64,000 nt of DNA, taken from the NCBI GenBank assembly GCA_034521495.1, contig JAXHMK010000010.1, positions 1-64,000 on the forward strand. The letters run 5' to 3'. This document shows, piece after piece, positions 1-64,000 of this stretch. This DNA is from Balneolaceae bacterium (lineage in GTDB: Bacteria > Bacteroidota > Rhodothermia > Balneolales > Balneolaceae). The number at the start of each line of letters is the position of its first letter. Position 1 is the first letter of the stretch. The position numbers and the translations under genes were made by a program. The notes under the pieces are model-generated. The model worked only from the letters and a program-made list of their open reading frames with translations. It had not been told where the DNA came from and did not search any database.

Positions 1-67
1 TCTTTTGTAAGCACGTGTGGGACGCTCGCGCCATCACTTGATTTTCATAACAAAACTCTACCACACT

Positions 68-442
68 ATGAAAAAAATCATTTTTTTCATTATTGCAGTT
101 ACTTCTCTTCCACTAATATCTTCGGGACAATTTCTGTCTGAAGAGGAGAGAGACAGTATTAACACTTTGAGCCGTTTGGATCATCAACAGACAATGGAAC
201 AACTGGGCATCACTGAACTGCGTCCCGGCCCATCGGGAGATCCCAACGCCCCGAATGCTGCAAACTCGGATGAGTCGAAGGTTCAGGAATACACATTGCC
301 GACACTTTTAGAGTTTGAAGATGGAACTGAGGTACGAACTGATTCAGACTGGCAGGAGAGAAGGGCAGAAATTGTTGAACTGTTCGATCGCGAAATGTAT
401 GGCCGTTCTTTATTGAGTTTGCGGAAAGATATTATTGAGTGA
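68..442 (+). pseudogene. Truncated CE15-like (glucuronoyl esterase-type) secreted esterase, N-terminal remnant
   Basis: The ATG at 68 opens a lysine-rich, hydrophobic signal peptide. It is followed by a segment like the N-terminus of secreted acetylxylan/glucuronoyl esterase-type alpha/beta hydrolases: a PTLLEFEDGT stretch, then WQERRAEIVELFDREMYGR. That WxxRRxEI-ELFxxxxYGR block normally precedes a catalytic domain of over 300 residues. Here homology stops at about position 405 and the frame ends at 442, so the Ser-His-Glu/Asp catalytic part is gone. An attC-like repeat and a toxin-antitoxin pair start within 30-130 bp downstream, so the rest was probably lost when that DNA arrived. The family call is by recognition only, and the product is surely non-functional. 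Confidence 0.6.
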
Positions 443-471
443 TGTGTTTACGGAGTTATTTGAAAAGACAT

Positions 472-573
472 TGTATAACGGTCTGGCGGTTAAATGGCGA
501 GGCGAACAATGTTCCAAAGTCACAAAGTGCAAACTCGTCCGTTTGAGCCGCTGGCTATTTGACGATAAGTTTA
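472..573. repeat. attC-like imperfect inverted repeat next to the toxin-antitoxin pair
   Basis: The left arm (about 472-501, beginning TATAACGGTCTGGCGG) is imperfectly complementary to the right arm (about 534-565, CTCGTCCGTTTGAGCCGC onwards). About 30 bases of non-paired sequence lie between them. The repeat abuts the antitoxin stop codon on the cassette-like side. The TATAACG opening and the bulged two-arm layout resemble integron attC sites or related Bacteroidota intergenic elements. I cannot find a clean GTTRRRY core, so the assignment is tentative. Confidence 0.3.
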
Positions 574-858
574 CGATAAAGAGTCCAAAATTGCTTTGGG
601 TCTCTTTTCTGCAATCTTCAAAAGCACTTTCGCCGGTCCCTGAGGCTTTCGCCTGCCTTGTTCCCAATTTCGGAGGGTGCCTACACTGATTCCAAGTAGC
701 ATAGAAAACTCCTTTTGGGTCATATCGTACTTTTCCCGGATCGCTGCAACATCAGGCTCTTCAATCACAGTGTGCCTGGACGGTTTACGTTTGCTCTTTC
801 GAATGTCCCCGGCTTGTTTGACACTTTCGAGTAATTCATTAAACATTTCATCATTCAT
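571..858 (-). CDS. XRE-family antitoxin (NadS/HigA-like)
   Basis: This 95-residue protein has a helix-turn-helix in its C-terminal half. Residues about 38-75 (AIREKYDMTQKEFSMLLGIS and the following VGTLRNWEQGRRKPQGPA) form a typical XRE/Cro fold, as in NadS-type antitoxins. The start codon overlaps the stop of the upstream toxin gene by 4 bp (ATGA), which implies translational coupling. In such toxin-first (HigBA-like) pairs the antitoxin binds the toxin and represses the shared promoter, expected upstream of 1172. The family is clear; the exact subfamily is inference. Confidence 0.85.
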   Translation of the reverse strand: MNDEMFNELLESVKQAGDIRKSKRKPSRHTVIEEPDVAAIREKYDMTQKEFSMLLGISVGTLRNWEQGRRKPQGPAKVLLKIAEKRPKAILDSLS

Positions 859-1172
859 GATAGCTGTTCCTCAACCAGTTGTTTCAGTTGCTTCAATTGA
901 TCTGCAGTGAGATCGTCCTTTTTGCTCTTTGGATATGCATAGAGCATATAAATTTTTTTATCCTCGGTGAAGTAATAGTAAATCACCCGGATGCCACCTC
1001 GTTTTCCACGTCCTGATCCAGACCATCTTATCTTTCGGATTCCACCGCTTCCTTTAATGACATTACCAGATTTTGGTCGAATGGATAACTGCAATTGAAG
1101 CAGATGGTATTCTTCATCTGAAATCAACTTTTGAATCAGTTTCGTAAAAACAGAGGTTTCAAAGAACTCCAT
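855..1172 (-). CDS. RelE/HigB-type toxin
   Basis: This 105-residue basic protein has the RelE/ParE-superfamily layout. It has an N-terminal helical part, a GGIRKIRWSGSGRGKRGG strand/loop, a hydrophobic IRVIYYYF strand, and a YMLYAYPKSKKDDLT strand ending in a C-terminal helix. The KxDLT element near the end is typical of HigB2/RelE-like mRNA interferases that cleave ribosome-bound mRNA. It is the first gene of the pair and overlaps the antitoxin gene by 4 bp. No frame disruption is visible, so the pair looks intact and probably active. Confidence 0.85.
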   Translation of the reverse strand: MEFFETSVFTKLIQKLISDEEYHLLQLQLSIRPKSGNVIKGSGGIRKIRWSGSGRGKRGGIRVIYYYFTEDKKIYMLYAYPKSKKDDLTADQLKQLKQLVEEQLS

Positions 1173-1327
1173 TCAGTAACATCTTGTTTTCGAGAAAAGT
1201 ACGTCAATGACGTATAAATTGCAACTGATGAATGAATTGTGAAGTTGTTTCGAAATGTTAGAATTGGATAGACAAATAATATCGTTCAAAAAAAATTTAT
1301 TGAACATTTTTTAATGAGATTTCTTCA

Positions 1328-1484
1328 CTGGCGCAAGTGTTAAGCGAAGCGTCACTTGTGCCCCTTCCTATTAATAAAAAATAACATCCTTGATTCACGG
1401 ATGGTAGAATAATTCTTGCAGCAAGACAAACCCTACATGATTCCAATGTTTACATTCAAATACCGGATTTAATACTTGCGCCAG
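1328..1484. repeat. Palindromic element with 11-bp terminal inverted repeats inside a 500-bp gene-free stretch
   Basis: CTGGCGCAAGT at 1328-1338 is inverted exactly as ACTTGCGCCAG at 1474-1484. The left 39 bp (1328-1366) itself folds into a hairpin and recurs, inverted and identical, at 17845-17883. The rest of the gene-free stretch 1173-1673 is AT-rich. It must hold the promoters of the flanking toxin genes, but I see no clear coding potential. Confidence 0.6.
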
Positions 1485-1673
1485 TTTTGGATTTGAGATA
1501 TATGTTGTAACGGCCGCAGGTATGTAACCGACTATAGTTCCTGGATTAATATTTCGGAGAGTTTTAAAACGAAGAGCTGCAAAGAATAGGTGGGTTTTGA
1601 CCTCTTAATGAACGGTTTAGACATAGAGATTTAAAAAGTTGTTATCTGACTTGTACAATTGTTACTTTAAGGT

Positions 1674-2072
1674 ATGATTATTACGATTGATACATCTGCA
1701 TTACTTTCTGTACTTCTCAATGAGAAACATAAACAATCCATAATTAAAGCAACTCAGGAGTGTGACTTGCAGGCACCCTTTAGCTTAGATGCAGAAGTTG
1801 GAAATGCACTTTCCGCAATGTTCAAACGAGGACGATTGTCATTGAAAGAAGCTCAACAGGTCTTGGTGCAATTTGACGATATACCAATCAGAAGAACAAA
1901 ACTCAGACTAAATGAGGCAACCAAAATAGCGTATAATCATAATATATATGCTTATGATGCCTATGTTCTTGATTGTGCCCGACAATACCGGTCTCCGCTG
2001 CTGAGTTTAGACAATCACCTGAAGAAAATTGGAGAGAAATTAGAATTAAATATATTAGAGGTTTCCCAATGA
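1674..2072 (+). CDS. vapC: VapC-like PIN-domain ribonuclease toxin
   Basis: This 132-residue PIN domain has conserved acidic residues in the expected places. They are the first Asp in IITIDTSAL (residue 6), a Glu in DAEVGNAL (about residue 42), the Asp in AYDAYVLDCA (about residue 95) and an Asp in LLSLDNHL. These chelate Mg2+ in VapC endoribonucleases, which typically cut tRNA or rRNA. The stop overlaps the start of a downstream antitoxin gene by 4 bp (ATGA). That is a toxin-first order, the reverse of the classical vapBC layout. The partner antitoxin frame is broken, so this toxin is either neutralised in trans or not expressed. Confidence 0.85.
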   Translation: MIITIDTSALLSVLLNEKHKQSIIKATQECDLQAPFSLDAEVGNALSAMFKRGRLSLKEAQQVLVQFDDIPIRRTKLRLNEATKIAYNHNIYAYDAYVLDCARQYRSPLLSLDNHLKKIGEKLELNILEVSQ

Positions 2073-2291
2073 AGGTGTATACGTATTCTCAAGCCCGACA
2101 AAGACTTAGCTAAGTTACTTGATGATGCCCGTCAGGAAGGACAAGTTCAGATTAAACGCAGGGACGGACAAACGTTTGTTATAAAGCCGGTTGAAGAAAA
2201 AAAATCACCTTTGGATATAGCCGGAGTTTCAACAGAAATAAGTTTAGATGAACTGAATGAAGCGGTGCGAGAGAGCCGAGAAAGATTTTAG
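2069..2291 (+). pseudogene. Phd/YefM-like antitoxin gene, frameshifted
   Basis: The ATG at 2069 reads MKVYTYSQARQRLS and then stops. From about 2097 the next frame continues as AKLLDDARQEGQVQIKRRDG, then a TFVIKP strand and SPLDIAG...LDELNEAVRESRERF, ending at 2291. Joined, this is a prevent-host-death/Phd-type antitoxin of about 73 residues. Removing one A near 2100 restores a single frame. It could be a true mutation that uncouples antitoxin from toxin, a programmed shift, or a sequence error. The ATGA overlap with vapC is intact. Confidence 0.75.
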
Positions 2292-2474
2292 TTCGGCCAA
2301 TACATCCTCGATGAACTCGATGAACGTTGTCCATTTCAATAACTATTACAATCTCGACAGACCCAGGATATTTTCACAAGTATTTGAATGACCGAATCGT
2401 CTCAAACCAGCTCAATCGTATACATACTTCCAACTCCCATCCTCTCGTTTTTTCAAGCGTTTCGAAAGATTCCA

Positions 2475-3449
2475 TCACCCCCAAAGCTCCGGTTCGGGAG
2501 GATGAACTCCATCTTCATCAAACTTCAGAGAATGTTCACGATCTTTCGCTAAAAGTAGGGGACCATCAAGATCTGTAACAGTCGCTCCCTGGGCTAATAA
2601 AACCGCTGGTGCCATCGCTAAGGAAGTGCCGACCATGCATCCAACCATAATGTCGTACCCTTCCGAAATGGCCTGTTTTTTTAATGCCAGTGCTTCGGTG
2701 AGTCCGCCGGTTTTATCCAGTTTGATGTTGACCATATCGTATCGGCCTTTTAGCTTCGGAAGGCTTTTCCGGTCGTGACAGGATTCATCCGCACAAACCG
2801 GTAACGGTCGTTCAATCTCTTCAAGCAGTTCATCCTGATTGGCAGGCAGCGGCTGCTCCACCATCGTAACTCCAAGCCTCAATAGGTGAGGTGCTAATTC
2901 CTGGTAAACGTCAGCCGTCCATCCCTCGTTGGCATCCACGATGATTTCTGATTCGGGAGCTCCGGCGCGGACGGCTTCAAGGCGCGGCATATCATCGGGA
3001 GTTCCCAGCTTAATTTTCAACAGCGGTCGATGAGCATGTTTTGCCGCAGCAGCTTTCATTCGCTCAGGAGAATCCAGTGAAAGAGTGTAGGCGGTAATTT
3101 CAGGTCCCGGTTTTGGGAGTCCGGCCAGTTCCCACACTCGTTTGTTCTGAATCTTTGCCTCCAGATCCCAAAGAGCACAATCGACTGCGTTTCGGGCCGC
3201 TCCGGCTGGAAGTAGATCTTGTAATGAAAGTCGGTCAAATTCAGGTGGAAGAGATTCAATTTGTGCTTTTACACTCTCCATCGTTTCATCATACCGGGAG
3301 TAGGGCACGCTTTCACCCCGCCCGGTGATCCCATCTTTCGAAATCTCAACCAACAGAACATCGGCTTCGGTTTTCGATCCGCGTGCGATGGTAAAGACTT
3401 CTGCCAGTGGAAACGATTCAGATCGAATATCAATCCTGAAATCACTCAT
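2475..3449 (-). CDS. dgcA: N-acetyl-D-glutamate racemase DgcA / dipeptide epimerase (enolase superfamily)
   Basis: This is a 324-residue enolase-superfamily enzyme of the muconate-lactonizing/dipeptide-epimerase subgroup. The KxK acid/base motif is at residues 145-147 (LLKIKLG). Metal ligands are Asp172 (VDANEGW), Glu198 (VEQP) and Asp221 (CADES), with the opposing Lys in NIKLDKTGG near 246. I chose the ATG at 3449, one base after the stop of the upstream gene; a longer frame would overlap that gene. Pairing with a DUF1611 (DgcN) gene is the signature of the D-glutamate route, where DgcN acylates D-Glu and DgcA racemises the N-acyl form. L-Ala-D/L-Glu epimerase for peptidoglycan recycling is the main alternative. 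Confidence 0.8.
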   Translation of the reverse strand: MSDFRIDIRSESFPLAEVFTIARGSKTEADVLLVEISKDGITGRGESVPYSRYDETMESVKAQIESLPPEFDRLSLQDLLPAGAARNAVDCALWDLEAKIQNKRVWELAGLPKPGPEITAYTLSLDSPERMKAAAAKHAHRPLLKIKLGTPDDMPRLEAVRAGAPESEIIVDANEGWTADVYQELAPHLLRLGVTMVEQPLPANQDELLEEIERPLPVCADESCHDRKSLPKLKGRYDMVNIKLDKTGGLTEALALKKQAISEGYDIMVGCMVGTSLAMAPAVLLAQGATVTDLDGPLLLAKDREHSLKFDEDGVHPPEPELWG

Positions 3450-3450
3450 G

Positions 3451-4452
3451 TTAAATCTCTTCAAGTGCATCCACAAGTCGGGCGGCTCCTTGTCGATAGG
3501 GATCAACGGTCGGCAGTCCCATCTGTTCCTCTACATTAGCCAGGTAGTTTTTGGCCTCATTTTCATTTAAGGCGGAAGTGTTCACCGCAATTCCCACAAC
3601 TTTGCAATCCGGATTTACCACCCGGGCAATTTTCAGGGAAAGGTCGCGAACTTCTTCAAGTGTGGGAAGTGCAAAATTTGGAATGCCGCGCATATGAGTT
3701 CGGGTCGGTTCGTGGCAGATGACCAACGCATCGGGCTGACCGCCATGCATGAGCGCCATGGTTACACCGGAAAAGGAGACATGAAACAGCGAACCCTGGC
3801 CTTCAATCAGGTCCCAGTGGTCGGGATCGTTATCAGGCGTGAGCCATTCAGCCGCTCCGGCCATAAAATCGGCAACTACGGCATCCACCGGAACTCCTTC
3901 ACCGGTAATTAAAATTCCCGACTGACCCGTGGCACGAAAATCAACATTCATTTCGCGTTCTTTCATCTCCTTTTCTAAAGCCAGCGTAGTGTACATTTTT
4001 CCAACCGAACAATCGGTTCCAACGGTCAGGCAGCGTTTGCCGGATCGTTTCTCCCCCGTGGCAATTGGGTATTGATGCTGGGGAATGCGAACATCAAACA
4101 GTTCCTGTCCATGACGTGCCGCTGCGTCTGCAAGATGCGGATTATCCCGAAGCCGGTTGTGAAGCCCGGAGGCAAGATCAAATCCATTTTCGAGGGCCTG
4201 GACCATCAGATCTTTCCATGTTTCAGAGATCACACCGCCGCGATTGGCAACTCCAATTACCATTGTTTTGGCTCCGGCTTTGCGGGCTTCTTCAAGTGTC
4301 ATATCAGGCAATCCAACATCGGCCTTGCAGCCGGGAAGGCGCAGTTGTCCCACGGCGTATTCCGGACGCCAGTCACAGATTCCTTTGGCTACTTTGGCAG
4401 CAAGTTGGTCGTGGGCATCTCCGAGAAAGAGGAGGTAGGGTGTTTTGAGCAT
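3451..4452 (-). CDS. dgcN: DUF1611 protein, D-glutamate N-acetyltransferase DgcN
   Basis: This 333-residue protein matches the DUF1611 family from end to end. It has an N-terminal Rossmann-like domain (residues about 1-125) and a P-loop-like GTDCSVGK at residues 145-152. The motifs ATGQSGILITGEGVPVDAV and EGQGSLFH follow. In characterised DgcN enzymes this fold uses acetyl-CoA to N-acetylate D-glutamate. The gene sits one base upstream of dgcA in an operon and the two should act in sequence, supplying L-Glu from D-Glu. Nothing is truncated. Confidence 0.8.
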   Translation of the reverse strand: MLKTPYLLFLGDAHDQLAAKVAKGICDWRPEYAVGQLRLPGCKADVGLPDMTLEEARKAGAKTMVIGVANRGGVISETWKDLMVQALENGFDLASGLHNRLRDNPHLADAAARHGQELFDVRIPQHQYPIATGEKRSGKRCLTVGTDCSVGKMYTTLALEKEMKEREMNVDFRATGQSGILITGEGVPVDAVVADFMAGAAEWLTPDNDPDHWDLIEGQGSLFHVSFSGVTMALMHGGQPDALVICHEPTRTHMRGIPNFALPTLEEVRDLSLKIARVVNPDCKVVGIAVNTSALNENEAKNYLANVEEQMGLPTVDPYRQGAARLVDALEEI

Positions 4453-4507
4453 AGATTAAATAGATTCTTTACGTGACTAAAACTTTAAATGATAGCAATA
4501 AATAGAA

Positions 4508-4969
4508 TTATTTCCCATTTGCAATCTTCTCAAGATGCCGAGAGATTGCTTTTATAAAGAATTTAGAGATTCCCCAAACCAATGGTTTTACGATAATATT
4601 ATTTGGATAAAGCTCCAATGAGCGATTCACGATTTCAGTATCGTCCCTTTTTCTAAATTCCCATTGTTCAATAAAATGAGAGGATAAGTAGCATAAAGGA
4701 GAGGGAAAATCGTAAAGTTTGATTGTGAAAGAATCCGGTGGCTGCCAGGTAACAATTTTCTCTTTATGCGTAGAACCATCGGTATTATAAGCGCGGATGA
4801 CTGTTCCCTCAATCTCTGAAGTTTCCACTTCAAATACCGCTCTTTGAATTCCGGGAAGTGGGCCATATCCATCGAAGGAGCTCCAGCTGTTAAGGTCCAT
4901 TATTTTATTGAAGATCTGAGATCCCGGAGTTGAAAGCGTGGACCGGCAAGTAAAAGTTATGGGATTCAT
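4508..4969 (-). CDS. SRPBCC-fold (START/Bet v1-like) protein
   Basis: This 153-residue protein has the SRPBCC pattern. An N-terminal strand (ITFTCRSTLSTPGSQIFNKIMD) leads to a WSSFDGYGPLPGI turn, then a run of beta strands, and a long amphipathic C-terminal helix (about 128-150). Such proteins bind hydrophobic ligands or act as polyketide-type cyclases; the ligand cannot be read from sequence. It lies 37 bp upstream of the HXXEE membrane protein stop on the same strand, so co-transcription is plausible. Confidence 0.65.
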   Translation of the reverse strand: MNPITFTCRSTLSTPGSQIFNKIMDLNSWSSFDGYGPLPGIQRAVFEVETSEIEGTVIRAYNTDGSTHKEKIVTWQPPDSFTIKLYDFPSPLCYLSSHFIEQWEFRKRDDTEIVNRSLELYPNNIIVKPLVWGISKFFIKAISRHLEKIANGK

Positions 4970-5005
4970 TCTCTGCGTATTTTATTTCATAGAATCCGCA
5001 ATAAA

Positions 5006-5620
5006 CTAATATAGATTTCTCTCCGGGAAAATATAATCAGTGTCTCTGTCTTTCAACCAATCTATCATTTTTAGTTCACCTGTATAAAACAGTAATACAC
5101 CGAGCGGAATACCAATCAGGTAATCCAGGGATGATCCGAGGTTTTGATCGATGACAATCCAAAAAAAGACAGCACTGACGGGTAAAAATTGCAGAATGCC
5201 TGTAATCATCCCGGCATTAAAGATTGATCTTGCCTTAATGTTAAAAAGGAATGTGTGTGTGATAAAATTGCCAAATGATATTATGATAGCAGCAATCCCA
5301 AGCCAAACGGCAGATTCAGCAAAAATTACCGCTCCCAGGTACGATACCCAACCAATTCCAACATTTGTAAGAAGAGCTATTTGAGGATTCAGAGGAAACC
5401 GGTCGGGAAGCTCACTTTTAAAAAGCACTTTATTTATCATTTCCGGATATGTGCCGATAATTCTATACTCTTCAAAGTGATGCAGAAATAATGAAATCAG
5501 ATTTATATAGAGAACAATCCTGTAATAAGTAAACTCATTAAAGTTAACATACAGATGCCCCAATGCAACGACAGCCAGGATACAGCCAAGATCAAACCAA
5601 TGATTTCTTAGTACTTGCAT
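5006..5620 (-). CDS. HXXEE-domain integral membrane protein
   Basis: This 204-residue protein has about six hydrophobic segments. The family motif HHFEEY (HxxEE) lies near residue 48 at the end of the second segment, and GNFITHTF with a conserved His lies in the middle. The HXXEE family is predicted to be a membrane-embedded enzyme or metal-binding protein with no established activity. The ATG at 5618-5620 is well placed. Upstream 5621-6061 is AT-rich with no convincing gene and probably holds divergent promoters. Confidence 0.7.
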   Translation of the reverse strand: MQVLRNHWFDLGCILAVVALGHLYVNFNEFTYYRIVLYINLISLFLHHFEEYRIIGTYPEMINKVLFKSELPDRFPLNPQIALLTNVGIGWVSYLGAVIFAESAVWLGIAAIIISFGNFITHTFLFNIKARSIFNAGMITGILQFLPVSAVFFWIVIDQNLGSSLDYLIGIPLGVLLFYTGELKMIDWLKDRDTDYIFPERNLY

Positions 5621-6061
5621 AGATCTATTTTAAGGCGTTCCCAACTTCTGCCTAAACATTCATTTTGTATTAAAGACATACATCTTAAGGGAGTAAAAAT
5701 TATTTGAGTTATAATGAAAATAGAATCCCCAGGGTTGCCTTTAGATTTACTTTCAATTATCAGGTTTATTGATAATTGTAGAAAGCCGTAAAAATAAGCC
5801 ATATGTGTAATAAAAACAGATGAAATGCATGAGCGTTAACACCCCTAATGTATGAAAAATACCGTGACTACCAACTGTTATTTGATCGGTCTTTGTAATG
5901 TGCAGTATTACGGGGAGTGAGTTTAAAAGTTAATCAATTTTGTAAATGTAGATATTCAGTCAGGATTAGTATAAAAAAAGGAAGCAAAAGACTCTGATTT
6001 TTACTTAGGATTTTTTTATTTATCTGCTCATCATTTAAAGCAACAAAAAATGGGTTAATTT

Positions 6062-7033
6062 ATGTCAAAAAACAACATTTCGCGCAGGCAGATGATTCGG
6101 AACAGCGGGCTTGCTGTTTTGGGAGCTGCAACCGGGTTTGGTTTATCAAAAAGTAAAAGGGATAGAGCTTTTAGAAAAACTCACAATTTACCCTTTCGAA
6201 TCAGTATGAACACCTCCACACTACAAGCCTACCAGTTACCGGCAGATGAACAGATTAAGCTGGTTGCAGGTGCCGGTTTTGAGGGTATAGAGATGTGGGT
6301 TCGAGATATTCGAAGTTACATCGATGCGGGCGGAACTCCTGAGGAATTGCGGGATCTGCTTGATTCGAATGATCTTCTGCTTGAAAATATGATCGGTTTT
6401 TCGGAATGGATCAGTGATGACGCCGAAACCCGGGCTGAGGCTTTGAGTCTGCTTCGGAGTGATATGGAGATGATTGCAGCAATGGGAGGAGAGTACATTG
6501 CCGCACCGGTTCAGGGTATCGACTCAATCGATGGAACTAAGCTTGAGGATTATGCTGAACGCTACAACACAATTCTTGAACTGGGTGAAGAAACCGGTGT
6601 TACTCCCATTTTGGAAGTGTGGGGAACCGGAGCGTTGCACAAAGTATCGGATTGCATCCATATTGCGATTGGGTCCGGCCATCCTGATGCCACGGTACTG
6701 TTAGATTTTTACCATGTATACCGGGGAGGAAACGACTGGGATACGGTGAATCTTGTGAATGCAGGAAAATTACCGGTGATGCATATGAACGATTACCCGG
6801 CTAATCCGTCGCGTGATCAACTAACAGATGCCGATCGTGTTTTCCCCGGCGAGGGAATTTGTCCATATAATGAAGTTATTCCCAAACTATACAATGCTGG
6901 TTTTCGGGGTGGTTTCTCGGTTGAACTGTTTAACCGTGAATATTGGGATTCGATGGATGCAGAGACGATTTTGGCAGAGAGTTATGATCGGACATATAAC
7001 GTTTTAGCCGATGCGATGGCGGGTGTTGAGTGA
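6062..7033 (+). CDS. Tat-exported sugar phosphate isomerase/epimerase-like TIM barrel
   Basis: This 323-residue protein begins with a twin-arginine signal (SRRQMIRNSGLAVLGAA, residues 7-24). A xylose-isomerase-like TIM barrel follows. Visible metal-site residues are the Glu of GIEMW (about 83), the Glu in ILEVWG (about 188), LLDFYH (Asp/His, about 220), MHMND (His/Asp, about 245) and the Glu in SVELFNREYW (about 300). These match AP-endonuclease-2-type barrels that bind a divalent metal. Members of this class in Bacteroidota are usually sugar-processing oxidoreductase partners or isomerases; the substrate is unknown. The gene appears to stand alone, with an AT-rich 440-bp upstream region. Confidence 0.75.
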   Translation: MSKNNISRRQMIRNSGLAVLGAATGFGLSKSKRDRAFRKTHNLPFRISMNTSTLQAYQLPADEQIKLVAGAGFEGIEMWVRDIRSYIDAGGTPEELRDLLDSNDLLLENMIGFSEWISDDAETRAEALSLLRSDMEMIAAMGGEYIAAPVQGIDSIDGTKLEDYAERYNTILELGEETGVTPILEVWGTGALHKVSDCIHIAIGSGHPDATVLLDFYHVYRGGNDWDTVNLVNAGKLPVMHMNDYPANPSRDQLTDADRVFPGEGICPYNEVIPKLYNAGFRGGFSVELFNREYWDSMDAETILAESYDRTYNVLADAMAGVE

Positions 7034-7205
7034 GTGAATTGATTTAAAAGGGGACCCTCTTGTCCAAGGATTAGAAATCCGTTTTACACTTTTTTTCTGC
7101 CTGCAAGCACTTTTACGAGCAATTAACTACATTAAAATCAATGGATTGATTTAGCATCGATTGCTGAAGCATCAAATTGACAAAAAGATAAATAGGGGAG
7201 TCAAC

Positions 7206-7814
7206 ATGAATAAATTAGCTTGCGTACTAATCGGCATCTGTTGTTTGATAACCGCTTGCAGCAGTTCAAAAAACACAGAATCGTCTGAACCTTCAGAACC
7301 TGTAAGGGTTGAAACATACAGGCCGGTTGAAAGAAGTATACCTGAAACATCAGAAAAAGTTGTCAGACAACCGGCAGAAGAGTTTAGGACCAATGATGAG
7401 TGTATTGGGATCATTAAAGAATCCGTGGGTTTGAGCCTTGAGGCCTATTCTGATCAACGTGGAAATTGGTACATTGGGTATGGGCGCAGCCATGGGGTAA
7501 CGGAGGGTATGACGATTACCGAGGCCGAAGCTGAACAATTTCTGCGAGAAGATCTCACGGCATTCGAGGAGAGTGTGAGCCGAATGGTTGAAGCAGACGT
7601 CTCTGAAAACGAATTCAGCGCAATGGTGTGTTTAACGTATAACATCGGTCCGGGCGGATTTGCCGAGTCCACCGTACTCCGAAAAGTAAATGAACAAGAG
7701 TGGGAGGAAGCCGCAGATGCCATTCTGATGTGGAATAAAGTAAACGGCCAGGTAAATGAAGCCCTTGTCAACCGCCGGGAGAAGGAAAGGGAGTTGTTTT
7801 TGAAGGTGGATTGA
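7206..7814 (+). CDS. Phage-type (GH24) lysozyme-like lipoprotein
   Basis: The ATG at 7206 follows a good Shine-Dalgarno (AGGGGAG). It opens a lipoprotein signal with a LITAC lipobox (residues about 14-18), so the product is anchored to a membrane. After a Ser/Glu/Pro-rich linker the GH24 fold runs from about residue 65, with the catalytic Glu in IIKESVG, the Asp in AYSDQRG and NIGPGGFAESTVLRKVN. In the usual TIGYGH motif the Thr is replaced by Tyr and the His by Arg (NWYIGYGRS), which is odd for an active muramidase. It is a peptidoglycan hydrolase or a cell-wall-binding derivative. Confidence 0.8.
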   Translation: MNKLACVLIGICCLITACSSSKNTESSEPSEPVRVETYRPVERSIPETSEKVVRQPAEEFRTNDECIGIIKESVGLSLEAYSDQRGNWYIGYGRSHGVTEGMTITEAEAEQFLREDLTAFEESVSRMVEADVSENEFSAMVCLTYNIGPGGFAESTVLRKVNEQEWEEAADAILMWNKVNGQVNEALVNRREKERELFLKVD

Positions 7815-7885
7815 ATCTAAAACAATCCATAAAATTGTAATTTATTAGGGATTCTATTAAATATTGATTGCCAATCAGAAATCAA

Positions 7886-8320
7886 TTACCTGATATGCGG
7901 AATCTCCGTCAGATATTGAGTATACAGCGACGTTGCTTGTTTCAAGTCGATCTGCTCCATATCGAGCATAATTTCAAGCCCCTCGAGTTTGGCATCGCAG
8001 CCGCGGACCTGTGTGATTTTTGAGGTTAAATCACGGGCTTTTAACAAACCGTTAGCGATAACTGCCGACATAGACAATAGGGTAGCGACCAAACAGAGTA
8101 CCTGCCAAACCGGGATGCCGAATGAGATCACACCCTTTGCAGATTCAATAAAACCGGTACCGCCTACTCCGGGTCCTGCCGTCAACGCAGCAGCCAAAGC
8201 CCCGGCCACAATAGAGGTGGTGATATAGCGGGAGTGCTGCGGCTCATTCTTTTTTAAATAATCAGAAACCTCTCCTCGTTTTGATTTAATTTTTTCCAAA
8301 AGTGCATCCTTATCATTCAT
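7886..8320 (-). CDS. Small two-helix membrane protein, SLATT-like
   Basis: This 144-residue protein starts at the ATG at 8320, which has a GGGAG ribosome site upstream. It has an N-terminal charged helix, two transmembrane segments (about 35-55, ITTSIVAGALAAALTAG, and about 75-95, VWQVLCLVATLLSMSAVIA) and a C-terminal cytosolic helical tail. This layout matches SLATT-type effectors and other small two-TM proteins. I do not recognise it firmly, and no partner gene is adjacent. Confidence 0.55.
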   Translation of the reverse strand: MNDKDALLEKIKSKRGEVSDYLKKNEPQHSRYITTSIVAGALAAALTAGPGVGGTGFIESAKGVISFGIPVWQVLCLVATLLSMSAVIANGLLKARDLTSKITQVRGCDAKLEGLEIMLDMEQIDLKQATSLYTQYLTEIPHIR

Positions 8321-8488
8321 GGGTTCTCCCAATTATTTGATGTGATAAAATTCCTGTGACTGATACAGTATCCACTTACCTTTCAACACTTAAGAATGTG
8401 TATCAAAAAATGATAATAACAAAATCCAATGCTATCTGTTAGCGGAGCAGTCGGATAAACCCCGCCAAGCCACTATTCAAAAAATGTT

Positions 8489-8668
8489 TCAGGCATATCC
8501 AAACAGGGGTGGAATCAAAATCACAACAAATGCCGCCCAAGCTGCATAAACCGGCAGGTAATTGATTTGCCACTTTTCGAGAAGATTGAACGAAACACGG
8601 ACTCGTATAAAGTGAATATAGGAGATGATAGACCACATCACCAGATAAACATGCCTACTTAACAGCAT
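8489..8668 (-). CDS. Possible small membrane protein (doubtful)
   Basis: This short frame from the ATG at 8668 encodes about 59 residues. It has one clear hydrophobic segment near the C-terminus (YAAWAAFVVILIPPLFG) and a weaker one at the start. It is the only coding-like signal in the gap 8333-8842. There is no recognisable family and no strong ribosome site, so it may be a chance frame or a remnant of a membrane protein. Confidence 0.25.
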   Translation of the reverse strand: MLLSRHVYLVMWSIISYIHFIRVRVSFNLLEKWQINYLPVYAAWAAFVVILIPPLFGYA

Positions 8669-8842
8669 AGTTATTACGTAACTACAGTTAGTTATTTGAG
8701 TATATCCAATCAGAAAAAACCAGCGAAAATTGGGATACAATAATCAAATTGAAAACAGTTTACAGTTCACTTTTCTGCGTATAAAAAGGGAAGGTGTGCT
8801 GATTTTCTATCAGAAAATGTGTGATGTCGGGTATTAAACCTT

Positions 8843-11548
8843 TCAGTTTGTTGGTTCCGGGCTTTTTTGAAAGGCTCTGATTCCCTGTCCGATCACAAAT
8901 GGAAGAAGACTCATTCCAAGTAAAAGAAGCCAACCAGACTGACCAGGATCACGGGTTTTAAGCACATCAGATAGACCCGGCAGATAAACGGCTGCAAGGA
9001 GTAAGACAATACAGAGCAGAATTGAACCGGCAACATACCGGTTTTTTGTAATTTCGTTGGATAAAAAACGTGTACCGGCTCCACGTAAATTGTAAACAAA
9101 CCAAAGTTTTCCAAAGGCAAGGGTGAGAAAAGAGATGGTAACCGCTTGTTCCTGTTCAAACCCAAGCTCATAGACGGCCAGAGCAAGTGCAATGAGTACG
9201 GAAGCAGAAATGATAAACGACCATCCCGCGATTGCCAGCCAGTGGCTTTGCGTTAGTACAGATTCCTCTTTGGGGCGCGGTTTATTCTTCATAATACCGG
9301 GCTCTCCACTACCCATACCAAGAGCCAGGGCAGGAAACACATCGGTAATTACATTCAGATAGAGAATTTGAAGGGGAAGAAGGGGAAGCGGGAAAAAATA
9401 AAATCCACCGATAATCGTGGCGATGGTTACCGCAAGCACCTCGGCCACGTTGGTACAAAGCATAAACATTACCGATTTTCTGATATTTTCAAATATAATA
9501 CGCCCATAGCGTACAGCAGAAACAATTGTTTTAAAGGCATCATCCAGAAGTACCATGTCTGATATTTGTCGTGCCGCATCCGTACCGCGTTTTCCCATAG
9601 CGACTCCGATATCTGCTTTTTTCAGGGCAGGGGTATCGTTGATACCATCACCCGTCATTGCCACAACACTGCCCTCTTGCTGCATCATTTTGATAAGATG
9701 CAATTTTTGAGTCGGGCTGACACGGGCAAAAATATTGGTTTCTACCATTTGGCGACGCTCCCGGTCTGGTAATTTTTCAGGGTCTTTTAAATCTTTTCCG
9801 TGTACAACAGCCGGATTGTCCTCATCTGTAATCCCTGTATCTTTAGCTATGGCTGATGCTGTCGGAGCCTGGTCGCCCGTTACCATAATTACGCGAATTC
9901 CGGCAGATTTACATTCGCTGATTGCAGGTTCTACATCCTCACGTGCCGGATCAAGCAACCCGATGAGGCCTAAAAAATGCAGATCTTTGTAAGGTTCTTC
10001 ATTTTTATCTTCTGTTATTTTATCAGCTACTGCTAAAAGGCGAAGTCCGTTTTCTGCAAGTTCTTCAGATCGCTCCAGCCATCTCTTTTTCTCCTCTTCG
10101 GTAAATGGATTTTTCGTATCAGGTTCATTGCCGGATATGGTTGTACAGGCGTCAAGTAGTTTTTCAGGAGCTCCCTTTACGGCTACTTCAATAGCTCCGT
10201 TTTTTTGATGATAGGTAGCCATCATCATCGTATCTGAGCTGAATGCCACCTCACGGATCTCATTTTTCTCCTCAACCAATTCTTTACGATTCATATCCAT
10301 CAACAGGCCTGCCCGTAAAAGGGCGGTTTCGGTGGGGTCTCCCTGTTCCTCTTCGGGAATCTGATCGTTGTCTTCATCCAAAACAGATGCATTATTGCAC
10401 AAAACCCCAACCTCTATAATCCGTTTTAAAAGCTGGTTATCCTGATATCGACCGGAATCCGTATTTTGTTCATGGTCATTATTCAGCCTGAAATCACCGG
10501 CGGGTGATGCAATCGTATGAACGGTCATGTTGTTTTCTGTAAGCGTGCCGGTTTTATCGGTAAAAATAATTCCGGTTGCTCCCAGGGTTTCCACCGCCTG
10601 TAATTTATTAATGAGGGCATTTTTCTCAGCAAGCAGATACATGCCCCTTGCAAGTGCAATCGTAGTTACAATCGGCAACCCCTCAGGAATGGCAGCGACA
10701 CCCAGGGCGATAGCGGTTTCAATCATAATTCGTGTATCCTGTCCCACAATGAGCCCCACAACTGCAATTAAAACAGCTATACCAATCGTAATCCACGCGA
10801 GTCTTTTTCCGAGATCGTCCAGTTTTTGTTGAAGTGGCGTAGCCTCTTTTTCCGCACTCTCTGCAAGTTCGGAGATACGGCCAAGTTCCGTACTCATACC
10901 CGTCCCCGTCACAACCCCGAGGCCCGACCCATCCGTAACAACGGTTCCTTTAAACGCTTTGCAAGATTGCTCTGCGAGAACACTGTCAGAATCAACTGGC
11001 TCTGTCTTTTTTTGGACAGGCACAGATTCTCCGGTAAGCGCTGATTCATTGACCTGGAGATTATTCGATTCAATGATCCGAACGTCAGCGGGTACAAGAT
11101 CTCCGCTCTCAAGAACAATGATATCTCCCGGAACAAGGCTTTCGGTATCTACCTCCTCCTCGGTTCCGTCACGGCGCACACGGATCTTATCCCTTTGAAT
11201 CTGTCTCAGGGATTCCATAGAACGGGTTGCTTTTAATTCTGTAAAAAACCCGATGAGCGTATTCACCAACAGAACGGCGAGGACGGCAATGCCTTCTGAA
11301 AGGTGCTGCAAAGCAAAAGCAAGAATTGCAGCGATGAGAAGTACCAGAATCACAATGCTTTTAAACTGATCAATCAGAATTTTTAATCTGCTTCGTTTTT
11401 TTGTCTCCCGAAGGCGGTTGGGACCCTGTTTTTCTATTCTCTCGTGATATAGTTTTTTTGGAAGGCCGGATTCAACATCACTTTCAAGTTCTTCTAATGT
11501 TTCTTCTACTGATTTTGTAAAGTAGCTTTGCTGCTGATTCAGTTTCAT
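8843..11548 (-). CDS. P2-type cation-transporting ATPase (Ca2+-like)
   Basis: This 901-residue P-type ATPase is complete. Motifs in order are the actuator LTGES (residues 171-175), the membrane motif PEGLP (288-292), the phosphorylation site DKTGTLT (331-337), a nucleotide-domain KGAPE, the VTGD loop (about 565) and the hinge TGDGIND (about 633). A C-terminal block of about six membrane helices follows. The N-terminal cation_ATPase_N domain and AAIPEGLP place it with SERCA/PMR1-like P2 enzymes that export Ca2+ or Mn2+. It appears to be transcribed alone. Ion specificity is inference. Confidence 0.9.
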   Translation of the reverse strand: MKLNQQQSYFTKSVEETLEELESDVESGLPKKLYHERIEKQGPNRLRETKKRSRLKILIDQFKSIVILVLLIAAILAFALQHLSEGIAVLAVLLVNTLIGFFTELKATRSMESLRQIQRDKIRVRRDGTEEEVDTESLVPGDIIVLESGDLVPADVRIIESNNLQVNESALTGESVPVQKKTEPVDSDSVLAEQSCKAFKGTVVTDGSGLGVVTGTGMSTELGRISELAESAEKEATPLQQKLDDLGKRLAWITIGIAVLIAVVGLIVGQDTRIMIETAIALGVAAIPEGLPIVTTIALARGMYLLAEKNALINKLQAVETLGATGIIFTDKTGTLTENNMTVHTIASPAGDFRLNNDHEQNTDSGRYQDNQLLKRIIEVGVLCNNASVLDEDNDQIPEEEQGDPTETALLRAGLLMDMNRKELVEEKNEIREVAFSSDTMMMATYHQKNGAIEVAVKGAPEKLLDACTTISGNEPDTKNPFTEEEKKRWLERSEELAENGLRLLAVADKITEDKNEEPYKDLHFLGLIGLLDPAREDVEPAISECKSAGIRVIMVTGDQAPTASAIAKDTGITDEDNPAVVHGKDLKDPEKLPDRERRQMVETNIFARVSPTQKLHLIKMMQQEGSVVAMTGDGINDTPALKKADIGVAMGKRGTDAARQISDMVLLDDAFKTIVSAVRYGRIIFENIRKSVMFMLCTNVAEVLAVTIATIIGGFYFFPLPLLPLQILYLNVITDVFPALALGMGSGEPGIMKNKPRPKEESVLTQSHWLAIAGWSFIISASVLIALALAVYELGFEQEQAVTISFLTLAFGKLWFVYNLRGAGTRFLSNEITKNRYVAGSILLCIVLLLAAVYLPGLSDVLKTRDPGQSGWLLLLGMSLLPFVIGQGIRAFQKSPEPTN

Positions 11549-11656
11549 CTGTTTGATTGTGAGAACACCCGGTGTTTAGGTTATATGCAGGCTGAAACAG
11601 TAAAGTACTAAAGACGGGACTTTCTAAACAGCCCTGTGATAACTAAAAATTGAATT

Positions 11657-12277
11657 TTACAATTTCCGGGCCTTCATCAGGAAAATGGGAAACATTTTGG
11701 TGGTCCCCTCATCGTCAATTTCCCTCTCCATTTGATAAGCCGTGGTAAATGTTATGTTTGAAAAACCAAGCTTTTCTGCCCGGTTTTTCAGCTCTTCTCG
11801 TTCAAATCCTTTATGAACATCATCTACCTCATGGCCGTGAAATGAACCATCCTCTTTATCGAGATCTGCAATGCAGAGTATTCCGCCGGGGTTCAAAAGT
11901 TGATTGAATTTTTTGAGGATTTCGTCTGTATCAGGAATGTGATGAAGGGTCATTGCTGTATAAACAAGATCAAAACGTTGATCCGGCAGCGGATCTCTGG
12001 TCAGATCCATCTGAACCGGTTTCATAGTAGTAGCTGAATTCTTTTCAATCTTATCCTTTAGTACGTCCAGCATCCCGCTGGAATTATCTGCCAGTGTGAT
12101 TGATTTCAAATGATCTCGAAGCTCAAAACTAAGTTGGCCAGTTCCGCAGCCGTACTCAAAGGCTGTCATGTTTTTAGAAAGTGTTACCTCAGAGCGAATA
12201 GCAGACGCAATCTGCTCTGCCCGTTCCTGGCTTTCGGGCGTGTCCCACGTTTTAGCTTCTTCATCGAATCGCGACAT
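11657..12277 (-). CDS. Class I SAM-dependent methyltransferase
   Basis: This 206-residue methyltransferase has motif I at FEYGCGTGQLSFEL (about 40-53), an acidic ITLADNS (motif II, about 75) and a post-I DLVYTAMTLHHIPD segment (about 105). These are typical of the Methyltransf_11/25 group acting on small molecules. A C-terminal FSNITFTTAYQMER strand follows. The substrate cannot be inferred and neighbours give no hint. The gap 12278-12587 holds nothing coding that I can support. Confidence 0.8.
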   Translation of the reverse strand: MSRFDEEAKTWDTPESQERAEQIASAIRSEVTLSKNMTAFEYGCGTGQLSFELRDHLKSITLADNSSGMLDVLKDKIEKNSATTMKPVQMDLTRDPLPDQRFDLVYTAMTLHHIPDTDEILKKFNQLLNPGGILCIADLDKEDGSFHGHEVDDVHKGFEREELKNRAEKLGFSNITFTTAYQMEREIDDEGTTKMFPIFLMKARKL

Positions 12278-12587
12278 AAGTAAAAAGTATTTTAATTTTT
12301 TTGATATATCATCACTTGAAAAACAAGTATGTACTCAAAATCATTTTTTCAGCCGGAACTTTTTAATGTGTTTATCCGGTTGGTACACAGCAAAGAAAAG
12401 TTATTTATTGCCAATAATAGATGAACAAAGTGCATCGCTTTAAACGGGAAATTGCTTAATTTCATAGATCTATCATGCGAAAAAAGATCAACAGATTCGT
12501 TTGTTTAATGAAAAAGTTTTCTTTCGTGAGATTTTGTGAGCATTTTAAATAGTAGATAACTGAAAATTAAAACTAAAGAGTTTGATT

Positions 12588-12950
12588 ATGGAATATATTA
12601 TTATAGCACTTAAACTTATTGTTGGTTTAAGTATTCTCAATGTATGGCTTGTCCGTTCGAAAAAATCTACAGCCTGGAGAGGAGGTGATGCAGATAATAT
12701 TGTTGAGGAGTTCAAAGCTTATGGACTTCCGGTATGGTTTATGTGGTTGGTTGGATCAGTTAAAGTTGTTCTTGCCCTTCTTCTTTTAGTCTCCATATTC
12801 TATGCACAGTTTGAAGCGATTGCTGCTTATGGAATAGCAATTTTAATGCTTGGAGCCGTATCCATGCACGTAAAAATCGGAGACCCTTTTAAGAAATCTC
12901 TCCCGGCTTTTACTTTCCTGGTTCTTTCTCTTGCTATAGCCCTGCTCTAA
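12588..12950 (+). CDS. DoxX-family membrane protein
   Basis: This protein of about 120 residues has four hydrophobic segments. The conserved DoxX signature lies between helices 1 and 2 (EFKAYGLPVWFMWLVGSVKV), and HVKIGDPFKKSLPAF lies before the last helix. The ATG at 12588 is preferred to the TTG six bases upstream. DoxX proteins are small quinone- or thiosulfate-oxidation-associated membrane proteins of mostly unknown function. The gene converges tail-to-tail, 7 bp apart, with a second DoxX gene. Confidence 0.75.
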   Translation: MEYIIIALKLIVGLSILNVWLVRSKKSTAWRGGDADNIVEEFKAYGLPVWFMWLVGSVKVVLALLLLVSIFYAQFEAIAAYGIAILMLGAVSMHVKIGDPFKKSLPAFTFLVLSLAIALL

Positions 12951-12957
12951 AGTATTG

Positions 12958-13308
12958 TTACAACAGGTTGTAAAAACTGATTGTCAACCATGTGTTGACC
13001 AGCATAAAAAATAGAGACGGCAGAGATTGAATGAAGCTGTCTTTTATTTTTATGCGAATGATGAACGCCACAATCATCATGATAGTAAAACCGGCTGCGG
13101 CCAAAAATCCTGCATAAGAAAACATAAAACCTGCAAACAGTCCGGCTGAACCTGAAATTTGCAAAATTCCTGTAAGCTGACGCATTTTATCAGTCATGCC
13201 AAATCGTTTAAACTCATCAATCATCACCTGCGAATTTAGAGACTGAAACCCATAGAACAGGAAAAACAGAGCATTTAAAATTACGACAAATTGAAATATA
13301 GCGGGCAA
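12958..13308 (-). CDS. DoxX-like membrane protein, paralogue of its neighbour
   Basis: This 116-residue four-helix membrane protein has the same layout as the gene at 12588: EFKRFGMTDKMRQLTGILQISG between helices 1 and 2, and RIKIKDSFIQSLPSLFF before the last helix. The start appears to be TTG at 13308, because no in-frame ATG precedes the first helix. Being convergent with a paralogue suggests an old inverted duplication or joining of two related genes. Confidence 0.7.
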   Translation of the reverse strand: MPAIFQFVVILNALFFLFYGFQSLNSQVMIDEFKRFGMTDKMRQLTGILQISGSAGLFAGFMFSYAGFLAAAGFTIMMIVAFIIRIKIKDSFIQSLPSLFFMLVNTWLTISFYNLL

Positions 13309-13460
13309 ATATGTGGATGTTAAAATGTTTTGATAGCTATGGAATATTTTTTACAAAGCTCCAAAAATTTAGAGCAATGTTTATGCTACCGTGCAATTAA
13401 ACAACAATAGAAGCCTCTCATTACAATTATCGTTCACTTCCATAAAAGTCGTGAAATTGA

Positions 13461-13745
13461 TTAAAAGTGTGATTTAGCTTTATCAAGGGCATTTGCCAAT
13501 GCATTCCAGCTTTCATCTATACCATCTTTTAGATCTTTCCATGCATCATCAGAAGCCTCTTTTAAAGATTGCATCTGATTTGAAACTTCCGCTTTTCTCT
13601 CTCTAATCTCATTCATTTGTTTTTTCAGATCGGTTTTTGCTTCACTTTTCGACTGGTTTGCCTTAGCCTCAAGTTTATCAAGTTCAGCATCCCATTCTTT
13701 TAGTTTTTCGGTAAGTTTTTCGATGTATTCATCTCTTTTACTCAT
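13461..13745 (-). CDS. Coiled-coil small stress-type protein
   Basis: This protein of about 94 residues is almost entirely a charged coiled coil. It has heptad-like Leu/Ile/Ala spacing (EYIEKLTEKLKEWDAELDKL and onwards) and ends with a WKDLKDGIDESWNALANALD amphipathic segment. The start at 13745 follows an AGGAG ribosome site 5 bases upstream, so the longer TTG/ATG reading is less likely. It resembles sll1863-like/apolipoprotein-like bacterial proteins that accumulate under stress. Function is not established. Confidence 0.65.
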   Translation of the reverse strand: MSKRDEYIEKLTEKLKEWDAELDKLEAKANQSKSEAKTDLKKQMNEIRERKAEVSNQMQSLKEASDDAWKDLKDGIDESWNALANALDKAKSHF

Positions 13746-13839
13746 ATCAACTCCTTGTCTTTTCATTTATGTTGTTCCTGATATTTACAACTATAAATTT
13801 TCTTTTAAAAGCAATAGTTTTGGTTTTTATCTAAAAGAG

Positions 13840-13962
13840 GGCTTTGCAAAACTTTGCCCGTCATCCTGAACTTGATTCAGGATCTCCAGATACAGGCTAT
13901 AAAAACGAATGGAGAATCTGAATCGAGTTCAGATTGACCAATAACCACGGTTTTGCAAAGCC
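13840..13962. repeat. MITE-like 123-bp repeat, copy 1
   Basis: This element is 123 bp, bounded by perfect 13-bp inverted repeats (GGCTTTGCAAAAC / GTTTTGCAAAGCC). Its interior is a second, larger imperfect palindrome around GTCATCCTGAACTTGATTCA and its complement. Near-identical copies of equal length lie at 18562-18684 and 28773-28895. TTTATCTAAAA flanks both sides of this copy, as expected of a target-site duplication. Confidence 0.85.
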
Positions 13963-14056
13963 TTCTTTTATCTAAAAAAGGACAAATAGATCAATTGGAT
14001 AACAGTTTGTGATTAAGGGCGCTATCTTAACAGGATCAGCAAGGTATTAAACAGGT

Positions 14057-14971
14057 ATGACAAACAAGTACACAGTTGTAATAGCAGCGGGATTCGTTCT
14101 CCTTTGGAATTCAGGATTTATTGGGGCTGAGTATGGTCTTCCCTTCACCGGGCCTTTTACCTTGGTCTTTTGGCGATACCTGGCGTTGACATTACTGCTT
14201 GCCGGTTACTTGATGGTAAGAAAACGACTCCGATGGGTTGGTTGGAAGGTGGCGGCTACCAACATGTTTATTGGCGTGCTGGCTCACGGTGTTTGGTTAA
14301 CTTGTGTACTGTTTGCACTTGACAATGAGGTTCCGGCGGGTATTGTGGCCTTGGTCGTGGCACTTCAGCCTTTGGCTACAGGAGCATTTTCCGGGGTCGT
14401 AACCGGTGAAGGAACCAATATCTATCAGTGGACAGGCTTAATACTGGGATTCGCAGGCGTGTTGCTGACGGTGGCCTTTCGTATCGATTTTGAAAGCTAT
14501 CAATCTGTGTTTGGTTACCTGATACCACTGGGATCTGTAGTTGGAATGACATCAGCAAGCCTGGTACAACGGCGAATGGAGATAAACTATGCAACCACTA
14601 AATTGCCGATCGACCAAACACTCTTCTATCAAAGTTTGGCAACAACGGCAGTATTGGCATTACCCGCTATCTATGCTGAACAATTATATACAGAGTGGGA
14701 ACCTGTTTTTATCTATACAATGATTTGGCTCATTGTTGCAGTTTCACTGGGAGCGTACACATTGATGTGGCTTTTGATCGAACGAATAGAAGCTACGCAG
14801 GTAGCAAGTCTTTTTTATCTTGGCCCACCTGTGACCATGGTTATGGCATGGATGGCATTCGGTGATACCGTCCGGTTGATGGATATTGCGGGCCTTGTTA
14901 TTGTATTTGCGGGCGTTCTCTTAACCCAGTTCAATATTCAAAAGACAAGAAGTGTAAAAAATAATTTGTGA
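14057..14971 (+). CDS. EamA/DMT-family transporter
   Basis: This 304-residue protein has ten predicted membrane helices arranged as two EamA repeats (about 5-140 and 155-295). The first repeat starts with the usual WNSGFIGAEYGL and FWRYLALTLLLAGYL. The second ends with PPVTMVMAWMAFGDTVRLMDIAGLVIVFAGVLL. The family exports or imports amino acids, nucleosides or small drugs across the inner membrane; the substrate is unknown. The stop at 14971 is followed by transposase debris. Confidence 0.85.
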   Translation: MTNKYTVVIAAGFVLLWNSGFIGAEYGLPFTGPFTLVFWRYLALTLLLAGYLMVRKRLRWVGWKVAATNMFIGVLAHGVWLTCVLFALDNEVPAGIVALVVALQPLATGAFSGVVTGEGTNIYQWTGLILGFAGVLLTVAFRIDFESYQSVFGYLIPLGSVVGMTSASLVQRRMEINYATTKLPIDQTLFYQSLATTAVLALPAIYAEQLYTEWEPVFIYTMIWLIVAVSLGAYTLMWLLIERIEATQVASLFYLGPPVTMVMAWMAFGDTVRLMDIAGLVIVFAGVLLTQFNIQKTRSVKNNL

Positions 14972-15139
14972 TGGGGGCAGGGCATTTCTGTAAAAAAATC
15001 ATGGTAACATTTGAAGGGCTTTCAATTTGCCTGTCTTCCTGAGCCTCAGTAATTGCATGCTCCAGGCGCTTCACCAGGGATCTCTCATGGGAAAAGTCAC
15101 TTTTTTAAGTCAACCGGCAAAACAGGTCATTGTAAATGT

Positions 15140-15997
15140 GCTCATTCGGTTCAGATTCATGGAAAATCTGCCCAAACTGCCATCGCCACCTCAGATACCA
15201 CTGTACAGGAAAACAACACCACTTTTCCCACCGACGGGAAATTGGCTAAAAAAGTGATTGAGGGGTGCAACCGTATTGTCAAAGGCGAGGGACTGCCCCA
15301 ACGCCAGTCCTATGTGCGGGTGAGCAAACAGTTGTTGCGGGATTCCTACTTTGGACATCATCCCCGGCGGGCCAAGAAGGCTAAAAAAGCCCAACGAAAG
15401 TTGCGGACCATTGCAGGGCGATTGCTACGGGAGCTGGAGCGAAACCTGCCCGAGGGGCGCCAGCAGGACTATCAGGAGTTTATGGAGGTGGGCTGGCAGG
15501 CGATTACCCAACAGCGTAGCGATAAAGACAAAATTTACAGTCTGCATAAACCCTTTACTACTTGTATTGCCAAGGGCAAAGCTCACAAGAAATACGAATT
15601 TGGCAACAAAGTAGGAATCATCGTGCACCCCACTCGCCGAATTGTGTTGTCGGTGGGGGCTTACGAAGGAAATCCGAACGATTCAAAAACGATTGCCCCG
15701 CTGCTGGAGACCATGGACCGGCTGGAGTTGGAAAAACCTTCCGAGATTATTTTTGACCGCGGCGGGCGAGGAACCAAACAGGTGGAAGGGGTTGTGGTGA
15801 CCACTCCAGACCCGCCGGGAAGAACAGTCGATGAAAATCACAAACGGCGAATGCGACGCAGATTTCGCAAGCGAGCCGGGATCGAACCAATCATAGGGCA
15901 CCTGAAGAGCGATCATCGTATGGGACAGAACTATCTGCATGGGGCCGATTCGCCTTACAAGAATGCTCTGCTGGCGGCAACGGGTCATTGTAAATAA
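15140..15997 (+). mobile_element. Decayed IS5-family transposase fragment
   Basis: From about 15190 the frame reads DTTVQENNTTFPTDGKLAKK, the catalytic-Asp block of IS5-type DDE transposases. It continues through KIYSLHKPFTTCIAKGKAHK, GNKVGIIV, EIIFDRGGRG (second Asp) and AGIEPIIGHLKSDHRMGQNYL (the Glu region). The first 100 or so residues with the helix-turn-helix are missing, and the frame breaks at ALLAATGHCK before the normal C-terminus. No full terminal repeats are visible. A 13-bp direct repeat, GGTCATTGTAAAT, occurs at 15125-15137 and 15983-15995, bracketing the fragment. Confidence 0.85.
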
Positions 15998-16201
15998 GAA
16001 GCGCATTCAAGATAGTATTATTACAGGTTGATGAATGGGAAGGAGGAAAGCCAAAAATAAAGAAAAGAATCGCACAGATGACGCGAGAACTGTCCTCATT
16101 AATACGCGGTTTAACCATCACAAACAGATAGCTAAGATGAATGTAATCAGATATTTATAATTTTCTTTAAGTTGAAATAGTAATTATCGGAGTCTAATAG
16201 G

Positions 16202-16392
16202 CCTTGAATAGTTGGCGGGAGAAAGGACAACGAGTGAACCGTGAGACGAATCCTTTCATACCGGTGAGGAGCGAAATTTAAGGACTGAAAGCGTGATGGA
16301 CCATTGAAAGGATTCCACGGTGAACTTGTGTCCGCCGCCAACTATTCACAGCCTTGATTTTTTCGTTCTTTTGTATCAAGACAAAAGGACAT
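16202..16392 (-). repeat. About 191-bp dispersed palindromic repeat, copy A
   Basis: Read on the minus strand, this copy closely matches 28377-28570 on the plus strand. It contains TCTTGATACAAAAGAACG, nested inverted arms (GAATCCTTTCA with TGAAAGGATTC) and outer AGTTGGCGG/CCGCCAACT arms. A 15-bp satellite GAGGACTTACCCCAT lies about 30 bp from the end, at 16422-16436 (inverted). An apparent frame inside (16147-16341) is conserved only because the DNA repeat is conserved; I do not treat it as a gene. Confidence 0.8.
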
Positions 16393-16515
16393 AAAACTTA
16401 TAATAACTTTAAATTATAAATATGGGGTAAGTCCTCATAGTTATGAACGGTTGTATCAACAAAATCGATTCTTTACTTTTGGCATCTTTTCAAGATTTAA
16501 ATCCAAAATACTCTT

Positions 16516-17577
16516 ATGAAAACCCCTGAAATTGTCATCATTGGTGGAGGCTTTTCTGGTCTGCTTATAGCTTATTGGCTCCAAAAAGAAGGAGTAAGAA
16601 AATCTCAAATTCTGGAAGCCAGGAACCGGTTGGGCGGACGCATTTATACATTAAGATCAGATCATGAGCCTCCTATTGAGATGGGAGCCACCTGGTTGGG
16701 TAAAAAACATCGGAATTTGTTGCAATTACTGGATGAATTAGATATTGACATTTACCAGCAGTATATGGGAGATAAAGCATACTATGAGCCCATGTCGGTT
16801 TCACCACCGCAGCTTGTGGAGTTGCCTCCTAATGATGAACCGAGTTATCGGATTGAGGGTGGCACAGACAGGATCATTCAAAAATTGGCCAACAGTCTTA
16901 ATCCAGACCAAATTCATTCAGGTCAAACAGTAAAAACTATTCGGAAAACCGGTACGAAGTTAGAAATTAAAACTGAAAGCGATTTTTTTAAGGCTGATTA
17001 TATTATCAGTACACTGCCCCCTAAGCTTTTGGTCGATAGTATTGATTTTTCTCCCTCTCTACCTGAAAAGTTTACAGATATCGCTTCACAGACACACACT
17101 TGGATGGCCGATTCGATAAAAATTGCGATGACGTTTGATAAACCCTTTTGGCGAAATCCGGAGTCCAGTGGCACAATCTTCAGCAATGTGGGACCTGTTA
17201 ATGAAATGTACGATCATTCTGATAGCACCTATTTTGCTCTTAAAGGATTTATGAACAATGCCTACCATGCGGTAGCTCGTGATCAACGAAAACAGTTAGT
17301 CATGGAACAGCTCCGCCGATTTTATGGAGATAAGGTTGACAGCTATCGATCCTACCGGGAATTAGTTTGGCAAAAAGAGTCCTTTTCCTACAGCAAATAC
17401 GAACAGCATATTATACCCCATCAAAACAATGGTCACATAAGATTCCAAGAACCACTTTTTGATAATCGACTACTGATTGCAGGATCTGAAACGGCAACTG
17501 AATTTCCAGGCTATATGGATGGTGTTGTAGAAAGTTCCCGCCGTACAATCCGGCAACTAAAACAAATTCTTTCCTGA
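16516..17577 (+). CDS. FAD-dependent amine-oxidase-like oxidoreductase
   Basis: This 353-residue flavoprotein has the dinucleotide motif IIGGGFSGLLIAYWL (residues 8-22). The amine-oxidase signature ARNRLGGRIYTLR follows at about 36-48, then IEMGATWLG, which lines the FAD site. The C-terminal FAD-binding segment is NRLLIAGSETATEFPGYMDG (about 318-338). At 353 residues it is shorter than typical monoamine oxidases (about 450), with a compact substrate domain. The likely role is oxidation of an amine or a carotenoid/sterol-like substrate, which I cannot decide. Neighbours are repeats, so the gene stands alone. Confidence 0.8.
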   Translation: MKTPEIVIIGGGFSGLLIAYWLQKEGVRKSQILEARNRLGGRIYTLRSDHEPPIEMGATWLGKKHRNLLQLLDELDIDIYQQYMGDKAYYEPMSVSPPQLVELPPNDEPSYRIEGGTDRIIQKLANSLNPDQIHSGQTVKTIRKTGTKLEIKTESDFFKADYIISTLPPKLLVDSIDFSPSLPEKFTDIASQTHTWMADSIKIAMTFDKPFWRNPESSGTIFSNVGPVNEMYDHSDSTYFALKGFMNNAYHAVARDQRKQLVMEQLRRFYGDKVDSYRSYRELVWQKESFSYSKYEQHIIPHQNNGHIRFQEPLFDNRLLIAGSETATEFPGYMDGVVESSRRTIRQLKQILS

Positions 17578-17844
17578 TTATGAGAGATGCCTGGCGGTCT
17601 TGAGTATAACCGGCGTATGATTTACTGTTGATTAGCAAAGAACGATTCATACTATAAAAAGCCATGGATAAATATATTGAGCAACTTCTATAAAAGACCA
17701 GGTTAAAGTTGAGAAGGAGTAAAGAGGCCTTTGGATCAAAGATGATATGTGATTTTAAAAATCAGATCGAATATCATAAATCAAAAATCTCCAATCAGAA
17801 ATCAAGCTCTTCGAAACTATGCCCCAAGCTTTTGTGCAAAGGGA

Positions 17845-17883
17845 AAGGGGCACAAGTGACGCTTCGCTTAACACTTGCGCCAG
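17845..17883. repeat. 39-bp hairpin repeat, second copy
   Basis: This sequence is identical over 39 bp, in inverted orientation, to 1328-1366. Arms GCACAAGTG and CACTTGCGC pair around an ACGCTTCGCTTAA core. The remainder of the gap 17578-18254 shows no coding pattern that I can support. Confidence 0.75.
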
Positions 17884-18254
17884 CTGAGGGGATTTGGTGG
17901 TTTTGAAGAAGGATGGGCCGATAAATTCAAATCGTGAAAACTCACCAAATGAGTTTGGTAAAAAGTTTACTATGAAGGCCACTAAAATACAAAGACACGA
18001 AAAATATATTGTGTCTTGGTGATTTACTGGCATTCCATTCTACCTAATGTAAATTTAAGGAGATTCTCCATTCCAGGATGTTTCATCGGGGTGAAATTCC
18101 CCTTGGCTACTCGACTTATAGTTGAATAAGTTAGATGTGTAAAATGAAGAATAAAATATAAGTCAGTTTATCATAAAAATGTCTGAAGAAACACTGACCA
18201 TCTAATAATTGTTTTTTTAAAAGTGAATGATAGTGAAATAAAACTGATGATATT

Positions 18255-18548
18255 ATGCCATTATTAGACAGATCAGATTTAAAATACGATTACAATTGGA
18301 AAACAGGTCCGGCAGATATACCTCGTACAGAAACTTCTACGGATAGTGAGACCGACAGTAAACTATTCAGACGTCATGAAGGTGATGAAGTTCTGGATTT
18401 TATAAATGAATATTCCGAGGAGAATGAAGTCCTGGAAAAAGCAGATGCTTTAGAAATTGAGAGATTACTTCGCGACGAGTTAAAAAATGAAGATATGACA
18501 CGGAAGGAAGTACGTCTCTGGTTAAAAAATCATCTCAGGAACGTTTAA
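18255..18548 (+). CDS. Hypothetical acidic/helical protein
   Basis: This 97-residue hydrophilic protein has no signal peptide. The N-terminal 50 residues are Asp/Glu/Ser/Thr-rich and look disordered. The C-terminal half is helical (VLEKADALEIERLLRDELKN then RKEVRLWLKNHLRNV). Codon use looks like that of neighbouring genes, and the frame ends just before a 123-bp repeat copy. I recognise no family; a small conserved hypothetical is the best call. Confidence 0.5.
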   Translation: MPLLDRSDLKYDYNWKTGPADIPRTETSTDSETDSKLFRRHEGDEVLDFINEYSEENEVLEKADALEIERLLRDELKNEDMTRKEVRLWLKNHLRNV

Positions 18549-18561
18549 AAAATGAATAGAA

Positions 18562-18684
18562 GGCTTTGCAAAACTCTGCCCGTCATCCTGAACTTGATTC
18601 AGGATCTCCAGATACTGGCTATAAAGGCGAATGGAGAATCTGAATCGAGTTCAGATTGACCAATAACCACGGTTTTGCAAAGCC
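18562..18684. repeat. MITE-like 123-bp repeat, copy 2
   Basis: The length and 13-bp terminal inverted repeats are the same as at 13840-13962, with only a few interior differences. It sits 13 bp after the stop of the gene at 18255 and 22 bp before the end of the convergent DUF1080 gene, where its stem could also act as a bidirectional terminator. Confidence 0.85.
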
Positions 18685-18706
18685 CTCGAATAAAAAGAGT
18701 GATGCC

Positions 18707-19327
18707 TTACAAAGGTCTCACTCTTATATTTTTAAAATACACTTTGCTGTCCGGATCATGCCCCTGCAGTGCAAATGTTCCGCTTGAAAGAACATTCGTT
18801 CCTCGATCCACATCTTCCGGTTCGGTGTAATCTGTAATTACCTGGTCATTCACCGAAATTGTAATGTGCTGTCCTTCCACCCGTATCGTCATGGTAAACC
18901 ACTCGTTATCAGGAAAGGTGATTTCCGTGTTATCATCCACACTGTATAAACTGGCCGTTCGCCGCGGATCCGGGTCATAAGAGTTATTGATCTGTGCTTC
19001 ATACCCGTGAGCCGGCCAGCCTTCTTCCTGGTATTGGGTGTGAAAAAAGATGCCTGAATTGGCATTTTCCATCGTCATGATATCGGCTTTAAAGACAAAA
19101 TCATCAAAGTTGTGATTTTCGACCGGACCGTTGTAAAAGAGGTGAGCTCGTGGCCCATCAACTACAATCATCCCATCCTCGATTGAAAATGTTTCCGGGT
19201 TTTCGGCGGCTGCCCAGTTATTCAGAGTTTCGCCGTCGAAAAGAGTGATCCAATCGCCATTTGATTGAGCGTGAGCTGTTGTGAGCAATAGTGTAAGCAG
19301 CAGGAAAAAATGAGTGAGTATTTTCAT
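18707..19327 (-). CDS. Secreted DUF1080 (3-keto-disaccharide hydrolase-like) protein
   Basis: This 206-residue protein has an N-terminal signal peptide (LTHFFLLLTLLLTTAHAQS). A single DUF1080 concanavalin-like jelly roll follows: WITLFDGETLNNW (about 27-39), FVFKADIMTMENANSGIFFH (about 92-111), GYEAQINNS and VYFKNIRVRPL at the end. Family members hydrolyse 3-keto-glucosides or bind glycans in the periplasm. The gene stands alone here. Family assignment is firm, activity is inferred. Confidence 0.85.
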   Translation of the reverse strand: MKILTHFFLLLTLLLTTAHAQSNGDWITLFDGETLNNWAAAENPETFSIEDGMIVVDGPRAHLFYNGPVENHNFDDFVFKADIMTMENANSGIFFHTQYQEEGWPAHGYEAQINNSYDPDPRRTASLYSVDDNTEITFPDNEWFTMTIRVEGQHITISVNDQVITDYTEPEDVDRGTNVLSSGTFALQGHDPDSKVYFKNIRVRPL

Positions 19328-19530
19328 GATGAGTTGTTCGGTTAAATTTTTATTTGTCTATAAAGATAGAGCGAAAAATGTAAAGAAAGAAAGATGGAAA
19401 AAGTTTTAAGTTTTTTTAAGATTTTTTGATTAAACGACGGGTCTTTAGAGACACTATTTAACGGTTTCTGCAACTGAAGGTCCCTGCTACTCGGAAATAT
19501 GCTGAACCTGTAAAAGATCAAATTTAGATT

Positions 19531-20676
19531 TCATTGTCTGGTCACATCTTTGCTTTGATATATCTTCTCCAGATCATCACCCAACAGAGTATAATGAGCC
19601 ATTTTTCGGCCAACTTTGCTGTCTAACTTTCCATAGAAGTGGAGGTGTCCGTTTGATTCAGCTACTGCTTTTTCAGTATGATCTATCTGAGCATCTCTTT
19701 TCTGTGTACCCAGTAAGTTAATCATCGCCACGGCGGGTTTAATGAGTCCCGGATCACCCAAAGGCAAACCGCAAACAGCTCTTACATGGTTCTCAAATTG
19801 CGAGGTGATACAGCCTTCAATGGTATAGTGCCCTGAATTATGGGGGCGTGGTGCGGATTCGTTTAGCAATACATCACCAGATGTGGTCAGGAAAAATTCA
19901 AAGGCAAAGATCCCTTTGGCATCGATCGCTTCAGTGGCTGTAACTGCTAACTCCTGCGCACGTTTTTGAACGGATTCTTTAACCGGGGCAGGTGATTTGA
20001 CGGCTACACAAATATGATTTTCCTGGACTGTTTCGCAGCATGGGTAAACAACATGGCCTGTTTCATTTCGGGCAACTTGAACAGCAAGTTCATGAGTAAA
20101 ATCAACAAACGCTTCTGCCAGGATATCCCGTCCTTTATTTCCACCCAAATTTTCGAATGCTTTCAGTGCCTGGTCTGTATTTTCAACCGTTTCATTTCCA
20201 TATCCATCATATCCACCTTTCGATGATTTTAAGAGGTAGGGCCATCCATGCTTATTTCCGAAAGCTTTCAGGTCATCTTTAGATTTTACAATTGCATATG
20301 GTGTAACGGGAATTCCTGCATCTTCGAATGTCTGCTTCTCAATCAATTTGTTTTCAATCAGGGAGAAACTTTTGGGTGAAGGGTAGATGGGTGTTCCTGA
20401 GATTTTTTGAAGCTCTGAGAGCACAGCTGAGTCAATAAACTCATTTTCAAGCGTCATTACATCGCAGGTTCGGGCAAATTCAATCATCGATTTCACATCA
20501 TCGAAAGATCCGCTGTAGGAGTGAGGTGTCATAAATTGTACGGGCTCATTTTCCGGCCGATCCGAAAAAACCGCTACCTGCATTCCATAACGAAAGGCTT
20601 GCAGAGATGACATTCGCGCAAGTTGTCCGGCTCCTAAAAATCCAAGTACAAAGTTCGAAGATAGTGGGTTTTTCAT
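19531..20676 (-). CDS. purK: 5-(carboxyamino)imidazole ribonucleotide synthase
   Basis: This 381-residue ATP-grasp enzyme has the PurK N-terminal start FVLGFLGAGQLARMSSLQAF. The ATP-grasp core has YLLKSSKGGYDGYGN (about 146-160), an AEAFVDFTHELAVQVARN strand and the metal site FEFFLTTSGDVLLNESAPRPHNSGH (about 258-282). PurK converts AIR, ATP and bicarbonate to N5-CAIR in purine biosynthesis. purE, the usual partner, is not adjacent. Length is normal. Confidence 0.93.
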   Translation of the reverse strand: MKNPLSSNFVLGFLGAGQLARMSSLQAFRYGMQVAVFSDRPENEPVQFMTPHSYSGSFDDVKSMIEFARTCDVMTLENEFIDSAVLSELQKISGTPIYPSPKSFSLIENKLIEKQTFEDAGIPVTPYAIVKSKDDLKAFGNKHGWPYLLKSSKGGYDGYGNETVENTDQALKAFENLGGNKGRDILAEAFVDFTHELAVQVARNETGHVVYPCCETVQENHICVAVKSPAPVKESVQKRAQELAVTATEAIDAKGIFAFEFFLTTSGDVLLNESAPRPHNSGHYTIEGCITSQFENHVRAVCGLPLGDPGLIKPAVAMINLLGTQKRDAQIDHTEKAVAESNGHLHFYGKLDSKVGRKMAHYTLLGDDLEKIYQSKDVTRQ

Positions 20677-20749
20677 AGTTGTGTTGATTTCAATTTTTCA
20701 AAAAGGTATTGATTTTAAAGCTGAAAAGGTAGGTATGTGAAATGCGGAT

Positions 20750-20830
20750 TGTGGAGTGAGGAGAGCGGAACTCAAATTTAGTTTAATTTAGAATGTCCAC
20801 TCTCCGCATACCTCATTCCACAATCCCCAA
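20750..20830. repeat. Imperfect inverted repeat between purK and prfA
   Basis: GATTGTGGAGTGAGGAGAGC on the left pairs imperfectly with CACTCTCCGC...CATTCCACAATC on the right across about 30 bp of loop. It lies in the shared upstream region of the divergent purK and prfA genes, so it is not a terminator of either. It may be a decayed mobile repeat. Confidence 0.5.
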
Positions 20831-20904
20831 TCGATATAAAATTCGATTCCAAAGATCACCATCAAATTCTCTATCTTTAGATAAAATCAGCAGTAACAAC
20901 AATA

Positions 20905-21984
20905 ATGGATTTAGAAGGAAAACTACAACAGGTTAAAGAGCGCTACGAAGAGATTACCCAGGCTATGGCCGATCCGGCTATCTATGATCGTCCACAGGAG
21001 TACGCAGAGTTGACAAAAGAACATACACAGCTCAAAGAATTAGTAGAAGATTTTGATACCTGGAAATCAATCACCAAGCAGATTTCGGGGAATGAAGAGC
21101 TTATTGAGATGGATGATGATGCCGAAATAACGGAGATGGCCAGGGAGGAGATCAAGGAATTAAAGCAACAGTTGGAGGATCTTGAAGAAGCGATCAAAAT
21201 GAAGCTGATTCCCAAAGATCCCGATGACTCCAAAAACTGTATTATTGAAATCAGGGCCGGTACCGGCGGAGATGAAGCCGCCCTGTTTGCAGGAGATCTT
21301 TTTGATATGTATCGGCGATACGCAGAAACTCAAAAATGGAAGCAAAATATTTTGTCTGTTGCCGAAAGTGAGAAGGGTGGATTTAAGGAGATTGTTTTTG
21401 AGCTTTCCGGAAATGAGGTTTATGGAAAAATGAAATACGAGAGCGGTGTACATCGTGTGCAGCGAGTGCCTGAGACTGAATCACAAGGACGCGTTCATAC
21501 ATCGGCGGCAACTGTGGCAGTTCTCCCGGAAGTGAATGATGATGTAGAGATCAACATCGATATGAATGATGTTCGGGTTGATACATTTCGCGCCAGCGGG
21601 GCAGGAGGTCAGCACGTGAACAAGACCGATTCAGCCATTCGTTTAACGCACGAACCAAGCGGAGTTGTTGTGGAATGTCAGCAGGAGCGGTCGCAACACC
21701 AAAACAAAGAGAAGGCCCTGATAATGCTGAAAACCAAACTCTACGATATGGAGATGGAAAAAATCCGGGCCGAGCGTGCGGCGGACCGCAAAAGCCAGGT
21801 CTCAACCGGAGACAGAAGTGCAAAAATTCGAACCTATAATTTTCCGCAAGGCCGCCTGACCGATCACCGTATCAACCTGACTCTTTATAATCTTGATGAT
21901 ATTTTAAAAGGCAACATTGATGATGTGATTAAGGCACTGCGAGTTGAAGAAAACCTGGAAAAACTAAATGCAATAATGGATTAA
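20905..21984 (+). CDS. prfA: Peptide chain release factor 1
   Basis: This 359-residue class I release factor has the catalytic GGQ at residues 234-236 (SGAGGQHVNKTDSAIRLTHE). Its RF1-type codon-recognition tripeptide is PET at about 189-191 (RVPETESQGRVHTSA), whereas RF2 has SPF there. RF1 reads UAA and UAG and releases nascent peptide. The coiled-coil N-terminal domain (1-110) and full C-terminus are present. A small palindrome follows the stop by 8 bp. Confidence 0.95.
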   Translation: MDLEGKLQQVKERYEEITQAMADPAIYDRPQEYAELTKEHTQLKELVEDFDTWKSITKQISGNEELIEMDDDAEITEMAREEIKELKQQLEDLEEAIKMKLIPKDPDDSKNCIIEIRAGTGGDEAALFAGDLFDMYRRYAETQKWKQNILSVAESEKGGFKEIVFELSGNEVYGKMKYESGVHRVQRVPETESQGRVHTSAATVAVLPEVNDDVEINIDMNDVRVDTFRASGAGGQHVNKTDSAIRLTHEPSGVVVECQQERSQHQNKEKALIMLKTKLYDMEMEKIRAERAADRKSQVSTGDRSAKIRTYNFPQGRLTDHRINLTLYNLDDILKGNIDDVIKALRVEENLEKLNAIMD

Positions 21985-21992
21985 CTTATATT

Positions 21993-22020
21993 CGTCTGAC
22001 CGCTCAAAGCGATCTGACGG
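21993..22020. terminator. Palindrome after prfA, possible terminator (REP-like)
   Basis: CGTCTGACCGCT and AGCGATCTGACGG form a stem around CAAA. A closely related palindrome occurs at 32730-32760, also just after a stop codon. No strong U-tract follows, so it may be a REP-like mRNA end-protecting element more than an intrinsic terminator. Confidence 0.5.
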
Positions 22021-22065
22021 ATTACGAATCCAACAAACCACGAACCACATACAACACACAAAAAC

Positions 22066-22680
22066 GTGAATTTTCCCAATCCTTTTTTTCGATGGAGACC
22101 TCATCCCTGGCACGGTTTAGAAATCGGTGACGATGCACCACATACCGTAAACGCCTTTATTGAGGTCACCTCTTTTGATGCTATTAAATATGAAGTAGAT
22201 AAAATGACCGGCTATATGCGGGTAGACCGTCCGCAGCGAAGTTCATCGATGCCGCCTTCACTCTATGGTTTTATTCCGCGAACGTACTGTGGTGATAGGA
22301 TCGGCTCGCTGTCAAAACATACCGAAAAGGGAGATGGAGACCCGCTGGATATCTGTGTTCTCAGTGAACGCCCGATCGACAGGGCGGAGGTAATTTTGAG
22401 CGCCAGGGTTGTGGGAGGTTTGCACATGATTGATCATGGCGAGGCAGATGATAAGATTATCTCTGTACTGGACAATGACAGCTATTATACCGATATCGAA
22501 AATGTGACTGATCTTCCGGATGTTCTGATCGAGAGATTACGACACTACTTTGGTACATATAAACTGGTTCCGGGAAAAAAAGAGACAGATGTATTTGTTG
22601 ATCGGGTGTATGATAAAGATGAAGCTACAAAAGTGATCTCCGCCTCAGTGGATGATTACATTGATATGTTTGGTGAATAA
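22066..22680 (+). CDS. ppa: Inorganic pyrophosphatase (family I)
   Basis: This 204-residue protein starts at GTG 22066, the only plausible start before the conserved region. The family I signature is [13 protein letters not shown] (about 100-112), with acidic metal ligands, preceded by [14 protein letters not shown] (about 67-80). [22 protein letters not shown] follows. The enzyme hydrolyses PPi to phosphate. It lies 81 bp downstream of prfA in the same direction. Confidence 0.9.
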
Positions 22681-22801
22681 AACTCCTGCTATTCGATGAA
22701 GGTAGAGTTGCTGAAAGTCTGAGCCTAACTCTGCGGAGCTATATAAAATTCCTTATCTTTCCAAGCTATATAAATTTTGATATTTGATTCAGGTTTTTTT
22801 C

Positions 22802-23191
22802 ATGCCAACGTGGACACTACATACAGAATTTAAGTTTGATGCAGCTCACTTTATTGATGGGTATGATGGAAAGTGTGGCCGCATGCATGGCCATACCTAT
22901 AAGGTTCGTATTGCAGCAAAGTCGCATAAACTTAATCCGTCGAAATATTTACAATCGGCTGACATGGTTTGCGATTTTAAAGAGCTGAAATGGGCAGCTA
23001 ATGACGGCAAAAAAGGGGGGTTGGATCATACTGTTTTGAATGAAGAAGTAACTGTTCCAACCACTGCAGAGCGAATTGCAGAGTATATCCATAAAGAAAC
23101 CCAATCTAAAATTCCCGATGGCATTGAATTGACTGTAACTGTCTGGGAAACAGATACGAGTTGGGTAGAATACACTGATAAAGATGTATAG
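22802..23191 (+). CDS. queD: 6-carboxytetrahydropterin synthase
   Basis: This protein of about 129 residues of the PTPS/QueD family starts at the ATG at 22802. Zinc-binding histidines are in FDAAHF (about residue 16) and CGRMHGHTYKV (His at about 28 and 30). The catalytic Cys is in the same CGRMHGH block, and the DFKELK and LDHTVLNE motifs follow. QueD converts 7,8-dihydroneopterin triphosphate to 6-carboxytetrahydropterin in queuosine synthesis. Its 3' end overlaps queE by 8 bp, so the two are coupled. Confidence 0.92.
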   Translation: MPTWTLHTEFKFDAAHFIDGYDGKCGRMHGHTYKVRIAAKSHKLNPSKYLQSADMVCDFKELKWAANDGKKGGLDHTVLNEEVTVPTTAERIAEYIHKETQSKIPDGIELTVTVWETDTSWVEYTDKDV

Positions 23192-23834
23192 CACAAAAGA
23201 TCAAAAACTTAAAAAGCGATCTGTATCTGCATTTGATGAGATTGAATATCCGCTGATGGAAGATTTTTACACCATCCAGGGGGAGGGTGCACATACGGGC
23301 AAACCTGCATACTTTATCCGATTGGCCGGGTGTGATGTTCAGTGTTGGTGGTGTGATGTAAAAGACAGTTGGGATGAAAGCAAGCATCCTAAAATTAAAA
23401 CGAAAGAGATTGTTTCCCGGGCCGTAAAGAGTGGAGCTTCATTTGCCGTAATTACAGGCGGGGAGCCTTTGCTGCATAACCTGGAGCCATTAACGGTTCG
23501 ACTGAAAGACCACGGGCTTAACGTGCATATCGAAACAAGTGGATCTTCACCGCTTTCTGGTCATCTGGATTGGATTACATTATCACCAAAGCGATTCAAA
23601 AAACCTTTGGATGAAGTGTTTCCATATGTAGATGAGTTAAAAATAGTAGTCCTAAAAAATAAAGACATTGAATGGGCTGAGCTCAACGCAAAAAAATGTC
23701 CGGATAATGCAAAACTTCTGCTTCAACCCGAGTGGGATACTCCGTCATCCATTGATCTTATTGTAGACTATGTGAAGAAAAATCCCGAGTGGGGAATAAG
23801 TCTGCAAACACACAAATATCTGAATGTTCCATAG
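23184..23834 (+). CDS. queE: 7-carboxy-7-deazaguanine synthase (radical SAM)
   Basis: This 216-residue radical-SAM enzyme has the cluster motif CDVQCWWCDVKDSW (CX3CX2C, about residues 50-57). The QueE-specific MEDFYTIQGEGAHTGKPAYFIRL precedes it, and AVITGGEPLL (about 92) binds SAM. It rearranges 6-carboxytetrahydropterin to CDG, the step after QueD. It overlaps queD by 8 bp. queG, the last step, lies 2.3 kb downstream on the other strand; queC, queF, tgt and queA are not in the window. Confidence 0.92.
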   Translation: MYSTKDQKLKKRSVSAFDEIEYPLMEDFYTIQGEGAHTGKPAYFIRLAGCDVQCWWCDVKDSWDESKHPKIKTKEIVSRAVKSGASFAVITGGEPLLHNLEPLTVRLKDHGLNVHIETSGSSPLSGHLDWITLSPKRFKKPLDEVFPYVDELKIVVLKNKDIEWAELNAKKCPDNAKLLLQPEWDTPSSIDLIVDYVKKNPEWGISLQTHKYLNVP

Positions 23835-23885
23835 TTTTTATTGGTTACTGACAAGACATTTGAAAGCAACGACGAAGTTTAAATC

Positions 23886-24605
23886 ATGAGTTATAAAGAA
23901 TCATCTGTCCTCATAACAGGGGCAAGCCAGGGAATTGGCAGAAGTATTGCCATTACATATTCAGCATCTACCCGACGGCCTATCCTGCTTTTAGCCCGAA
24001 ACGAAGAAAATCTTAAACAAACAAAACTTTTATGTGAAGAAGCCGGAGCCAATCAAGTTGAAGTATTGGTTTGTGATGCTACCAATATGGAAGATGTTTT
24101 AAATCTTCAGATGCCAGAAAACTTTCCGCAGCCTGGAATTATCATTAATAATGCCGGTAGTTATCTGTACAAGACACTGGCAGATACTACAGATAAAGAG
24201 TTCCGCTACGAAGTGAATGTTAATCTTTTTGCCGCCGTAAACATTATCAAACGATTTTTACCGGATCTGCGTAAAGAAGACCGGGCATTGATTATAAATA
24301 TTTGTTCTGTGGGCGCATTAAGGGGATTGGCGGACAGCGGCGCCTATTCAGCCTCGAAACATGCACTTCTTGGCTATACACGCTCACTCAGGGAGGAGTT
24401 GAAGAAAACAGATATTGCTGTTACAGCTATTAATCTCGGACAAACTCATTCAACCTCGTGGGACGAATCAGACATGAGCCCGGAACGCCTTATTAACCCG
24501 ACAGATGTTGCGTCTTTATTAGTTACAATTTCAGAACTCTCATCGAGAAGTGTTGTTGAAGAGATTTTAATTCAGCCGCAACACGGAAGAGTTCCTGCAA
24601 TGTAA
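23886..24605 (+). CDS. Short-chain dehydrogenase/reductase
   Basis: This 239-residue SDR has the cofactor motif TGASQGIGRSIA (about 11-22) and NNAGSYLYKTLA (about 87). The catalytic Ser is in INICSVGALRG (about 140) and the YxxxK is in GAYSASKHALLG (about 155-159). Substrate and cofactor preference are not determinable. It lies 51 bp after queE and may be co-transcribed, but nothing ties it to queuosine synthesis. Confidence 0.85.
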   Translation: MSYKESSVLITGASQGIGRSIAITYSASTRRPILLLARNEENLKQTKLLCEEAGANQVEVLVCDATNMEDVLNLQMPENFPQPGIIINNAGSYLYKTLADTTDKEFRYEVNVNLFAAVNIIKRFLPDLRKEDRALIINICSVGALRGLADSGAYSASKHALLGYTRSLREELKKTDIAVTAINLGQTHSTSWDESDMSPERLINPTDVASLLVTISELSSRSVVEEILIQPQHGRVPAM

Positions 24606-24838
24606 GAGACCGGATGAGAAATTCATTATCAAAATCTCAGCCAGTATGCTCAAGTTTACATTTTTCAACTGTTTGTAAGGTTGATATTTTTGGTATAAGC
24701 AATGAAAAAACAGGGGAGAGCTAAGCTAAAAACCCGTGAAAATTCTGGTTTTAACTCTTTCTAATAAGATTAAAATTTTTTAATTTTAAAAACTTCTTAG
24801 AAAGGGAACAAATTGAAAAAGTTCATGTATATAACGTA

Positions 24839-24918
24839 GTAATATCGACCCAGATATTACTTGTTGTACCCCGAAAAAGCCAACGTAGTAGAAAAGCCCG
24901 GTTGATAGCCGGGTTTTT
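24839..24918 (+). ncRNA. Possible small structured RNA ending in an intrinsic terminator
   Basis: Within the gene-free stretch 24606-25147 there is a perfect 8-bp stem, GTAATATC/GATATTAC, around a 6-base loop (24839-24860). About 30 bases later comes AAAAGCCCGG-TTGATA-CCGGGTTTTT (24892-24918). The second hairpin with its U-tract is a convincing rho-independent terminator, yet it lies nearly 290 bp after the SDR stop. Either it ends a long 3' UTR or a small RNA starts in between. Promoter not identified. Confidence 0.35.
24892..24918 (+). terminator. Rho-independent terminator
   Basis: A GCCCGG/CCGGGT stem with a 6-base loop is followed by TTTTT and preceded by AAAA. It is oriented for plus-strand transcripts coming from the queD-queE-SDR side. 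Confidence 0.75.
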
Positions 24919-25147
24919 CAGTTTCTGTTGATAATTTCATCAACATCACCTCTCACCTGCATCAACCAATAAACTGTATTTTAAATCTCTTTTTAATATA
25001 TAGATGGAGACGCACTTTTTATATTAGATGTTTTTAATATTAAAAAAGTGCCGTGTTTTGAAATTTTTTGGATAACGAATGACGTACAATTTATTTATGA
25101 TTACATTTGAATAAAGGAACTGAACATTTTATAAATTTTGATGCAAG

Positions 25148-26158
25148 ATGCCTATCAGACAAATTGAGGTGATTGTCCCAAAAGATGCAAGGGAAGATTT
25201 TAAAGAACTTTTGAATGACAATTCGGTTGAACACTATTGGAATGAAGAATCGGATAGTGGATATCTGTTAAAGGCTTTGGTGGATGCCAATAAAACAGAA
25301 AGTTTCCTTGATAATGCCGAACAATTGATGGGGAATGATGATAGGTACAGACTGGTCATGCAGGATGTTGAGGCCACTCTGCCGCGTGTAGAAGAAGATG
25401 AAGAGGAAGAAGAGAAACAGGGAAAAGAAGATGAAGAAGAGGAGCAGGAACCATTTCGCGGTGTCAGGGTTAGCCGGGAAGAACTCTACAACGAAATCTC
25501 CGATGCAGTTAATCTTACGCCGGTTTATATTGCATTAGTCACTTTTTCAACCATAGTTGCTGCACTTGGAATGCTTCGGGATAGTGTGGCTGTGGTAATC
25601 GGCGCGATGGTAATTGCCCCCCTTTTAGGACCAAATGTTGCCTTGGCACTATCAACAACTTTAGGAGATTCAAAACTTTTTATAAAATCATTGAAAACCA
25701 ATGTGACTGGAATAACTGTGGCGTTTTTTCTGTCTGTCCTAATGGGAATTTTTTTGACTGTTGATGCATCGGTATATGAAATTGCGAGCCGAACCGATGT
25801 ACAGCTTTCTGATATTGCACTTGCCCTTGCGTCAGGCGCGGCCGGTGTGTTGGCTTATACCATTGGTATGTCGGCTGCAGTTATTGGGGTTATGGTAGCA
25901 GTTGCTTTATTACCACCACTGGTATCAGCCGGACTGCTAATCGGGGATATGCAATTTTCTTTGGCATATTATTCGTTTTTACTGTTAACGACTAATATTA
26001 TCTGTGTGAACCTTGCAGCGGTTGCAACATTTGCCGTTCAGGGTGTGAGTCCCCGAAGCTGGTATAAAGCTAAAAAGGCAAAAAAAATCAATAAAATTGC
26101 GTTTGCTCTCTGGGCTGTTTTACTTCTGATTCTGAGTCTGCTCATAATTCTAAACTGA
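25148..26158 (+). CDS. DUF389 (TIGR00341-type) membrane protein
   Basis: This 336-residue protein has an N-terminal ferredoxin-like/ACT-type domain (about 1-75) and a Glu-rich linker (about 82-105). The DUF389 membrane core follows, with five or six helices (about 125-330). The core includes the conserved ALGMLRDSVAVVIGAMVIAP and LLGPNVALALSTTLGD motifs. DUF389 proteins are widespread and their transported substrate is unknown. No operon partners are apparent. Confidence 0.8.
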   Translation: MPIRQIEVIVPKDAREDFKELLNDNSVEHYWNEESDSGYLLKALVDANKTESFLDNAEQLMGNDDRYRLVMQDVEATLPRVEEDEEEEEKQGKEDEEEEQEPFRGVRVSREELYNEISDAVNLTPVYIALVTFSTIVAALGMLRDSVAVVIGAMVIAPLLGPNVALALSTTLGDSKLFIKSLKTNVTGITVAFFLSVLMGIFLTVDASVYEIASRTDVQLSDIALALASGAAGVLAYTIGMSAAVIGVMVAVALLPPLVSAGLLIGDMQFSLAYYSFLLLTTNIICVNLAAVATFAVQGVSPRSWYKAKKAKKINKIAFALWAVLLLILSLLIILN

Positions 26159-26174
26159 TATAATTGGGAAGAAC

Positions 26175-27131
26175 TCAGATCTGTTTTGCAAATTCTTTCT
26201 TGTGATTTTCCACACGACTGGCATTTTCGGTAAAACGTTTGTAACCGGCGCGTCGGACAGCACTCCCCTCAAAAATATCCTCAAACTCCTCTTCCTTAAG
26301 ATCAGTCCATCTCTTTGGCGGGTGTAAAACCTGTTCGCGTGGTTTTAGATCGTTTATGTGACCATATTTTGCTTTTCGATTCCAGGGGCATACATCCTGG
26401 CAAATATCGCAGCCGAATGCCCAGTCGCCAAGCTGATCTTCAAACTCGTCGGGCATCTGCTCTTTTAGCTCAATCGTCAGGTAAGAAATACATCGGTTAC
26501 TGTCGATCCGATAGGGTTCATGAATAGCATCTGTAGGGCAGGCATCAATACATTGTGTACAACTTCCGCAGTGATCGGTTTGAGGAGCATCATACACAAA
26601 GGGAATATCCACAATCATTTCACCAATCAGGAAAAAAGAACCATATGTTTTATTCAACAAATTGCTGTTCTTCCCCATCCAGCCCAGTCCGGCTCGTTTT
26701 GCCCATGCTTTATCCATCACCGGTGCGGAATCCACAAAAAAGCGGCCGTTGATATCTCCCGTTAACTCTTTGGTATAGAAAAAAAGTTTCTTAAGCCGGT
26801 TTTTAAATGTCTTATGATAATCACGCCCCCGTGCATATTTGGCAATTTTAGGTTGATCGGTTTCCCGGTCGTGTTCTTCATTTTCTTTAAAACGATAACT
26901 TGCCAGAACGCTTACCACACTTTTGGCACCGGGAACCAGTATGGTGGGATCTACACGTTTATCGAAGTAGTTTTCCATCCATCCCATCGTTCCATGTAGA
27001 TTTTGGTTAAGCCACTGTTCAAGACGAAAAGCCTCGGGATCAAGAGGACCAGCTTTGGCAAACCCACACTGGTCAAAACCCAGTTCAAAAGATTTCAGCC
27101 GAACCTTATTTGTGAGTGCGTGAATATCCAT
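26175..27131 (-). CDS. queG: Epoxyqueuosine reductase
   Basis: This 318-residue cobalamin-dependent Fe-S enzyme reduces epoxyqueuosine to queuosine in tRNA. The N-terminal DUF1730 domain contains CGFAKA and RGRDYHKTFKNRL. Two 4Fe-4S motifs follow: CGSCTQCIDACPTDA (about 196-210) and CDICQDVCPWN (about 247-257). It is shorter than forms carrying a C-terminal HEAT domain but normal for Bacteroidota. It converges with the DUF389 gene 17 bp away. Confidence 0.92.
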   Translation of the reverse strand: MDIHALTNKVRLKSFELGFDQCGFAKAGPLDPEAFRLEQWLNQNLHGTMGWMENYFDKRVDPTILVPGAKSVVSVLASYRFKENEEHDRETDQPKIAKYARGRDYHKTFKNRLKKLFFYTKELTGDINGRFFVDSAPVMDKAWAKRAGLGWMGKNSNLLNKTYGSFFLIGEMIVDIPFVYDAPQTDHCGSCTQCIDACPTDAIHEPYRIDSNRCISYLTIELKEQMPDEFEDQLGDWAFGCDICQDVCPWNRKAKYGHINDLKPREQVLHPPKRWTDLKEEEFEDIFEGSAVRRAGYKRFTENASRVENHKKEFAKQI

Positions 27132-27272
27132 TGTAGTGAGGTGTTAAGTAGAAAATATCAAAGAGATCTGTCGGGTTTCTTTAAATCTTAAATTTAGCGT
27201 TAGAACAGAGATGAAAAAACCAGACAGGTCTTTGTCAACTATCGCAGACCAAACATCAATAGTAACATAAAA

Positions 27273-27306
27273 AAATCGCGCAACCCATTAAATAATTGCG
27301 CGATTT
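27273..27306. terminator. Hairpin AAATCGCGCAA/TTGCGCGATTT
   Basis: This is an 11-bp perfect stem with an 11-base loop and A/T-rich flanks, in the shared region between the start of queG and the FKBP gene. It could terminate transcripts in either direction. Confidence 0.5.
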
Positions 27307-27334
27307 AAAATAGAAGAAAAAGTATTTTTTGAAA

Positions 27335-27369
27335 ATCCATCAGACGGCTGGTTTTACCGTCTGATGGAT
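27335..27369 (-). terminator. Hairpin ATCCATCAGACGG/CCGTCTGATGGAT
   Basis: This is a 13-bp perfect stem with a 9-base loop, 70 bp beyond the FKBP stop. In minus-strand reading it is followed by TTTTCAAAAAATAC, consistent with termination of the FKBP transcript. Confidence 0.55.
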
Positions 27370-27438
27370 GCCTTGGCAACTTTTAAACTCGTGAGTCCGA
27401 AAATACAACGGTCAGACGAGACTGAATTATGAAATAAA

Positions 27439-28191
27439 TTACTGTTGCTGAAGCTGTTGTTGCTGAGGTTCTGGATTTACTTCGAGCAGCTCCACATCAA
27501 AAATGAGTACGGCTCCCGGAGGAATCGGACTTCCCTGCGGAGGATTCGCACCGTATGCAAGCTCGCCGGGGATAAAGAATCTATATTTGGCGCCTTCTTC
27601 CATCAACTGTAATCCTTCAGTCCAGCCGGGAATAACACGATTGAGTGGAAAAGTAGCCGGCTGACCTCGTTCATATGAACTATCAAACACTTCATCTGAA
27701 AGCAAACGTCCTTCGTAATGAACCTGAACCCGATCTTCTGCAGTTGGACTATCGCCATCGCCTTCTTCAAGAACACGATACTGGAGACCTGATTCGGTTT
27801 CCATTACATCACTGTTTTGGAGGTTTTCTTCGAGGAAAGCTTGTCCGCGTTCTCTGTTTACTCCCGCTTCCTCCTCAGCCTGTGCTTGCCTGTTCATTTC
27901 AAGCTCTTGCAGGTAGGTTTGAATGAGAGTTTGCATTGCCATGTTGTCAATAGCTACAGATGTATCAGTTGTGTCTAACCCCGTTTGTAGACCGGCAACA
28001 TAATTTTGAATGTCAACATCGTGAATCCCCTCACTGGAGAGGCTATTGCCTTGTAGATATCCGAAGCTGTAACTTAAGGAGTCCATTTTTGTTGAGAGAT
28101 CTTCTGAAGCTCTCTGCTCGTAGCTGTTGCAGGCGGAAAACAGAACCAACGAGCTAATTAGTATAATAGCCGCAAAATGTAGATTTTTCAT
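27439..28191 (-). CDS. FKBP-type peptidyl-prolyl isomerase lipoprotein
   Basis: This 250-residue protein has a lipoprotein signal (LVLFSAC, Cys at about 21). The Mip/FkpA-type helical dimerisation region spans about 35-125. The FKBP domain (about 150-240) includes VQVHYEGRLLSDEVFDSSYERG, RVIPGWTEGLQLM and ELAYGANPPQGSPIPPGAVLIFDVELL. A Gln-rich tail (PEPQQQQLQQQ) ends the protein. It should act on periplasmic or outer-membrane protein folding. Single gene; family certain. Confidence 0.9.
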   Translation of the reverse strand: MKNLHFAAIILISSLVLFSACNSYEQRASEDLSTKMDSLSYSFGYLQGNSLSSEGIHDVDIQNYVAGLQTGLDTTDTSVAIDNMAMQTLIQTYLQELEMNRQAQAEEEAGVNRERGQAFLEENLQNSDVMETESGLQYRVLEEGDGDSPTAEDRVQVHYEGRLLSDEVFDSSYERGQPATFPLNRVIPGWTEGLQLMEEGAKYRFFIPGELAYGANPPQGSPIPPGAVLIFDVELLEVNPEPQQQQLQQQ

Positions 28192-28273
28192 ACAGTAGTG
28201 TAATAGGTTTTTTTTGGATTAATGATGCCTTAAGGTAAACTTTTTTCAACCTATTGAAAAGAATCACCATTTC

Positions 28274-28346
28274 GAGGACTTACCCCATTTTTAGGGAGAG
28301 CTAATATCCCGGATGGAAGAATAGTGCAGGAGAGGACTTACCCCAT
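28274..28346 (+). repeat. Two copies of a 15-bp satellite GAGGACTTACCCCAT
   Basis: The 15-mer occurs at 28274-28288 and 28332-28346, and inverted at 16422-16436. In both loci one copy lies about 30 bp from the long dispersed repeat, so it probably belongs to that element. Confidence 0.6.
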
Positions 28347-28376
28347 TATTGAAAGTGTAAACTTATTGCATGTTGT

Positions 28377-28570
28377 ATGTCCTTTTGTCTTGATACAAAA
28401 GAACGAAAAAATCTATTAGACTGTGAATACTTGGCGGCGGACACGAGTTCACCGTGGAATCCTTTCAATGGTCCATCAGGTTTTCAGCCCTTAAATTTCG
28501 CTCCTCGCCGGTATGAAAGGATTCTTCTCACGGTTCTCTCGTTGTCCTTTTTCCCGCCAACTATTCAAGG
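28377..28570 (+). repeat. About 194-bp dispersed palindromic repeat, copy B
   Basis: This is the inverted partner of 16202-16392, highly similar over its full length, with nested arms GAATCCTTTCA and TGAAAGGATTC. The CTTTTGTCTTGATACAAAAG opening palindrome is a motif I have seen in many Bacteroidota intergenic repeats. The frame running through it from 28377 mirrors the one in copy A and is not considered a gene. Confidence 0.8.
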
Positions 28571-28772
28571 TCGGTTATTTTCCCAAAATCACCATTTCCA
28601 CTTGTTAAATGTATTAAACTACTGTTATTTAATACTTTAGTATACTTAAACTTAAAATTTCGGGGTAACTTCTCTAGCGCAGGAGCACCTGTTTACAAAA
28701 AGGCAGCTCTCTTTTTTTATTAGGCCATGGCCGGTGAGTGGAATTCTCTGTGCAGGGTACAGACTTTAGGAA

Positions 28773-28895
28773 GGCTTTGCAAAACTCTGACCGTCATCCT
28801 GAACTTGATTCAGGATCTCCAGATATAGGCTATAAAGACGAATGGAGAATCTGAATCGAGTTCAGATTGACCAGTAGCCACGGTTTTGCAAAGCC
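28773..28895. repeat. MITE-like 123-bp repeat, copy 3
   Basis: This copy has the same terminal GGCTTTGCAAAAC inverted repeats and the same length as 13840-13962 and 18562-18684, with a handful of substitutions. It lies in the 832-bp gene-free stretch 28192-29023, which is otherwise filled with the satellite and the 194-bp repeat. Confidence 0.85.
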
Positions 28896-29023
28896 CTCTT
28901 TAACATAAAAATTTTAGAATACCCCTCTCACCGATTTGGGAGAATTGATAATATATTGGCTTGAACTTGCTTATATTATAGGGTTATAGAAAATAATTTT
29001 TCACAAATTTAGATATTGACCAT

Positions 29024-30670
29024 TTGAAGTTTACTGAATTTAATTTATCAGATTCTCTTTTAGCAGGTTTGAGAGACCTGAGATTCGAAGAGCCTACCCC
29101 CATCCAGGAAAAATCAATACCCCTTATTACGGATGGAAAAGACGTTATCGGAATTGCACAAACAGGTACCGGAAAAACCGGTGCTTTTGTGATACCCATT
29201 ATGGAACGGGTACTGCAAAGTGAGAGGCAGGGAGTGAAGGCGTTAATCCTGAGTCCCACCCGTGAGTTGGCCAAACAGATTGACGAACATATTTTTGCGA
29301 TCGGTTACCATGCCGGAATTACATCTGCAACTGTAATTGGCGGGAGTGATTTTTCTGTTCAGGCCAAAGCCCTGAAAGCCGGTGTGGATATTATTATAGC
29401 CACTCCCGGCCGCCTTCTTGACCAAAACAGGGTTGTAAATATCGACTTTTCAAACCTGGAGTACCTTGTTCTGGATGAGGCCGACAGGATGCTTGATATG
29501 GGTTTCCTGCCGGATATGAAAAAAATTATAAGTTGGCTGCCAGAGAAACGGCAAACATTACTGTTTTCAGCAACAATGCCTACCGAAATTGAGCGGCTTG
29601 CCTCCTCAATTATGAAGAATCCACAAACGGTAGAAATTGAAAGAGCCAAGCCGTCTGCTAATGTTGAACAGAGAGCTTATTTTTTGAAAAGCCATCAGAA
29701 AATTCCACTTGTAAAGGGGATTTTCGATCAGCTGGAATGGGACTCCTGCATTATCTTCACATCTACCAAAAAAGGGACTGATGAGTTACAGAGACTATTG
29801 AAGAAAGAGGGAATGAAAGCAGCCAGTATCCATGGGGACCGCTCACAGGATGAACGGAACAAAGCGTTATCAGCATTCAAAAATAAGCAAGTACCTATTA
29901 TTGTGGCCACAGATGTCCTGGCGCGGGGTATAGATATTAAAGAGGTATCTATCATTATCAATTATGATGTACCCAACACAACGGATGATTATGTGCATCG
30001 AATTGGACGAACAGCCCGGTACGATAAATCCGGGATTGCAATTACCTTTATAACCACGCGTGATCGTAGAACCTTCGGGGATATAGACAAGATTAAAGAA
30101 AATTCGATCAAAAAACTGGATGTTCCCAATCAGTTTAAAAATCCTGAAGACTTTTCTTGGGAAAATCATTTTCAAAAAGAAAAAGAAGACCTAAAACAGG
30201 AGAAACAAGAGAAGAAGGATACAACTCCATCTTCGAAACGCACGAAACGAGAAGATCTTCCACCAAGACCAACCCGAGGAGAAAAAAAGAAAGATCAGAA
30301 ACCTTCCGAGGATAAGTCGAATCAACAGAAATCGGATCAAAAAAAGCGTTCAGAGAGAGAAAACAAGTCGAATCAACCCCAGGAATCAGAAGAACGGCAA
30401 AAGGCCGGGAAAGGAGAAGATGAGAAGCAATCTCAAAATCAATCTGGACGGCAGCAAAAGAGATACTCACGAGATTCCATATCAAGTAAAAAAGAGGAAT
30501 CAAAGGGTAAGGAACAGGCTGCACCGAAAAAGATGCGGAAGGAAACTAAGGATATTAACCTGCCGCCGGTGATTGAAAAAGCAGTTGACAGAAACAAGAG
30601 AGCCCGAAAGCCGGCAAAAGGTGTTTGGGGAATTATTAAAAGCTTCATTCCGAAAATCAGAAGTAACTGA
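29024..30670 (+). CDS. DEAD-box ATP-dependent RNA helicase
   Basis: This 548-residue helicase appears to start at TTG 29024, right before the Q-motif (FEEPTPIQEKSIP). It has Walker A AQTGTGKT (about 45-52), PTRELAKQI, DEAD (about 149-152), SAT and HRIGRTAR (about 325-332). After residue about 385 comes a 160-residue Lys/Glu/Gln/Ser-rich disordered tail, typical of RhlE-like proteins that bind structured RNA or ribosomes. The gene is followed 7 bp later by an acyltransferase, so they are probably co-transcribed. Confidence 0.93.
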   Translation: MKFTEFNLSDSLLAGLRDLRFEEPTPIQEKSIPLITDGKDVIGIAQTGTGKTGAFVIPIMERVLQSERQGVKALILSPTRELAKQIDEHIFAIGYHAGITSATVIGGSDFSVQAKALKAGVDIIIATPGRLLDQNRVVNIDFSNLEYLVLDEADRMLDMGFLPDMKKIISWLPEKRQTLLFSATMPTEIERLASSIMKNPQTVEIERAKPSANVEQRAYFLKSHQKIPLVKGIFDQLEWDSCIIFTSTKKGTDELQRLLKKEGMKAASIHGDRSQDERNKALSAFKNKQVPIIVATDVLARGIDIKEVSIIINYDVPNTTDDYVHRIGRTARYDKSGIAITFITTRDRRTFGDIDKIKENSIKKLDVPNQFKNPEDFSWENHFQKEKEDLKQEKQEKKDTTPSSKRTKREDLPPRPTRGEKKKDQKPSEDKSNQQKSDQKKRSERENKSNQPQESEERQKAGKGEDEKQSQNQSGRQQKRYSRDSISSKKEESKGKEQAAPKKMRKETKDINLPPVIEKAVDRNKRARKPAKGVWGIIKSFIPKIRSN

Positions 30671-30677
30671 TTTAAAC

Positions 30678-31472
30678 ATGCAACACCTGGCCTCAGTCAT
30701 CATATGGATAGCAATAAGCTTGTTGGTGATTTTTTGGTTGCCGTTGCTTGCTGTTATCTACTTGTTTGACCGCGATCCCGGCCGATACAGAACCGGCCGG
30801 ATGTTTCGGAAACTGGGACTGTTTATCTCGCGGGTGAACCCAAATTGGAAGATCTCTATTGAGGGAGATACGAAGATTGATGATCGCCATCCTTATGTAA
30901 TTGTGAGCAATCATATGTCGAACGCGGATATCCCCGTGATTTCGAATCTGCCGTGGGAAATGAAGTGGGTGGCTAAAAGGGAGCTATTTGACCTTCCCAT
31001 TCTTGGCTGGATGATGAAGCTGGCCGGTGATATTCCTGTTTCCCGGGGTAAAAAAAAACAAGCACTGATGGTTTTTAAGAGATGTAACTATTATCTCGAC
31101 AGAAATATTTCGGTGATTTTTTTCCCGGAGGGAACACGATCCAGGTCCGGTAATTTAACCCGGTTTGCCAGCGGAGCATTTGATCTTGCTATTCGTGAAA
31201 ATAAACCGATCTTGCCACTTGTTCTGGATGGTACACAGGGATGCCTGCCTAAACAATCGTGGGTGTTTGAGAAAGACGTTCATGTGAAACTCAAGGTTTT
31301 GGAGCCGATAGCGACGGATGAATATAAAAAAGGAGATTCCCCATTGCTGATGCAAACGGTTCGAACCCGAATGGCAGAACAATTAGCCGAATGGAGAGGC
31401 GTGGATGTTACTGAGGTTGATTATGCCGCCGGTCGTCTCCGGCAGGGTGGTGGTGCTTCTGCGGAGAGATAG
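30678..31472 (+). CDS. 1-acylglycerol-3-phosphate acyltransferase-like (PlsC family)
   Basis: This 264-residue protein starts at the ATG at 30678, 7 bp after the helicase stop. It has an N-terminal membrane helix (about 4-28). The acyltransferase block I SNHMSNADIP (NHxxxxD, about 76-85) and block III FFPEGTRSRSG (about 150-160) are both intact. It should transfer acyl groups to lysophosphatidic acid, or another lysolipid, at the inner membrane. Its last 65 bp overlap the 3' end of the convergent membrane-protein gene. Confidence 0.85.
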   Translation: MQHLASVIIWIAISLLVIFWLPLLAVIYLFDRDPGRYRTGRMFRKLGLFISRVNPNWKISIEGDTKIDDRHPYVIVSNHMSNADIPVISNLPWEMKWVAKRELFDLPILGWMMKLAGDIPVSRGKKKQALMVFKRCNYYLDRNISVIFFPEGTRSRSGNLTRFASGAFDLAIRENKPILPLVLDGTQGCLPKQSWVFEKDVHVKLKVLEPIATDEYKKGDSPLLMQTVRTRMAEQLAEWRGVDVTEVDYAAGRLRQGGGASAER

Positions 31473-31881
31473 GTGGTTCGGATTTATCCTGATTATCTTT
31501 GGATTTAGACCGGCCGATTAGTTTCCAGGCCAGGAAAATACTGATCAGTGAGAGCACGAGGGCAATGACCGGAAAAAGAAGTCCTTCTGTATCATCAAGA
31601 ATAACAATCTGACCATATCTGTAGAGCCCGGCAAACAAGATGAAAATAATGAGAGAAAAAACACGTTTTTCGCGTCCATAACTGAGGGCAAACATCGCTC
31701 CGAAAAAAGTACTAAATGCAGCGATTGCCACAAGCAGAACAGGCCAGAAACCGGAGTAAAGGCTGTAAGAAAACATCAAAATATCTTCATTTTCATACAG
31801 GGAGATTATTACTCTTGATAGTGAATCGATACTAAAAATTATGCTTATTCCAATTAAGCTACCCAGAAGACTCTTTTTCAT
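31408..31881 (-). CDS. Hypothetical four-helix membrane protein
   Basis: This 157-residue protein has four hydrophobic segments (about 5-25, 38-68, 75-92 and 98-122) and a hydrophilic, His/Pro-rich cytosolic tail (about 125-157). I recognise no family. The tail-encoding part overlaps the acyltransferase gene by 65 bp in antisense, so the true end of one of the two proteins may be shorter. Confidence 0.55.
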   Translation of the reverse strand: MKKSLLGSLIGISIIFSIDSLSRVIISLYENEDILMFSYSLYSGFWPVLLVAIAAFSTFFGAMFALSYGREKRVFSLIIFILFAGLYRYGQIVILDDTEGLLFPVIALVLSLISIFLAWKLIGRSKSKDNQDKSEPPISPQKHHHPAGDDRRHNQPQ

Positions 31882-31955
31882 AGCAATTTTAGTTTAATTT
31901 GATATCTACTTCTTTTAGAATAATAGCGTTATTTGTTATGAAATGAAATCAGAAT

Positions 31956-32019
31956 CAGTCATCCGATGAGTGAGATAGCCTGGATTTTTAAATTTGCCAC
32001 AAATACTCATCGGATGACT
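31956..32019. repeat. Perfect 15-bp inverted repeat with 34-base loop
   Basis: AGTCATCCGATGAGT at 31956-31970 pairs exactly with ACTCATCGGATGACT at 32005-32019. It lies between two divergent genes (31882-32215) where no terminator is needed. It may be a regulatory site or a small mobile repeat. The rest of that gap shows nothing coding. Confidence 0.65.
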
Positions 32020-32215
32020 CAGGTACTTTAATGGATGATGAAGGGCATCGGTATTCGCCAGCCGAAAGAAGCAATCGGCAGGCGCGGAGTTCATTCGGCA
32101 GACGATTATCTTAAACAAAAAAGCGATGAAATACCGAAGGGATTCAAAGAGATCTTTTGTATATTTTTGCCTTCGATAAAATCAAATATCATCAAAAAAT
32201 TTACAGACAATATTT

Positions 32216-32710
32216 ATGGCTCAAAATGACTATTTAGATCCAACCGGAGAGATCAAGCTAAGCGGAAAAGAGTTGATGGAAGCCCCCGAGATGGAGAAAC
32301 TGGCTTCTGAAGTACTCGAAACGCATCAAATTGATATTGGCCCGGCACAAATTGGTTTTTTATTAGTCTATCCAAACATTTCTAAACAGAGAGCTGCAAA
32401 ATGTGTTAAGTCAACCCGTGAGGTAAAACACTATTCCGGGAATGATTACCTGGTTGAGGTTTCGGGTGAACTTTGGGATATGCTGGACGACGACACAAAG
32501 AAGATGCTTTTGTATCACCAGTTACTTCATATAGACCCTGTTTTTAAAGCAAAAAACCAAGAGTGGAAGATGAAGATTCGCAAACCAGATTTTGCCGATT
32601 ATTACGAGATCAATGACAAATATGGAAACGAATGGTACAAGACGATTCAGGCAACCGTTTCCTCGCTCTATGATTTAGATCCGCGTCAAGAAGGGAAAGT
32701 GAGTGTGTAA
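32216..32710 (+). CDS. Putative metallopeptidase-like protein with HQLLH motif
   Basis: This 164-residue protein resembles the small putative metallopeptidases found in phages and chromosomes, where YHELLH is the zinc motif. Here the motif reads YHQLLHIDP (about residues 101-109), so the catalytic Glu is replaced by Gln while both His are kept. The flanking KIRKPDFADYYEI block fits the family. It could be a zinc-binding non-enzyme, or Gln may be tolerated. There are no neighbours in the same direction. Confidence 0.6.
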   Translation: MAQNDYLDPTGEIKLSGKELMEAPEMEKLASEVLETHQIDIGPAQIGFLLVYPNISKQRAAKCVKSTREVKHYSGNDYLVEVSGELWDMLDDDTKKMLLYHQLLHIDPVFKAKNQEWKMKIRKPDFADYYEINDKYGNEWYKTIQATVSSLYDLDPRQEGKVSV

Positions 32711-32729
32711 GATAAGTTATTAGGGCTTA

Positions 32730-32760
32730 CCCGTCAGCCCGCTCAAAGCGGTCAGACGGG
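32730..32760. terminator. Palindrome after the metallopeptidase-like gene (REP-like)
   Basis: CCCGTCAGCCCGCT and AGCGGTCAGACGGG form a near-perfect stem around CAA. It is related, inverted, to 21993-22020. It lies between two convergent genes and could end both transcripts. Confidence 0.55.
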
Positions 32761-32785
32761 TTATATTGTGTCTTGCAAAAAACTG

Positions 32786-33361
32786 CTATGCTGTTTTAGG
32801 ACGCTTATTTGAAAAGGTATGCCCGTGAACGTGAATCTGCTTGAGCCTCCAGAAAAATTTACCCATCATTGAAGTAGGTTTGTCGCAGATAATTGTGGTT
32901 TGGGCATAACGCTCGAGTGTTTTGTCGATGCTGTCTAAATCTTCGAACTCTATCACTACAAATTTTTCGCTGTTAATAATTTTCTTGAGCAGGTATTTTT
33001 CCTGTGGAGTAGCATAACGAGTATTAGAATAAGTAAAACCAGTGTACTCTCCGGCGAGTGCATCGCCATGTCTGAAAAGCAGACTTTTTTTATTTTCTTC
33101 GATAGAACTAAACAGTTCGTCAATTTTTTTGTAGCATTTCTCCTCATTTAACAGGATAATATCACGCAGATCAAACTCTTTGTACATGCCAACTTTTCTT
33201 TCAACTCTTGGCAATAAATCTTCTCTGGCCTCTTTGTAGGGGCCGACCACGAGCATCAGATAGTAGGAGGATTCAAGATTGATATCATCCAGATTATCAA
33301 TGATCGATGAAACTTCTTTATCGTTATAAGAGATCTTTTTAGTTGTTGATGGTTGTTGCAT
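32786..33361 (-). CDS. Hypothetical cytosolic protein
   Basis: This 191-residue soluble protein has no signal or membrane segment. It has alternating alpha/beta character (YYLMLVVGPYKEAREDLLPRV then FDLRDIILLNEEKC) and FVVIEFEDLDSIDKTLERY, which looks like a P-loop-like or nucleotide-fold remnant without a Walker motif. The C-terminus is basic. I recognise no family. Confidence 0.5.
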   Translation of the reverse strand: MQQPSTTKKISYNDKEVSSIIDNLDDINLESSYYLMLVVGPYKEAREDLLPRVERKVGMYKEFDLRDIILLNEEKCYKKIDELFSSIEENKKSLLFRHGDALAGEYTGFTYSNTRYATPQEKYLLKKIINSEKFVVIEFEDLDSIDKTLERYAQTTIICDKPTSMMGKFFWRLKQIHVHGHTFSNKRPKTA

Positions 33362-33525
33362 GTCTGACTTCGTTCAAATCTATTGGGATTGTTTCCATGA
33401 TAAGGATTTACGATTAAAACAGTAAACCCGATCAAATATAAGAACAATTGCTTTTAATGCAGTGTCTATTTTTTAGAATTAGGTATCACACATTCTGAAG
33501 TTGCTGGTATGTGACCTCGAAGTGT

Positions 33526-33666
33526 TGAGTCTGTCTAAAAAAGATGTAAGATACACGTAATGACTATGATTTTGTCATACCGGACTCCGATCCGGTATCT
33601 CCAGCTTTTACTAACGGGAGGAGATTCTGAATCAAGTTCAGAATGACATTTTTTTAGACAGACTCA
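33526..33666. repeat. 141-bp repeat with 17-18 bp TIRs, related interior
   Basis: TGAGTCTGTCTAAAAAA at 33526-33542 is inverted at about 33649-33666. The interior (GTCATACCGGACTCCGATCC, then GATTCTGAATCAAGTTCAGA) shares the theme of the 123-bp repeats, but the terminal repeats are completely different. It fills part of the gene-free stretch 33362-33795. Confidence 0.75.
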
Positions 33667-33795
33667 TCCTCCAAGTCACGGTGATACCGGCAATAGAGCG
33701 CTTCTCCCACGGGGATCTCTTGCGGGAAGGACGATACGGACTTTTACTCCAACAGGATGTCTTGGAAAAGGTTCTTTAACACTTAACACGTCCGG

Positions 33796-35067
33796 TTATA
33801 ATGTATTAAAACGTTCGTAAGCGGCTTTTTCCAGCTCTTCCCTTGAATCGGGATGCGAAATTTCAATAAGGGCTTTGGCCCTTTCACGAAGAGCTTTCCC
33901 GTATAGATCGGCCACACCGTATTCTGTTACAACATAGTGTACGTGAGCCCGGGTCGTTACCACACTGGCTCCTTTTTTCAGATAAGGAACAATCCTGGAT
34001 TCACCACGTCTCGTGGAAGAGGGGATGGCAATGATAGGTTTTCCGCCGGGTGAAAGGGATGCACCACGAATAAAATCCATTTGTCCGCCCACGCCTGAAT
34101 ATTGGCGGGTTCCAATGGAATCAGCACAAACCTGGCCGGTTAAGTCCACTTCTATGGCACTGTTAATAGCCACAACATTCGGATTTCTTCGAATCACGGC
34201 TGTGTCGTTCACATAGGCGCAATCCAGCATCGCAATATTGGGATTATCATCTACAAAATCGTACAATCTTTGGCTCCCGAAAAGGAAAGATGCTACCGTT
34301 CGATTTGGGTGAATTCGTTTTTTTGAATTATTGACAGTACCGTTTTCAAGCAGGTCGATTAAACCATCAGAAAACATTTCTGTATGTACACCCAAATTTT
34401 TGTGATCCTTTAGCGATGCTAAAACAGCATCCGGGATGTTGCCAATTCCCATCTGAAGTGTAGCACCATCATCAATCAAACTGGCACAGTGCCGTCCAAT
34501 GGAAAGTTCTGATTCCGACAACTCCATAGGATGTGCTTCAGGAAGGGGATCATCAACTTCAACGGCAATATCAATAAGCTTACTGTGAATAATGCCATCT
34601 CCGTGGGTTCGCGGCATGTTTGGATTTATTTGAGCAATGACCGTATCAGCGTTCATTACAGCAGCCCGGCTGGCATCCACAGAAACACCGAGCGAACAAT
34701 AACCGTGCTTGTCGGGCGGACTTACATTTACTAAAGCCACATTCAGATCGATAATTCCGCGATTAAAAAAATGTGGAATTTCACTGAGGAAAACCGGGAT
34801 ATAATCGGCTTCACCGGTTTCCAGAGCTTGCCTTATATTTTTTCCGACAAAAAACGCTTTGGTTTTAAACGTGTCTTTATATTCAGGATTTACATAAGGA
34901 GCAACGCCCTCTGTATGCAGATGATAGATCGTGATATCACTGAGTTCTGCATGACGATTAGTAAGCGATTTTACCAGTTGTTGAGGAGCTGCCGCAGCAG
35001 TATGAACAAAGATGTTATCACCCTTTTTTACAGATTGAAGGGCTTCGTCTGAAGATAGATATTTCAT
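33796..35067 (-). CDS. Acetyl-CoA hydrolase / 4-hydroxybutyrate CoA-transferase family protein
   Basis: This 423-residue family I CoA-transferase has an N-terminal domain (about 1-175) with MPRTHGDGIIH. The catalytic Glu is in the VHTEMFSDGL block (about 230-240), preceded by GIGNIPDAV. GVGGQMDFIRGASLSPGGKP (about 325-345) is the conserved C-terminal signature. It moves CoA between acetyl-CoA and a carboxylate such as 4-hydroxybutyrate, propionate or acetate; which one is uncertain. It appears to be a single gene. Confidence 0.88.
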   Translation of the reverse strand: MKYLSSDEALQSVKKGDNIFVHTAAAAPQQLVKSLTNRHAELSDITIYHLHTEGVAPYVNPEYKDTFKTKAFFVGKNIRQALETGEADYIPVFLSEIPHFFNRGIIDLNVALVNVSPPDKHGYCSLGVSVDASRAAVMNADTVIAQINPNMPRTHGDGIIHSKLIDIAVEVDDPLPEAHPMELSESELSIGRHCASLIDDGATLQMGIGNIPDAVLASLKDHKNLGVHTEMFSDGLIDLLENGTVNNSKKRIHPNRTVASFLFGSQRLYDFVDDNPNIAMLDCAYVNDTAVIRRNPNVVAINSAIEVDLTGQVCADSIGTRQYSGVGGQMDFIRGASLSPGGKPIIAIPSSTRRGESRIVPYLKKGASVVTTRAHVHYVVTEYGVADLYGKALRERAKALIEISHPDSREELEKAAYERFNTL

Positions 35068-35174
35068 AGCTCTTGATTTGTTAGTTGTTAATATTCTCTA
35101 ACAGAAAGATAACATTTTAGAACCAAGAATGAATAAAAAAATGGATAAAAAGAGCATAAAATCCGAAATAAGTT

Positions 35175-35206
35175 AAACTGCCGGCCTTCTCAGAAACCGG
35201 CAGTTT
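35175..35206 (-). terminator. Terminator downstream of the Ig-like lipoprotein gene
   Basis: A perfect 10-bp stem, AAACTGCCGG/CCGGCAGTTT, has a 12-base loop. It lies 20 bp past the stop of the minus-strand gene at 35226 and is followed in that direction by TTA-rich sequence. Confidence 0.7.
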
Positions 35207-35225
35207 AAATGGAAAAAGGTGAGAG

Positions 35226-37598
35226 TTAATTAAAAGTTTTTCTTTTCCTTCCTTCAATTACTTTCTTGGCATAGCCATTAGGTCCATCAACTTCAATGGT
35301 AATAATAACAGGTGCATCTTCATTTGTATCAGAATCAGAATCATTGACATTAAACTTAAACTCTGTCAAATCTTCAATGTTAGAAAAATCTGGATCCACA
35401 TCTCTCAATGTAACATCTGTTTGACCAATCAATTCAATGCTCTCGCCTTCTGCTGTTACACTTATTGTAGTTCCTTCAACCATTGGAAATCCATTTGAAT
35501 CTTCCACCGTGAAATCAATGGTAAGATCATCACCGTTGGACAAGTCAATTGAATTTGTACTTGTGGTAATAATTGGTTGTCGAGAAAAAATCAGGTCGGT
35601 CTCGACATCAATTGTGTTTTGTTGATCATTTGTAGTGTAAGCTCTAACAGTAACTTCTCCATCGGAAGGTATTGGATTACCCATTGTTAAAGTGGCTATT
35701 GCTTTACCATTCGAAGTATAAGCAGCACCATTAATAAAACCACCATCAGTTTCAAAATATATTGCTACGTCATCAGGGACGGTGTTGCTATATTTATCAC
35801 CTGCGAGTACAGTAAAATCGTAATCGAGGTTAAATTGAGTGGCAGGAAAATTTATTTGTGGTGGGACTATCGAGAAGTGTTCTTGACTTGGCAATCCTGC
35901 ATGTATAACAATTGGGACTGGTTGTGAGCTTATATCCGAATCTAAAACTCTGGCTCTAACTTGAACAGTACCTGCGGCTTCACCGCTGGTTAAAGATACA
36001 GTTGCTTGACCTAAATTATTTGTAGTGACCACTTCAGGAGAAAGAAATTCACCTCCATTTGGCCTGTCTCCGAAAAAGAATTCAACGTCAACAGGATTTG
36101 CGTTACTCAAATTTTTACCGTTTACATCAACTACTTGAAATGTTAATTGAGTATCCTCTTTCTGGCCAGTAGCTCTAACACCAATTTGATTGTCTGTGAT
36201 TGATTCTAAATAAATAGAACCTGGAGGTCCGGGGTCTTCTTCGTCAATTTCAAATCTAAGATTTTTTGTTACTGAACCATTAGGTCCGTTTGTTGAAATT
36301 GTTAAAGTTACATCTTCTGTAATAGTAACTCTATCAGGGTTTCTGAGTTGGAATTCAAATTCAGTATATCCGTCACCTGTTTTTTGTGTATCGTTTAATT
36401 CTGCGGTAGTAGTACCAACCAAAACTAAATCTTGATTGTCTACACTAACTGAAAGGGTAGTACCTGGAGCTAAAGGATTGCCATTGGCATCTGATAAGTT
36501 TACAGAGAAAGTTTCTGATTCGAATCCGAGTAAATCTACATTGGTAGGCGTAACAGACAATTCAGGTTCACCGGAAAAAAGGACATTCAATTCTCTGGAA
36601 ATTTTTGAACTTGTTTCATCAACAGTTTCGACAGTAACTGTTGCCATTCCGGGTTCAGTATTATTTGTTCTGAGTTGTGCAGAAGCTAAACCTTGTTCGT
36701 CAGTATTTGCTGATCCATCTATGTTGCCTTTGTTAGTACCGAAATAAACAGCAGTTCCTGGAATTACAGTATTTCCGTATTTGTCACCAAGTAAAACAGT
36801 TATTTCACTCGGGTTACTTGAATTAGCTGGTATATTTTTAAATTCTGAATTAACCTCAAAATGATTGTCGTTAGGTAAACCACCACTAATTGTAATAGGG
36901 ATTGGTGCTGATTTTTCAGTTATTCCATTTCTAAGGAACGAAGCTCGAATTTGAACGACTCCCGGAACAGTGCCACTTGTGAGTGTGGCTTTTGCTATTC
37001 CGTCAACTGTTTTAACTGAATCCGGATAAATGCTTTCACCGCCATTAGGTCCTGCTGTAATTTCAAAATGAACAAATGTGGCGTTTTGATTATCTACCGG
37101 AACGCCTGCTGAGTCCTTAACTACAAATTCAAATGTAGCTGTTTCAAGTCCACCGGTTTCACGAACCTGAATAGTTTCAGCAGATTTACTTTGTAGAGTT
37201 ATATTTGCAGATCCCTCAGAAGGAGGAGGCCCACTACCTCCTTCTTCTGATCCGCTTATTTCAATATCCGGTACAATAAGTTCTTTTTCTGGTGCAGCAA
37301 TGAGAGTGATCGATTTAGTTGAAAATCCCTCTTTCTGAGCCTGAATTGTTATATCAATGACACTGTCAACAGGAACTTCTTCAAAAAGAAATTCACCATT
37401 ACTGTCACTAAATGTTTCTCTGGCAAGATCTTCAGGTGAGATAATTGAAACAGTTGCATCAGTTACAGGACTACCCGATTCAGTATTAACAACTTTGCCA
37501 GATACTATTATTGGTTCGTAAATCTCTTCACAGCCAATAAAAACAGACATAGTAATGACCGAAATGGCCAAAAGTAGAAGTGTTATTTTATTTTTCAT
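35226..37598 (-). CDS. Large Ig-like/CarboxypepD_reg surface lipoprotein with a tandem duplication
   Basis: The ATG at 37598 begins a lipoprotein signal ending in VFIGCEE. A CarboxypepD_reg domain follows (about 30-100, VSGKVVNTESGSPVTDATVS). After an acidic Ser/Gly/Pro linker come Big_1/invasin-type Ig-like repeats to residue 790. These fall into two halves of about 330 residues that match in order: SANITLQSKSAETIQVRETG against SIYLESITDNQIGVRATG, then VVQIRA against TVQVRA, DKYGNTVIPG against DKYSNTVPDD, and GPNGSVTK against GPNGYAKK. It is probably a cell-surface structural or adhesion protein, and its Asp/Asn content suggests Ca2+ binding. Confidence 0.8.
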   Translation of the reverse strand: MKNKITLLLLAISVITMSVFIGCEEIYEPIIVSGKVVNTESGSPVTDATVSIISPEDLARETFSDSNGEFLFEEVPVDSVIDITIQAQKEGFSTKSITLIAAPEKELIVPDIEISGSEEGGSGPPPSEGSANITLQSKSAETIQVRETGGLETATFEFVVKDSAGVPVDNQNATFVHFEITAGPNGGESIYPDSVKTVDGIAKATLTSGTVPGVVQIRASFLRNGITEKSAPIPITISGGLPNDNHFEVNSEFKNIPANSSNPSEITVLLGDKYGNTVIPGTAVYFGTNKGNIDGSANTDEQGLASAQLRTNNTEPGMATVTVETVDETSSKISRELNVLFSGEPELSVTPTNVDLLGFESETFSVNLSDANGNPLAPGTTLSVSVDNQDLVLVGTTTAELNDTQKTGDGYTEFEFQLRNPDRVTITEDVTLTISTNGPNGSVTKNLRFEIDEEDPGPPGSIYLESITDNQIGVRATGQKEDTQLTFQVVDVNGKNLSNANPVDVEFFFGDRPNGGEFLSPEVVTTNNLGQATVSLTSGEAAGTVQVRARVLDSDISSQPVPIVIHAGLPSQEHFSIVPPQINFPATQFNLDYDFTVLAGDKYSNTVPDDVAIYFETDGGFINGAAYTSNGKAIATLTMGNPIPSDGEVTVRAYTTNDQQNTIDVETDLIFSRQPIITTSTNSIDLSNGDDLTIDFTVEDSNGFPMVEGTTISVTAEGESIELIGQTDVTLRDVDPDFSNIEDLTEFKFNVNDSDSDTNEDAPVIITIEVDGPNGYAKKVIEGRKRKTFN

Positions 37599-37957
37599 CC
37601 CATCCAACGTTTAGTTAGAAATCGAAAACCCAGTGTTTATTAAAAATTTTTCATATTAATGATACGCAATCGATTCCGAAAAAAGAAGTTTAGATAATGT
37701 ATGTGATTGAATAGCAATTTTATATACTCTTTTGAATTATTATCGTAAACAATAAGCAGGAACCTTCAAAGATCAAAAATAAAATAGCATCTAAACAGCA
37801 AAGATGCTCTCATTTGTTCAAAGAAATTCAGTAGATTAATTTTTTAATTTTGATACAGGATTTTGCGATCCGGCATTTTCTACACGAAACGAAAGCGTTT
37901 ACAGAATTATAATTTTAAGGCTTTTTTAACGTGCATATTAACCATTGACCCTTTTTA

Positions 37958-38710
37958 ATGCATATTAATTTCAAACGAAGAATTAACCAGATCATTGGTT
38001 TTCTGGGATATCGAGTATCTAAAGCAGAACATTCGAATTATTTTAATTTTCAGGCACTTTTAAATCATTATTTAAATCACTACGAAACTCTGTCATTCGT
38101 TCAAATTGGTGGTTGTGACGGGGAATCTTTCGACCCGCTTTATCCAAAAATTCTATCCAATCCCACACGTTTTGAAGGGATTATCGTCGAACCTGTTCAT
38201 GCATATTTCAATGAGCTGTCAGCTCGCTATTCTACATTTGAAAGAATAAAAACACTCAATTTGGCGGTTCATAATGAAAAAGAAAAAGCGACTATTTACA
38301 GGCCTCAAGTTGAAAGTTTACCTCATTTACCGGTCTATGCCAAAGGAACCGCGTCATTCAATAAATCCCATCTGCAAAAGTTTAACATACCCTCCGACAT
38401 GATTGTTGAAGAAGAAGTGCCCTGTATTTCTCTTAATGATCTTCTAAGAAAGTATAATTTAAAGCCGGATCTGATGATCACAGATACAGAAGGGTATGAT
38501 TCGGAAATCATATGTAATTATGATTTCGATTACCATAAACCACCATTAATCTATTTTGAACATGGTTTGCCGGATGAAATTATGAAGAAGCATGAGATCG
38601 ATCAGGTCGAAGAGGTGTTGCACCGGGCTGGTTATAACATAATTTTTGAGTACTATGATGCACTGGCCTATCGAAAAGAGAGTCTTATGGATTCCTTTCC
38701 AACGAGATGA
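37958..38710 (+). CDS. FkbM-family SAM methyltransferase
   Basis: This 250-residue methyltransferase has the FkbM-type motif FVQIGGCDGESFDPL (about 47-61), IIVEPVHAYFNEL (motif II, about 76-88) and LMITDTEGYDSEII (about 172-185) with the conserved DxEGxD. Such enzymes O-methylate sugars in surface glycans. It opens the glycan cluster, and the next gene lies 28 bp downstream. The 350-bp AT-rich region 37608-37957 should carry the cluster promoter. Confidence 0.85.
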   Translation: MHINFKRRINQIIGFLGYRVSKAEHSNYFNFQALLNHYLNHYETLSFVQIGGCDGESFDPLYPKILSNPTRFEGIIVEPVHAYFNELSARYSTFERIKTLNLAVHNEKEKATIYRPQVESLPHLPVYAKGTASFNKSHLQKFNIPSDMIVEEEVPCISLNDLLRKYNLKPDLMITDTEGYDSEIICNYDFDYHKPPLIYFEHGLPDEIMKKHEIDQVEEVLHRAGYNIIFEYYDALAYRKESLMDSFPTR

Positions 38711-38738
38711 ATGAAACAGATAATAGATATATCCAATA

Positions 38739-39899
38739 ATGTCATCAAGCCTTAAATATGTTTCTCTCTACGAAAATAGTGGGTATGGAATTGCCGCTAA
38801 ACTGTATTTAAAAGCACTATTGAATTCCGATATCGATGTGACATGGACACCAATGGTCCGGGGGAAAGGTATCGGAATGACCTATGAACCCTATCAAAAA
38901 AGTGAAATTGGAGAGTCTGAATTAGATTCCATTTGCAACAAACCTATTGAATATGATACCGTTCTTGTTCATACGATCCCGGAATTCTTTTCTTATTGGA
39001 GAGAGCAAGAACCCGATAAATATTTAATCGGTTACACAGTATGGGAAACCACAAAACCACCCGATCACTGGAAAGATCTCATCAACCAGTTAGATCACCT
39101 GTTGGTACCGACCCTGTGGAATAAGAAGATATTTCGTGAGCATGGTATCATCATTCCGATCGATGTTTTACCACATATGTCGGAATTCGAGGGAATTCCA
39201 TTACAGAACGAAGAGCTGCTTGATGAAACAAATGACCGATTCCTGTTTTACATCATCTCAACATGGACAGAGCGCAAGGCAATTTGGAAATTGATTGATG
39301 CTTATGTGAAAGCTTTCAATAAGAATGACCATGTTGAATTGTTGATCAAAACATCAAAGGGAGATATGCGAAATCCCAGGAATATTCTTTTAAGATATTT
39401 AGGATATACATATCAACCTGTTCGAAAAACGTTTAAAAATTATTTGAAACGATTTAATAATCATCCTAAAATTTCACTTGTTGCAGATGAATCGATGTCC
39501 AAAGAATATATCCATCAATTACATACAAGAGGAGACTGTTATGTTTCTTTATGCAGGGGAGAAGGGTGGGGCATCGGTTCTTTTGAAGCTGCCAGATTTG
39601 GCAAACCGGTGATTATGACGGGTTTTGGCGGACAAACTGATTACTTACAACCGGAATATTCCTGGCTGGTTGATTATGAACTGATACCGGTTGTTGATAA
39701 AAATGCACCCAAATCTTACGGATCCGATCAAAACTGGGCAGAACCGAATATAGAGCAGGCTGCTGAATTCATGCGGTATGTTTATGAACATCAAGAAGAG
39801 GCAAAACGGAAAGGAGAGAAGCTAAAGGAATATGTTATGGAGAATTTCAGCAATGAACGAACCGCCGGGAAGCTCATTCAATTTTTAAGATCTGTCTGA
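38739..39899 (+). CDS. Glycosyltransferase (GT-B fold, group 1-like)
   Basis: This 386-residue GT-B enzyme has a GYGIAAKLYLKALL start, GYTVWETTKPPDHW (about 100-113), LVPTLWNKKIF and the donor-binding GEGWGIGSFEAARFGKPVI (about 272-290). FGGQTDYL precedes the C-terminal helices. The EX7E-like element is in the GWGIGSFEA block. The sugar is unknown. It likely works with the flanking transferases on a surface polysaccharide or O-antigen-like glycan. Confidence 0.85.
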   Translation: MSSSLKYVSLYENSGYGIAAKLYLKALLNSDIDVTWTPMVRGKGIGMTYEPYQKSEIGESELDSICNKPIEYDTVLVHTIPEFFSYWREQEPDKYLIGYTVWETTKPPDHWKDLINQLDHLLVPTLWNKKIFREHGIIIPIDVLPHMSEFEGIPLQNEELLDETNDRFLFYIISTWTERKAIWKLIDAYVKAFNKNDHVELLIKTSKGDMRNPRNILLRYLGYTYQPVRKTFKNYLKRFNNHPKISLVADESMSKEYIHQLHTRGDCYVSLCRGEGWGIGSFEAARFGKPVIMTGFGGQTDYLQPEYSWLVDYELIPVVDKNAPKSYGSDQNWAEPNIEQAAEFMRYVYEHQEEAKRKGEKLKEYVMENFSNERTAGKLIQFLRSV

Positions 39900-39908
39900 G
39901 AAATCAAG

Positions 39909-41012
39909 CTATTTTTGATATGAACCCACAGCTTTTTCAAACAGATCGATCATTCCGGAAATACACTTTTCGGTTGAAAAGATTTTACTTCGCTCGAGTC
40001 CTTTTTGAACGAGTTCGTCTCGGAATGCCGGGTTATTTGTAATCTTTTTTAGTCCTCCGAGCATACTTTCGTGGTCCAAAGGATCAACGTATAGTACTGC
40101 ATCTCCGCCAACTTCAGGGATTGAGGAGTTGTTCGCAGTGATGACGGGACACCCGTTAGCCATCGCCTCGATGACGGGAAGTCCAAAACCTTCATAAAGA
40201 GTGGGATATGAAAGGCAAAGGGCGTTTTTATAAAGAGTTACCAATTGTGCATTGGTTACATTTTCCAACACTGTGATCTGTTTTAAAACCCTGATTTTTT
40301 CATAGAAATACTTTTCATAGGGTGAAATCTGGCCGGTGACGATTACCTTCAGGTCAGGATTTTCATGTAAAAAAGGGGAAATCGCACGGATCCATGCCCA
40401 GAAATTTTTCCGTCCCAAGCGGGACCCTAAAAACAGTATATATCGCTCCGGCAGATGTTCCACCGGAACCGGATCGGTGTCCAAAAAATTGGCAAGATAA
40501 ACAGTGTGAGTTTTTTCCCGGTCTGTGAGGTACAGGTTGCACAAGTCGTTTTGAGTATAGTTGGAATTGCATACTACAATTTCTGCGTGGTCGGCCAGGA
40601 ATCCCAGGGCTTTTGTATCGCGGGGTTGATCCACAAAGGTGTGGTTCCCACGGGCAATCTGCATTGTGTCGTGTACAGTCATGACATAGGGCTTTTTCTG
40701 TATATGATCCAAAAACTCCGATTCAAACGTTGGAGATGTTATATAAACCAGATCGTAATTCAGGTTTTCGAGTGCCCTGTAATAATCTTTTTTTAAACGA
40801 TGTAATCTGTACCGGTTTCGAACGAATTGCAGTTTTGGATGAAGGATATTATCTAAAAGGGAGTTCTGCCCGGCAATATTTTCAACAATTGATCGATTTG
40901 GATAAACAATATCAATCCCTGCATCGGGTAAGCCTTTAAAGAGAGTTGAATAGTAGCTTTTCATGCCGGAATACCCCAGCATGAAAACCTGGGGATCAAA
41001 AAGAATCTTCAT
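39909..41012 (-). CDS. GT4-family glycosyltransferase, opposite orientation
   Basis: This 367-residue GT4 enzyme has YVMTVHDTMQ (about 128), NSNYTQND, RYILFLGSRLGRKNFWAWIRA (about 190-210), and the C-terminal LSYPTLYEGFGLPVIEAMANGCPVI (about 268-292) with the EX7E motif. It is the only minus-strand gene in the cluster and converges with 38739-39899, 9 bp apart. It may be an insertion or a separately controlled transferase. Confidence 0.88.
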   Translation of the reverse strand: MKILFDPQVFMLGYSGMKSYYSTLFKGLPDAGIDIVYPNRSIVENIAGQNSLLDNILHPKLQFVRNRYRLHRLKKDYYRALENLNYDLVYITSPTFESEFLDHIQKKPYVMTVHDTMQIARGNHTFVDQPRDTKALGFLADHAEIVVCNSNYTQNDLCNLYLTDREKTHTVYLANFLDTDPVPVEHLPERYILFLGSRLGRKNFWAWIRAISPFLHENPDLKVIVTGQISPYEKYFYEKIRVLKQITVLENVTNAQLVTLYKNALCLSYPTLYEGFGLPVIEAMANGCPVITANNSSIPEVGGDAVLYVDPLDHESMLGGLKKITNNPAFRDELVQKGLERSKIFSTEKCISGMIDLFEKAVGSYQK

Positions 41013-41126
41013 GATTTCATGTTAATTGTAATTAAGCATCCATAAAGAATTACGTTGCAATACATTTTTTCAATACTTTCTTCAACAACTTATTTAGCCG
41101 CATTAATTTTTTGAACATATTAAGTA

Positions 41127-42077
41127 ATGATACCAAATCATTTTCATTTTATTTATGGGTTGAAAGAGCAGAATAGTCCATTCCACTTAATGTACTATCT
41201 CTGTCTTAAAACCTGTATTGAGATCAATAGCCCTGAAAAGATCTATTTCTACTATGAGCATGAACCGTTTGGCGTTTACTGGGAACTGATTAAACCGGAA
41301 CTCACCCTTGAAAAAGTTTCAAGAAATCAATTTGTAGATAACTTCAAATACCGGAAAATCGGCAGAAAAGATCTCAGTTATGCACATCATGCTGATTTTA
41401 TTCGTCTTGAAAAATTGCTTAAAAAAGGAGGGGTTTATGCAGATATGGATACACTGTTTGTAAAAAAACTCCCATCATACTTATTTGATAAACCATTTGT
41501 ATTAGGACGGGAACCGGATATCTATTCAGAATCAACAGGAGAGAAACAGCGCTCACTTTGTAATGCCCTTATTATGGCTGAACCAAATGCAGAGTTTGCA
41601 CAAAGATGGTTTGATGATATGCAAAATCACTTCGACGGTTCCTGGAGCAATCATTCCACAGTGTTGCCGCAAAAGCTGAGTGAAGAATTACCGGATGAGA
41701 TCCATATTGAACCTCAAACAAGTTTTTACCATTTTGAATGGACAAAGAGTAACCTGAAGGATCTGTTTGAAAGAGATGTTGGCGAGCTTCCGGGGGTCTA
41801 TTCAATTCATCTGTGGAAACATTTGTGGTTTTCATCCTGGAAGAATGATTTTTCTTCCTTCAATGGTAAACGTCTTGATGAAGAGTATGTCCGTTCGGGG
41901 TCAACAACGTATGCAAGGCTTGCAAAACCGTTTCTTCCTTCAGAAATGGAATTAAAGGCTGTTGGCAAGGTGCCAATTGGTAAAATTATTTATAAGAAGA
42001 CAAAAGAAAGCGTTGAAAATATCAGGCTTATTTTTACGAGGGTTGCAGCAAAAATTCAATATCTGTTGAAGTCATAA
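41127..42077 (+). CDS. DXD-motif glycosyltransferase (GT32-like)
   Basis: This 316-residue enzyme begins IPNHFHFIYGLKE. It carries HADFIRLEKLLKKGGVYADMDTLFV (about 90-114), where the DXD metal/nucleotide-sugar motif is DMD. This is the Gly_transf_sug/capsular polysaccharide synthesis layout. Its stop overlaps the next start by one base (TAATG), so translation is coupled. It should add mannose, galactose or a similar sugar to an unknown acceptor. Confidence 0.83.
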   Translation: MIPNHFHFIYGLKEQNSPFHLMYYLCLKTCIEINSPEKIYFYYEHEPFGVYWELIKPELTLEKVSRNQFVDNFKYRKIGRKDLSYAHHADFIRLEKLLKKGGVYADMDTLFVKKLPSYLFDKPFVLGREPDIYSESTGEKQRSLCNALIMAEPNAEFAQRWFDDMQNHFDGSWSNHSTVLPQKLSEELPDEIHIEPQTSFYHFEWTKSNLKDLFERDVGELPGVYSIHLWKHLWFSSWKNDFSSFNGKRLDEEYVRSGSTTYARLAKPFLPSEMELKAVGKVPIGKIIYKKTKESVENIRLIFTRVAAKIQYLLKS

Positions 42078-43294
42078 TGGCTCAAAAAAATATTCTTTTT
42101 ATTACACCCGTTTTACCATCATTGAACGGAAGGGGGAGAAATTTCCGGGCCTTCCACTGGGTCTGGCATTTGCAAAAGACCTGGAGTGTCTCCGTGTTAT
42201 GTACCTCAATTTACGGGAAAGATCTGTTTAGGGATGAAGAGAGCCTGGCAAAACTGGATTGCAGTATATACCATTCAAATCACGCCTATTCTAAATTTCA
42301 ACGTTTTACAAATCTGCTTTCCGGTCAGCCCAGCACATGGAACTCAATCGGAAAAATTATTGAAGAGGAAGCGGTAAGACTGGATATTCCAAAACCCGAT
42401 GTTATTCTCTGCTTCAGGATGTTGAACGCCCCGATTGCACTGCATTTACAGGAAAGATGGAATATTGAAAAGATCTGGCTGGATATTGATGAAATTGACT
42501 CCCGAGTACGGTTTGATATTGCGAACCGAATGGCATCAGAGGGATATTATTTCCGGGCGGTAAAGGAACGGGTTGAAGGCTTCTTCTACGCCATCCAGGA
42601 AAATAGCCTGATCCCTGAATTTGACAGGATTTATGCTTCGACGATTGAAGAGAAAAACTCTATAGACCGAATGGGTTTCGGTGTCCAAACCGAAGTGAAG
42701 CCGAATATGCTTCCGGTTTCGAATAGAGTTACCTATCAAAAAACAGATGACAATCCCTACACTTTTATGTTTGTGGGTGATTCCAATTACTTTCCCAATT
42801 TGGATGCGATTGACCGGATTCTCTTTGAGATTGTTCCGGGTTTGGAGAAGATCGCACAAGTGCCGTTCCGATTTGTAATTATTGGCGGTGATCTCGGAGA
42901 AGCTCAACAGCAACAAATTCGGAAATACGATTCAGTTGTCTATCACCAGGATGTTGACGATTTGAAGGCTATTTACGACCGCTCGAATGCAGTTGTGGTT
43001 CCGTTGCGGGTGGGCGGGGGCAGCAGCCTCAAATTCCTGGAGGCTCTGAGCCGTCTAAAACCAGTGGTAGCCACGCCGGTTGGTGCTCGCGGATTTGGAG
43101 TAAGAAATGGTGAACATGCACTGATCGGTGAATCTTCCGGTGAGCTGATTCATCACTGTAATCATTTGATAAGTGACATGGATTTAAACCGGAAATTGTC
43201 TGAAAAAGGATACCAATGGTTTTTAGATCATTATTCATATGAGATTAATGTGAAAGCAACCAAAGAAACAGTGAACAATAGTCAACCCGGTTAA
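42077..43294 (+). CDS. Glycosyltransferase, GT-B
   Basis: This 405-residue protein starts on the overlapping ATG of the upstream stop. Its N-terminal domain has PVLPSLNGRGRNFRAFHW, near the acceptor site, and the middle has YTFMFVGDSNYFPNLDAI (about 232-249). The C-terminal VVVPLRVGGGSSLKFLEALSRLKPVVATPVGARGF (about 298-332) is the GT4-type donor site. It lacks an obvious signal and acts on the cytoplasmic face. Length is normal for the family. Confidence 0.85.
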   Translation: MAQKNILFITPVLPSLNGRGRNFRAFHWVWHLQKTWSVSVLCTSIYGKDLFRDEESLAKLDCSIYHSNHAYSKFQRFTNLLSGQPSTWNSIGKIIEEEAVRLDIPKPDVILCFRMLNAPIALHLQERWNIEKIWLDIDEIDSRVRFDIANRMASEGYYFRAVKERVEGFFYAIQENSLIPEFDRIYASTIEEKNSIDRMGFGVQTEVKPNMLPVSNRVTYQKTDDNPYTFMFVGDSNYFPNLDAIDRILFEIVPGLEKIAQVPFRFVIIGGDLGEAQQQQIRKYDSVVYHQDVDDLKAIYDRSNAVVVPLRVGGGSSLKFLEALSRLKPVVATPVGARGFGVRNGEHALIGESSGELIHHCNHLISDMDLNRKLSEKGYQWFLDHYSYEINVKATKETVNNSQPG

Positions 43295-43296
43295 AC

Positions 43297-44055
43297 ATGA
43301 GCAGCAAAGAGCAAATATGGCGGCTGCTCCCGAATATTTTTAAAAAGTTATACCTGAAAATCAAGCCAACCATTTTAAATGTTTGGAATAGAGATAACGC
43401 CGAGGAAGTCTTTACGGAAATCTATAAAAAGGATTTATGGGGCAAAGCAGATGAGGGCTATTTTTCCGGGATCGGCTCATTGAATGATCTCATCGTTTCA
43501 AGGTATGTGAATACAATAACTGAAGAAGCTGACAGACAGGGATTCAGAGACAAAACGTTTGTTGATTTGGGGTGTGGTGATTTTAGGGTCGGACAACAGC
43601 TGGTACCGCTCAGTTCAAAATATATAGCTGTTGATGTGGTAAAACCTCTAATTGAATACAATCTTAAAAAATATGCCGCTGAAAAGATTGAATTCCACCA
43701 TTTGGATATTGTAAATGACGAACTTCCGGAAGGGGAGGTCTGCTTTGTCAGACAGGTCCTGCAGCACCTGTCGAACCAACAGATCAAAAAAATATTAGAA
43801 AAGCTCGACATGTACAAGTGGGTTTACATTACAGAGCACTATCCACGAGAAAGTAAAAATATCCGCCCGAATGTGAACAAGGTACCGGACTTAAAAATCC
43901 GGTTAGAATATCAGTCCGGCGTTTACTTGTCTGAGCCGCCATTTAATGTACCATTAAACAAACTAAAGCAAATTCTTGAGGTTCCGGCTACAGGAAAAGA
44001 AGGAGATGACTCGATCGGTGTGATCCGAACTATTTTGTATATGCCAAATGCTTGA
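43297..44055 (+). CDS. Class I SAM methyltransferase of the glycan cluster
   Basis: This 252-residue methyltransferase starts 2 bp after the previous stop. Motif I is TFVDLGCGDFRVGQQL (about 86-101), followed by YIAVDVVKPLIEYN and VCFVRQVLQHLSNQQI (about 148-163). It is the second methyltransferase in the cluster and probably modifies a terminal sugar. The gene ends 163 bp before the tRNA-Leu gene on the opposite strand. Confidence 0.8.
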   Translation: MSSKEQIWRLLPNIFKKLYLKIKPTILNVWNRDNAEEVFTEIYKKDLWGKADEGYFSGIGSLNDLIVSRYVNTITEEADRQGFRDKTFVDLGCGDFRVGQQLVPLSSKYIAVDVVKPLIEYNLKKYAAEKIEFHHLDIVNDELPEGEVCFVRQVLQHLSNQQIKKILEKLDMYKWVYITEHYPRESKNIRPNVNKVPDLKIRLEYQSGVYLSEPPFNVPLNKLKQILEVPATGKEGDDSIGVIRTILYMPNA

Positions 44056-44217
44056 TGGACTGAGTGCGAATAATTTAGCTTGTACCCAAAACTGTACCCA
44101 AATTTTGGGGAAATCGACTTCACTCACTCCGTTTTGTGTGGCAGATTACTCATCCCTTTGCAGCTGAAGAAAAGAATAGAAGCGGATCTCACGACTCAGA
44201 TCTCAAGACTAAAACAG

Positions 44218-44301
44218 TACCCGGAGTGGGACTCGAACCCACACGATATCGCTACCACCGGATTTTGAGTCCGGCGCGTCTACCAATTCCGCCATCCGGG
44301 C
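44218..44301 (-). tRNA. tRNA-Leu (anticodon CAA)
   Basis: The minus strand folds as a class II tRNA of 84 nt. The acceptor arm is GCCCGGA/TCCGGGT with a G-U first pair and discriminator A at 44218. The anticodon arm is CCGGA-CTCAAAA-TCCGG, giving anticodon CAA for UUG. There is a short variable stem and the T arm GTGGGTTCGAGTCCCAC. CCA is not encoded. The following stretch 44302-44713 has no gene but holds a hairpin at 44604-44629. Confidence 0.95.
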
Positions 44302-44603
44302 AGAAGAATTTTAAATATAAGGCTTTAGCCAATACTTCTTCAAAGTAGTTTTGTTCTTTTTTGTGGACTTTTCTTATTTACTGTTTAAAAATGAAGAGGA
44401 TTGATACTGCTTGTTTCAACTTCGAGTGTTGGTTTGATTTGCTCCGTACCAACCCCGCAAAATTGGAGAGTTGATGTATAAGAGATAAGGATTCGATATA
44501 GACTCGTTTCACTGCTCAGCTTGCCATCTCGAAGTCCAGCACCGGTACATAGAAAATTGAAATACAATCATTGACTCGAAGCCGGTGCTTCACGGTGGCG
44601 TCA

Positions 44604-44629
44604 CGAAGGAGGACCTTCGTGACGAGGTA
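44604..44629. repeat. Perfect hairpin CGTCACGAAGG/CCTTCGTGACG
   Basis: An 11-bp perfect stem around AGGA lies in the gene-free stretch between the tRNA and the next gene. It has no U-tract, so it is more likely a repeat or operator-like palindrome than a terminator. Confidence 0.6.
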
Positions 44630-44713
44630 AAAAAGCGAAGTTGAGATTTAATGTTGTGTTCTCCTCTGTGCCTCTAATTTTTTCCGCCTTTTCTGCTTAG
44701 AATCCCACGACTA

Positions 44714-44872
44714 TTAATCTTTCTCCTCCTTTTTATCTTTTTCATGTCCCGGACGGGTACGCGATGGAGGATCACTGGCCGGAAAGGTTTGACGAAGCTC
44801 TTTGTTTAACTCATTCTTTTCTTTTTGAGTTTTCTCCTCATTCTTTTTTTGATTGTCTTTCTTGTCATTCAT
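44714..44872 (-). CDS. Small hydrophilic conserved protein (FPASDPPS motif)
   Basis: This protein of about 52 residues is Lys/Glu/Asn-rich and ends with ELRQTFPASDPPSRTRPGHE plus a charged tail. The FPASDPPS motif recurs in small conserved hypothetical proteins of many bacteria. No function is known. The start is the ATG at 44872. Confidence 0.6.
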   Translation of the reverse strand: MNDKKDNQKKNEEKTQKEKNELNKELRQTFPASDPPSRTRPGHEKDKKEEKD

Positions 44873-45043
44873 AACGGTCCGCTTATTTATTTGAATAAAG
44901 TTCTGATGTCTATACAATAGTAACATGAGTAATAATTAAAGAATTCGAAAAGTTGATCAACAAGGTTTCTCTAAACCAATTTCGAACGAACTCCATAAAA
45001 CTTGGTTTTTTAAGCAAAGGGGGATAGACTATCTCCATTAACA

Positions 45044-45083
45044 AAAAAAGCCCCTGATCCATATCAAAATCAGAGGCCTTTTC
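45044..45083 (-). terminator. Terminator for the 45102 gene
   Basis: Minus-strand reading gives GCCTCTGAT...ATCAGGGGC followed by TTTTTTT, 19 bp beyond the stop. This is a good intrinsic terminator. Confidence 0.75.
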
Positions 45084-45101
45084 TATTACATCAGTCATTA
45101 C

Positions 45102-45860
45102 CTATTCTTCGGGTTCAGCACTCATAGCCGGGTTTAGTTCCCAGACTTCATCGTAGGTATCTTCTACGGCCAGGTCCATTATGCGGAGCCAATCGTCCCA
45201 GGCGGGTTTGCCATGGACTTCTTCAAACGTAGAGCGGAAATTAGGGTTTTCATCCAGCTCACCCCAGCTGTTCATCGGCCAATCTACTGTAAAATGACGT
45301 CCTAAATTACCCTGCTGAAAGGCATTCCACCACACAATCCAGGGATTATCTCCCTCCATCGCTTTCACAGTCTCACTGATTTTTTTCAATGCATCTTGAA
45401 TCAAAAATAGATAATCCCCGGAGATTGTATTCACTCTCATAAAATGCATACTGTAATCTCCTTCTATAGGGTTAGAGAGATCCTGGTCCATTGTCCAGTA
45501 TTCCACGGTTCCAACATCGTCAATCAGCGGCAGCACTTCATTCACCCAGTGCTCATTGTGTTCATCGCTGGACGGACGGTTGTCAAGATCGGCAAAAGAG
45601 GATAGAGGTCCCATCACCAACATCATCTTGCCGGCATCAGGTCCCGATGTAATCTCAAAAACGAAAGCTGAATAGGGTGCTGTGTTATGAAAGGTTCGGT
45701 TATGTTCCTGCATGGCATCCTGCAGTTCTTGTAAAGTGTTCAGGTCCGGTGTTAACATTACGGACTCATACATTATGGTTTCTTCCTCTTCCTCGTCTTG
45801 TGCAAATAGACTGTAGGGAATGAGTAGAAGAAGTAATATTAAGATTGAGATCTGTTTCAT
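45102..45860 (-). CDS. Secreted hypothetical protein
   Basis: This 252-residue protein starts at the ATG at 45860, with a signal peptide (MKQISILILLLLLIPYSLFA) and then a DEEEEE patch. The mature part has two related-looking segments (VMLTPDLNTLQELQDAMQEH and VNTISGDYLFLIQDALKKIS) and several Trp residues (WVNEVLP, WIVWWNAF, WDDWLRI). It looks like a periplasmic or exported alpha+beta protein, perhaps with a duplicated dimeric-barrel-like fold. I recognise no named family. The upstream gap 45861-46305 contains no gene that I can support. Confidence 0.55.
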   Translation of the reverse strand: MKQISILILLLLLIPYSLFAQDEEEEETIMYESVMLTPDLNTLQELQDAMQEHNRTFHNTAPYSAFVFEITSGPDAGKMMLVMGPLSSFADLDNRPSSDEHNEHWVNEVLPLIDDVGTVEYWTMDQDLSNPIEGDYSMHFMRVNTISGDYLFLIQDALKKISETVKAMEGDNPWIVWWNAFQQGNLGRHFTVDWPMNSWGELDENPNFRSTFEEVHGKPAWDDWLRIMDLAVEDTYDEVWELNPAMSAEPEE

Positions 45861-46305
45861 AACTATTTTTATTTGTTCATGGTTAGTTCCGGATACCGCT
45901 GGATCTGAGTTATTACCCGCTTTATCATCACGATCTTTTACATTATCTATGAAAGAAAAGGATACCCCAACGGTATGGATCTGTTTGTTCTGCAAACTAT
46001 TCTCTCTGCTTTTGAAATGATTGTACTTTTTAACCATATATTTGGACTTTTTAGATGTTTAAAATCTTCTTGTCCAACAATCTATCCGGAAGTGTGAATT
46101 CTGCCTGGAAGGGAGATGAATTTGGTAGAGTTTGCAGAAGTGATCTCTTTATTAAGAATCAGCGTATCTATAAACAGATGAATCACTTAAGATCGGTAGA
46201 TTTAAAAGCAATGACAGACCACTTGATGAGTTCCGAGAGACAGGAAGTAGAAGTGTTTTTTCAGGTGAGATGTTCCGAAAGAAGACATTCGGAGGATGGT
46301 AAAAC

Positions 46306-47799
46306 TTATCTCGAATCGACGGCTTCTTTGTAAAGTCGGATTAATTCAGCCCGTTTAATTTTTTGAGTAGCGGTTCTTGGTAGTTTACTGATGATGATAA
46401 ACTCTTTCGGCATTTTGTAACTTCGGAGTGAGTCTCTCAATCCTTTTTCAATCTCCTGTTTATTCAGCTCTTCACTATTTTCTTTCAAAACAAGAAACGC
46501 TGTTACTTTTTGTCCCCATTTTTTATCTGGAATTCCAACAACGGCCGATTCTTGAATGCTCGAAAATGAGTTCAGAATCTCCTCAACTTCCACAGGATTT
46601 ACATTCTCCCCACCGGTTAAAATCAGATCTGTTCGCCGGTTTTCAATAAATAGCTGCCCTTTTCGGTTGGTATGTCCGTAATCGCCCGTGTAAAACCAGC
46701 CCTCATCATCAAAGTAATTTTGGTTGATCGATTCCTCGATGTACCCGTCAAAAATCTGTGGTCCCTTCAGCCAGATATGTCCGGATTCATTGTAGAGAAC
46801 AGTCACATTCTTATCGTTTCGAATCTCAATTTCATTCGGTTCAAATACAGGCCCTACACTTTTTTTGGGAATATACATTCCGCCGCTTCTCAGCATAGGA
46901 TTGGCTGCAATCTGGGCACATGTTTCCGTCATACCGTAACTGCAAACTATGGGGAGCCCCCGGGTTAAAGATCTGTTAATGAGATCCATGGAGATCGGCC
47001 CGCCGCCCAGTAGAATGGCTTTGAAATTAAAATGAACCCTGAAAAATGAATCTTCCATCAGTTGCACCAGCATTGTCGGTACCATAGAAGCCACTTCGAA
47101 TGACTCTTTATCTTGCAGCAGCTCCCGGATCTTTTCCTTCTCAAAAGATGCTACCAGGTAGATTGCCGAATGATATAATACAGATCGATAGATAACATTA
47201 ATGCCACCAACGTGATTTAAGGGAAGGCAGAGCAGCCAGTATTTGTTATTCCCGGGTTTAAAATTTTGTGCTGATGAGGATGCTGCAAACAGAACTTGCC
47301 GCCGTTTTACCGGTACTATTTTCGGAATGCCCGTTGAACCGGAGGTAAGAAAATAACCCGCTATCTGTTCAGGTTGATCAAGGATTAGTTCAATGGATTC
47401 ATACTGTTCATCAAACCTAAATGCCTCTTCAGGAAGTTCCAGTTGTGGATATTCATTCAGAAGCTCAAAAGAATTATTCTTATTCATGTAAACAGCCGAG
47501 GGTTTTACCTGATCCAATACACTTTCAATCTCATAGGTAGAAGTTTCCGGATGAATCGGCAGGATCGGTATTTTCAGTAGGAAGGAGGCTGCAATTAAAA
47601 AAACTGTCTCAATTGAACTGTCGGCTACTATCAAAAGAGGTTCCTTTGCCCCCGGTTTGATATTTTTAAATTGAGCTTGAATTCGCTTACAAAACTGGTA
47701 GAGATTTTTGTAGGTGAAATTTTCGGTTTCTGTTGATAGAAAAGTCAGGTTCTGTTTTGGTAAATCGAATGTTGGAACACTGTATTGGCTCCCCATCAT
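46306..47799 (-). CDS. menE: 2-succinylbenzoate-CoA ligase
   Basis: This 497-residue ANL-superfamily ligase has the P-loop YFLTSGSTGIPKIVP (about 150-164), motif A5 YGMTETCAQIA (about 290-300), and GDYGHTNRKGQLFIENRRTDLILTGGENVNPVEVE (about 375-410) with the hinge. It adenylates o-succinylbenzoate and makes OSB-CoA. The call as menE rests on its place directly downstream of menC and menA on the same strand. Confidence 0.9.
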   Translation of the reverse strand: MMGSQYSVPTFDLPKQNLTFLSTETENFTYKNLYQFCKRIQAQFKNIKPGAKEPLLIVADSSIETVFLIAASFLLKIPILPIHPETSTYEIESVLDQVKPSAVYMNKNNSFELLNEYPQLELPEEAFRFDEQYESIELILDQPEQIAGYFLTSGSTGIPKIVPVKRRQVLFAASSSAQNFKPGNNKYWLLCLPLNHVGGINVIYRSVLYHSAIYLVASFEKEKIRELLQDKESFEVASMVPTMLVQLMEDSFFRVHFNFKAILLGGGPISMDLINRSLTRGLPIVCSYGMTETCAQIAANPMLRSGGMYIPKKSVGPVFEPNEIEIRNDKNVTVLYNESGHIWLKGPQIFDGYIEESINQNYFDDEGWFYTGDYGHTNRKGQLFIENRRTDLILTGGENVNPVEVEEILNSFSSIQESAVVGIPDKKWGQKVTAFLVLKENSEELNKQEIEKGLRDSLRSYKMPKEFIIISKLPRTATQKIKRAELIRLYKEAVDSR

Positions 47800-47804
47800 G
47801 CTGT

Positions 47805-48890
47805 CTATCCCAATTTTTTTAAATAAGATGTTTTTATCTGGCTGAATATATCAATGGCAGGATTTTTCGGGAGATTCTGTATCGATCCGTTCTCGATTTT
47901 AAAATCCGGCAATAGATCATCAGCTAAAAGATGTCCGGTATGTAAACCATGTCTCATCTGAGGGTCGCCAATCAGAGAAGCTGTTGAGGCTGTCATTGTG
48001 CGACCAATTCTCGACTCGAGCGTTGTTGTAACGACTATACGTTTAAAGCTACTTCTGAATTGTGAAATTGTTTCATGGATCTCCAAAATATTTCCCAATA
48101 CCATCGGTTTGACGATAAGTACAAGGTTGGGGTACAGGGCAAGAGCTGTTTTTAACCGGTTGATCGTAAAAATGGATTCATCCAGTGCAATCGGGAAAGG
48201 AGACATTTGCTGAACTTCTTCGATCTCGGAAAGCTCGTTGATCTTACAGGGCTCTTCAATATATTCGATCGGAAGTTGCTCCAGCTGGCCAAAGATTTCT
48301 TTTAGTTCTGATGGTGGCCAGGATTGGTTGGCGTCGAGCCGGAAATAAATATCTGGATGATCTTTTTGAATTGAACCGAGAAGAGATGCGAGCTCATCAA
48401 GCGGATGGGGAGCTTTTATCTTCAGTACCTTGAACCCTTTTTTGATGGACGACTGGATTTGATTTTTCATCTCCCGAATAGAAGCATGGCCGATAACATC
48501 ATTAATAAGAATTTCCTGGGGCGGTTTTTTATCAAACAGATGATAAATCGTTTTTCCCTGTCGCTTCGCCAAGATCGAAAGACTCAAATAACTCAACCCA
48601 CATAGAATGGACGGTAGATTCAATTCGCTGACTTCATTCAAATCACGAATGTTTTGCATTGTGAAATTCCCTCTCAGAAAATCCACAATCCATCTCTTTT
48701 GATCTAATAGAGATTGCCGGACATCCCCAAACGTTTCCCTGGAAAAACCCGGAAGGGGAGAGGCTTCCGAAACGAAATCAATATTGTTTTCATGGTAATG
48801 AATAAGAACTCCTTTTCGGTTTTTAAAATCAGACGAGCCGGTTTTAAATGCAGATCGGAATGGAAGTTCATATTCAAATAGTTGAAGCAT
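47805..48890 (-). CDS. menC: o-Succinylbenzoate synthase
   Basis: This 361-residue enolase-superfamily enzyme has catalytic Lys in VLKIKAP (about 175) and metal ligands in FRLDANQSW (Asp at about 203), IEYIEEPC (Glu at about 231) and IALDES (Asp at about 256). The opposing Lys is in LVLIVKPMVLG (about 278). It dehydrates SHCHC to OSB. It lies 2 bp after the menA stop and 5 bp before the menE start, in one operon. Confidence 0.9.
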   Translation of the reverse strand: MLQLFEYELPFRSAFKTGSSDFKNRKGVLIHYHENNIDFVSEASPLPGFSRETFGDVRQSLLDQKRWIVDFLRGNFTMQNIRDLNEVSELNLPSILCGLSYLSLSILAKRQGKTIYHLFDKKPPQEILINDVIGHASIREMKNQIQSSIKKGFKVLKIKAPHPLDELASLLGSIQKDHPDIYFRLDANQSWPPSELKEIFGQLEQLPIEYIEEPCKINELSEIEEVQQMSPFPIALDESIFTINRLKTALALYPNLVLIVKPMVLGNILEIHETISQFRSSFKRIVVTTTLESRIGRTMTASTASLIGDPQMRHGLHTGHLLADDLLPDFKIENGSIQNLPKNPAIDIFSQIKTSYLKKLG

Positions 48891-48892
48891 AT

Positions 48893-49777
48893 TTACAGGA
48901 TTATTCCAATGGAAAAAAGGAGACCAAACAGAATCATAAACTGTGCAGTGCGTTCCAGGGTTTTGTTTAGCTCTTTTTTATCATCGTGATAGTAGACTTG
49001 TTTAATCAGTCTCCACCCAAGCGGGAGAGCCAGGTAGGGCAATATAATTGCGATACCGTATCCATAAAAATGATAGAAAATTACAGGGATAAGAAAAGCT
49101 AAAAAAAGCAAAGCCAGATACTCCATTTTCAACATTTTTTCCCCAAACAGAACTCCAAGTGTTCTTTTGCCCGATACTCTGTCTTGATGGATATCCCGAA
49201 GGTTATTAACCACAAGAATATTTACGCACAGGGCTCCAACGGGTAGTGAGGCAAGAAACGATGTTGTGCTCCATTCCAGTGCGTTTACGTAATAGGTTCC
49301 CATCACTGCAATAATGCCGAAAAAGATAAAAACAAAAATATCGCCAAGGCCATTGTATCCAAGTGGATAGGGGCCGCCGGTGTAGAGAATGCCAAACAGA
49401 AGGGATAGGATGCCGATGATCAGGATTATCCATCCGCCCACCCAAACCAGGTATAAACCGATTAAAAAAGCCAGGGCCATTGTAATGTATGTTGCAGTGA
49501 GCATTGCCCGGGGTGAGATGAGCCCGAGAGCCGTAGCTCGTTCAAAACCGATTCGATCATCCGTATCAGCTCCTTTTTTAAAATCGTAATAGTCGTTTGC
49601 AAAGTTGGTGCCTACCTGGATGAGCAGTGCACAGAGGAGTGCAACGATTGTAGTATCGAGCCGAAAAGCGTAGTGACTCCAGGCAAGTGAAGCCCCCACC
49701 ATGATTGGAACAATGGATGCCGCAAGGGTTTGGGGACGTGCAGCGCTCAGCCAGGTACTAATTTTGGATCTCTTCAA
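48893..49777 (-). CDS. menA: 1,4-dihydroxy-2-naphthoate polyprenyltransferase
   Basis: This 294-residue integral UbiA-family protein has about eight helices. The prenyl-PP site is TNFANDYYDFKKGADTDDRIG (about 57-77, NDxxDxxxxxD), and the second Asp-rich site is NNLRDIHQDRVSGKRTLG (about 187-204). The start appears to be TTG at 49777, because the next Met is within the first helix. It attaches the isoprenoid side chain to DHNA. It is the first gene of menA-menC-menE. Confidence 0.9.
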   Translation of the reverse strand: MKRSKISTWLSAARPQTLAASIVPIMVGASLAWSHYAFRLDTTIVALLCALLIQVGTNFANDYYDFKKGADTDDRIGFERATALGLISPRAMLTATYITMALAFLIGLYLVWVGGWIILIIGILSLLFGILYTGGPYPLGYNGLGDIFVFIFFGIIAVMGTYYVNALEWSTTSFLASLPVGALCVNILVVNNLRDIHQDRVSGKRTLGVLFGEKMLKMEYLALLFLAFLIPVIFYHFYGYGIAIILPYLALPLGWRLIKQVYYHDDKKELNKTLERTAQFMILFGLLFSIGIIL

Positions 49778-50125
49778 CCGGTTCTTATTGTTTGACGTCT
49801 GTGGATAATTTATTCAACATAAAATACTGAATAATAAAGTCCCTAAAAATGTTCGGTTTGATTTGGTTTTTGAATTTATGACTTTATGAAAGTAAAATAG
49901 GAAGCGCTTTTTCTTTAAATAAGTAAGGAAAAATTTAAAATAATAGATTAAAGTTAGTTGTTAATATTTTTTTGACTAAAATATTTTATAAAATCAATTT
50001 TGATCAATATCTTACCAGCCATTTGTGGCGAAACCGAATTAATAAGTTAAAAACTTTCTTTCGGTTTAAGCTCAAACCAAATTATTAAAGGTTAACTCAA
50101 TTAAACATAAACTAACTAAACTCAT
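49778..50125. promoter_or_regulatory. Divergent promoter region menA / glutamine synthetase
   Basis: This 348-bp AT-rich spacer lies between the divergent menA operon and the glutamine synthetase gene. It must hold both promoters. I see no gene and no operator that I could name with confidence. Confidence 0.5.
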
Positions 50126-51136
50126 ATGGCGTATTCCAAACTTGAATATATCTGGCTTGATGGAAACAAGCCGACTCAGTCATTAAGAAGCAAGACTAAA
50201 ATTGTTCACGATTTTAGCGGAGAACTTGAAGATTGTCCTATTTGGAACTTTGACGGAAGTTCAACCGGACAGGCTACAGGAGAATCCTCAGACTGCCTTC
50301 TGAAACCCGTTGCAATTTTCCCCGATCCCGATAAGGAAAACGGGTATCTCGTTATGACAGAAGTACTAAATGCAGATGGATCCCCGCATGCAACGAACGG
50401 CAGAGCTCATATCGATGAGGAAGATGAAGATTTTTGGTTTGGATATGAGCAGGAGTACTTCCTTGTTGATCCTGAGACAAACATGCCATTAGGATTTTCA
50501 ATTAATGGTTATCCTGCACCCCAGGGGCCCTATTATTGTGGTGTTGGTGCAAGAAGCGTATTTGGCAGAGAGATTATCGACGAACATCTTGATATCTGTC
50601 TCGAAGCCGGACTGAATATTGAAGGAACAAACGGTGAGGTTGCTGCCGGACAATGGGAATTCCAGATTTTTGCCAAAGGCGCAGCTCGTGCCGGTGATGA
50701 GATCTGGGTAGGCCGTTACCTGATTGAACGAACCGCCCGTAAATATGGAATAGCTGTAGACTGGCATCCAAAACCACTCGGTGATACTGACTGGAACGGT
50801 TCAGGAATGCATGCAAACTTCTCCAACGGCGCCATGCGAGACGAAGGCGGCGAAGAGTTGATGAAAAACGTTTGCGAGGCATTTGCCAACAACATCCAGG
50901 AACACATTGCAGTCTATGGACATGATAACGACAAACGGCTGACCGGTAAGCACGAAACTCAGTCTATTGATAAATTCAGTTACGGTGTATCCGACAGAGG
51001 AGCATCTATCAGAATTCCTGTTGGAACTGTTGAAGATGGATGGAAAGGACGTCTGGAAGATCGACGACCCGCTTCTAATGCAGATCCTTATAAAGTAGGT
51101 GCACGAATTATCAAGACTGTTCACTCAGCTCTATAA
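50126..51136 (+). CDS. glnA: Glutamine synthetase, GSII type
   Basis: This 336-residue protein matches the short eukaryote-like GSII form, not the 470-residue GSI. It has WNFDGSSTGQA (about 41-51), metal and ATP residues in FGYEQEYFL (about 106-114), GTNGEVAAGQWEFQ (about 172-185), NGSGMHANFS and the glutamate-binding RGASIRIP (about 294-301). It makes Gln from Glu, ammonia and ATP. GSII is common in Bacteroidota-related groups. A clear terminator follows. Confidence 0.93.
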   Translation: MAYSKLEYIWLDGNKPTQSLRSKTKIVHDFSGELEDCPIWNFDGSSTGQATGESSDCLLKPVAIFPDPDKENGYLVMTEVLNADGSPHATNGRAHIDEEDEDFWFGYEQEYFLVDPETNMPLGFSINGYPAPQGPYYCGVGARSVFGREIIDEHLDICLEAGLNIEGTNGEVAAGQWEFQIFAKGAARAGDEIWVGRYLIERTARKYGIAVDWHPKPLGDTDWNGSGMHANFSNGAMRDEGGEELMKNVCEAFANNIQEHIAVYGHDNDKRLTGKHETQSIDKFSYGVSDRGASIRIPVGTVEDGWKGRLEDRRPASNADPYKVGARIIKTVHSAL

Positions 51137-51167
51137 ATCAGAGTTCTATTACAGTTACTAAAAATTC

Positions 51168-51205
51168 AGCCCCGTTTCTAAAATTGGAGACGGGGCTTTT
51201 TTTCG
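51168..51205 (+). terminator. Rho-independent terminator after glutamine synthetase
   Basis: AGCCCCGTTTC-TAAAATTG-GAGACGGGGCT forms a stem followed by TTTTTTTC, about 30 bp beyond the stop codon. Confidence 0.9.
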
Positions 51206-51366
51206 ATTCGTTTAATTTCTTCTTTGAAGTAAGGAAAGGTCTTGCGATTTTTGTGTCTGCTTCAACTTTCATAAAGCAGATACCCTGTTTTTATGATTGG
51301 CGAACTCAGCGATTCGATCACAGGCAGTAGAGAAGAAAATAATTTTATATTAACACCTACCATTTT

Positions 51367-52410
51367 ATGATTCAGATTGATTTTAATTCGATAGTAAGAG
51401 AGGCCGTCGAGAGCTATGATGACAGCAGAGAAATTTCCAGCATCATGGATATTAGTGCAAAAGTATCTACAAATCATGTCTATAGAATTAAACTTGAAGA
51501 TGATAATATTATCATCGCAAAGCTCTCCTATTTTGGAAAGTTCGAGCATTTTGTAGAAGATCACAGCATTATTAATGCACTTGCTACAAATCTTCCTTCG
51601 CCGTATGAAAATGTACTGGCTCGTTCTCTTATGAAAGGAAATTCACTGTTTGTGCATCGGCATAAAACAAAATTGATAGATGTATGGGTAGTTTTTTATA
51701 AGCCGATGAAAGTAGAAAAAAAATTACCAAAGAGATTAAACGATAAACAGATTAAAAAACTTGGTAAATCAGTTGCAAGATTTCATAAGGCATGCTTTAG
51801 TGTAAGAAATACATTACCCGAATCATCAAAAACACTCTCTTCAGATATCTACCATCTGCTTGAAATTATGAAGACGAAAGAGGGGCAGCATGAGTACAGG
51901 ATGCGCCAGGAGTTGATAAAATCTCAAAGCTGGACTTTCCTGGAAAACCTGGAGCAGTTGGGAATGAGTACGCTCAACCCAATCCCGGTTTTTGTAGACT
52001 GGAACATTGGAAATTTCTCTGTCACCTCCGATTTTGAAATCTATTCCCGCTGGGATTATGACTGGTTTCGGGTAAGTACCCGGATTATGGATTTCTACTT
52101 CTTCAGTCGTGTCGTTTCGGATATTGGAGATCAGACTGTATTTAGTTATGATATTGACAGGCTGACGGAAGACCGGTTTATCACCTTTTTGAAGGCTTAT
52201 CACCAGGAAAATCCTCTAAAGGAGAAGGAGATCCGTTTTATGAAAGAGGCCTACAGATTCTTTTTGCTAAATTATGTGGTAAAATACGGCCGGTATTTCT
52301 TCCACGAGATTTTTGCTACACGATTGCAGCAGGAAGCCTACGATATTCACCTTCCTGCTATCGAAGAAAAGTTTGATCCGGAACCCATTCTTAAAGCGCT
52401 TAATATTTAG
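51367..52410 (+). CDS. Aminoglycoside phosphotransferase/kinase-like protein
   Basis: This 347-residue protein has a protein-kinase-like (APH/choline kinase) fold. The N-lobe has VYRIKLEDDNIIIAKLSYF (about 37-55). The catalytic region reads FVDWNIGNFSV (about 209-219), where canonical HGDxxxxN becomes VDWNIGN. The metal-binding Asp lies in SRWDYDWFRV (about 230). The altered catalytic loop makes activity uncertain. It is followed 11 bp later by a HAD hydrolase, a plausible functional pair. Confidence 0.65.
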   Translation: MIQIDFNSIVREAVESYDDSREISSIMDISAKVSTNHVYRIKLEDDNIIIAKLSYFGKFEHFVEDHSIINALATNLPSPYENVLARSLMKGNSLFVHRHKTKLIDVWVVFYKPMKVEKKLPKRLNDKQIKKLGKSVARFHKACFSVRNTLPESSKTLSSDIYHLLEIMKTKEGQHEYRMRQELIKSQSWTFLENLEQLGMSTLNPIPVFVDWNIGNFSVTSDFEIYSRWDYDWFRVSTRIMDFYFFSRVVSDIGDQTVFSYDIDRLTEDRFITFLKAYHQENPLKEKEIRFMKEAYRFFLLNYVVKYGRYFFHEIFATRLQQEAYDIHLPAIEEKFDPEPILKALNI

Positions 52411-52421
52411 TTTAACATTTT

Positions 52422-53266
52422 ATGAATCACGTTTCTTTTTTTCAACAGTAAAAAATTACAAAGCCGTTTTTTTAGATTCCTACGGTGTACTTAAAAATCA
52501 CCAGGGACTCATTGAAGGAGTTGCAGATACCCTCAATTACCTCCGTGAGCAGGATATAGAACTTCGTGTATTGACGAATGATGCTTCACGGAGCCAGATA
52601 CAACAGGTGCAAATGTTTGAAGACCTGGGCTTAAAAGGACTTAAAGAAAATGAGATTGTCACTTCCGGAATGTTAGCAAGACAGTTTTTAGAACTGAAAA
52701 TTAAAAAGGGAAAATTTGCTTACCTGGGAACAGATAATTCAGCCAATTACATCATGCAAAACGGTCTTATTGGAATTCCTGTTTCCGAGGTAGATATTGA
52801 AAATAGTACGGATGTAGCGGCTTTTGTTTTTTTAGATGACGAGGGTTTTGACTGGCACCGTGATATTAACAGGACGGTAAATTTCTTAAGGCGAAATAAC
52901 CTGCCTATTATCGTTGCGAACTCCGATAAATATTATCCTATTTCAAGAGATGATGTTGCTGTGGCAATTGGGGGCATTTCACGGTTGTGTGAATCTGTTT
53001 TAAATCAAAAATTTATACGGTTTGGAAAACCCGATTCTCAGATGTTTATGTTTGCATTTGATGATATCAACAAAACCGGCAATTTCGACAAAAGTGATAT
53101 TCTGATGGTGGGAGATACCCTTCACACAGATATTTTGGGAGGGAACAAATTTGGGCTTAAAACTTTATTGGTGCTTTCCGGGAATACCCGCGGAAAAACT
53201 GCCGAGGCCAAAATCAATTCAACCGGGATTATTCCGGATTATATTGCGAACTCTATATTGGAGTAA
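52422..53266 (+). CDS. HAD-IIA-type hydrolase, start uncertain (T-tract frame problem)
   Basis: The conserved HAD part begins YKAVFLDSYGVLKNHQG at about 52463, with the Thr/Asn motif VLTNDASRS and the C-terminal GKPDSQMF and MVGDTLHTDILGGNKFGLKT (motif IV). In-frame, the only ATG is at 52313, deep inside the upstream kinase gene. An ATG at 52422, 11 bp after that gene, is well placed but one base out of frame across a run of seven T (52436-52442). With eight T it would read MNHVSFFSTVKNYKAVFLD. The second Asp of the DxD motif is Ser-Tyr (DSY), as in some HAD-IIA subfamilies. Confidence 0.7.
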
Positions 53267-53444
53267 GTGTCAGACATGGTATTTTTTCTTGCTGGTAATG
53301 AAAGCTGAAGTGCTTTCATTAACTCAAACAGAAATCACGTGCCATGCCGCCTCGAAAAATACCATCTCTTCTCCATGCCGAAAAGTTTGCGGCCCAGGCG
53401 AGCCGAATTACCGATGTTTCACTCACTCCTAAGCGAAATTTATC

Positions 53445-53819
53445 CTATTCAGGATTTTGGGCATCACTGGATGTTGTATCTGGTTCTTCCTCTTCAGGTG
53501 CCAAAACAATATTCGCAACAGCAACTTGATCCTCTCTTACAGCAACACTCACGGAGTTATTCTGGAACTTATTCTTTCTGGCTTGTATGGAATAACTGCC
53601 AACCGGTATTTCATCCAGCCGAAAAGTTCCGTCATCTTCGGTGAGAATAGAATTGGTCGGTGGAGTTGTTGTTATATTAGCGTTATTGATGGGTAAATCT
53701 GTTTCACTGTCAATAACCGTTCCCTGAATACTGCCGAAAGTCTCATCTTCAATGGTGACTTTTTCGCAAGAAATTAGTGTAATAAAAATTGAGAGCAGGA
53801 ATAAAATTCTGTAGTTCAT
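53445..53819 (-). CDS. CarboxypepD_reg-like lipoprotein of the curli locus
   Basis: This 124-residue protein has a lipoprotein signal (FITLISCEK, Cys at about 19). A single carboxypeptidase-regulatory-like Ig domain follows: GSIQGTVIDSETDLPINNANI (about 30-50), GTFRLDEIPVGSYSIQARK (about 65-84) and VAVANIVLAPEE at the end. Its ATG overlaps the stop of the curlin-repeat hybrid gene by 4 bp. It may be an outer-membrane or periplasmic helper for curli subunits; that role is inferred from context only. Confidence 0.7.
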   Translation of the reverse strand: MNYRILFLLSIFITLISCEKVTIEDETFGSIQGTVIDSETDLPINNANITTTPPTNSILTEDDGTFRLDEIPVGSYSIQARKNKFQNNSVSVAVREDQVAVANIVLAPEEEEPDTTSSDAQNPE

Positions 53820-54301
53820 TGCTTTTTTTTAGTGATTCTCACTCCATCAGATGTTTGATGAATATATAATGATTTTTCAGGATCGTTAAAAATGAAATAA
53901 AATTCGTTAAAATTAAAGTTCTTTTTTGAAAGAGTATTGAGAGACGCTTTTATCGAGAAAGACTGAATCCAGGGGCCTGGATGGGTAATCAGTTGGTTAG
54001 ATTCACCAAGGAATTCTACATTTGCTTGCAGTGAATCGCTTCCTGACGTAATTTCTGTATGGTTATTTTCTCCGCTTGATTTAACTGTGACGTTCGTTTT
54101 GTTCTTTGAACCGCTCTGAGAAACAGATACGGAATTGCCGCTTCCTTGTTGTGTAACTGTAATTGTATTATTACTGGATTGAGTTTCTGTTGTGTCCGTA
54201 TCAGCTTCAGAAAACCCTGAATCAAATGTACCTATATTCACCAGCGACAAAACCAGGCAGAAAAAAATGTATGGTATCATTTTGTAAAACAGCGCAACCA
54301 T
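53816..54301 (-). CDS. Hybrid protein with short curlin-like repeats and a unique C-terminal domain
   Basis: This protein of about 161 residues has a hydrophobic N-terminal signal (MIPYIFFCLVLSLVNIGTF). Curlin-type repeats span about 40-80 (NNTITVTQQGSGNSVSVSQS and onwards), with the S-x5-Q-like spacing of Gln and Asn. Residues about 95-161 form a compact non-repetitive domain (IQSFSIKASLNTLSKKNFNF, FNDPEKSLYIHQTSDGVRI). It may be a nucleator or chaperone-like curli component. The start is ATG 54301, or 54280 if the signal is shorter. It overlaps the next gene by 4 bp. Confidence 0.65.
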   Translation of the reverse strand: MVALFYKMIPYIFFCLVLSLVNIGTFDSGFSEADTDTTETQSSNNTITVTQQGSGNSVSVSQSGSKNKTNVTVKSSGENNHTEITSGSDSLQANVEFLGESNQLITHPGPWIQSFSIKASLNTLSKKNFNFNEFYFIFNDPEKSLYIHQTSDGVRITKKKQ

Positions 54302-54386
54302 CAAAAATTTCTATTTATTAAATATTGTGAGTAAAGTTTAGTAATGTTCGATATGTACAGGTGCACCAGTTCCGTTCTGTATCTAT

Positions 54387-55093
54387 CTAGAGAGGGTTTT
54401 CGGTAGGCACAAACTGTTTAACTGTAGCAATATTATTATTGTTTGTCTTGAAAAATTTCTGCACATGCGATAACCTGACATACTGTTAGAAGATGATACT
54501 CCCCTGAAATCCTGCAATATGGATGCGTAGTTTTCGTCGCCATACTGATGAATGATAGCTTCCAACTGCGAACCATACTGAACAATTTTTGCTTCATTTT
54601 CGTCGCCATCCTGATATATATAAGCAGTAGAGCCGTCATTAGATGAAGCATCGCAAGGCTCAAAGGGAGGAGGACATGGGTTGGCTACTCCCGGTGGGTT
54701 GAATGAAGAAGATTCACCGGAACCGTTTTCTTGTAAAATCGATGCTATATTGCTAAAACCGAGTTGGAATATTTGCGCCCAATGGCTGCCCGCCTGTAAT
54801 ATTGAGGCCATATTACTTGACTCGTACTGCAAAATCTCTGCATAAGAGTCAGATAATGAACCATCTGCACCGTTTTTACCCTGAAATGGAATCCCATTGG
54901 GCAGACCATCAAACCCGTTTCCAGGGAAATTACCGATATATGAACCATATGTAATATTACCGGGCTCTTGTTGTATGTAACCCTTATGAGATGTGCCAAC
55001 CTGTTCAATATGAGACTCGTTCGATTGGGCGAATGTCAAACCGGTTGTAAACGCAATGGTAAGGCAAATTAGAATTGACTTGTATGATTTCAT
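54387..55093 (-). pseudogene. Curlin-repeat subunit gene, frameshifted near its 3' end
   Basis: This gene has a signal peptide (MKSYKSILICLTIAFTTGLT, then FAQ). Curlin repeats follow: SHIEQVGTSHKGYIQQ, ASILQAGSHWAQIFQLGFSN, AYIYQDGDENEAKIVQYGSQ and ENYASILQ. The main frame then turns into non-repeat sequence and stops at 54383. A second frame picks up the theme as KTNNNNIATVKQFVPTENPL and stops at 54387-54389. The switch must lie between about 54440 and 54495. A one- or two-base change, or sequence error, would restore an intact curli fibre subunit. Confidence 0.7.
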
Positions 55094-55246
55094 GACGATC
55101 TTAAATTGGTTATCGTATCAGTGATTAAAAAGGTCTACACAGCTTTCATACTGTGCAGAACAAAATTTGAGTTAATTACTTTGCGTGATTGTAATTATTC
55201 CAAATTAAATTGCCTGAACAGCCAATGCTGTGCAGGTCTAAGATTA

Positions 55247-55691
55247 TTAATTCTGAGTAATTGTTGCTGAATTAAAAGATCCATCAACATTCACAAGAGC
55301 AGAATTTGAACCCATGGTTTGCGTAACGCTCACGCCGTTTTCATTACCGAAAATGTCAACTGTGGCAGTATTAAAACCTGAATTATTTCCTATTTGAGAA
55401 AGTGTTACACTATTAAGATCACCTTCGATGTCTACATATCCGAGAGCATCTTCTTGAGCAGCACCTACGGTGTTCTCATCCCCAATTATATCCAAAATTA
55501 ATTCATTTGGAATTTTTTGGGCTTCTGCTCTGAGTGAATAAAGACGGTTTAGATCACCAATCATAATCCAATTGCCCACCAAACGCCGTGGTAAAATCTC
55601 CAGTAAACTGCTTAACGGCTCCATTATGCTCCACGTTAGCCTGCTGGATGAAAATGTTATGCACAATTATTAGAAATAAAGTTTTTATCAT
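55247..55691 (-). pseudogene. Curlin-repeat protein gene, frameshifted in its 5' third
   Basis: From the ATG at 55691 the frame reads MIKTLFLIIVHNIFIQQANV, EHNGAVKQFTGDFTTAFGGQ and LDYDW, then stops at 55554. The next frame continues from about 55580 with GDLNRLYSLRAEAQ, IIGDENTVGAAQEDALGYVD, GDLNSVTLSQIGNNSGFNTA, TVDIFGNENGVSVTQ and a final SFNSATITQN. Curlin-type repeats occur on both sides of the break. The short signal also looks damaged, so more than one indel may be present. It lies between the other curlin genes on the same strand. Confidence 0.65.
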
Positions 55692-55825
55692 TTGAGTCTT
55701 GATTTTATATAACATTTATCGGTTACAGATCAGAGATTATAAGGTCTGATCAAAAATCACAAACATTCATAAGTGCGTTTTTTTTGCTCAGTTAACTTTA
55801 ATAAATCATTAACATCGTGATTTAA

Positions 55826-55872
55826 AAAGCCGGCCGAATCTTTCAAATTCATAAAATTGAAAGTCGACCGGC
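55826..55872 (-). terminator. Hairpin downstream of the intact curlin gene
   Basis: AAGCCGGCCGAATCTTTCAA pairs imperfectly with TTGAAAGTCGACCGGC. On the minus strand the hairpin follows the stop at 55888 and is followed by TTTTTAAATC, so it probably terminates the curlin transcript before the frameshifted paralogues. Confidence 0.65.
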
Positions 55873-55887
55873 AAATTCAATTATAGA

Positions 55888-56616
55888 TCAGTTTATTTGA
55901 TTTACCACAGCATCATTCTCATGACCAGTTTGTGCAATGTCTATCATATCACCACTACCACCGTTTTGGTAGGATAGCGCAGCGTTCCAATCACCTGTTT
56001 GGAGTATTGTTGAAGAACCATAACCTCTTTCTTGTCCAGCTTGAATTGTGTTGTTATCTCCATCTTGAGTGAAGTCCATTTCATACCGTAAGGATGAAAA
56101 ACCATCTGCTATTTGAAAAGCACGACCACCGAATCCATATGTTCCACCGCCTGGTACACCTATAATTTTGTTATCATCACCAATCTGTGTAGCATCAAAC
56201 TCATTCCAGTATTGTTGGTAAACATTTGCAAAGTTTTCTATTCCGTCTTGTAGTATGTTTGCTACGTTGTTTCCTGCGTCTACCTGCTCAACATGAGCTA
56301 CGTTATCATCTCCCCACTGTTCAATGGTTGTAGCATGGGCGCCTGTAACTCGAAAATCTTGCTTTACAGTTGCAAGATTGTTTACTCCTGAGCCCAGACC
56401 ACCTAAACCAAGTTGATCTATATCAGCAAAATGACCCTCACCTTCACTAAGTCCAACATCAGAAGTTTGTTCTACATTTGCCGTGTTAAGGTCACCAACC
56501 TGATCAATGAAAGCTTCATTGCCATCATCATTCTGATCGACTGTTGCATTATTCTGCCCAAAGGCCATTCCTGCCGTAAAGAGCAGCATTACGAGTAGTG
56601 TTGTTAGCTTTTTCAT
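55888..56616 (-). CDS. Curlin-repeat amyloid subunit (CsgA/CsgB-like), intact
   Basis: This 242-residue protein has a signal peptide (MKKLTTLLVMLLFTAGMAFG) and many curlin-type repeats. These include NNATVDQNDDGNEAFIDQVG, DLNTANVEQTSDVG, DNVAHVEQVDAGNNVANILQ, DNNTIQAGQERGYGSSTILQ and HENDAVVNQIN. Regular Gln/Asn spacing and alternating hydrophobic residues are the amyloid signature. It should be exported through CsgG and polymerise at the cell surface. It is the only uninterrupted major curlin in the window. A 250-bp structured leader separates it from csgG. Confidence 0.85.
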   Translation of the reverse strand: MKKLTTLLVMLLFTAGMAFGQNNATVDQNDDGNEAFIDQVGDLNTANVEQTSDVGLSEGEGHFADIDQLGLGGLGSGVNNLATVKQDFRVTGAHATTIEQWGDDNVAHVEQVDAGNNVANILQDGIENFANVYQQYWNEFDATQIGDDNKIIGVPGGGTYGFGGRAFQIADGFSSLRYEMDFTQDGDNNTIQAGQERGYGSSTILQTGDWNAALSYQNGGSGDMIDIAQTGHENDAVVNQIN

Positions 56617-56867
56617 CGCTTATCCTGTTTTTATTTGTTGTTATTTAATGAAACTGCCTGGCTCGGTTTGAGCCAATCAGTACTCACGCTTATGTGTGAG
56701 ATTCAGTTTAGGAGATGAAAAAGCGCATGGTAACCCAGCACAGAAATATGTATTTTGTCAATGCAAGGCGACGTTGTGGTGTTCACCTCTTACAGTTTTA
56801 CCTGTAAGATTCCGCAGCGTCGTTTTGCGCTTTTTTCTCCAAATTCTTGTCTATTGATTTATCATTT
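56617..56867 (-). promoter_or_regulatory. Structured leader between csgG and the curlin gene
   Basis: This 251-bp stretch holds three hairpins: GGCTCGGTTTGAGCC (56660-56674), CTCACGCTTATGTGTGAG (56683-56700) and a compound one at about 56770-56832 with inner TCTTACAG/CTGTAAGA. It is either a csgG terminator plus a curlin promoter, or a structured 5' UTR that boosts curlin mRNA. Confidence 0.45.
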
Positions 56868-58238
56868 TTAATAGAAATTTGGTTTTATTAAAAAACTTAA
56901 GTTCACGTTCCACTGCTGGTCGTTATACCTGCCCTCAGAAACTCCGTCAAGACCATCTTGTAATAAATACCTGTACTGAGCACTTACCCGTAGACCGAAG
57001 TTGTTATTGAATCTAAGATCCAGACCAGTTTCGAAACTTGCAGTTGGAAAAAATTGATCTTCCAGATAGTCATATTTTTTGTCGAAAGCTAAAATCCCTC
57101 CCCCTAAACTCATAAATGGTGAGAGATGGTAATTGGGTGTGGCATAGACATTTAATAATAGATCAACACTATTGAGAGGGCTTAAAAAAACTTCATTAAC
57201 CCCGATTTCACCTCTTTGAAAATTTCCTCTGATTGAGAAGTAATTATTCATGTTTTTCTCGACTTGAATCGCCAAACCTGCTCTTTTACTTGGAGATTTA
57301 TAGTTCCCAATATGGCTTCCTAAGAGCCCACCAACACCTACTGTAAATCCATCTCGTAACTCTTCCCGGGTATCAAAACCAAAGTAATCTCTTCTCAACC
57401 GTTCTTCTTGTTTTTTGCTATATTCGAAATTCTCTTTGTAGGCGAGAACCTCATCATCGTTTTCAGCACTCCATATACCTTCTTCAATGCCTTCCAGAAT
57501 CAGAAGTTTTACGGCTTCATCAATCGCCTCAGTGACAGCCATAACCGGAGGCTCATTGTATGTGTAACCAGCCTCAGCCTCAAGGAGTCTGTTGGTGTCG
57601 ATATATCGGAATGCACCGCCCTCTAATTGTTGAGATAGAACGGATTTCGTAGTATGCACTGTTTTTAAAACTCTTCCACTCTGTGTGGATACAGCCCGCA
57701 GATAGATCGTCACCTGATCCTTGCGAAACATATTTGAACCACCGGTAGCAAGATATCGCAACCCAGCCCCACCGGTGATCACATTTGTATCATAGCCAAT
57801 GACGCCGCCTTCAAGCATAACCCCCGCAAATAGCAAAGGAGGAAGGGGGTCAGGTCCTTCCGGGCCGGAATGCTGCTGCCGTATCGATTGAATAATCTGC
57901 CGTTCATTTAAAAGGTTGGAGATATTCTCACGCTCAATCGGAACGAACCAGCCGGACTCTTCCATAGATTTTATTAAGATAGACGTGGCACCTTGTGTAA
58001 CGGCTGTTGACCAGCTGGCTACCCGTTCACTCGGTTTATACTGGCCCGTTTGATCCCGGAACCGGTAAACTGCCGCCACAACTTTTTCCGATGGATCTGG
58101 CAGTGATCTGAGTGATTCGTTTGCTTTACTTAATGTGCCGGGAGTTGCTCTTTCGGTATGCATGGGTATCATTGTTCCGGCACAGGAAACGGTAATCAAT
58201 GAAAGTATAAATATTAATATGTGAGAGATTTTTTGCAT
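56868..58238 (-). CDS. csgG: CsgG curli secretion channel with extra C-terminal barrel-like domain
   Basis: This 456-residue lipoprotein has a lipobox TVSCAG (Cys at about 19). Residues about 45-260 are the CsgG domain: KVVAAVYRFRDQTGQYKPSE, VTQGATSILIKSMEESGWF, LLFAGVMLEGGVIGYDTNV and YLRAVSTQSGRVLKTV. E. coli CsgG ends at about 277 residues. Here a further 190 residues carry repeated amphipathic strands (GLAIQVEKNMNNYFSIRGNF, then YATPNYHLSPFMSLGGG) ending in NVNLSFLIKPNFY, which looks like an 8-strand outer-membrane barrel. It exports curlin across the outer membrane. The start lies 4 bp after csgF. Confidence 0.88.
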   Translation of the reverse strand: MQKISHILIFILSLITVSCAGTMIPMHTERATPGTLSKANESLRSLPDPSEKVVAAVYRFRDQTGQYKPSERVASWSTAVTQGATSILIKSMEESGWFVPIERENISNLLNERQIIQSIRQQHSGPEGPDPLPPLLFAGVMLEGGVIGYDTNVITGGAGLRYLATGGSNMFRKDQVTIYLRAVSTQSGRVLKTVHTTKSVLSQQLEGGAFRYIDTNRLLEAEAGYTYNEPPVMAVTEAIDEAVKLLILEGIEEGIWSAENDDEVLAYKENFEYSKKQEERLRRDYFGFDTREELRDGFTVGVGGLLGSHIGNYKSPSKRAGLAIQVEKNMNNYFSIRGNFQRGEIGVNEVFLSPLNSVDLLLNVYATPNYHLSPFMSLGGGILAFDKKYDYLEDQFFPTASFETGLDLRFNNNFGLRVSAQYRYLLQDGLDGVSEGRYNDQQWNVNLSFLIKPNFY

Positions 58239-58242
58239 TAAT

Positions 58243-58665
58243 CTAAAAATTCGGGATTGTTATGCTGGTTTCATCTCCGGTAAGGATATTGAATATTCGT
58301 AATTGAATTCCATCAAGTCCGGGAATGACCTCGATCACAAATTCTCCAAACTCAAACCTGGATTCCTGGATCTCTTCTCCCTCCCCGAATTGCCTGAGCA
58401 CTAAATCGCGGGTTAATTGTGATAAAACTTGCCGTTGTAGTGAGTTTTTAAAATCCTCAAGGGGATCTCTTTGGAATCTGTTAGAAGAAAAATCCTCCTC
58501 GAACAAATTTTGTGTATCAGCAGAACTTTTTAACCATGAATAGTTGCCCGGGTGACCACCAAATGCGGGATTCTTGGGTTCATAAACTAAATCCTGGGCA
58601 GAAGTCGAAGCAGCCAAAAGAAACAAAAATGAAATCAGAAAAAGTAAAAATTGAGATGCTTTCAT
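58243..58665 (-). CDS. csgF: Curli assembly factor CsgF
   Basis: This 140-residue protein has a signal peptide (FLLFLISFLFLLAASTSAQ). The mature start, DLVYEPKNPAFGGHPGNYSWLKSSA, is the CsgF hallmark (NPxFGG then N...L...A) that inserts into the CsgG pore. A C-terminal hydrophilic region follows, ending in a strand-rich ITIPNF. It lies 2 bp after csgE and 4 bp before csgG. It should anchor the curli nucleator at the channel exit. Confidence 0.9.
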   Translation of the reverse strand: MKASQFLLFLISFLFLLAASTSAQDLVYEPKNPAFGGHPGNYSWLKSSADTQNLFEEDFSSNRFQRDPLEDFKNSLQRQVLSQLTRDLVLRQFGEGEEIQESRFEFGEFVIEVIPGLDGIQLRIFNILTGDETSITIPNF

Positions 58666-58667
58666 GA

Positions 58668-59471
58668 TTAATAAATTTTGTACTGATGCTTATTTTCTTG
58701 CATATAATTGTAGGTGTATTGAACAGCATAGTTAGCAACTTGCTCAATTATCTCATACCGAGGTTGAAGTCTGTAACGAAATACTTGTTCATCATTCACT
58801 GACACAGAAACCAGTGACCCAAGTGAAGGTGTGGGTTGTTCCGATATAACAATAGTAAAATTGCTTGAATTTGGAGGCGCTTCCCATTTTTGATAAAAAA
58901 TATCATAGAAATCACGACCTATTTTTGATCGGGTCTCGTCGGTTACTAATCCATCTAACTCGATAAATATTTGTTGCTCAGCTTTTGCCTGAATTTCTTC
59001 TTGCTGTTCAGTGCGTTTTTCGTTGATTAGTGATTCAAAAGCGGTTCTGAATTTTTCAAGTTTGTTCTCTGAACTTGTATCGCTACTCTCTTCCTGCGAG
59101 ACTACTTCAAGCGAGTCATTAAATGAAGAAATATTCTCTATTTTTTCACAAAATGGATTATTCAGAACTTCAGAAACAGACCACCCCGATTCATTATAGA
59201 AATAAACTTTATGAGGAATTTTCAGAACAACTTCTTTATCAAGGGAAGTATTTTCTGAAAATATTTCAAGGTTTGAGGATTTAATGAGATCTATAAAACG
59301 AGAACTGCCAAAATAGCCTGAAATGCTTTCTAAAGTTTCGCCCTTGTCAGCTACATATTCTTGATAATTTTGACAAGCAGCCTGGTCGGTTTGTGCCGCA
59401 GCATTAGAATAGAAAAGAATGCTTCCAACAAACAACAGCCCAAATAATATGACTTTTAAGCTTAAGTACAT
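58668..59471 (-). CDS. csgE: CsgE curli chaperone fused to a LysM-like domain
   Basis: This 267-residue exported protein has a signal peptide (about 1-26). A LysM-like domain spans about 37-92 (YVADKGETLESISGYFG, then DKEVVLKIP), and a Glu/Ser-rich linker about 115-160. The CsgE domain covers about 165-262: DGLVTDETRSKIGRDFYDIF, FTIVISEQPTPSLGSLVSVS and VFRYRLQPRYEIIEQVA. E. coli CsgE is only about 129 residues and has no LysM. CsgE gates the CsgG pore, so LysM may tether it to peptidoglycan. It is the first gene of csgE-csgF-csgG. Confidence 0.85.
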   Translation of the reverse strand: MYLSLKVILFGLLFVGSILFYSNAAAQTDQAACQNYQEYVADKGETLESISGYFGSSRFIDLIKSSNLEIFSENTSLDKEVVLKIPHKVYFYNESGWSVSEVLNNPFCEKIENISSFNDSLEVVSQEESSDTSSENKLEKFRTAFESLINEKRTEQQEEIQAKAEQQIFIELDGLVTDETRSKIGRDFYDIFYQKWEAPPNSSNFTIVISEQPTPSLGSLVSVSVNDEQVFRYRLQPRYEIIEQVANYAVQYTYNYMQENKHQYKIY

Positions 59472-59557
59472 GGTTAGATATTTTACCCCTTTGAATGTAT
59501 TTACCCTTTTCCTCTATTGTAAATTCAATATTATTATAATTAAGTCAAAGACATTAA

Positions 59558-59575
59558 GTAGGTGATTTCACCTAC
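59558..59575. promoter_or_regulatory. Perfect palindrome upstream of csgE, possible operator
   Basis: GTAGGTGA-TT-TCACCTAC (8-bp arms) lies 87 bp upstream of the csgE start. On the minus strand it is followed by TTTGAC and TAATAATATTG-like boxes at about 59530-59549, which could be a promoter. The size and symmetry suit a dimeric regulator. No regulator gene is adjacent. The rest of 59472-59799 shows no gene. Confidence 0.45.
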
Positions 59576-59799
59576 ACTTTTTACCGAACAAGTGTTTAAA
59601 GATTAATGACTTATCTATTATAAAATCATTTCACCAAGATGAGATGCTGAATTAGACTTTTTTAATGATTTGAAAAGCTGTTCTAAAGATGGAAAAAGAT
59701 ATAATCTATCCTAAATCTTTGGAGATATACGATTCAAAAAATATGGAGAAACTTGACAGCTATTCAATTCAGAAAGTTGGAATATGAATAAAGATACAT

Positions 59800-60633
59800 T
59801 TACTCCACCCACGGAAACTTACTCCAGTCCGGCTTCCTCTTTTCCAAAAATGCATCACGACCCTCTTTGGCTTCTTCGGTCATATAGGCAAGCCGGGTGG
59901 CTTCACCGGAGAATACTTGCTGTCCCACAATTCCGTCGTCCACTAAATTGAAGGCGAACTTAATCATCCGAATAGCGGTAGGGCTTTTGCCGAGAATTTC
60001 CTGTCCCCACTCAAATGCCGTTTCTTCGAGTTCTTCGTGTGGAACTACTTCATTGACCATTCCCATCTCAAAAGCTTCCTGGGCGGAGTAATTTCGGCCG
60101 AGAAAGAAGATTTCACGGGCGCGTTTTTGTCCCACTTGCCGGGCAAGAAGAGCAGAACCAAAGCCACCGTCAAAGCTTGCAACATCGGCATCGGTTTGTT
60201 TGAAAATTGCGTGTTCTTTGCTGGCTAATGTGAGATCGCAGGTGACATGAAGACTGTGTCCGCCGCCAACGGCCCAACCGGGAACCACACAGATCACTAC
60301 TTTGCTCATAAAACGGATCATTCGCTGAATGTCTAAGACGTTGAGGCGCTGTACACCATCGCCGCCTTCATATCCCCGGGCTCCGCGAACTTTTTGATCG
60401 CCACCTGAACAGAAAGAGTAAACACCATCCTCGGCCGGTCCTTCACCGGAGAGTAAAATCACGCCGATGGAGGTATCTTCACGGGCATCAATCAAAGATT
60501 CCTCAAGTTCAAAAAGGGTTTTGGGACGGAAAGCATTGCGAACTTCGGGGCGATTAAAGGCAATACGCGCTACACCTTCTCTTTTTTTGTAGGTGATATC
60601 TTCAAATTCTTTAACGGTTTTCCAGGTACTCAT
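59800..60633 (-). CDS. menB: 1,4-dihydroxy-2-naphthoyl-CoA synthase
   Basis: This 277-residue crotonase-fold enzyme has the MenB-specific YSFCSGGDQKVRGARGYEGG (about 72-91), the oxyanion-hole motif VVPGWAVGGGHSLHVTCDL (about 114-132), FDGGFGSALLARQVGQKRAR (about 154-173) and FLEKRKPDWSKFPWVE at the C-terminus. It cyclises OSB-CoA to DHNA-CoA. It lies apart from menA-menC-menE and 560 bp from menH. Confidence 0.94.
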   Translation of the reverse strand: MSTWKTVKEFEDITYKKREGVARIAFNRPEVRNAFRPKTLFELEESLIDAREDTSIGVILLSGEGPAEDGVYSFCSGGDQKVRGARGYEGGDGVQRLNVLDIQRMIRFMSKVVICVVPGWAVGGGHSLHVTCDLTLASKEHAIFKQTDADVASFDGGFGSALLARQVGQKRAREIFFLGRNYSAQEAFEMGMVNEVVPHEELEETAFEWGQEILGKSPTAIRMIKFAFNLVDDGIVGQQVFSGEATRLAYMTEEAKEGRDAFLEKRKPDWSKFPWVE

Positions 60634-60914
60634 TTTTTACTGATTTAAGGATTGGGTCGATTGAATGTTTTTATCTATTGCAGTTGGTTTTTGTATCTGT
60701 TTAGCGTCCTGGCAGAGTGCGATAGCTCCTGCCAGAGTCGCGTGGATCGGTTTTCGAGGGGAATACCTTATCCCACAACTCTGACAGGAACCGAAAAGCA
60801 CGGTGCTCTGTCAGGTTGTTTGACTTAAACCGCTAAACATGTACTTGGTTTTAAGCAACTGATAAATGATTACTTATTTATAATAACGCGTTTACCGGTT
60901 GAGGTTGTTTTGGA

Positions 60915-61056
60915 GAGTGTCCCCCTTTTGAAGGGGGCAATGGGGGATGATAATTACATGATTTGAGCCAAATACTAAAAATTTGAGTGAAATCAATACT
61001 TATCTGGTCATCCCCCTACTCACTCCGTTCGCTTTCCCCCTTCGAAGGGGGACTGT
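60915..61056. repeat. Large imperfect palindrome of CCCCCTT...AAGGGGG type
   Basis: The left part, AGTGTCCCCCTTTTGAAGGG with GGGGGATGA (60916-60950), is inverted on the right as TCATCCCCC...TTTCCCCCTTCGAAGGGGGA (61008-61053). Each arm is also a hairpin by itself. It fills most of the gap between menB and menH (60634-61194). A second, smaller palindrome of CTGGCAGAG/CTCTGACAGG type lies at about 60709-60820. No gene is visible there. Confidence 0.75.
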
Positions 61057-61194
61057 TTCGATATTTTTAATCCAACTGGTAAACGCATTTTTTTGTGTTT
61101 TCTTTCCGTCAGCTAAAGCAGACGGAAATAGTAAGTTTTATTCTTAATTTTCATTTAAAATAAAGCAGAAGAATGTCGAATCAGAAATATCTTA

Positions 61195-61998
61195 TCAAAC
61201 TTTTAATGAATTTTTTAAGATTAGAGTAAGTTCTTCAGGCTGATCTGCATGAACTCGATGACCGGCATTTTTGATAATTTTCAATCTTGAGCGATCCGTT
61301 TGTTGGTGGATTTCGCTCATTCTTTCAACATATTTTTCATCGTGCTCACCGGCAATTAGAGTGATGGGAAGATCTGTCTCGTTTAGTTTATCACAAACAG
61401 GCGGCATTATACCGGCGCCAAACCCGCGAAGGGAAGCACTCAAAGTTTTAGGGTTCTGGGCCTCCATGATTTTTTTGTACACTGATTTCATTGGATTCGG
61501 CGTATGTTTGAAAAGGGGTAAATCCATCCAGTTTTCAATGAAATCATCATAGTTTTGTTCGATCCGTTGAGCTCGTTTTTCATCCAGTTTTTGTCGGTTA
61601 ATCCTCGCTTTTTCTGATGCAATTCCACAGTGTGAACTTTCAATCATCACCCCGGAAAACAGGTCAGGATGCGATGCAATCATCTGAAAAGCCAGGCGGC
61701 CACCCATGCTGTAGCCATACAGATATAAATTATCAACCTGTAATCGCCGGATGATGGAATGAAGTTGTTGAACTTGTCTCTCAGCTGAATAAAATGTTGA
61801 ATCTGCTGGAGATTCTGTTTCTCCATGTCCGGCAAGATCAATCGTGATTGGATTACAAAACGAATTCAATTCCCTAATAAAATGCTCAAATACCTTTTCA
61901 CTGCCCATAAACCCATGCAACATCAACAAATAGGGGAGTTCTGGCTCAGACTGATGAACGGTGCAGTGATAGTAAAATGAATCTGAATACAGAAGCAT
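61195..61998 (-). CDS. menH: 2-succinyl-6-hydroxy-2,4-cyclohexadiene-1-carboxylate synthase
   Basis: This 267-residue alpha/beta hydrolase has the oxyanion-region HGFMGSEKVFE (about 28-38), the nucleophile elbow LYGYSMGGRLAFQM (about 93-106, with the MenH-typical SMGGR) and the catalytic His in NAGHRVHADQPEEL (about 245-258). It eliminates pyruvate from SEPHCHC to give SHCHC. It starts one base after menD and follows menF-menD in one operon. Confidence 0.9.
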   Translation of the reverse strand: MLLYSDSFYYHCTVHQSEPELPYLLMLHGFMGSEKVFEHFIRELNSFCNPITIDLAGHGETESPADSTFYSAERQVQQLHSIIRRLQVDNLYLYGYSMGGRLAFQMIASHPDLFSGVMIESSHCGIASEKARINRQKLDEKRAQRIEQNYDDFIENWMDLPLFKHTPNPMKSVYKKIMEAQNPKTLSASLRGFGAGIMPPVCDKLNETDLPITLIAGEHDEKYVERMSEIHQQTDRSRLKIIKNAGHRVHADQPEELTLILKNSLKV

Positions 61999-61999
61999 A

Positions 62000-63700
62000 T
62001 CAGCTTTTCAATAAGTCTATGCGAAGATCCATACTGGCTTTGGAATCTGTTACGCATTCAATGATCAAAGTTCCGGTTACAGCATTCAGATCGATCTTCT
62101 TTAAAGAGTTGAGGGATTCAATTTTTTGATAACGAATGCCTGATGCTTTTGCAAGATGAGAAATATCTGTTTTCTGAGGAGTTTGAAAATAGGTTTGATA
62201 GATCTCTTCAGGAATAGCACGATCTTCTTTCCTGTGAATGGGCAGCATCTGGAAGATATTTCCTCCCTGGTTATTTATAATAATTGCAACAAATGGCCGG
62301 TCGCTATCTTGCTGAAGTGTATAGAGAGCATTGCTGTCATGCAGAAATGCTAAATCTCCAATAAAACAGCAGGTGGGCCTGTCAGATGAAAAATGAATGC
62401 CGAGTGCCGTGGATAAAACTCCATCTATTCCGGCAGCTCCACGGTTCACAAACTGATTTTTCCTGGATTTTCCAAATGTAAGCATATCCCTGGCCGGCAG
62501 AGAGTTGGACAGCATCACATTCCAGTTTTCAGAAAGTTGATTTGAAAAATAGTTGAACACACTGCCATCTGTCAATTCATGAGACGCGTTTATCTTTTGA
62601 GCCAGTCCTTCGGATGCTTTTTTGTTGAGTGAAAGCCATTCTTCAACCCAATTTTCTGAACTGTTTGATTGAATTATTTTATGATCGATTGAATCCTGTT
62701 TTCGGCAAATAATTTTATGGCTCACACTCATGGCATGATCCTGGGTAGTTCTTCTGGCCGTAAAATGAATGACCGGGATTTCTTGCCAGGCTTCCAACGC
62801 CCACAGCAATGAACTTGAATAAGGTTGATCGCCAAACCGAATGATCAGATCGGGTTGAAGCCTCTGACGCATATCCGGATTTCGAATAAACTGATCGAAC
62901 CGGGCAATTTGATTTGTTGTATCTGAAAGCTGACTTCCGGGTTCCGCAAGAACAGGGGCATTCAAATGATCGGCAAACAGATCAATCTGCCGGTTTAAAG
63001 CATGCTGCGGATCGGCCGGACCTGCAATTAAAAGCGGATGCTTTGAAGAAGAGATCAACTCGATAACCTCTTTACTTAATGTAATTTCAGATTGATCAGG
63101 AGAAGGGGTAAAATCCTCGGAAAATGTACTCGCTTTAAGTTTCTCTTTTTCTTCCTGAAGCGCCTCTGCTGTTGGCTCTAAAGGCTTTCGGAATGGAAGA
63201 TTAATCTGTGCGGCTCCACCTGAATCTTTCGAACATTCGATGGCTTGTTTGCCCAGGTACTCAATTCTTTTTAAATCTTCTTCCTTATTAACAGGCTCAC
63301 CCGCTTCATGAAAAAAGACGGTTTGATCTCCGAAAATCTTTATCTGATCGACGGTTTGGGAACTGCCCAGGTTTCGAAGGTTGGGTGGACGATCCGCGGT
63401 TAACAGAATCATCGGTACGCCGGATTCTTTAGCTTCAACCACAGCGGGCATATAATTGGCAACGGCAGTTCCGGAAGTACAGATCAAAACAGCAGGCATT
63501 CCCGTAGACTTCCCAATTCCAAGTGCAATAAAGGCAGCCGATCGTTCATCCAATACAACCTGTTTCTGAATTCCGGGATGAATCGCGGCGGCAAGCGTAA
63601 GCGGTGTAGATCGTGATCCGGGGGAGATTATAGCATGTCTTACGCCATTCTTATACAGAGAGTTGAGCAGTGTAGTTGACCAGGCCAGGGAATCACTCAT
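62000..63700 (-). CDS. menD: SEPHCHC synthase
   Basis: This 566-residue ThDP-dependent enzyme has the MenD N-terminus GVRHAIISPGSRSTPLTLAAA (about 19-39) with the catalytic Glu in VVLDERSAAF (about 50-59). SGTAVANYMPAVVEA follows. The ThDP/Mg motif is GDLAFLHDSNALY...NNQGGNIFQMLP (about 440-475). I chose the ATG at 63700, which overlaps the menF stop by 8 bp; the upstream TTG gives a longer overlap. It joins isochorismate and 2-oxoglutarate. Confidence 0.93.
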   Translation of the reverse strand: MSDSLAWSTTLLNSLYKNGVRHAIISPGSRSTPLTLAAAIHPGIQKQVVLDERSAAFIALGIGKSTGMPAVLICTSGTAVANYMPAVVEAKESGVPMILLTADRPPNLRNLGSSQTVDQIKIFGDQTVFFHEAGEPVNKEEDLKRIEYLGKQAIECSKDSGGAAQINLPFRKPLEPTAEALQEEKEKLKASTFSEDFTPSPDQSEITLSKEVIELISSSKHPLLIAGPADPQHALNRQIDLFADHLNAPVLAEPGSQLSDTTNQIARFDQFIRNPDMRQRLQPDLIIRFGDQPYSSSLLWALEAWQEIPVIHFTARRTTQDHAMSVSHKIICRKQDSIDHKIIQSNSSENWVEEWLSLNKKASEGLAQKINASHELTDGSVFNYFSNQLSENWNVMLSNSLPARDMLTFGKSRKNQFVNRGAAGIDGVLSTALGIHFSSDRPTCCFIGDLAFLHDSNALYTLQQDSDRPFVAIIINNQGGNIFQMLPIHRKEDRAIPEEIYQTYFQTPQKTDISHLAKASGIRYQKIESLNSLKKIDLNAVTGTLIIECVTDSKASMDLRIDLLKS

Positions 63701-64000
63701 AATCCAACTCAAGCTGATTCAGCGCATCCATCAATGGCACGAACTTTAGCAACGTTTCATTCCATTCCTTTTCAGGATCAGAATCGGATACAATTCCACA
63801 CCCTGCAAAAAGTTCGGCTTTGTTGTCGTGTAATAGGGCACTTCGGATGGCGACAGCAAATTCGCCCGAACCTTTTAAGTTAAACCATCCCAACAGGTGC
63901 AGAATACCATCCCCGGTCGATCTGTTCAATTTCATGAATGTAGGGTACAGATTCGTCTCGCGGATATCCTCCAACAGCAGGAGTTGGATGCAGTTGCTGA
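63693..64000 (-). pseudogene. menF: Isochorismate synthase C-terminal part, with an apparent frameshift; continues beyond the window
   Basis: From 64000 inward one frame reads LHPTPAVGGYPRDESVPYIH then EIEQIDRGWYSAPVG, the core of chorismate-utilising isochorismate synthases. It stops at 63880-63882. The neighbouring frame continues WFNLKGSGEFAVAIRSALLH, then ELFAGCGIVSDSDPEKEWNE, to the natural C-terminus at 63693. One extra A at about 63888 (GGGATGG for GGGTGG) separates the two. Both halves are strongly conserved, so this is either a recent mutation or a sequencing error. The stop overlaps menD. The rest of the gene is outside the window. Confidence 0.8.

Follow-up and report, generated by a model that had tools for sequence, protein, structure and literature searches.

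A LysM domain fused to the curli chaperone CsgE in Balneolales and its possible role as a peptidoglycan tether for the secretion pore

Evaluating a 64,000-nucleotide stretch of DNA from a bacterium of the order Balneolales (hereafter the window), we found that the product of its csgE gene, the CsgE protein of a type VIII (curli) secretion system, carries a LysM domain fused to its N-terminus, and that this fusion is conserved within the order. The gene is a single uninterrupted ORF of 267 codons with an ATG start on the minus strand, and it is the only csgE copy in the whole source genome. An initial sequence-only reading, which named no strand, had described a 267-residue exported protein; the length stood, with the ORF lying exactly at the interval given, and export would depend on a putative signal peptide read from the sequence. 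The features on which our argument draws are the following.

58668-59471, minus strand: csgE gene, 267 aa, comprising signal peptide, LysM, linker, helix and CsgE (ORF, Pfam CsgE and AF2 model)
59394-59471, minus strand: putative Sec-type signal peptide, residues ~1-26 (sequence reading and AF2 helix 2-30)
59373-59375, minus strand: Cys33, first of a cysteine pair, just before the LysM (pair pattern across relatives)
59208-59366, minus strand: divergent LysM domain, residues 36-88 (relatives' profile, AF2 and VIA-align to the Kbp LysM)
59148-59150, minus strand: Cys108 (motif NPFC), second of the pair, ~20 residues after the LysM (pair pattern across relatives)
59073-59207, minus strand: linker, residues 89-133, its second half acidic, with low predicted confidence at 117-131 (AF2 and composition)
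58968-59072, minus strand: conserved helix, residues 134-168 (alignment and AF2)
58680-58958, minus strand: CsgE domain, residues 172-264 (Pfam PF10627 and 2NA4 fold match)
58243-58665, minus strand: csgF, 140 aa, directly downstream of csgE (Pfam PF10614, E 1.1e-36)
56868-58238, minus strand: csgG, 456 aa, with a CsgG domain (PF03783, E 5.7e-62) and a C-terminal outer-membrane beta-barrel-like domain at residues 294-448 (PF13505, E 1.3e-4)
53816-56616, minus strand: curlin-repeat genes, at least three with PF07012 (E 4e-15, 1e-15 and 2e-7), presumed export substrates

The identity of the C-terminal domain, which the sequence-only reading had also called CsgE, is secured by several comparisons, with PF10627 matching residues 172-264 at E 3.1e-25 (88.9 bits against a curated cut-off of 25), phmmer matching the solved E. 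coli CsgE (2NA4) at E 4e-10, and VIA-align placing the fold on 2NA4 with Z 12.4 and rmsd 3.5 over 94 aligned residues at 31% identity. E. coli CsgE (PF10627; PDB 2NA4) thus shares this fold, and likewise an operon with csgF and csgG, and differs in having only a short disordered tail where the window protein has LysM, linker and helix. The E. coli residue R47, reported to be invariant across Gram-negative species and required (PMC6050966), aligns with Ser216 of the window protein (csgE codon 216, 58824-58826), while W48 aligns with Leu217 and F79 with Tyr248. Because the R47-equivalent position also varies in other Bacteroidota and R47 is no Pfam family criterion, we did not treat Ser216 as excluding CsgE membership. 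A pseudogene was considered and rejected, since the frame is open and CsgE is strongly constrained in relatives.

The window cluster runs csgE-csgF-csgG-curlins, with csgE at its head. Its CsgG is longer than that of E. coli, which has 277 aa and no C-terminal beta-barrel-like domain; all seven csgG genes examined (window, L074, L077-L079, L081, L086) encode proteins of 450-500 aa with such a domain, and the PF13505 match, below cut-off in the window, passes it in two relatives (best E 7e-10, L086). Among the curlin-repeat genes, the frames at 55247-55890 and 54383-55093 seem interrupted, with repeat-like or signal-like sequence resuming in another frame, which may reflect frameshift, sequencing error or decay.

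Recognising the N-terminal domain as a LysM depended on its relatives. Searching the window protein alone, Pfam LysM (PF01476) gave no match even at E<=1, NCBIfam reported no LysM above cut-off, and Pfam also missed the domain within its own genome at E 0.1. By contrast, a LysM profile derived only from relatives, and so excluding the window protein, scored that protein at 24.5 bits on residues 27-110 (aligned 37-87), against a best of 14.0 bits among 20,000 shuffles of the same residues, a result that rejects likeness by chance. In the family alignment, 15 of 17 members have a Pfam LysM match at E<=1, the strongest at 1.7e-12, and two orthologues exceed the Pfam cut-off of 20.9 bits (L008, 27.6; L041, 31.4). 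Textbook motifs of the domain stand at this position in relatives whose overall identity is 29-43% (e.g., YTVQPGDKLHEIGAHYGNPLFWEAIYIANADQIGNPNLIFVGQTLRIP in L008). We named the window domain a divergent LysM because its own Pfam match is absent but orthologues pass.

The predicted structure agrees with this naming. AF2 returned a beta-alpha-alpha-beta arrangement (strand 36-41, helix 47-53, helix 57-66, strand 81-86) with pLDDT mostly 94-96, and VIA-align superposed residues ~31-91 on the Kbp LysM (Z 6.3/6.0) and on baseplate LysMs (range Z 5.6-6.3), modest scores (Z ~6) of the size that a domain of 50 residues would be expected to give. This structural line overlaps in part with that from the relatives' motifs, because the AF2 input alignment contained canonical LysMs that could lend their fold to the window sequence. 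Foldseek with the whole model listed no LysM among its best 50 matches, as the CsgE domain fills that list. The sequence-only reading had placed a LysM at about residues 37-92 and pointed to HHpred or AlphaFold as its check; profile, relatives and predicted fold all uphold that placement.

An acidic linker had also been proposed, and residues 105-140 do hold nine D/E against three K/R, the acidic stretch spanning ~109-133. Two further features had been missed by that reading. The first is the helix at residues 134-168 (consensus LxxFREAFxxLV), which stands directly before CsgE in nearly all aligned family members, with or without LysM, and which AF2 predicts at pLDDT ~84-87 across much of its length. 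The second is the pair C33/C108 around the LysM. Among 24 LysM-bearing short CsgEs, 13 have both cysteines, none the first only, two the second only and nine neither (Fisher p 4e-5, a statistic that ignores shared ancestry), and from this sequence pattern one may reasonably guess at a C33-C108 disulphide that would close the LysM region. A lipoprotein was rejected, there being no lipobox ahead of C33 (QAAC).

To place the fusion among relatives, CsgE proteins were gathered from the family, order, class and phylum, the survey being confined to the phylum, and each was scored for LysM. This revealed LysM in 30 of the 34 CsgEs of Balneolales and in none of the 39 from elsewhere in the phylum, the 30 including one (L006) counted by eye since an in-frame stop splits its frame. 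The N-terminal region is thus conserved in close homologues and the domain order recurs, a point that the sequence-only reading had proposed to check, and the four Balneolales CsgEs without LysM (L005, L018, L021, L096) mean that the domain is dispensable. Across five pairs of close species, dN/dS was 0.11-0.46 in the LysM against 0.07-0.12 in CsgE, and the linker gave 0.25-0.36 in the pairs that allowed an estimate. Purifying selection thus acts on the LysM among close species, with weaker constraint than on CsgE. With only 98 columns and 30 of 70 inner branches open, the CsgE-domain tree allows no more than a rough history of LysM gain and loss. Scanning genome contigs with the family alignment returned 17 loci, while the single window protein used as query returned no match.

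We propose, in line with the sequence-only reading and by analogy with other export machines, that the LysM tethers the CsgE cap, and hence the CsgG-CsgF pore, to peptidoglycan, a proposal whose chances we regard as evenly balanced. In E. coli, the CsgG pore is capped on its periplasmic side by nine CsgE subunits (PMC6957492), which bind curlin (PMC6957492; PMC6050966). From homology and operon context, the CsgE part of the window protein would likewise cap the periplasmic mouth of CsgG and hold curlin for export, with one LysM per subunit of the expected nonameric cap hanging into the periplasm. These LysMs would grip peptidoglycan through up to nine weak wall contacts, tethering the cap and with it the CsgG-CsgF pore, and the helix and acidic linker would act as a spacer between LysM and CsgE.

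Precedents for such a tether exist at other pores. In type IV pili, the peptidoglycan-binding domains of TsaP (LysM-like) and PilQ (AMIN) help to tether the secretin (PMC9239104); TsaP is a LysM-bearing periplasmic protein at an outer-membrane pore, as the window protein would be, but it is a separate protein on the secretin and no substrate chaperone, and its remaining parts are not CsgE. Intimin and the outer-membrane adhesin YeeJ likewise carry a LysM between signal peptide and outer-membrane export unit, although in cis with an autotransporter beta-barrel rather than on a chaperone, and peptidoglycan binding has been shown there, the YeeJ LysM binding in pull-downs and helping localisation at the surface (PMC5595812). 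Because peptidoglycan-binding domains tether other outer-membrane export pores and TsaP itself is among the PDB relatives of our LysM profile (E 2e-5), we take the wall tether as the best reading for the family, and as a weaker one for the window copy.

That weaker standing follows from the state of the window's own LysM. Relative to the consensus, the window LysM retains Y, G, L, I, FG, N and IP, and the first ligand loop (GDxL) is present as GETL, but NPxLIxPGQ is replaced by ENTSLDKEV, whereas most relatives keep both loops. Scored over its full length, it reaches 21.0 bits and L037 15.9, the two lowest-scoring short-type LysMs found, against 62-97 for other short-type relatives. The CsgE-domain tree joins the window protein to L003, which likewise has an altered loop, and to the LysM-less L005 (support 84-88 on a short alignment). 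We read the window LysM, from its model and motifs, as still folding but losing its ligand site; with the NPxLIxPGQ loop lost and a LysM-less member in its nearest clade, wall anchoring in this lineage has probably weakened and could be heading towards loss. Taken further, the domain would here be a folded remnant whose glycan binding is gone, leaving CsgE to act as an ordinary LysM-less chaperone. Loop loss in both window and sister L003, the absence of LysM from the third clade member and the low identity of the LysM to LysM-bearing relatives (21-30%, against 44-67% for CsgE) all lend themselves to this account, but the retained hydrophobic core, Cys pair and IP motif end and the confident predicted fold speak against it, and we consider it unlikely while giving it more weight than any other alternative.

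A different possibility concerns what LysMs of this kind bind. The closest single-domain PDB relative by sequence profile is the Kbp (YgaU) LysM (9e-14), which is also among the best by fold (Z 6.0-6.3), and Kbp is a potassium-binding protein with no secretion link; because it is the nearest relative, and because phage and pyocin baseplates use similar LysMs, such domains need not all bind peptidoglycan. The LysM could then be a protein-protein or dimerisation module that aids assembly or docking of the CsgE ring with no wall anchor, an idea in keeping with these nearest solved relatives, with a report that the intimin LysM dimerises too (PMC5595812), and with the adjacent helix, which could form a coiled coil. 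The full YTVxxGDxL...NPxLIxPGQxLxIP pattern, however, is kept in canonical relatives, Fodinibius roseus CsgE being an example, and is not obviously needed for a purely structural role, and we judge this module distinctly improbable compared with the wall tether.

Bacteroidota also offer a comparison within CsgE itself. In L060 (1078-1791), L064, L068-L070, L079, L082, L083 and L086, the N-terminal part of CsgE is an Ig-like domain similar to the amyloid inhibitors CsgC/CsgH; the genomes of L060, L064 and L068-L070 are probably flavobacterial, judging from sequence, and carriers also include Saprospiraceae. In L060, NCBIfam matches to CsgH (E 8e-7) and CsgC (E 1e-4) both fall below cut-offs. 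The domain is predicted to be seven-stranded, and VIA-align ranks E. coli CsgC first for it (Z 12.5, 94 of 95 residues, 17% identity), with CsgH reaching Z 10.7. By itself the fold would leave a CsgC identity undecided, because many unrelated Ig-like folds also score Z 10-12, but fold, sequence and pathway together make a CsgC/CsgH-like domain likely. This fusion, like that of the window, adds an N-terminal module in the same CsgE slot of the same operon type, the module being an Ig-like beta-sandwich of amyloid-inhibitor type there and a LysM here.

We know of no amyloid-inhibiting role for LysM, and the LysM fold is unrelated to CsgC. The CsgC/CsgH-like module on Bacteroidia CsgE probably binds curlin and substitutes for the absent CsgC; that the window's module does likewise is accordingly very improbable, even though the same slot is filled in another lineage and a 2012 curli survey describes Bacteroidetes curli systems as lacking csgC (PMC3521004). 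Least tenable of all, an artefact in which the N-terminal region is foreign to the protein (wrong start, fused frames) or resembles LysM by chance could appeal to Pfam alone being blind to LysM in the window sequence, but it is refuted by the shuffle test and by conservation across relatives, with one open frame running from signal peptide through CsgE and an identical part order in dozens of genomes.

Retaining the wall tether as our preferred reading for the family, we tentatively suggest, at somewhat less than even chances, that CsgE is a modular adaptor in Bacteroidota whose N-terminal slot holds a LysM wall anchor in Balneolales or a built-in CsgC/CsgH-like amyloid inhibitor in Bacteroidia, so coupling the pore cap to the wall or to substrate protection. 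The Bacteroidia fusion would put an amyloid inhibitor at the pore entrance and bears on the handover of curlin from inhibitor to export cap. Balneolales are marine and salt-loving bacteria, and a LysM on the curli pore cap suggests that the cap is tied to the wall. To our knowledge, no peptidoglycan anchor has been described for curli secretion, whereas other outer-membrane export machines have one; if our reading is true, the conserved LysM on the pore-capping chaperone is such an anchor. The parts are of known kinds and the LysM-CsgE fusion appears to be new: among open-licence full texts, none turned up in which CsgE and LysM occur together, an absence that is itself no proof of novelty, and the consulted passages of the 2012 survey mention no N-terminal CsgE domain (PMC3521004).

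Additional csgE forms and copies were also seen in the order. A second form of 455-519 aa, present in one family (f5; L048, L049, L050, L095, L097), combines a helical DUF4168-like region with LysM, linker and CsgE, adjoins csgF and csgG in L048-L050, and may be separate from the short form. One genome (G075) has three csgE copies, of which the one adjoining csgF-csgG is without LysM and the other two carry it. Loci L007 and L008 (genomes G063 and G075) hold extra LysM-CsgE genes beside curlin genes, without csgF or csgG in the stretch covered, and these are possibly substrate-specific CsgE copies.
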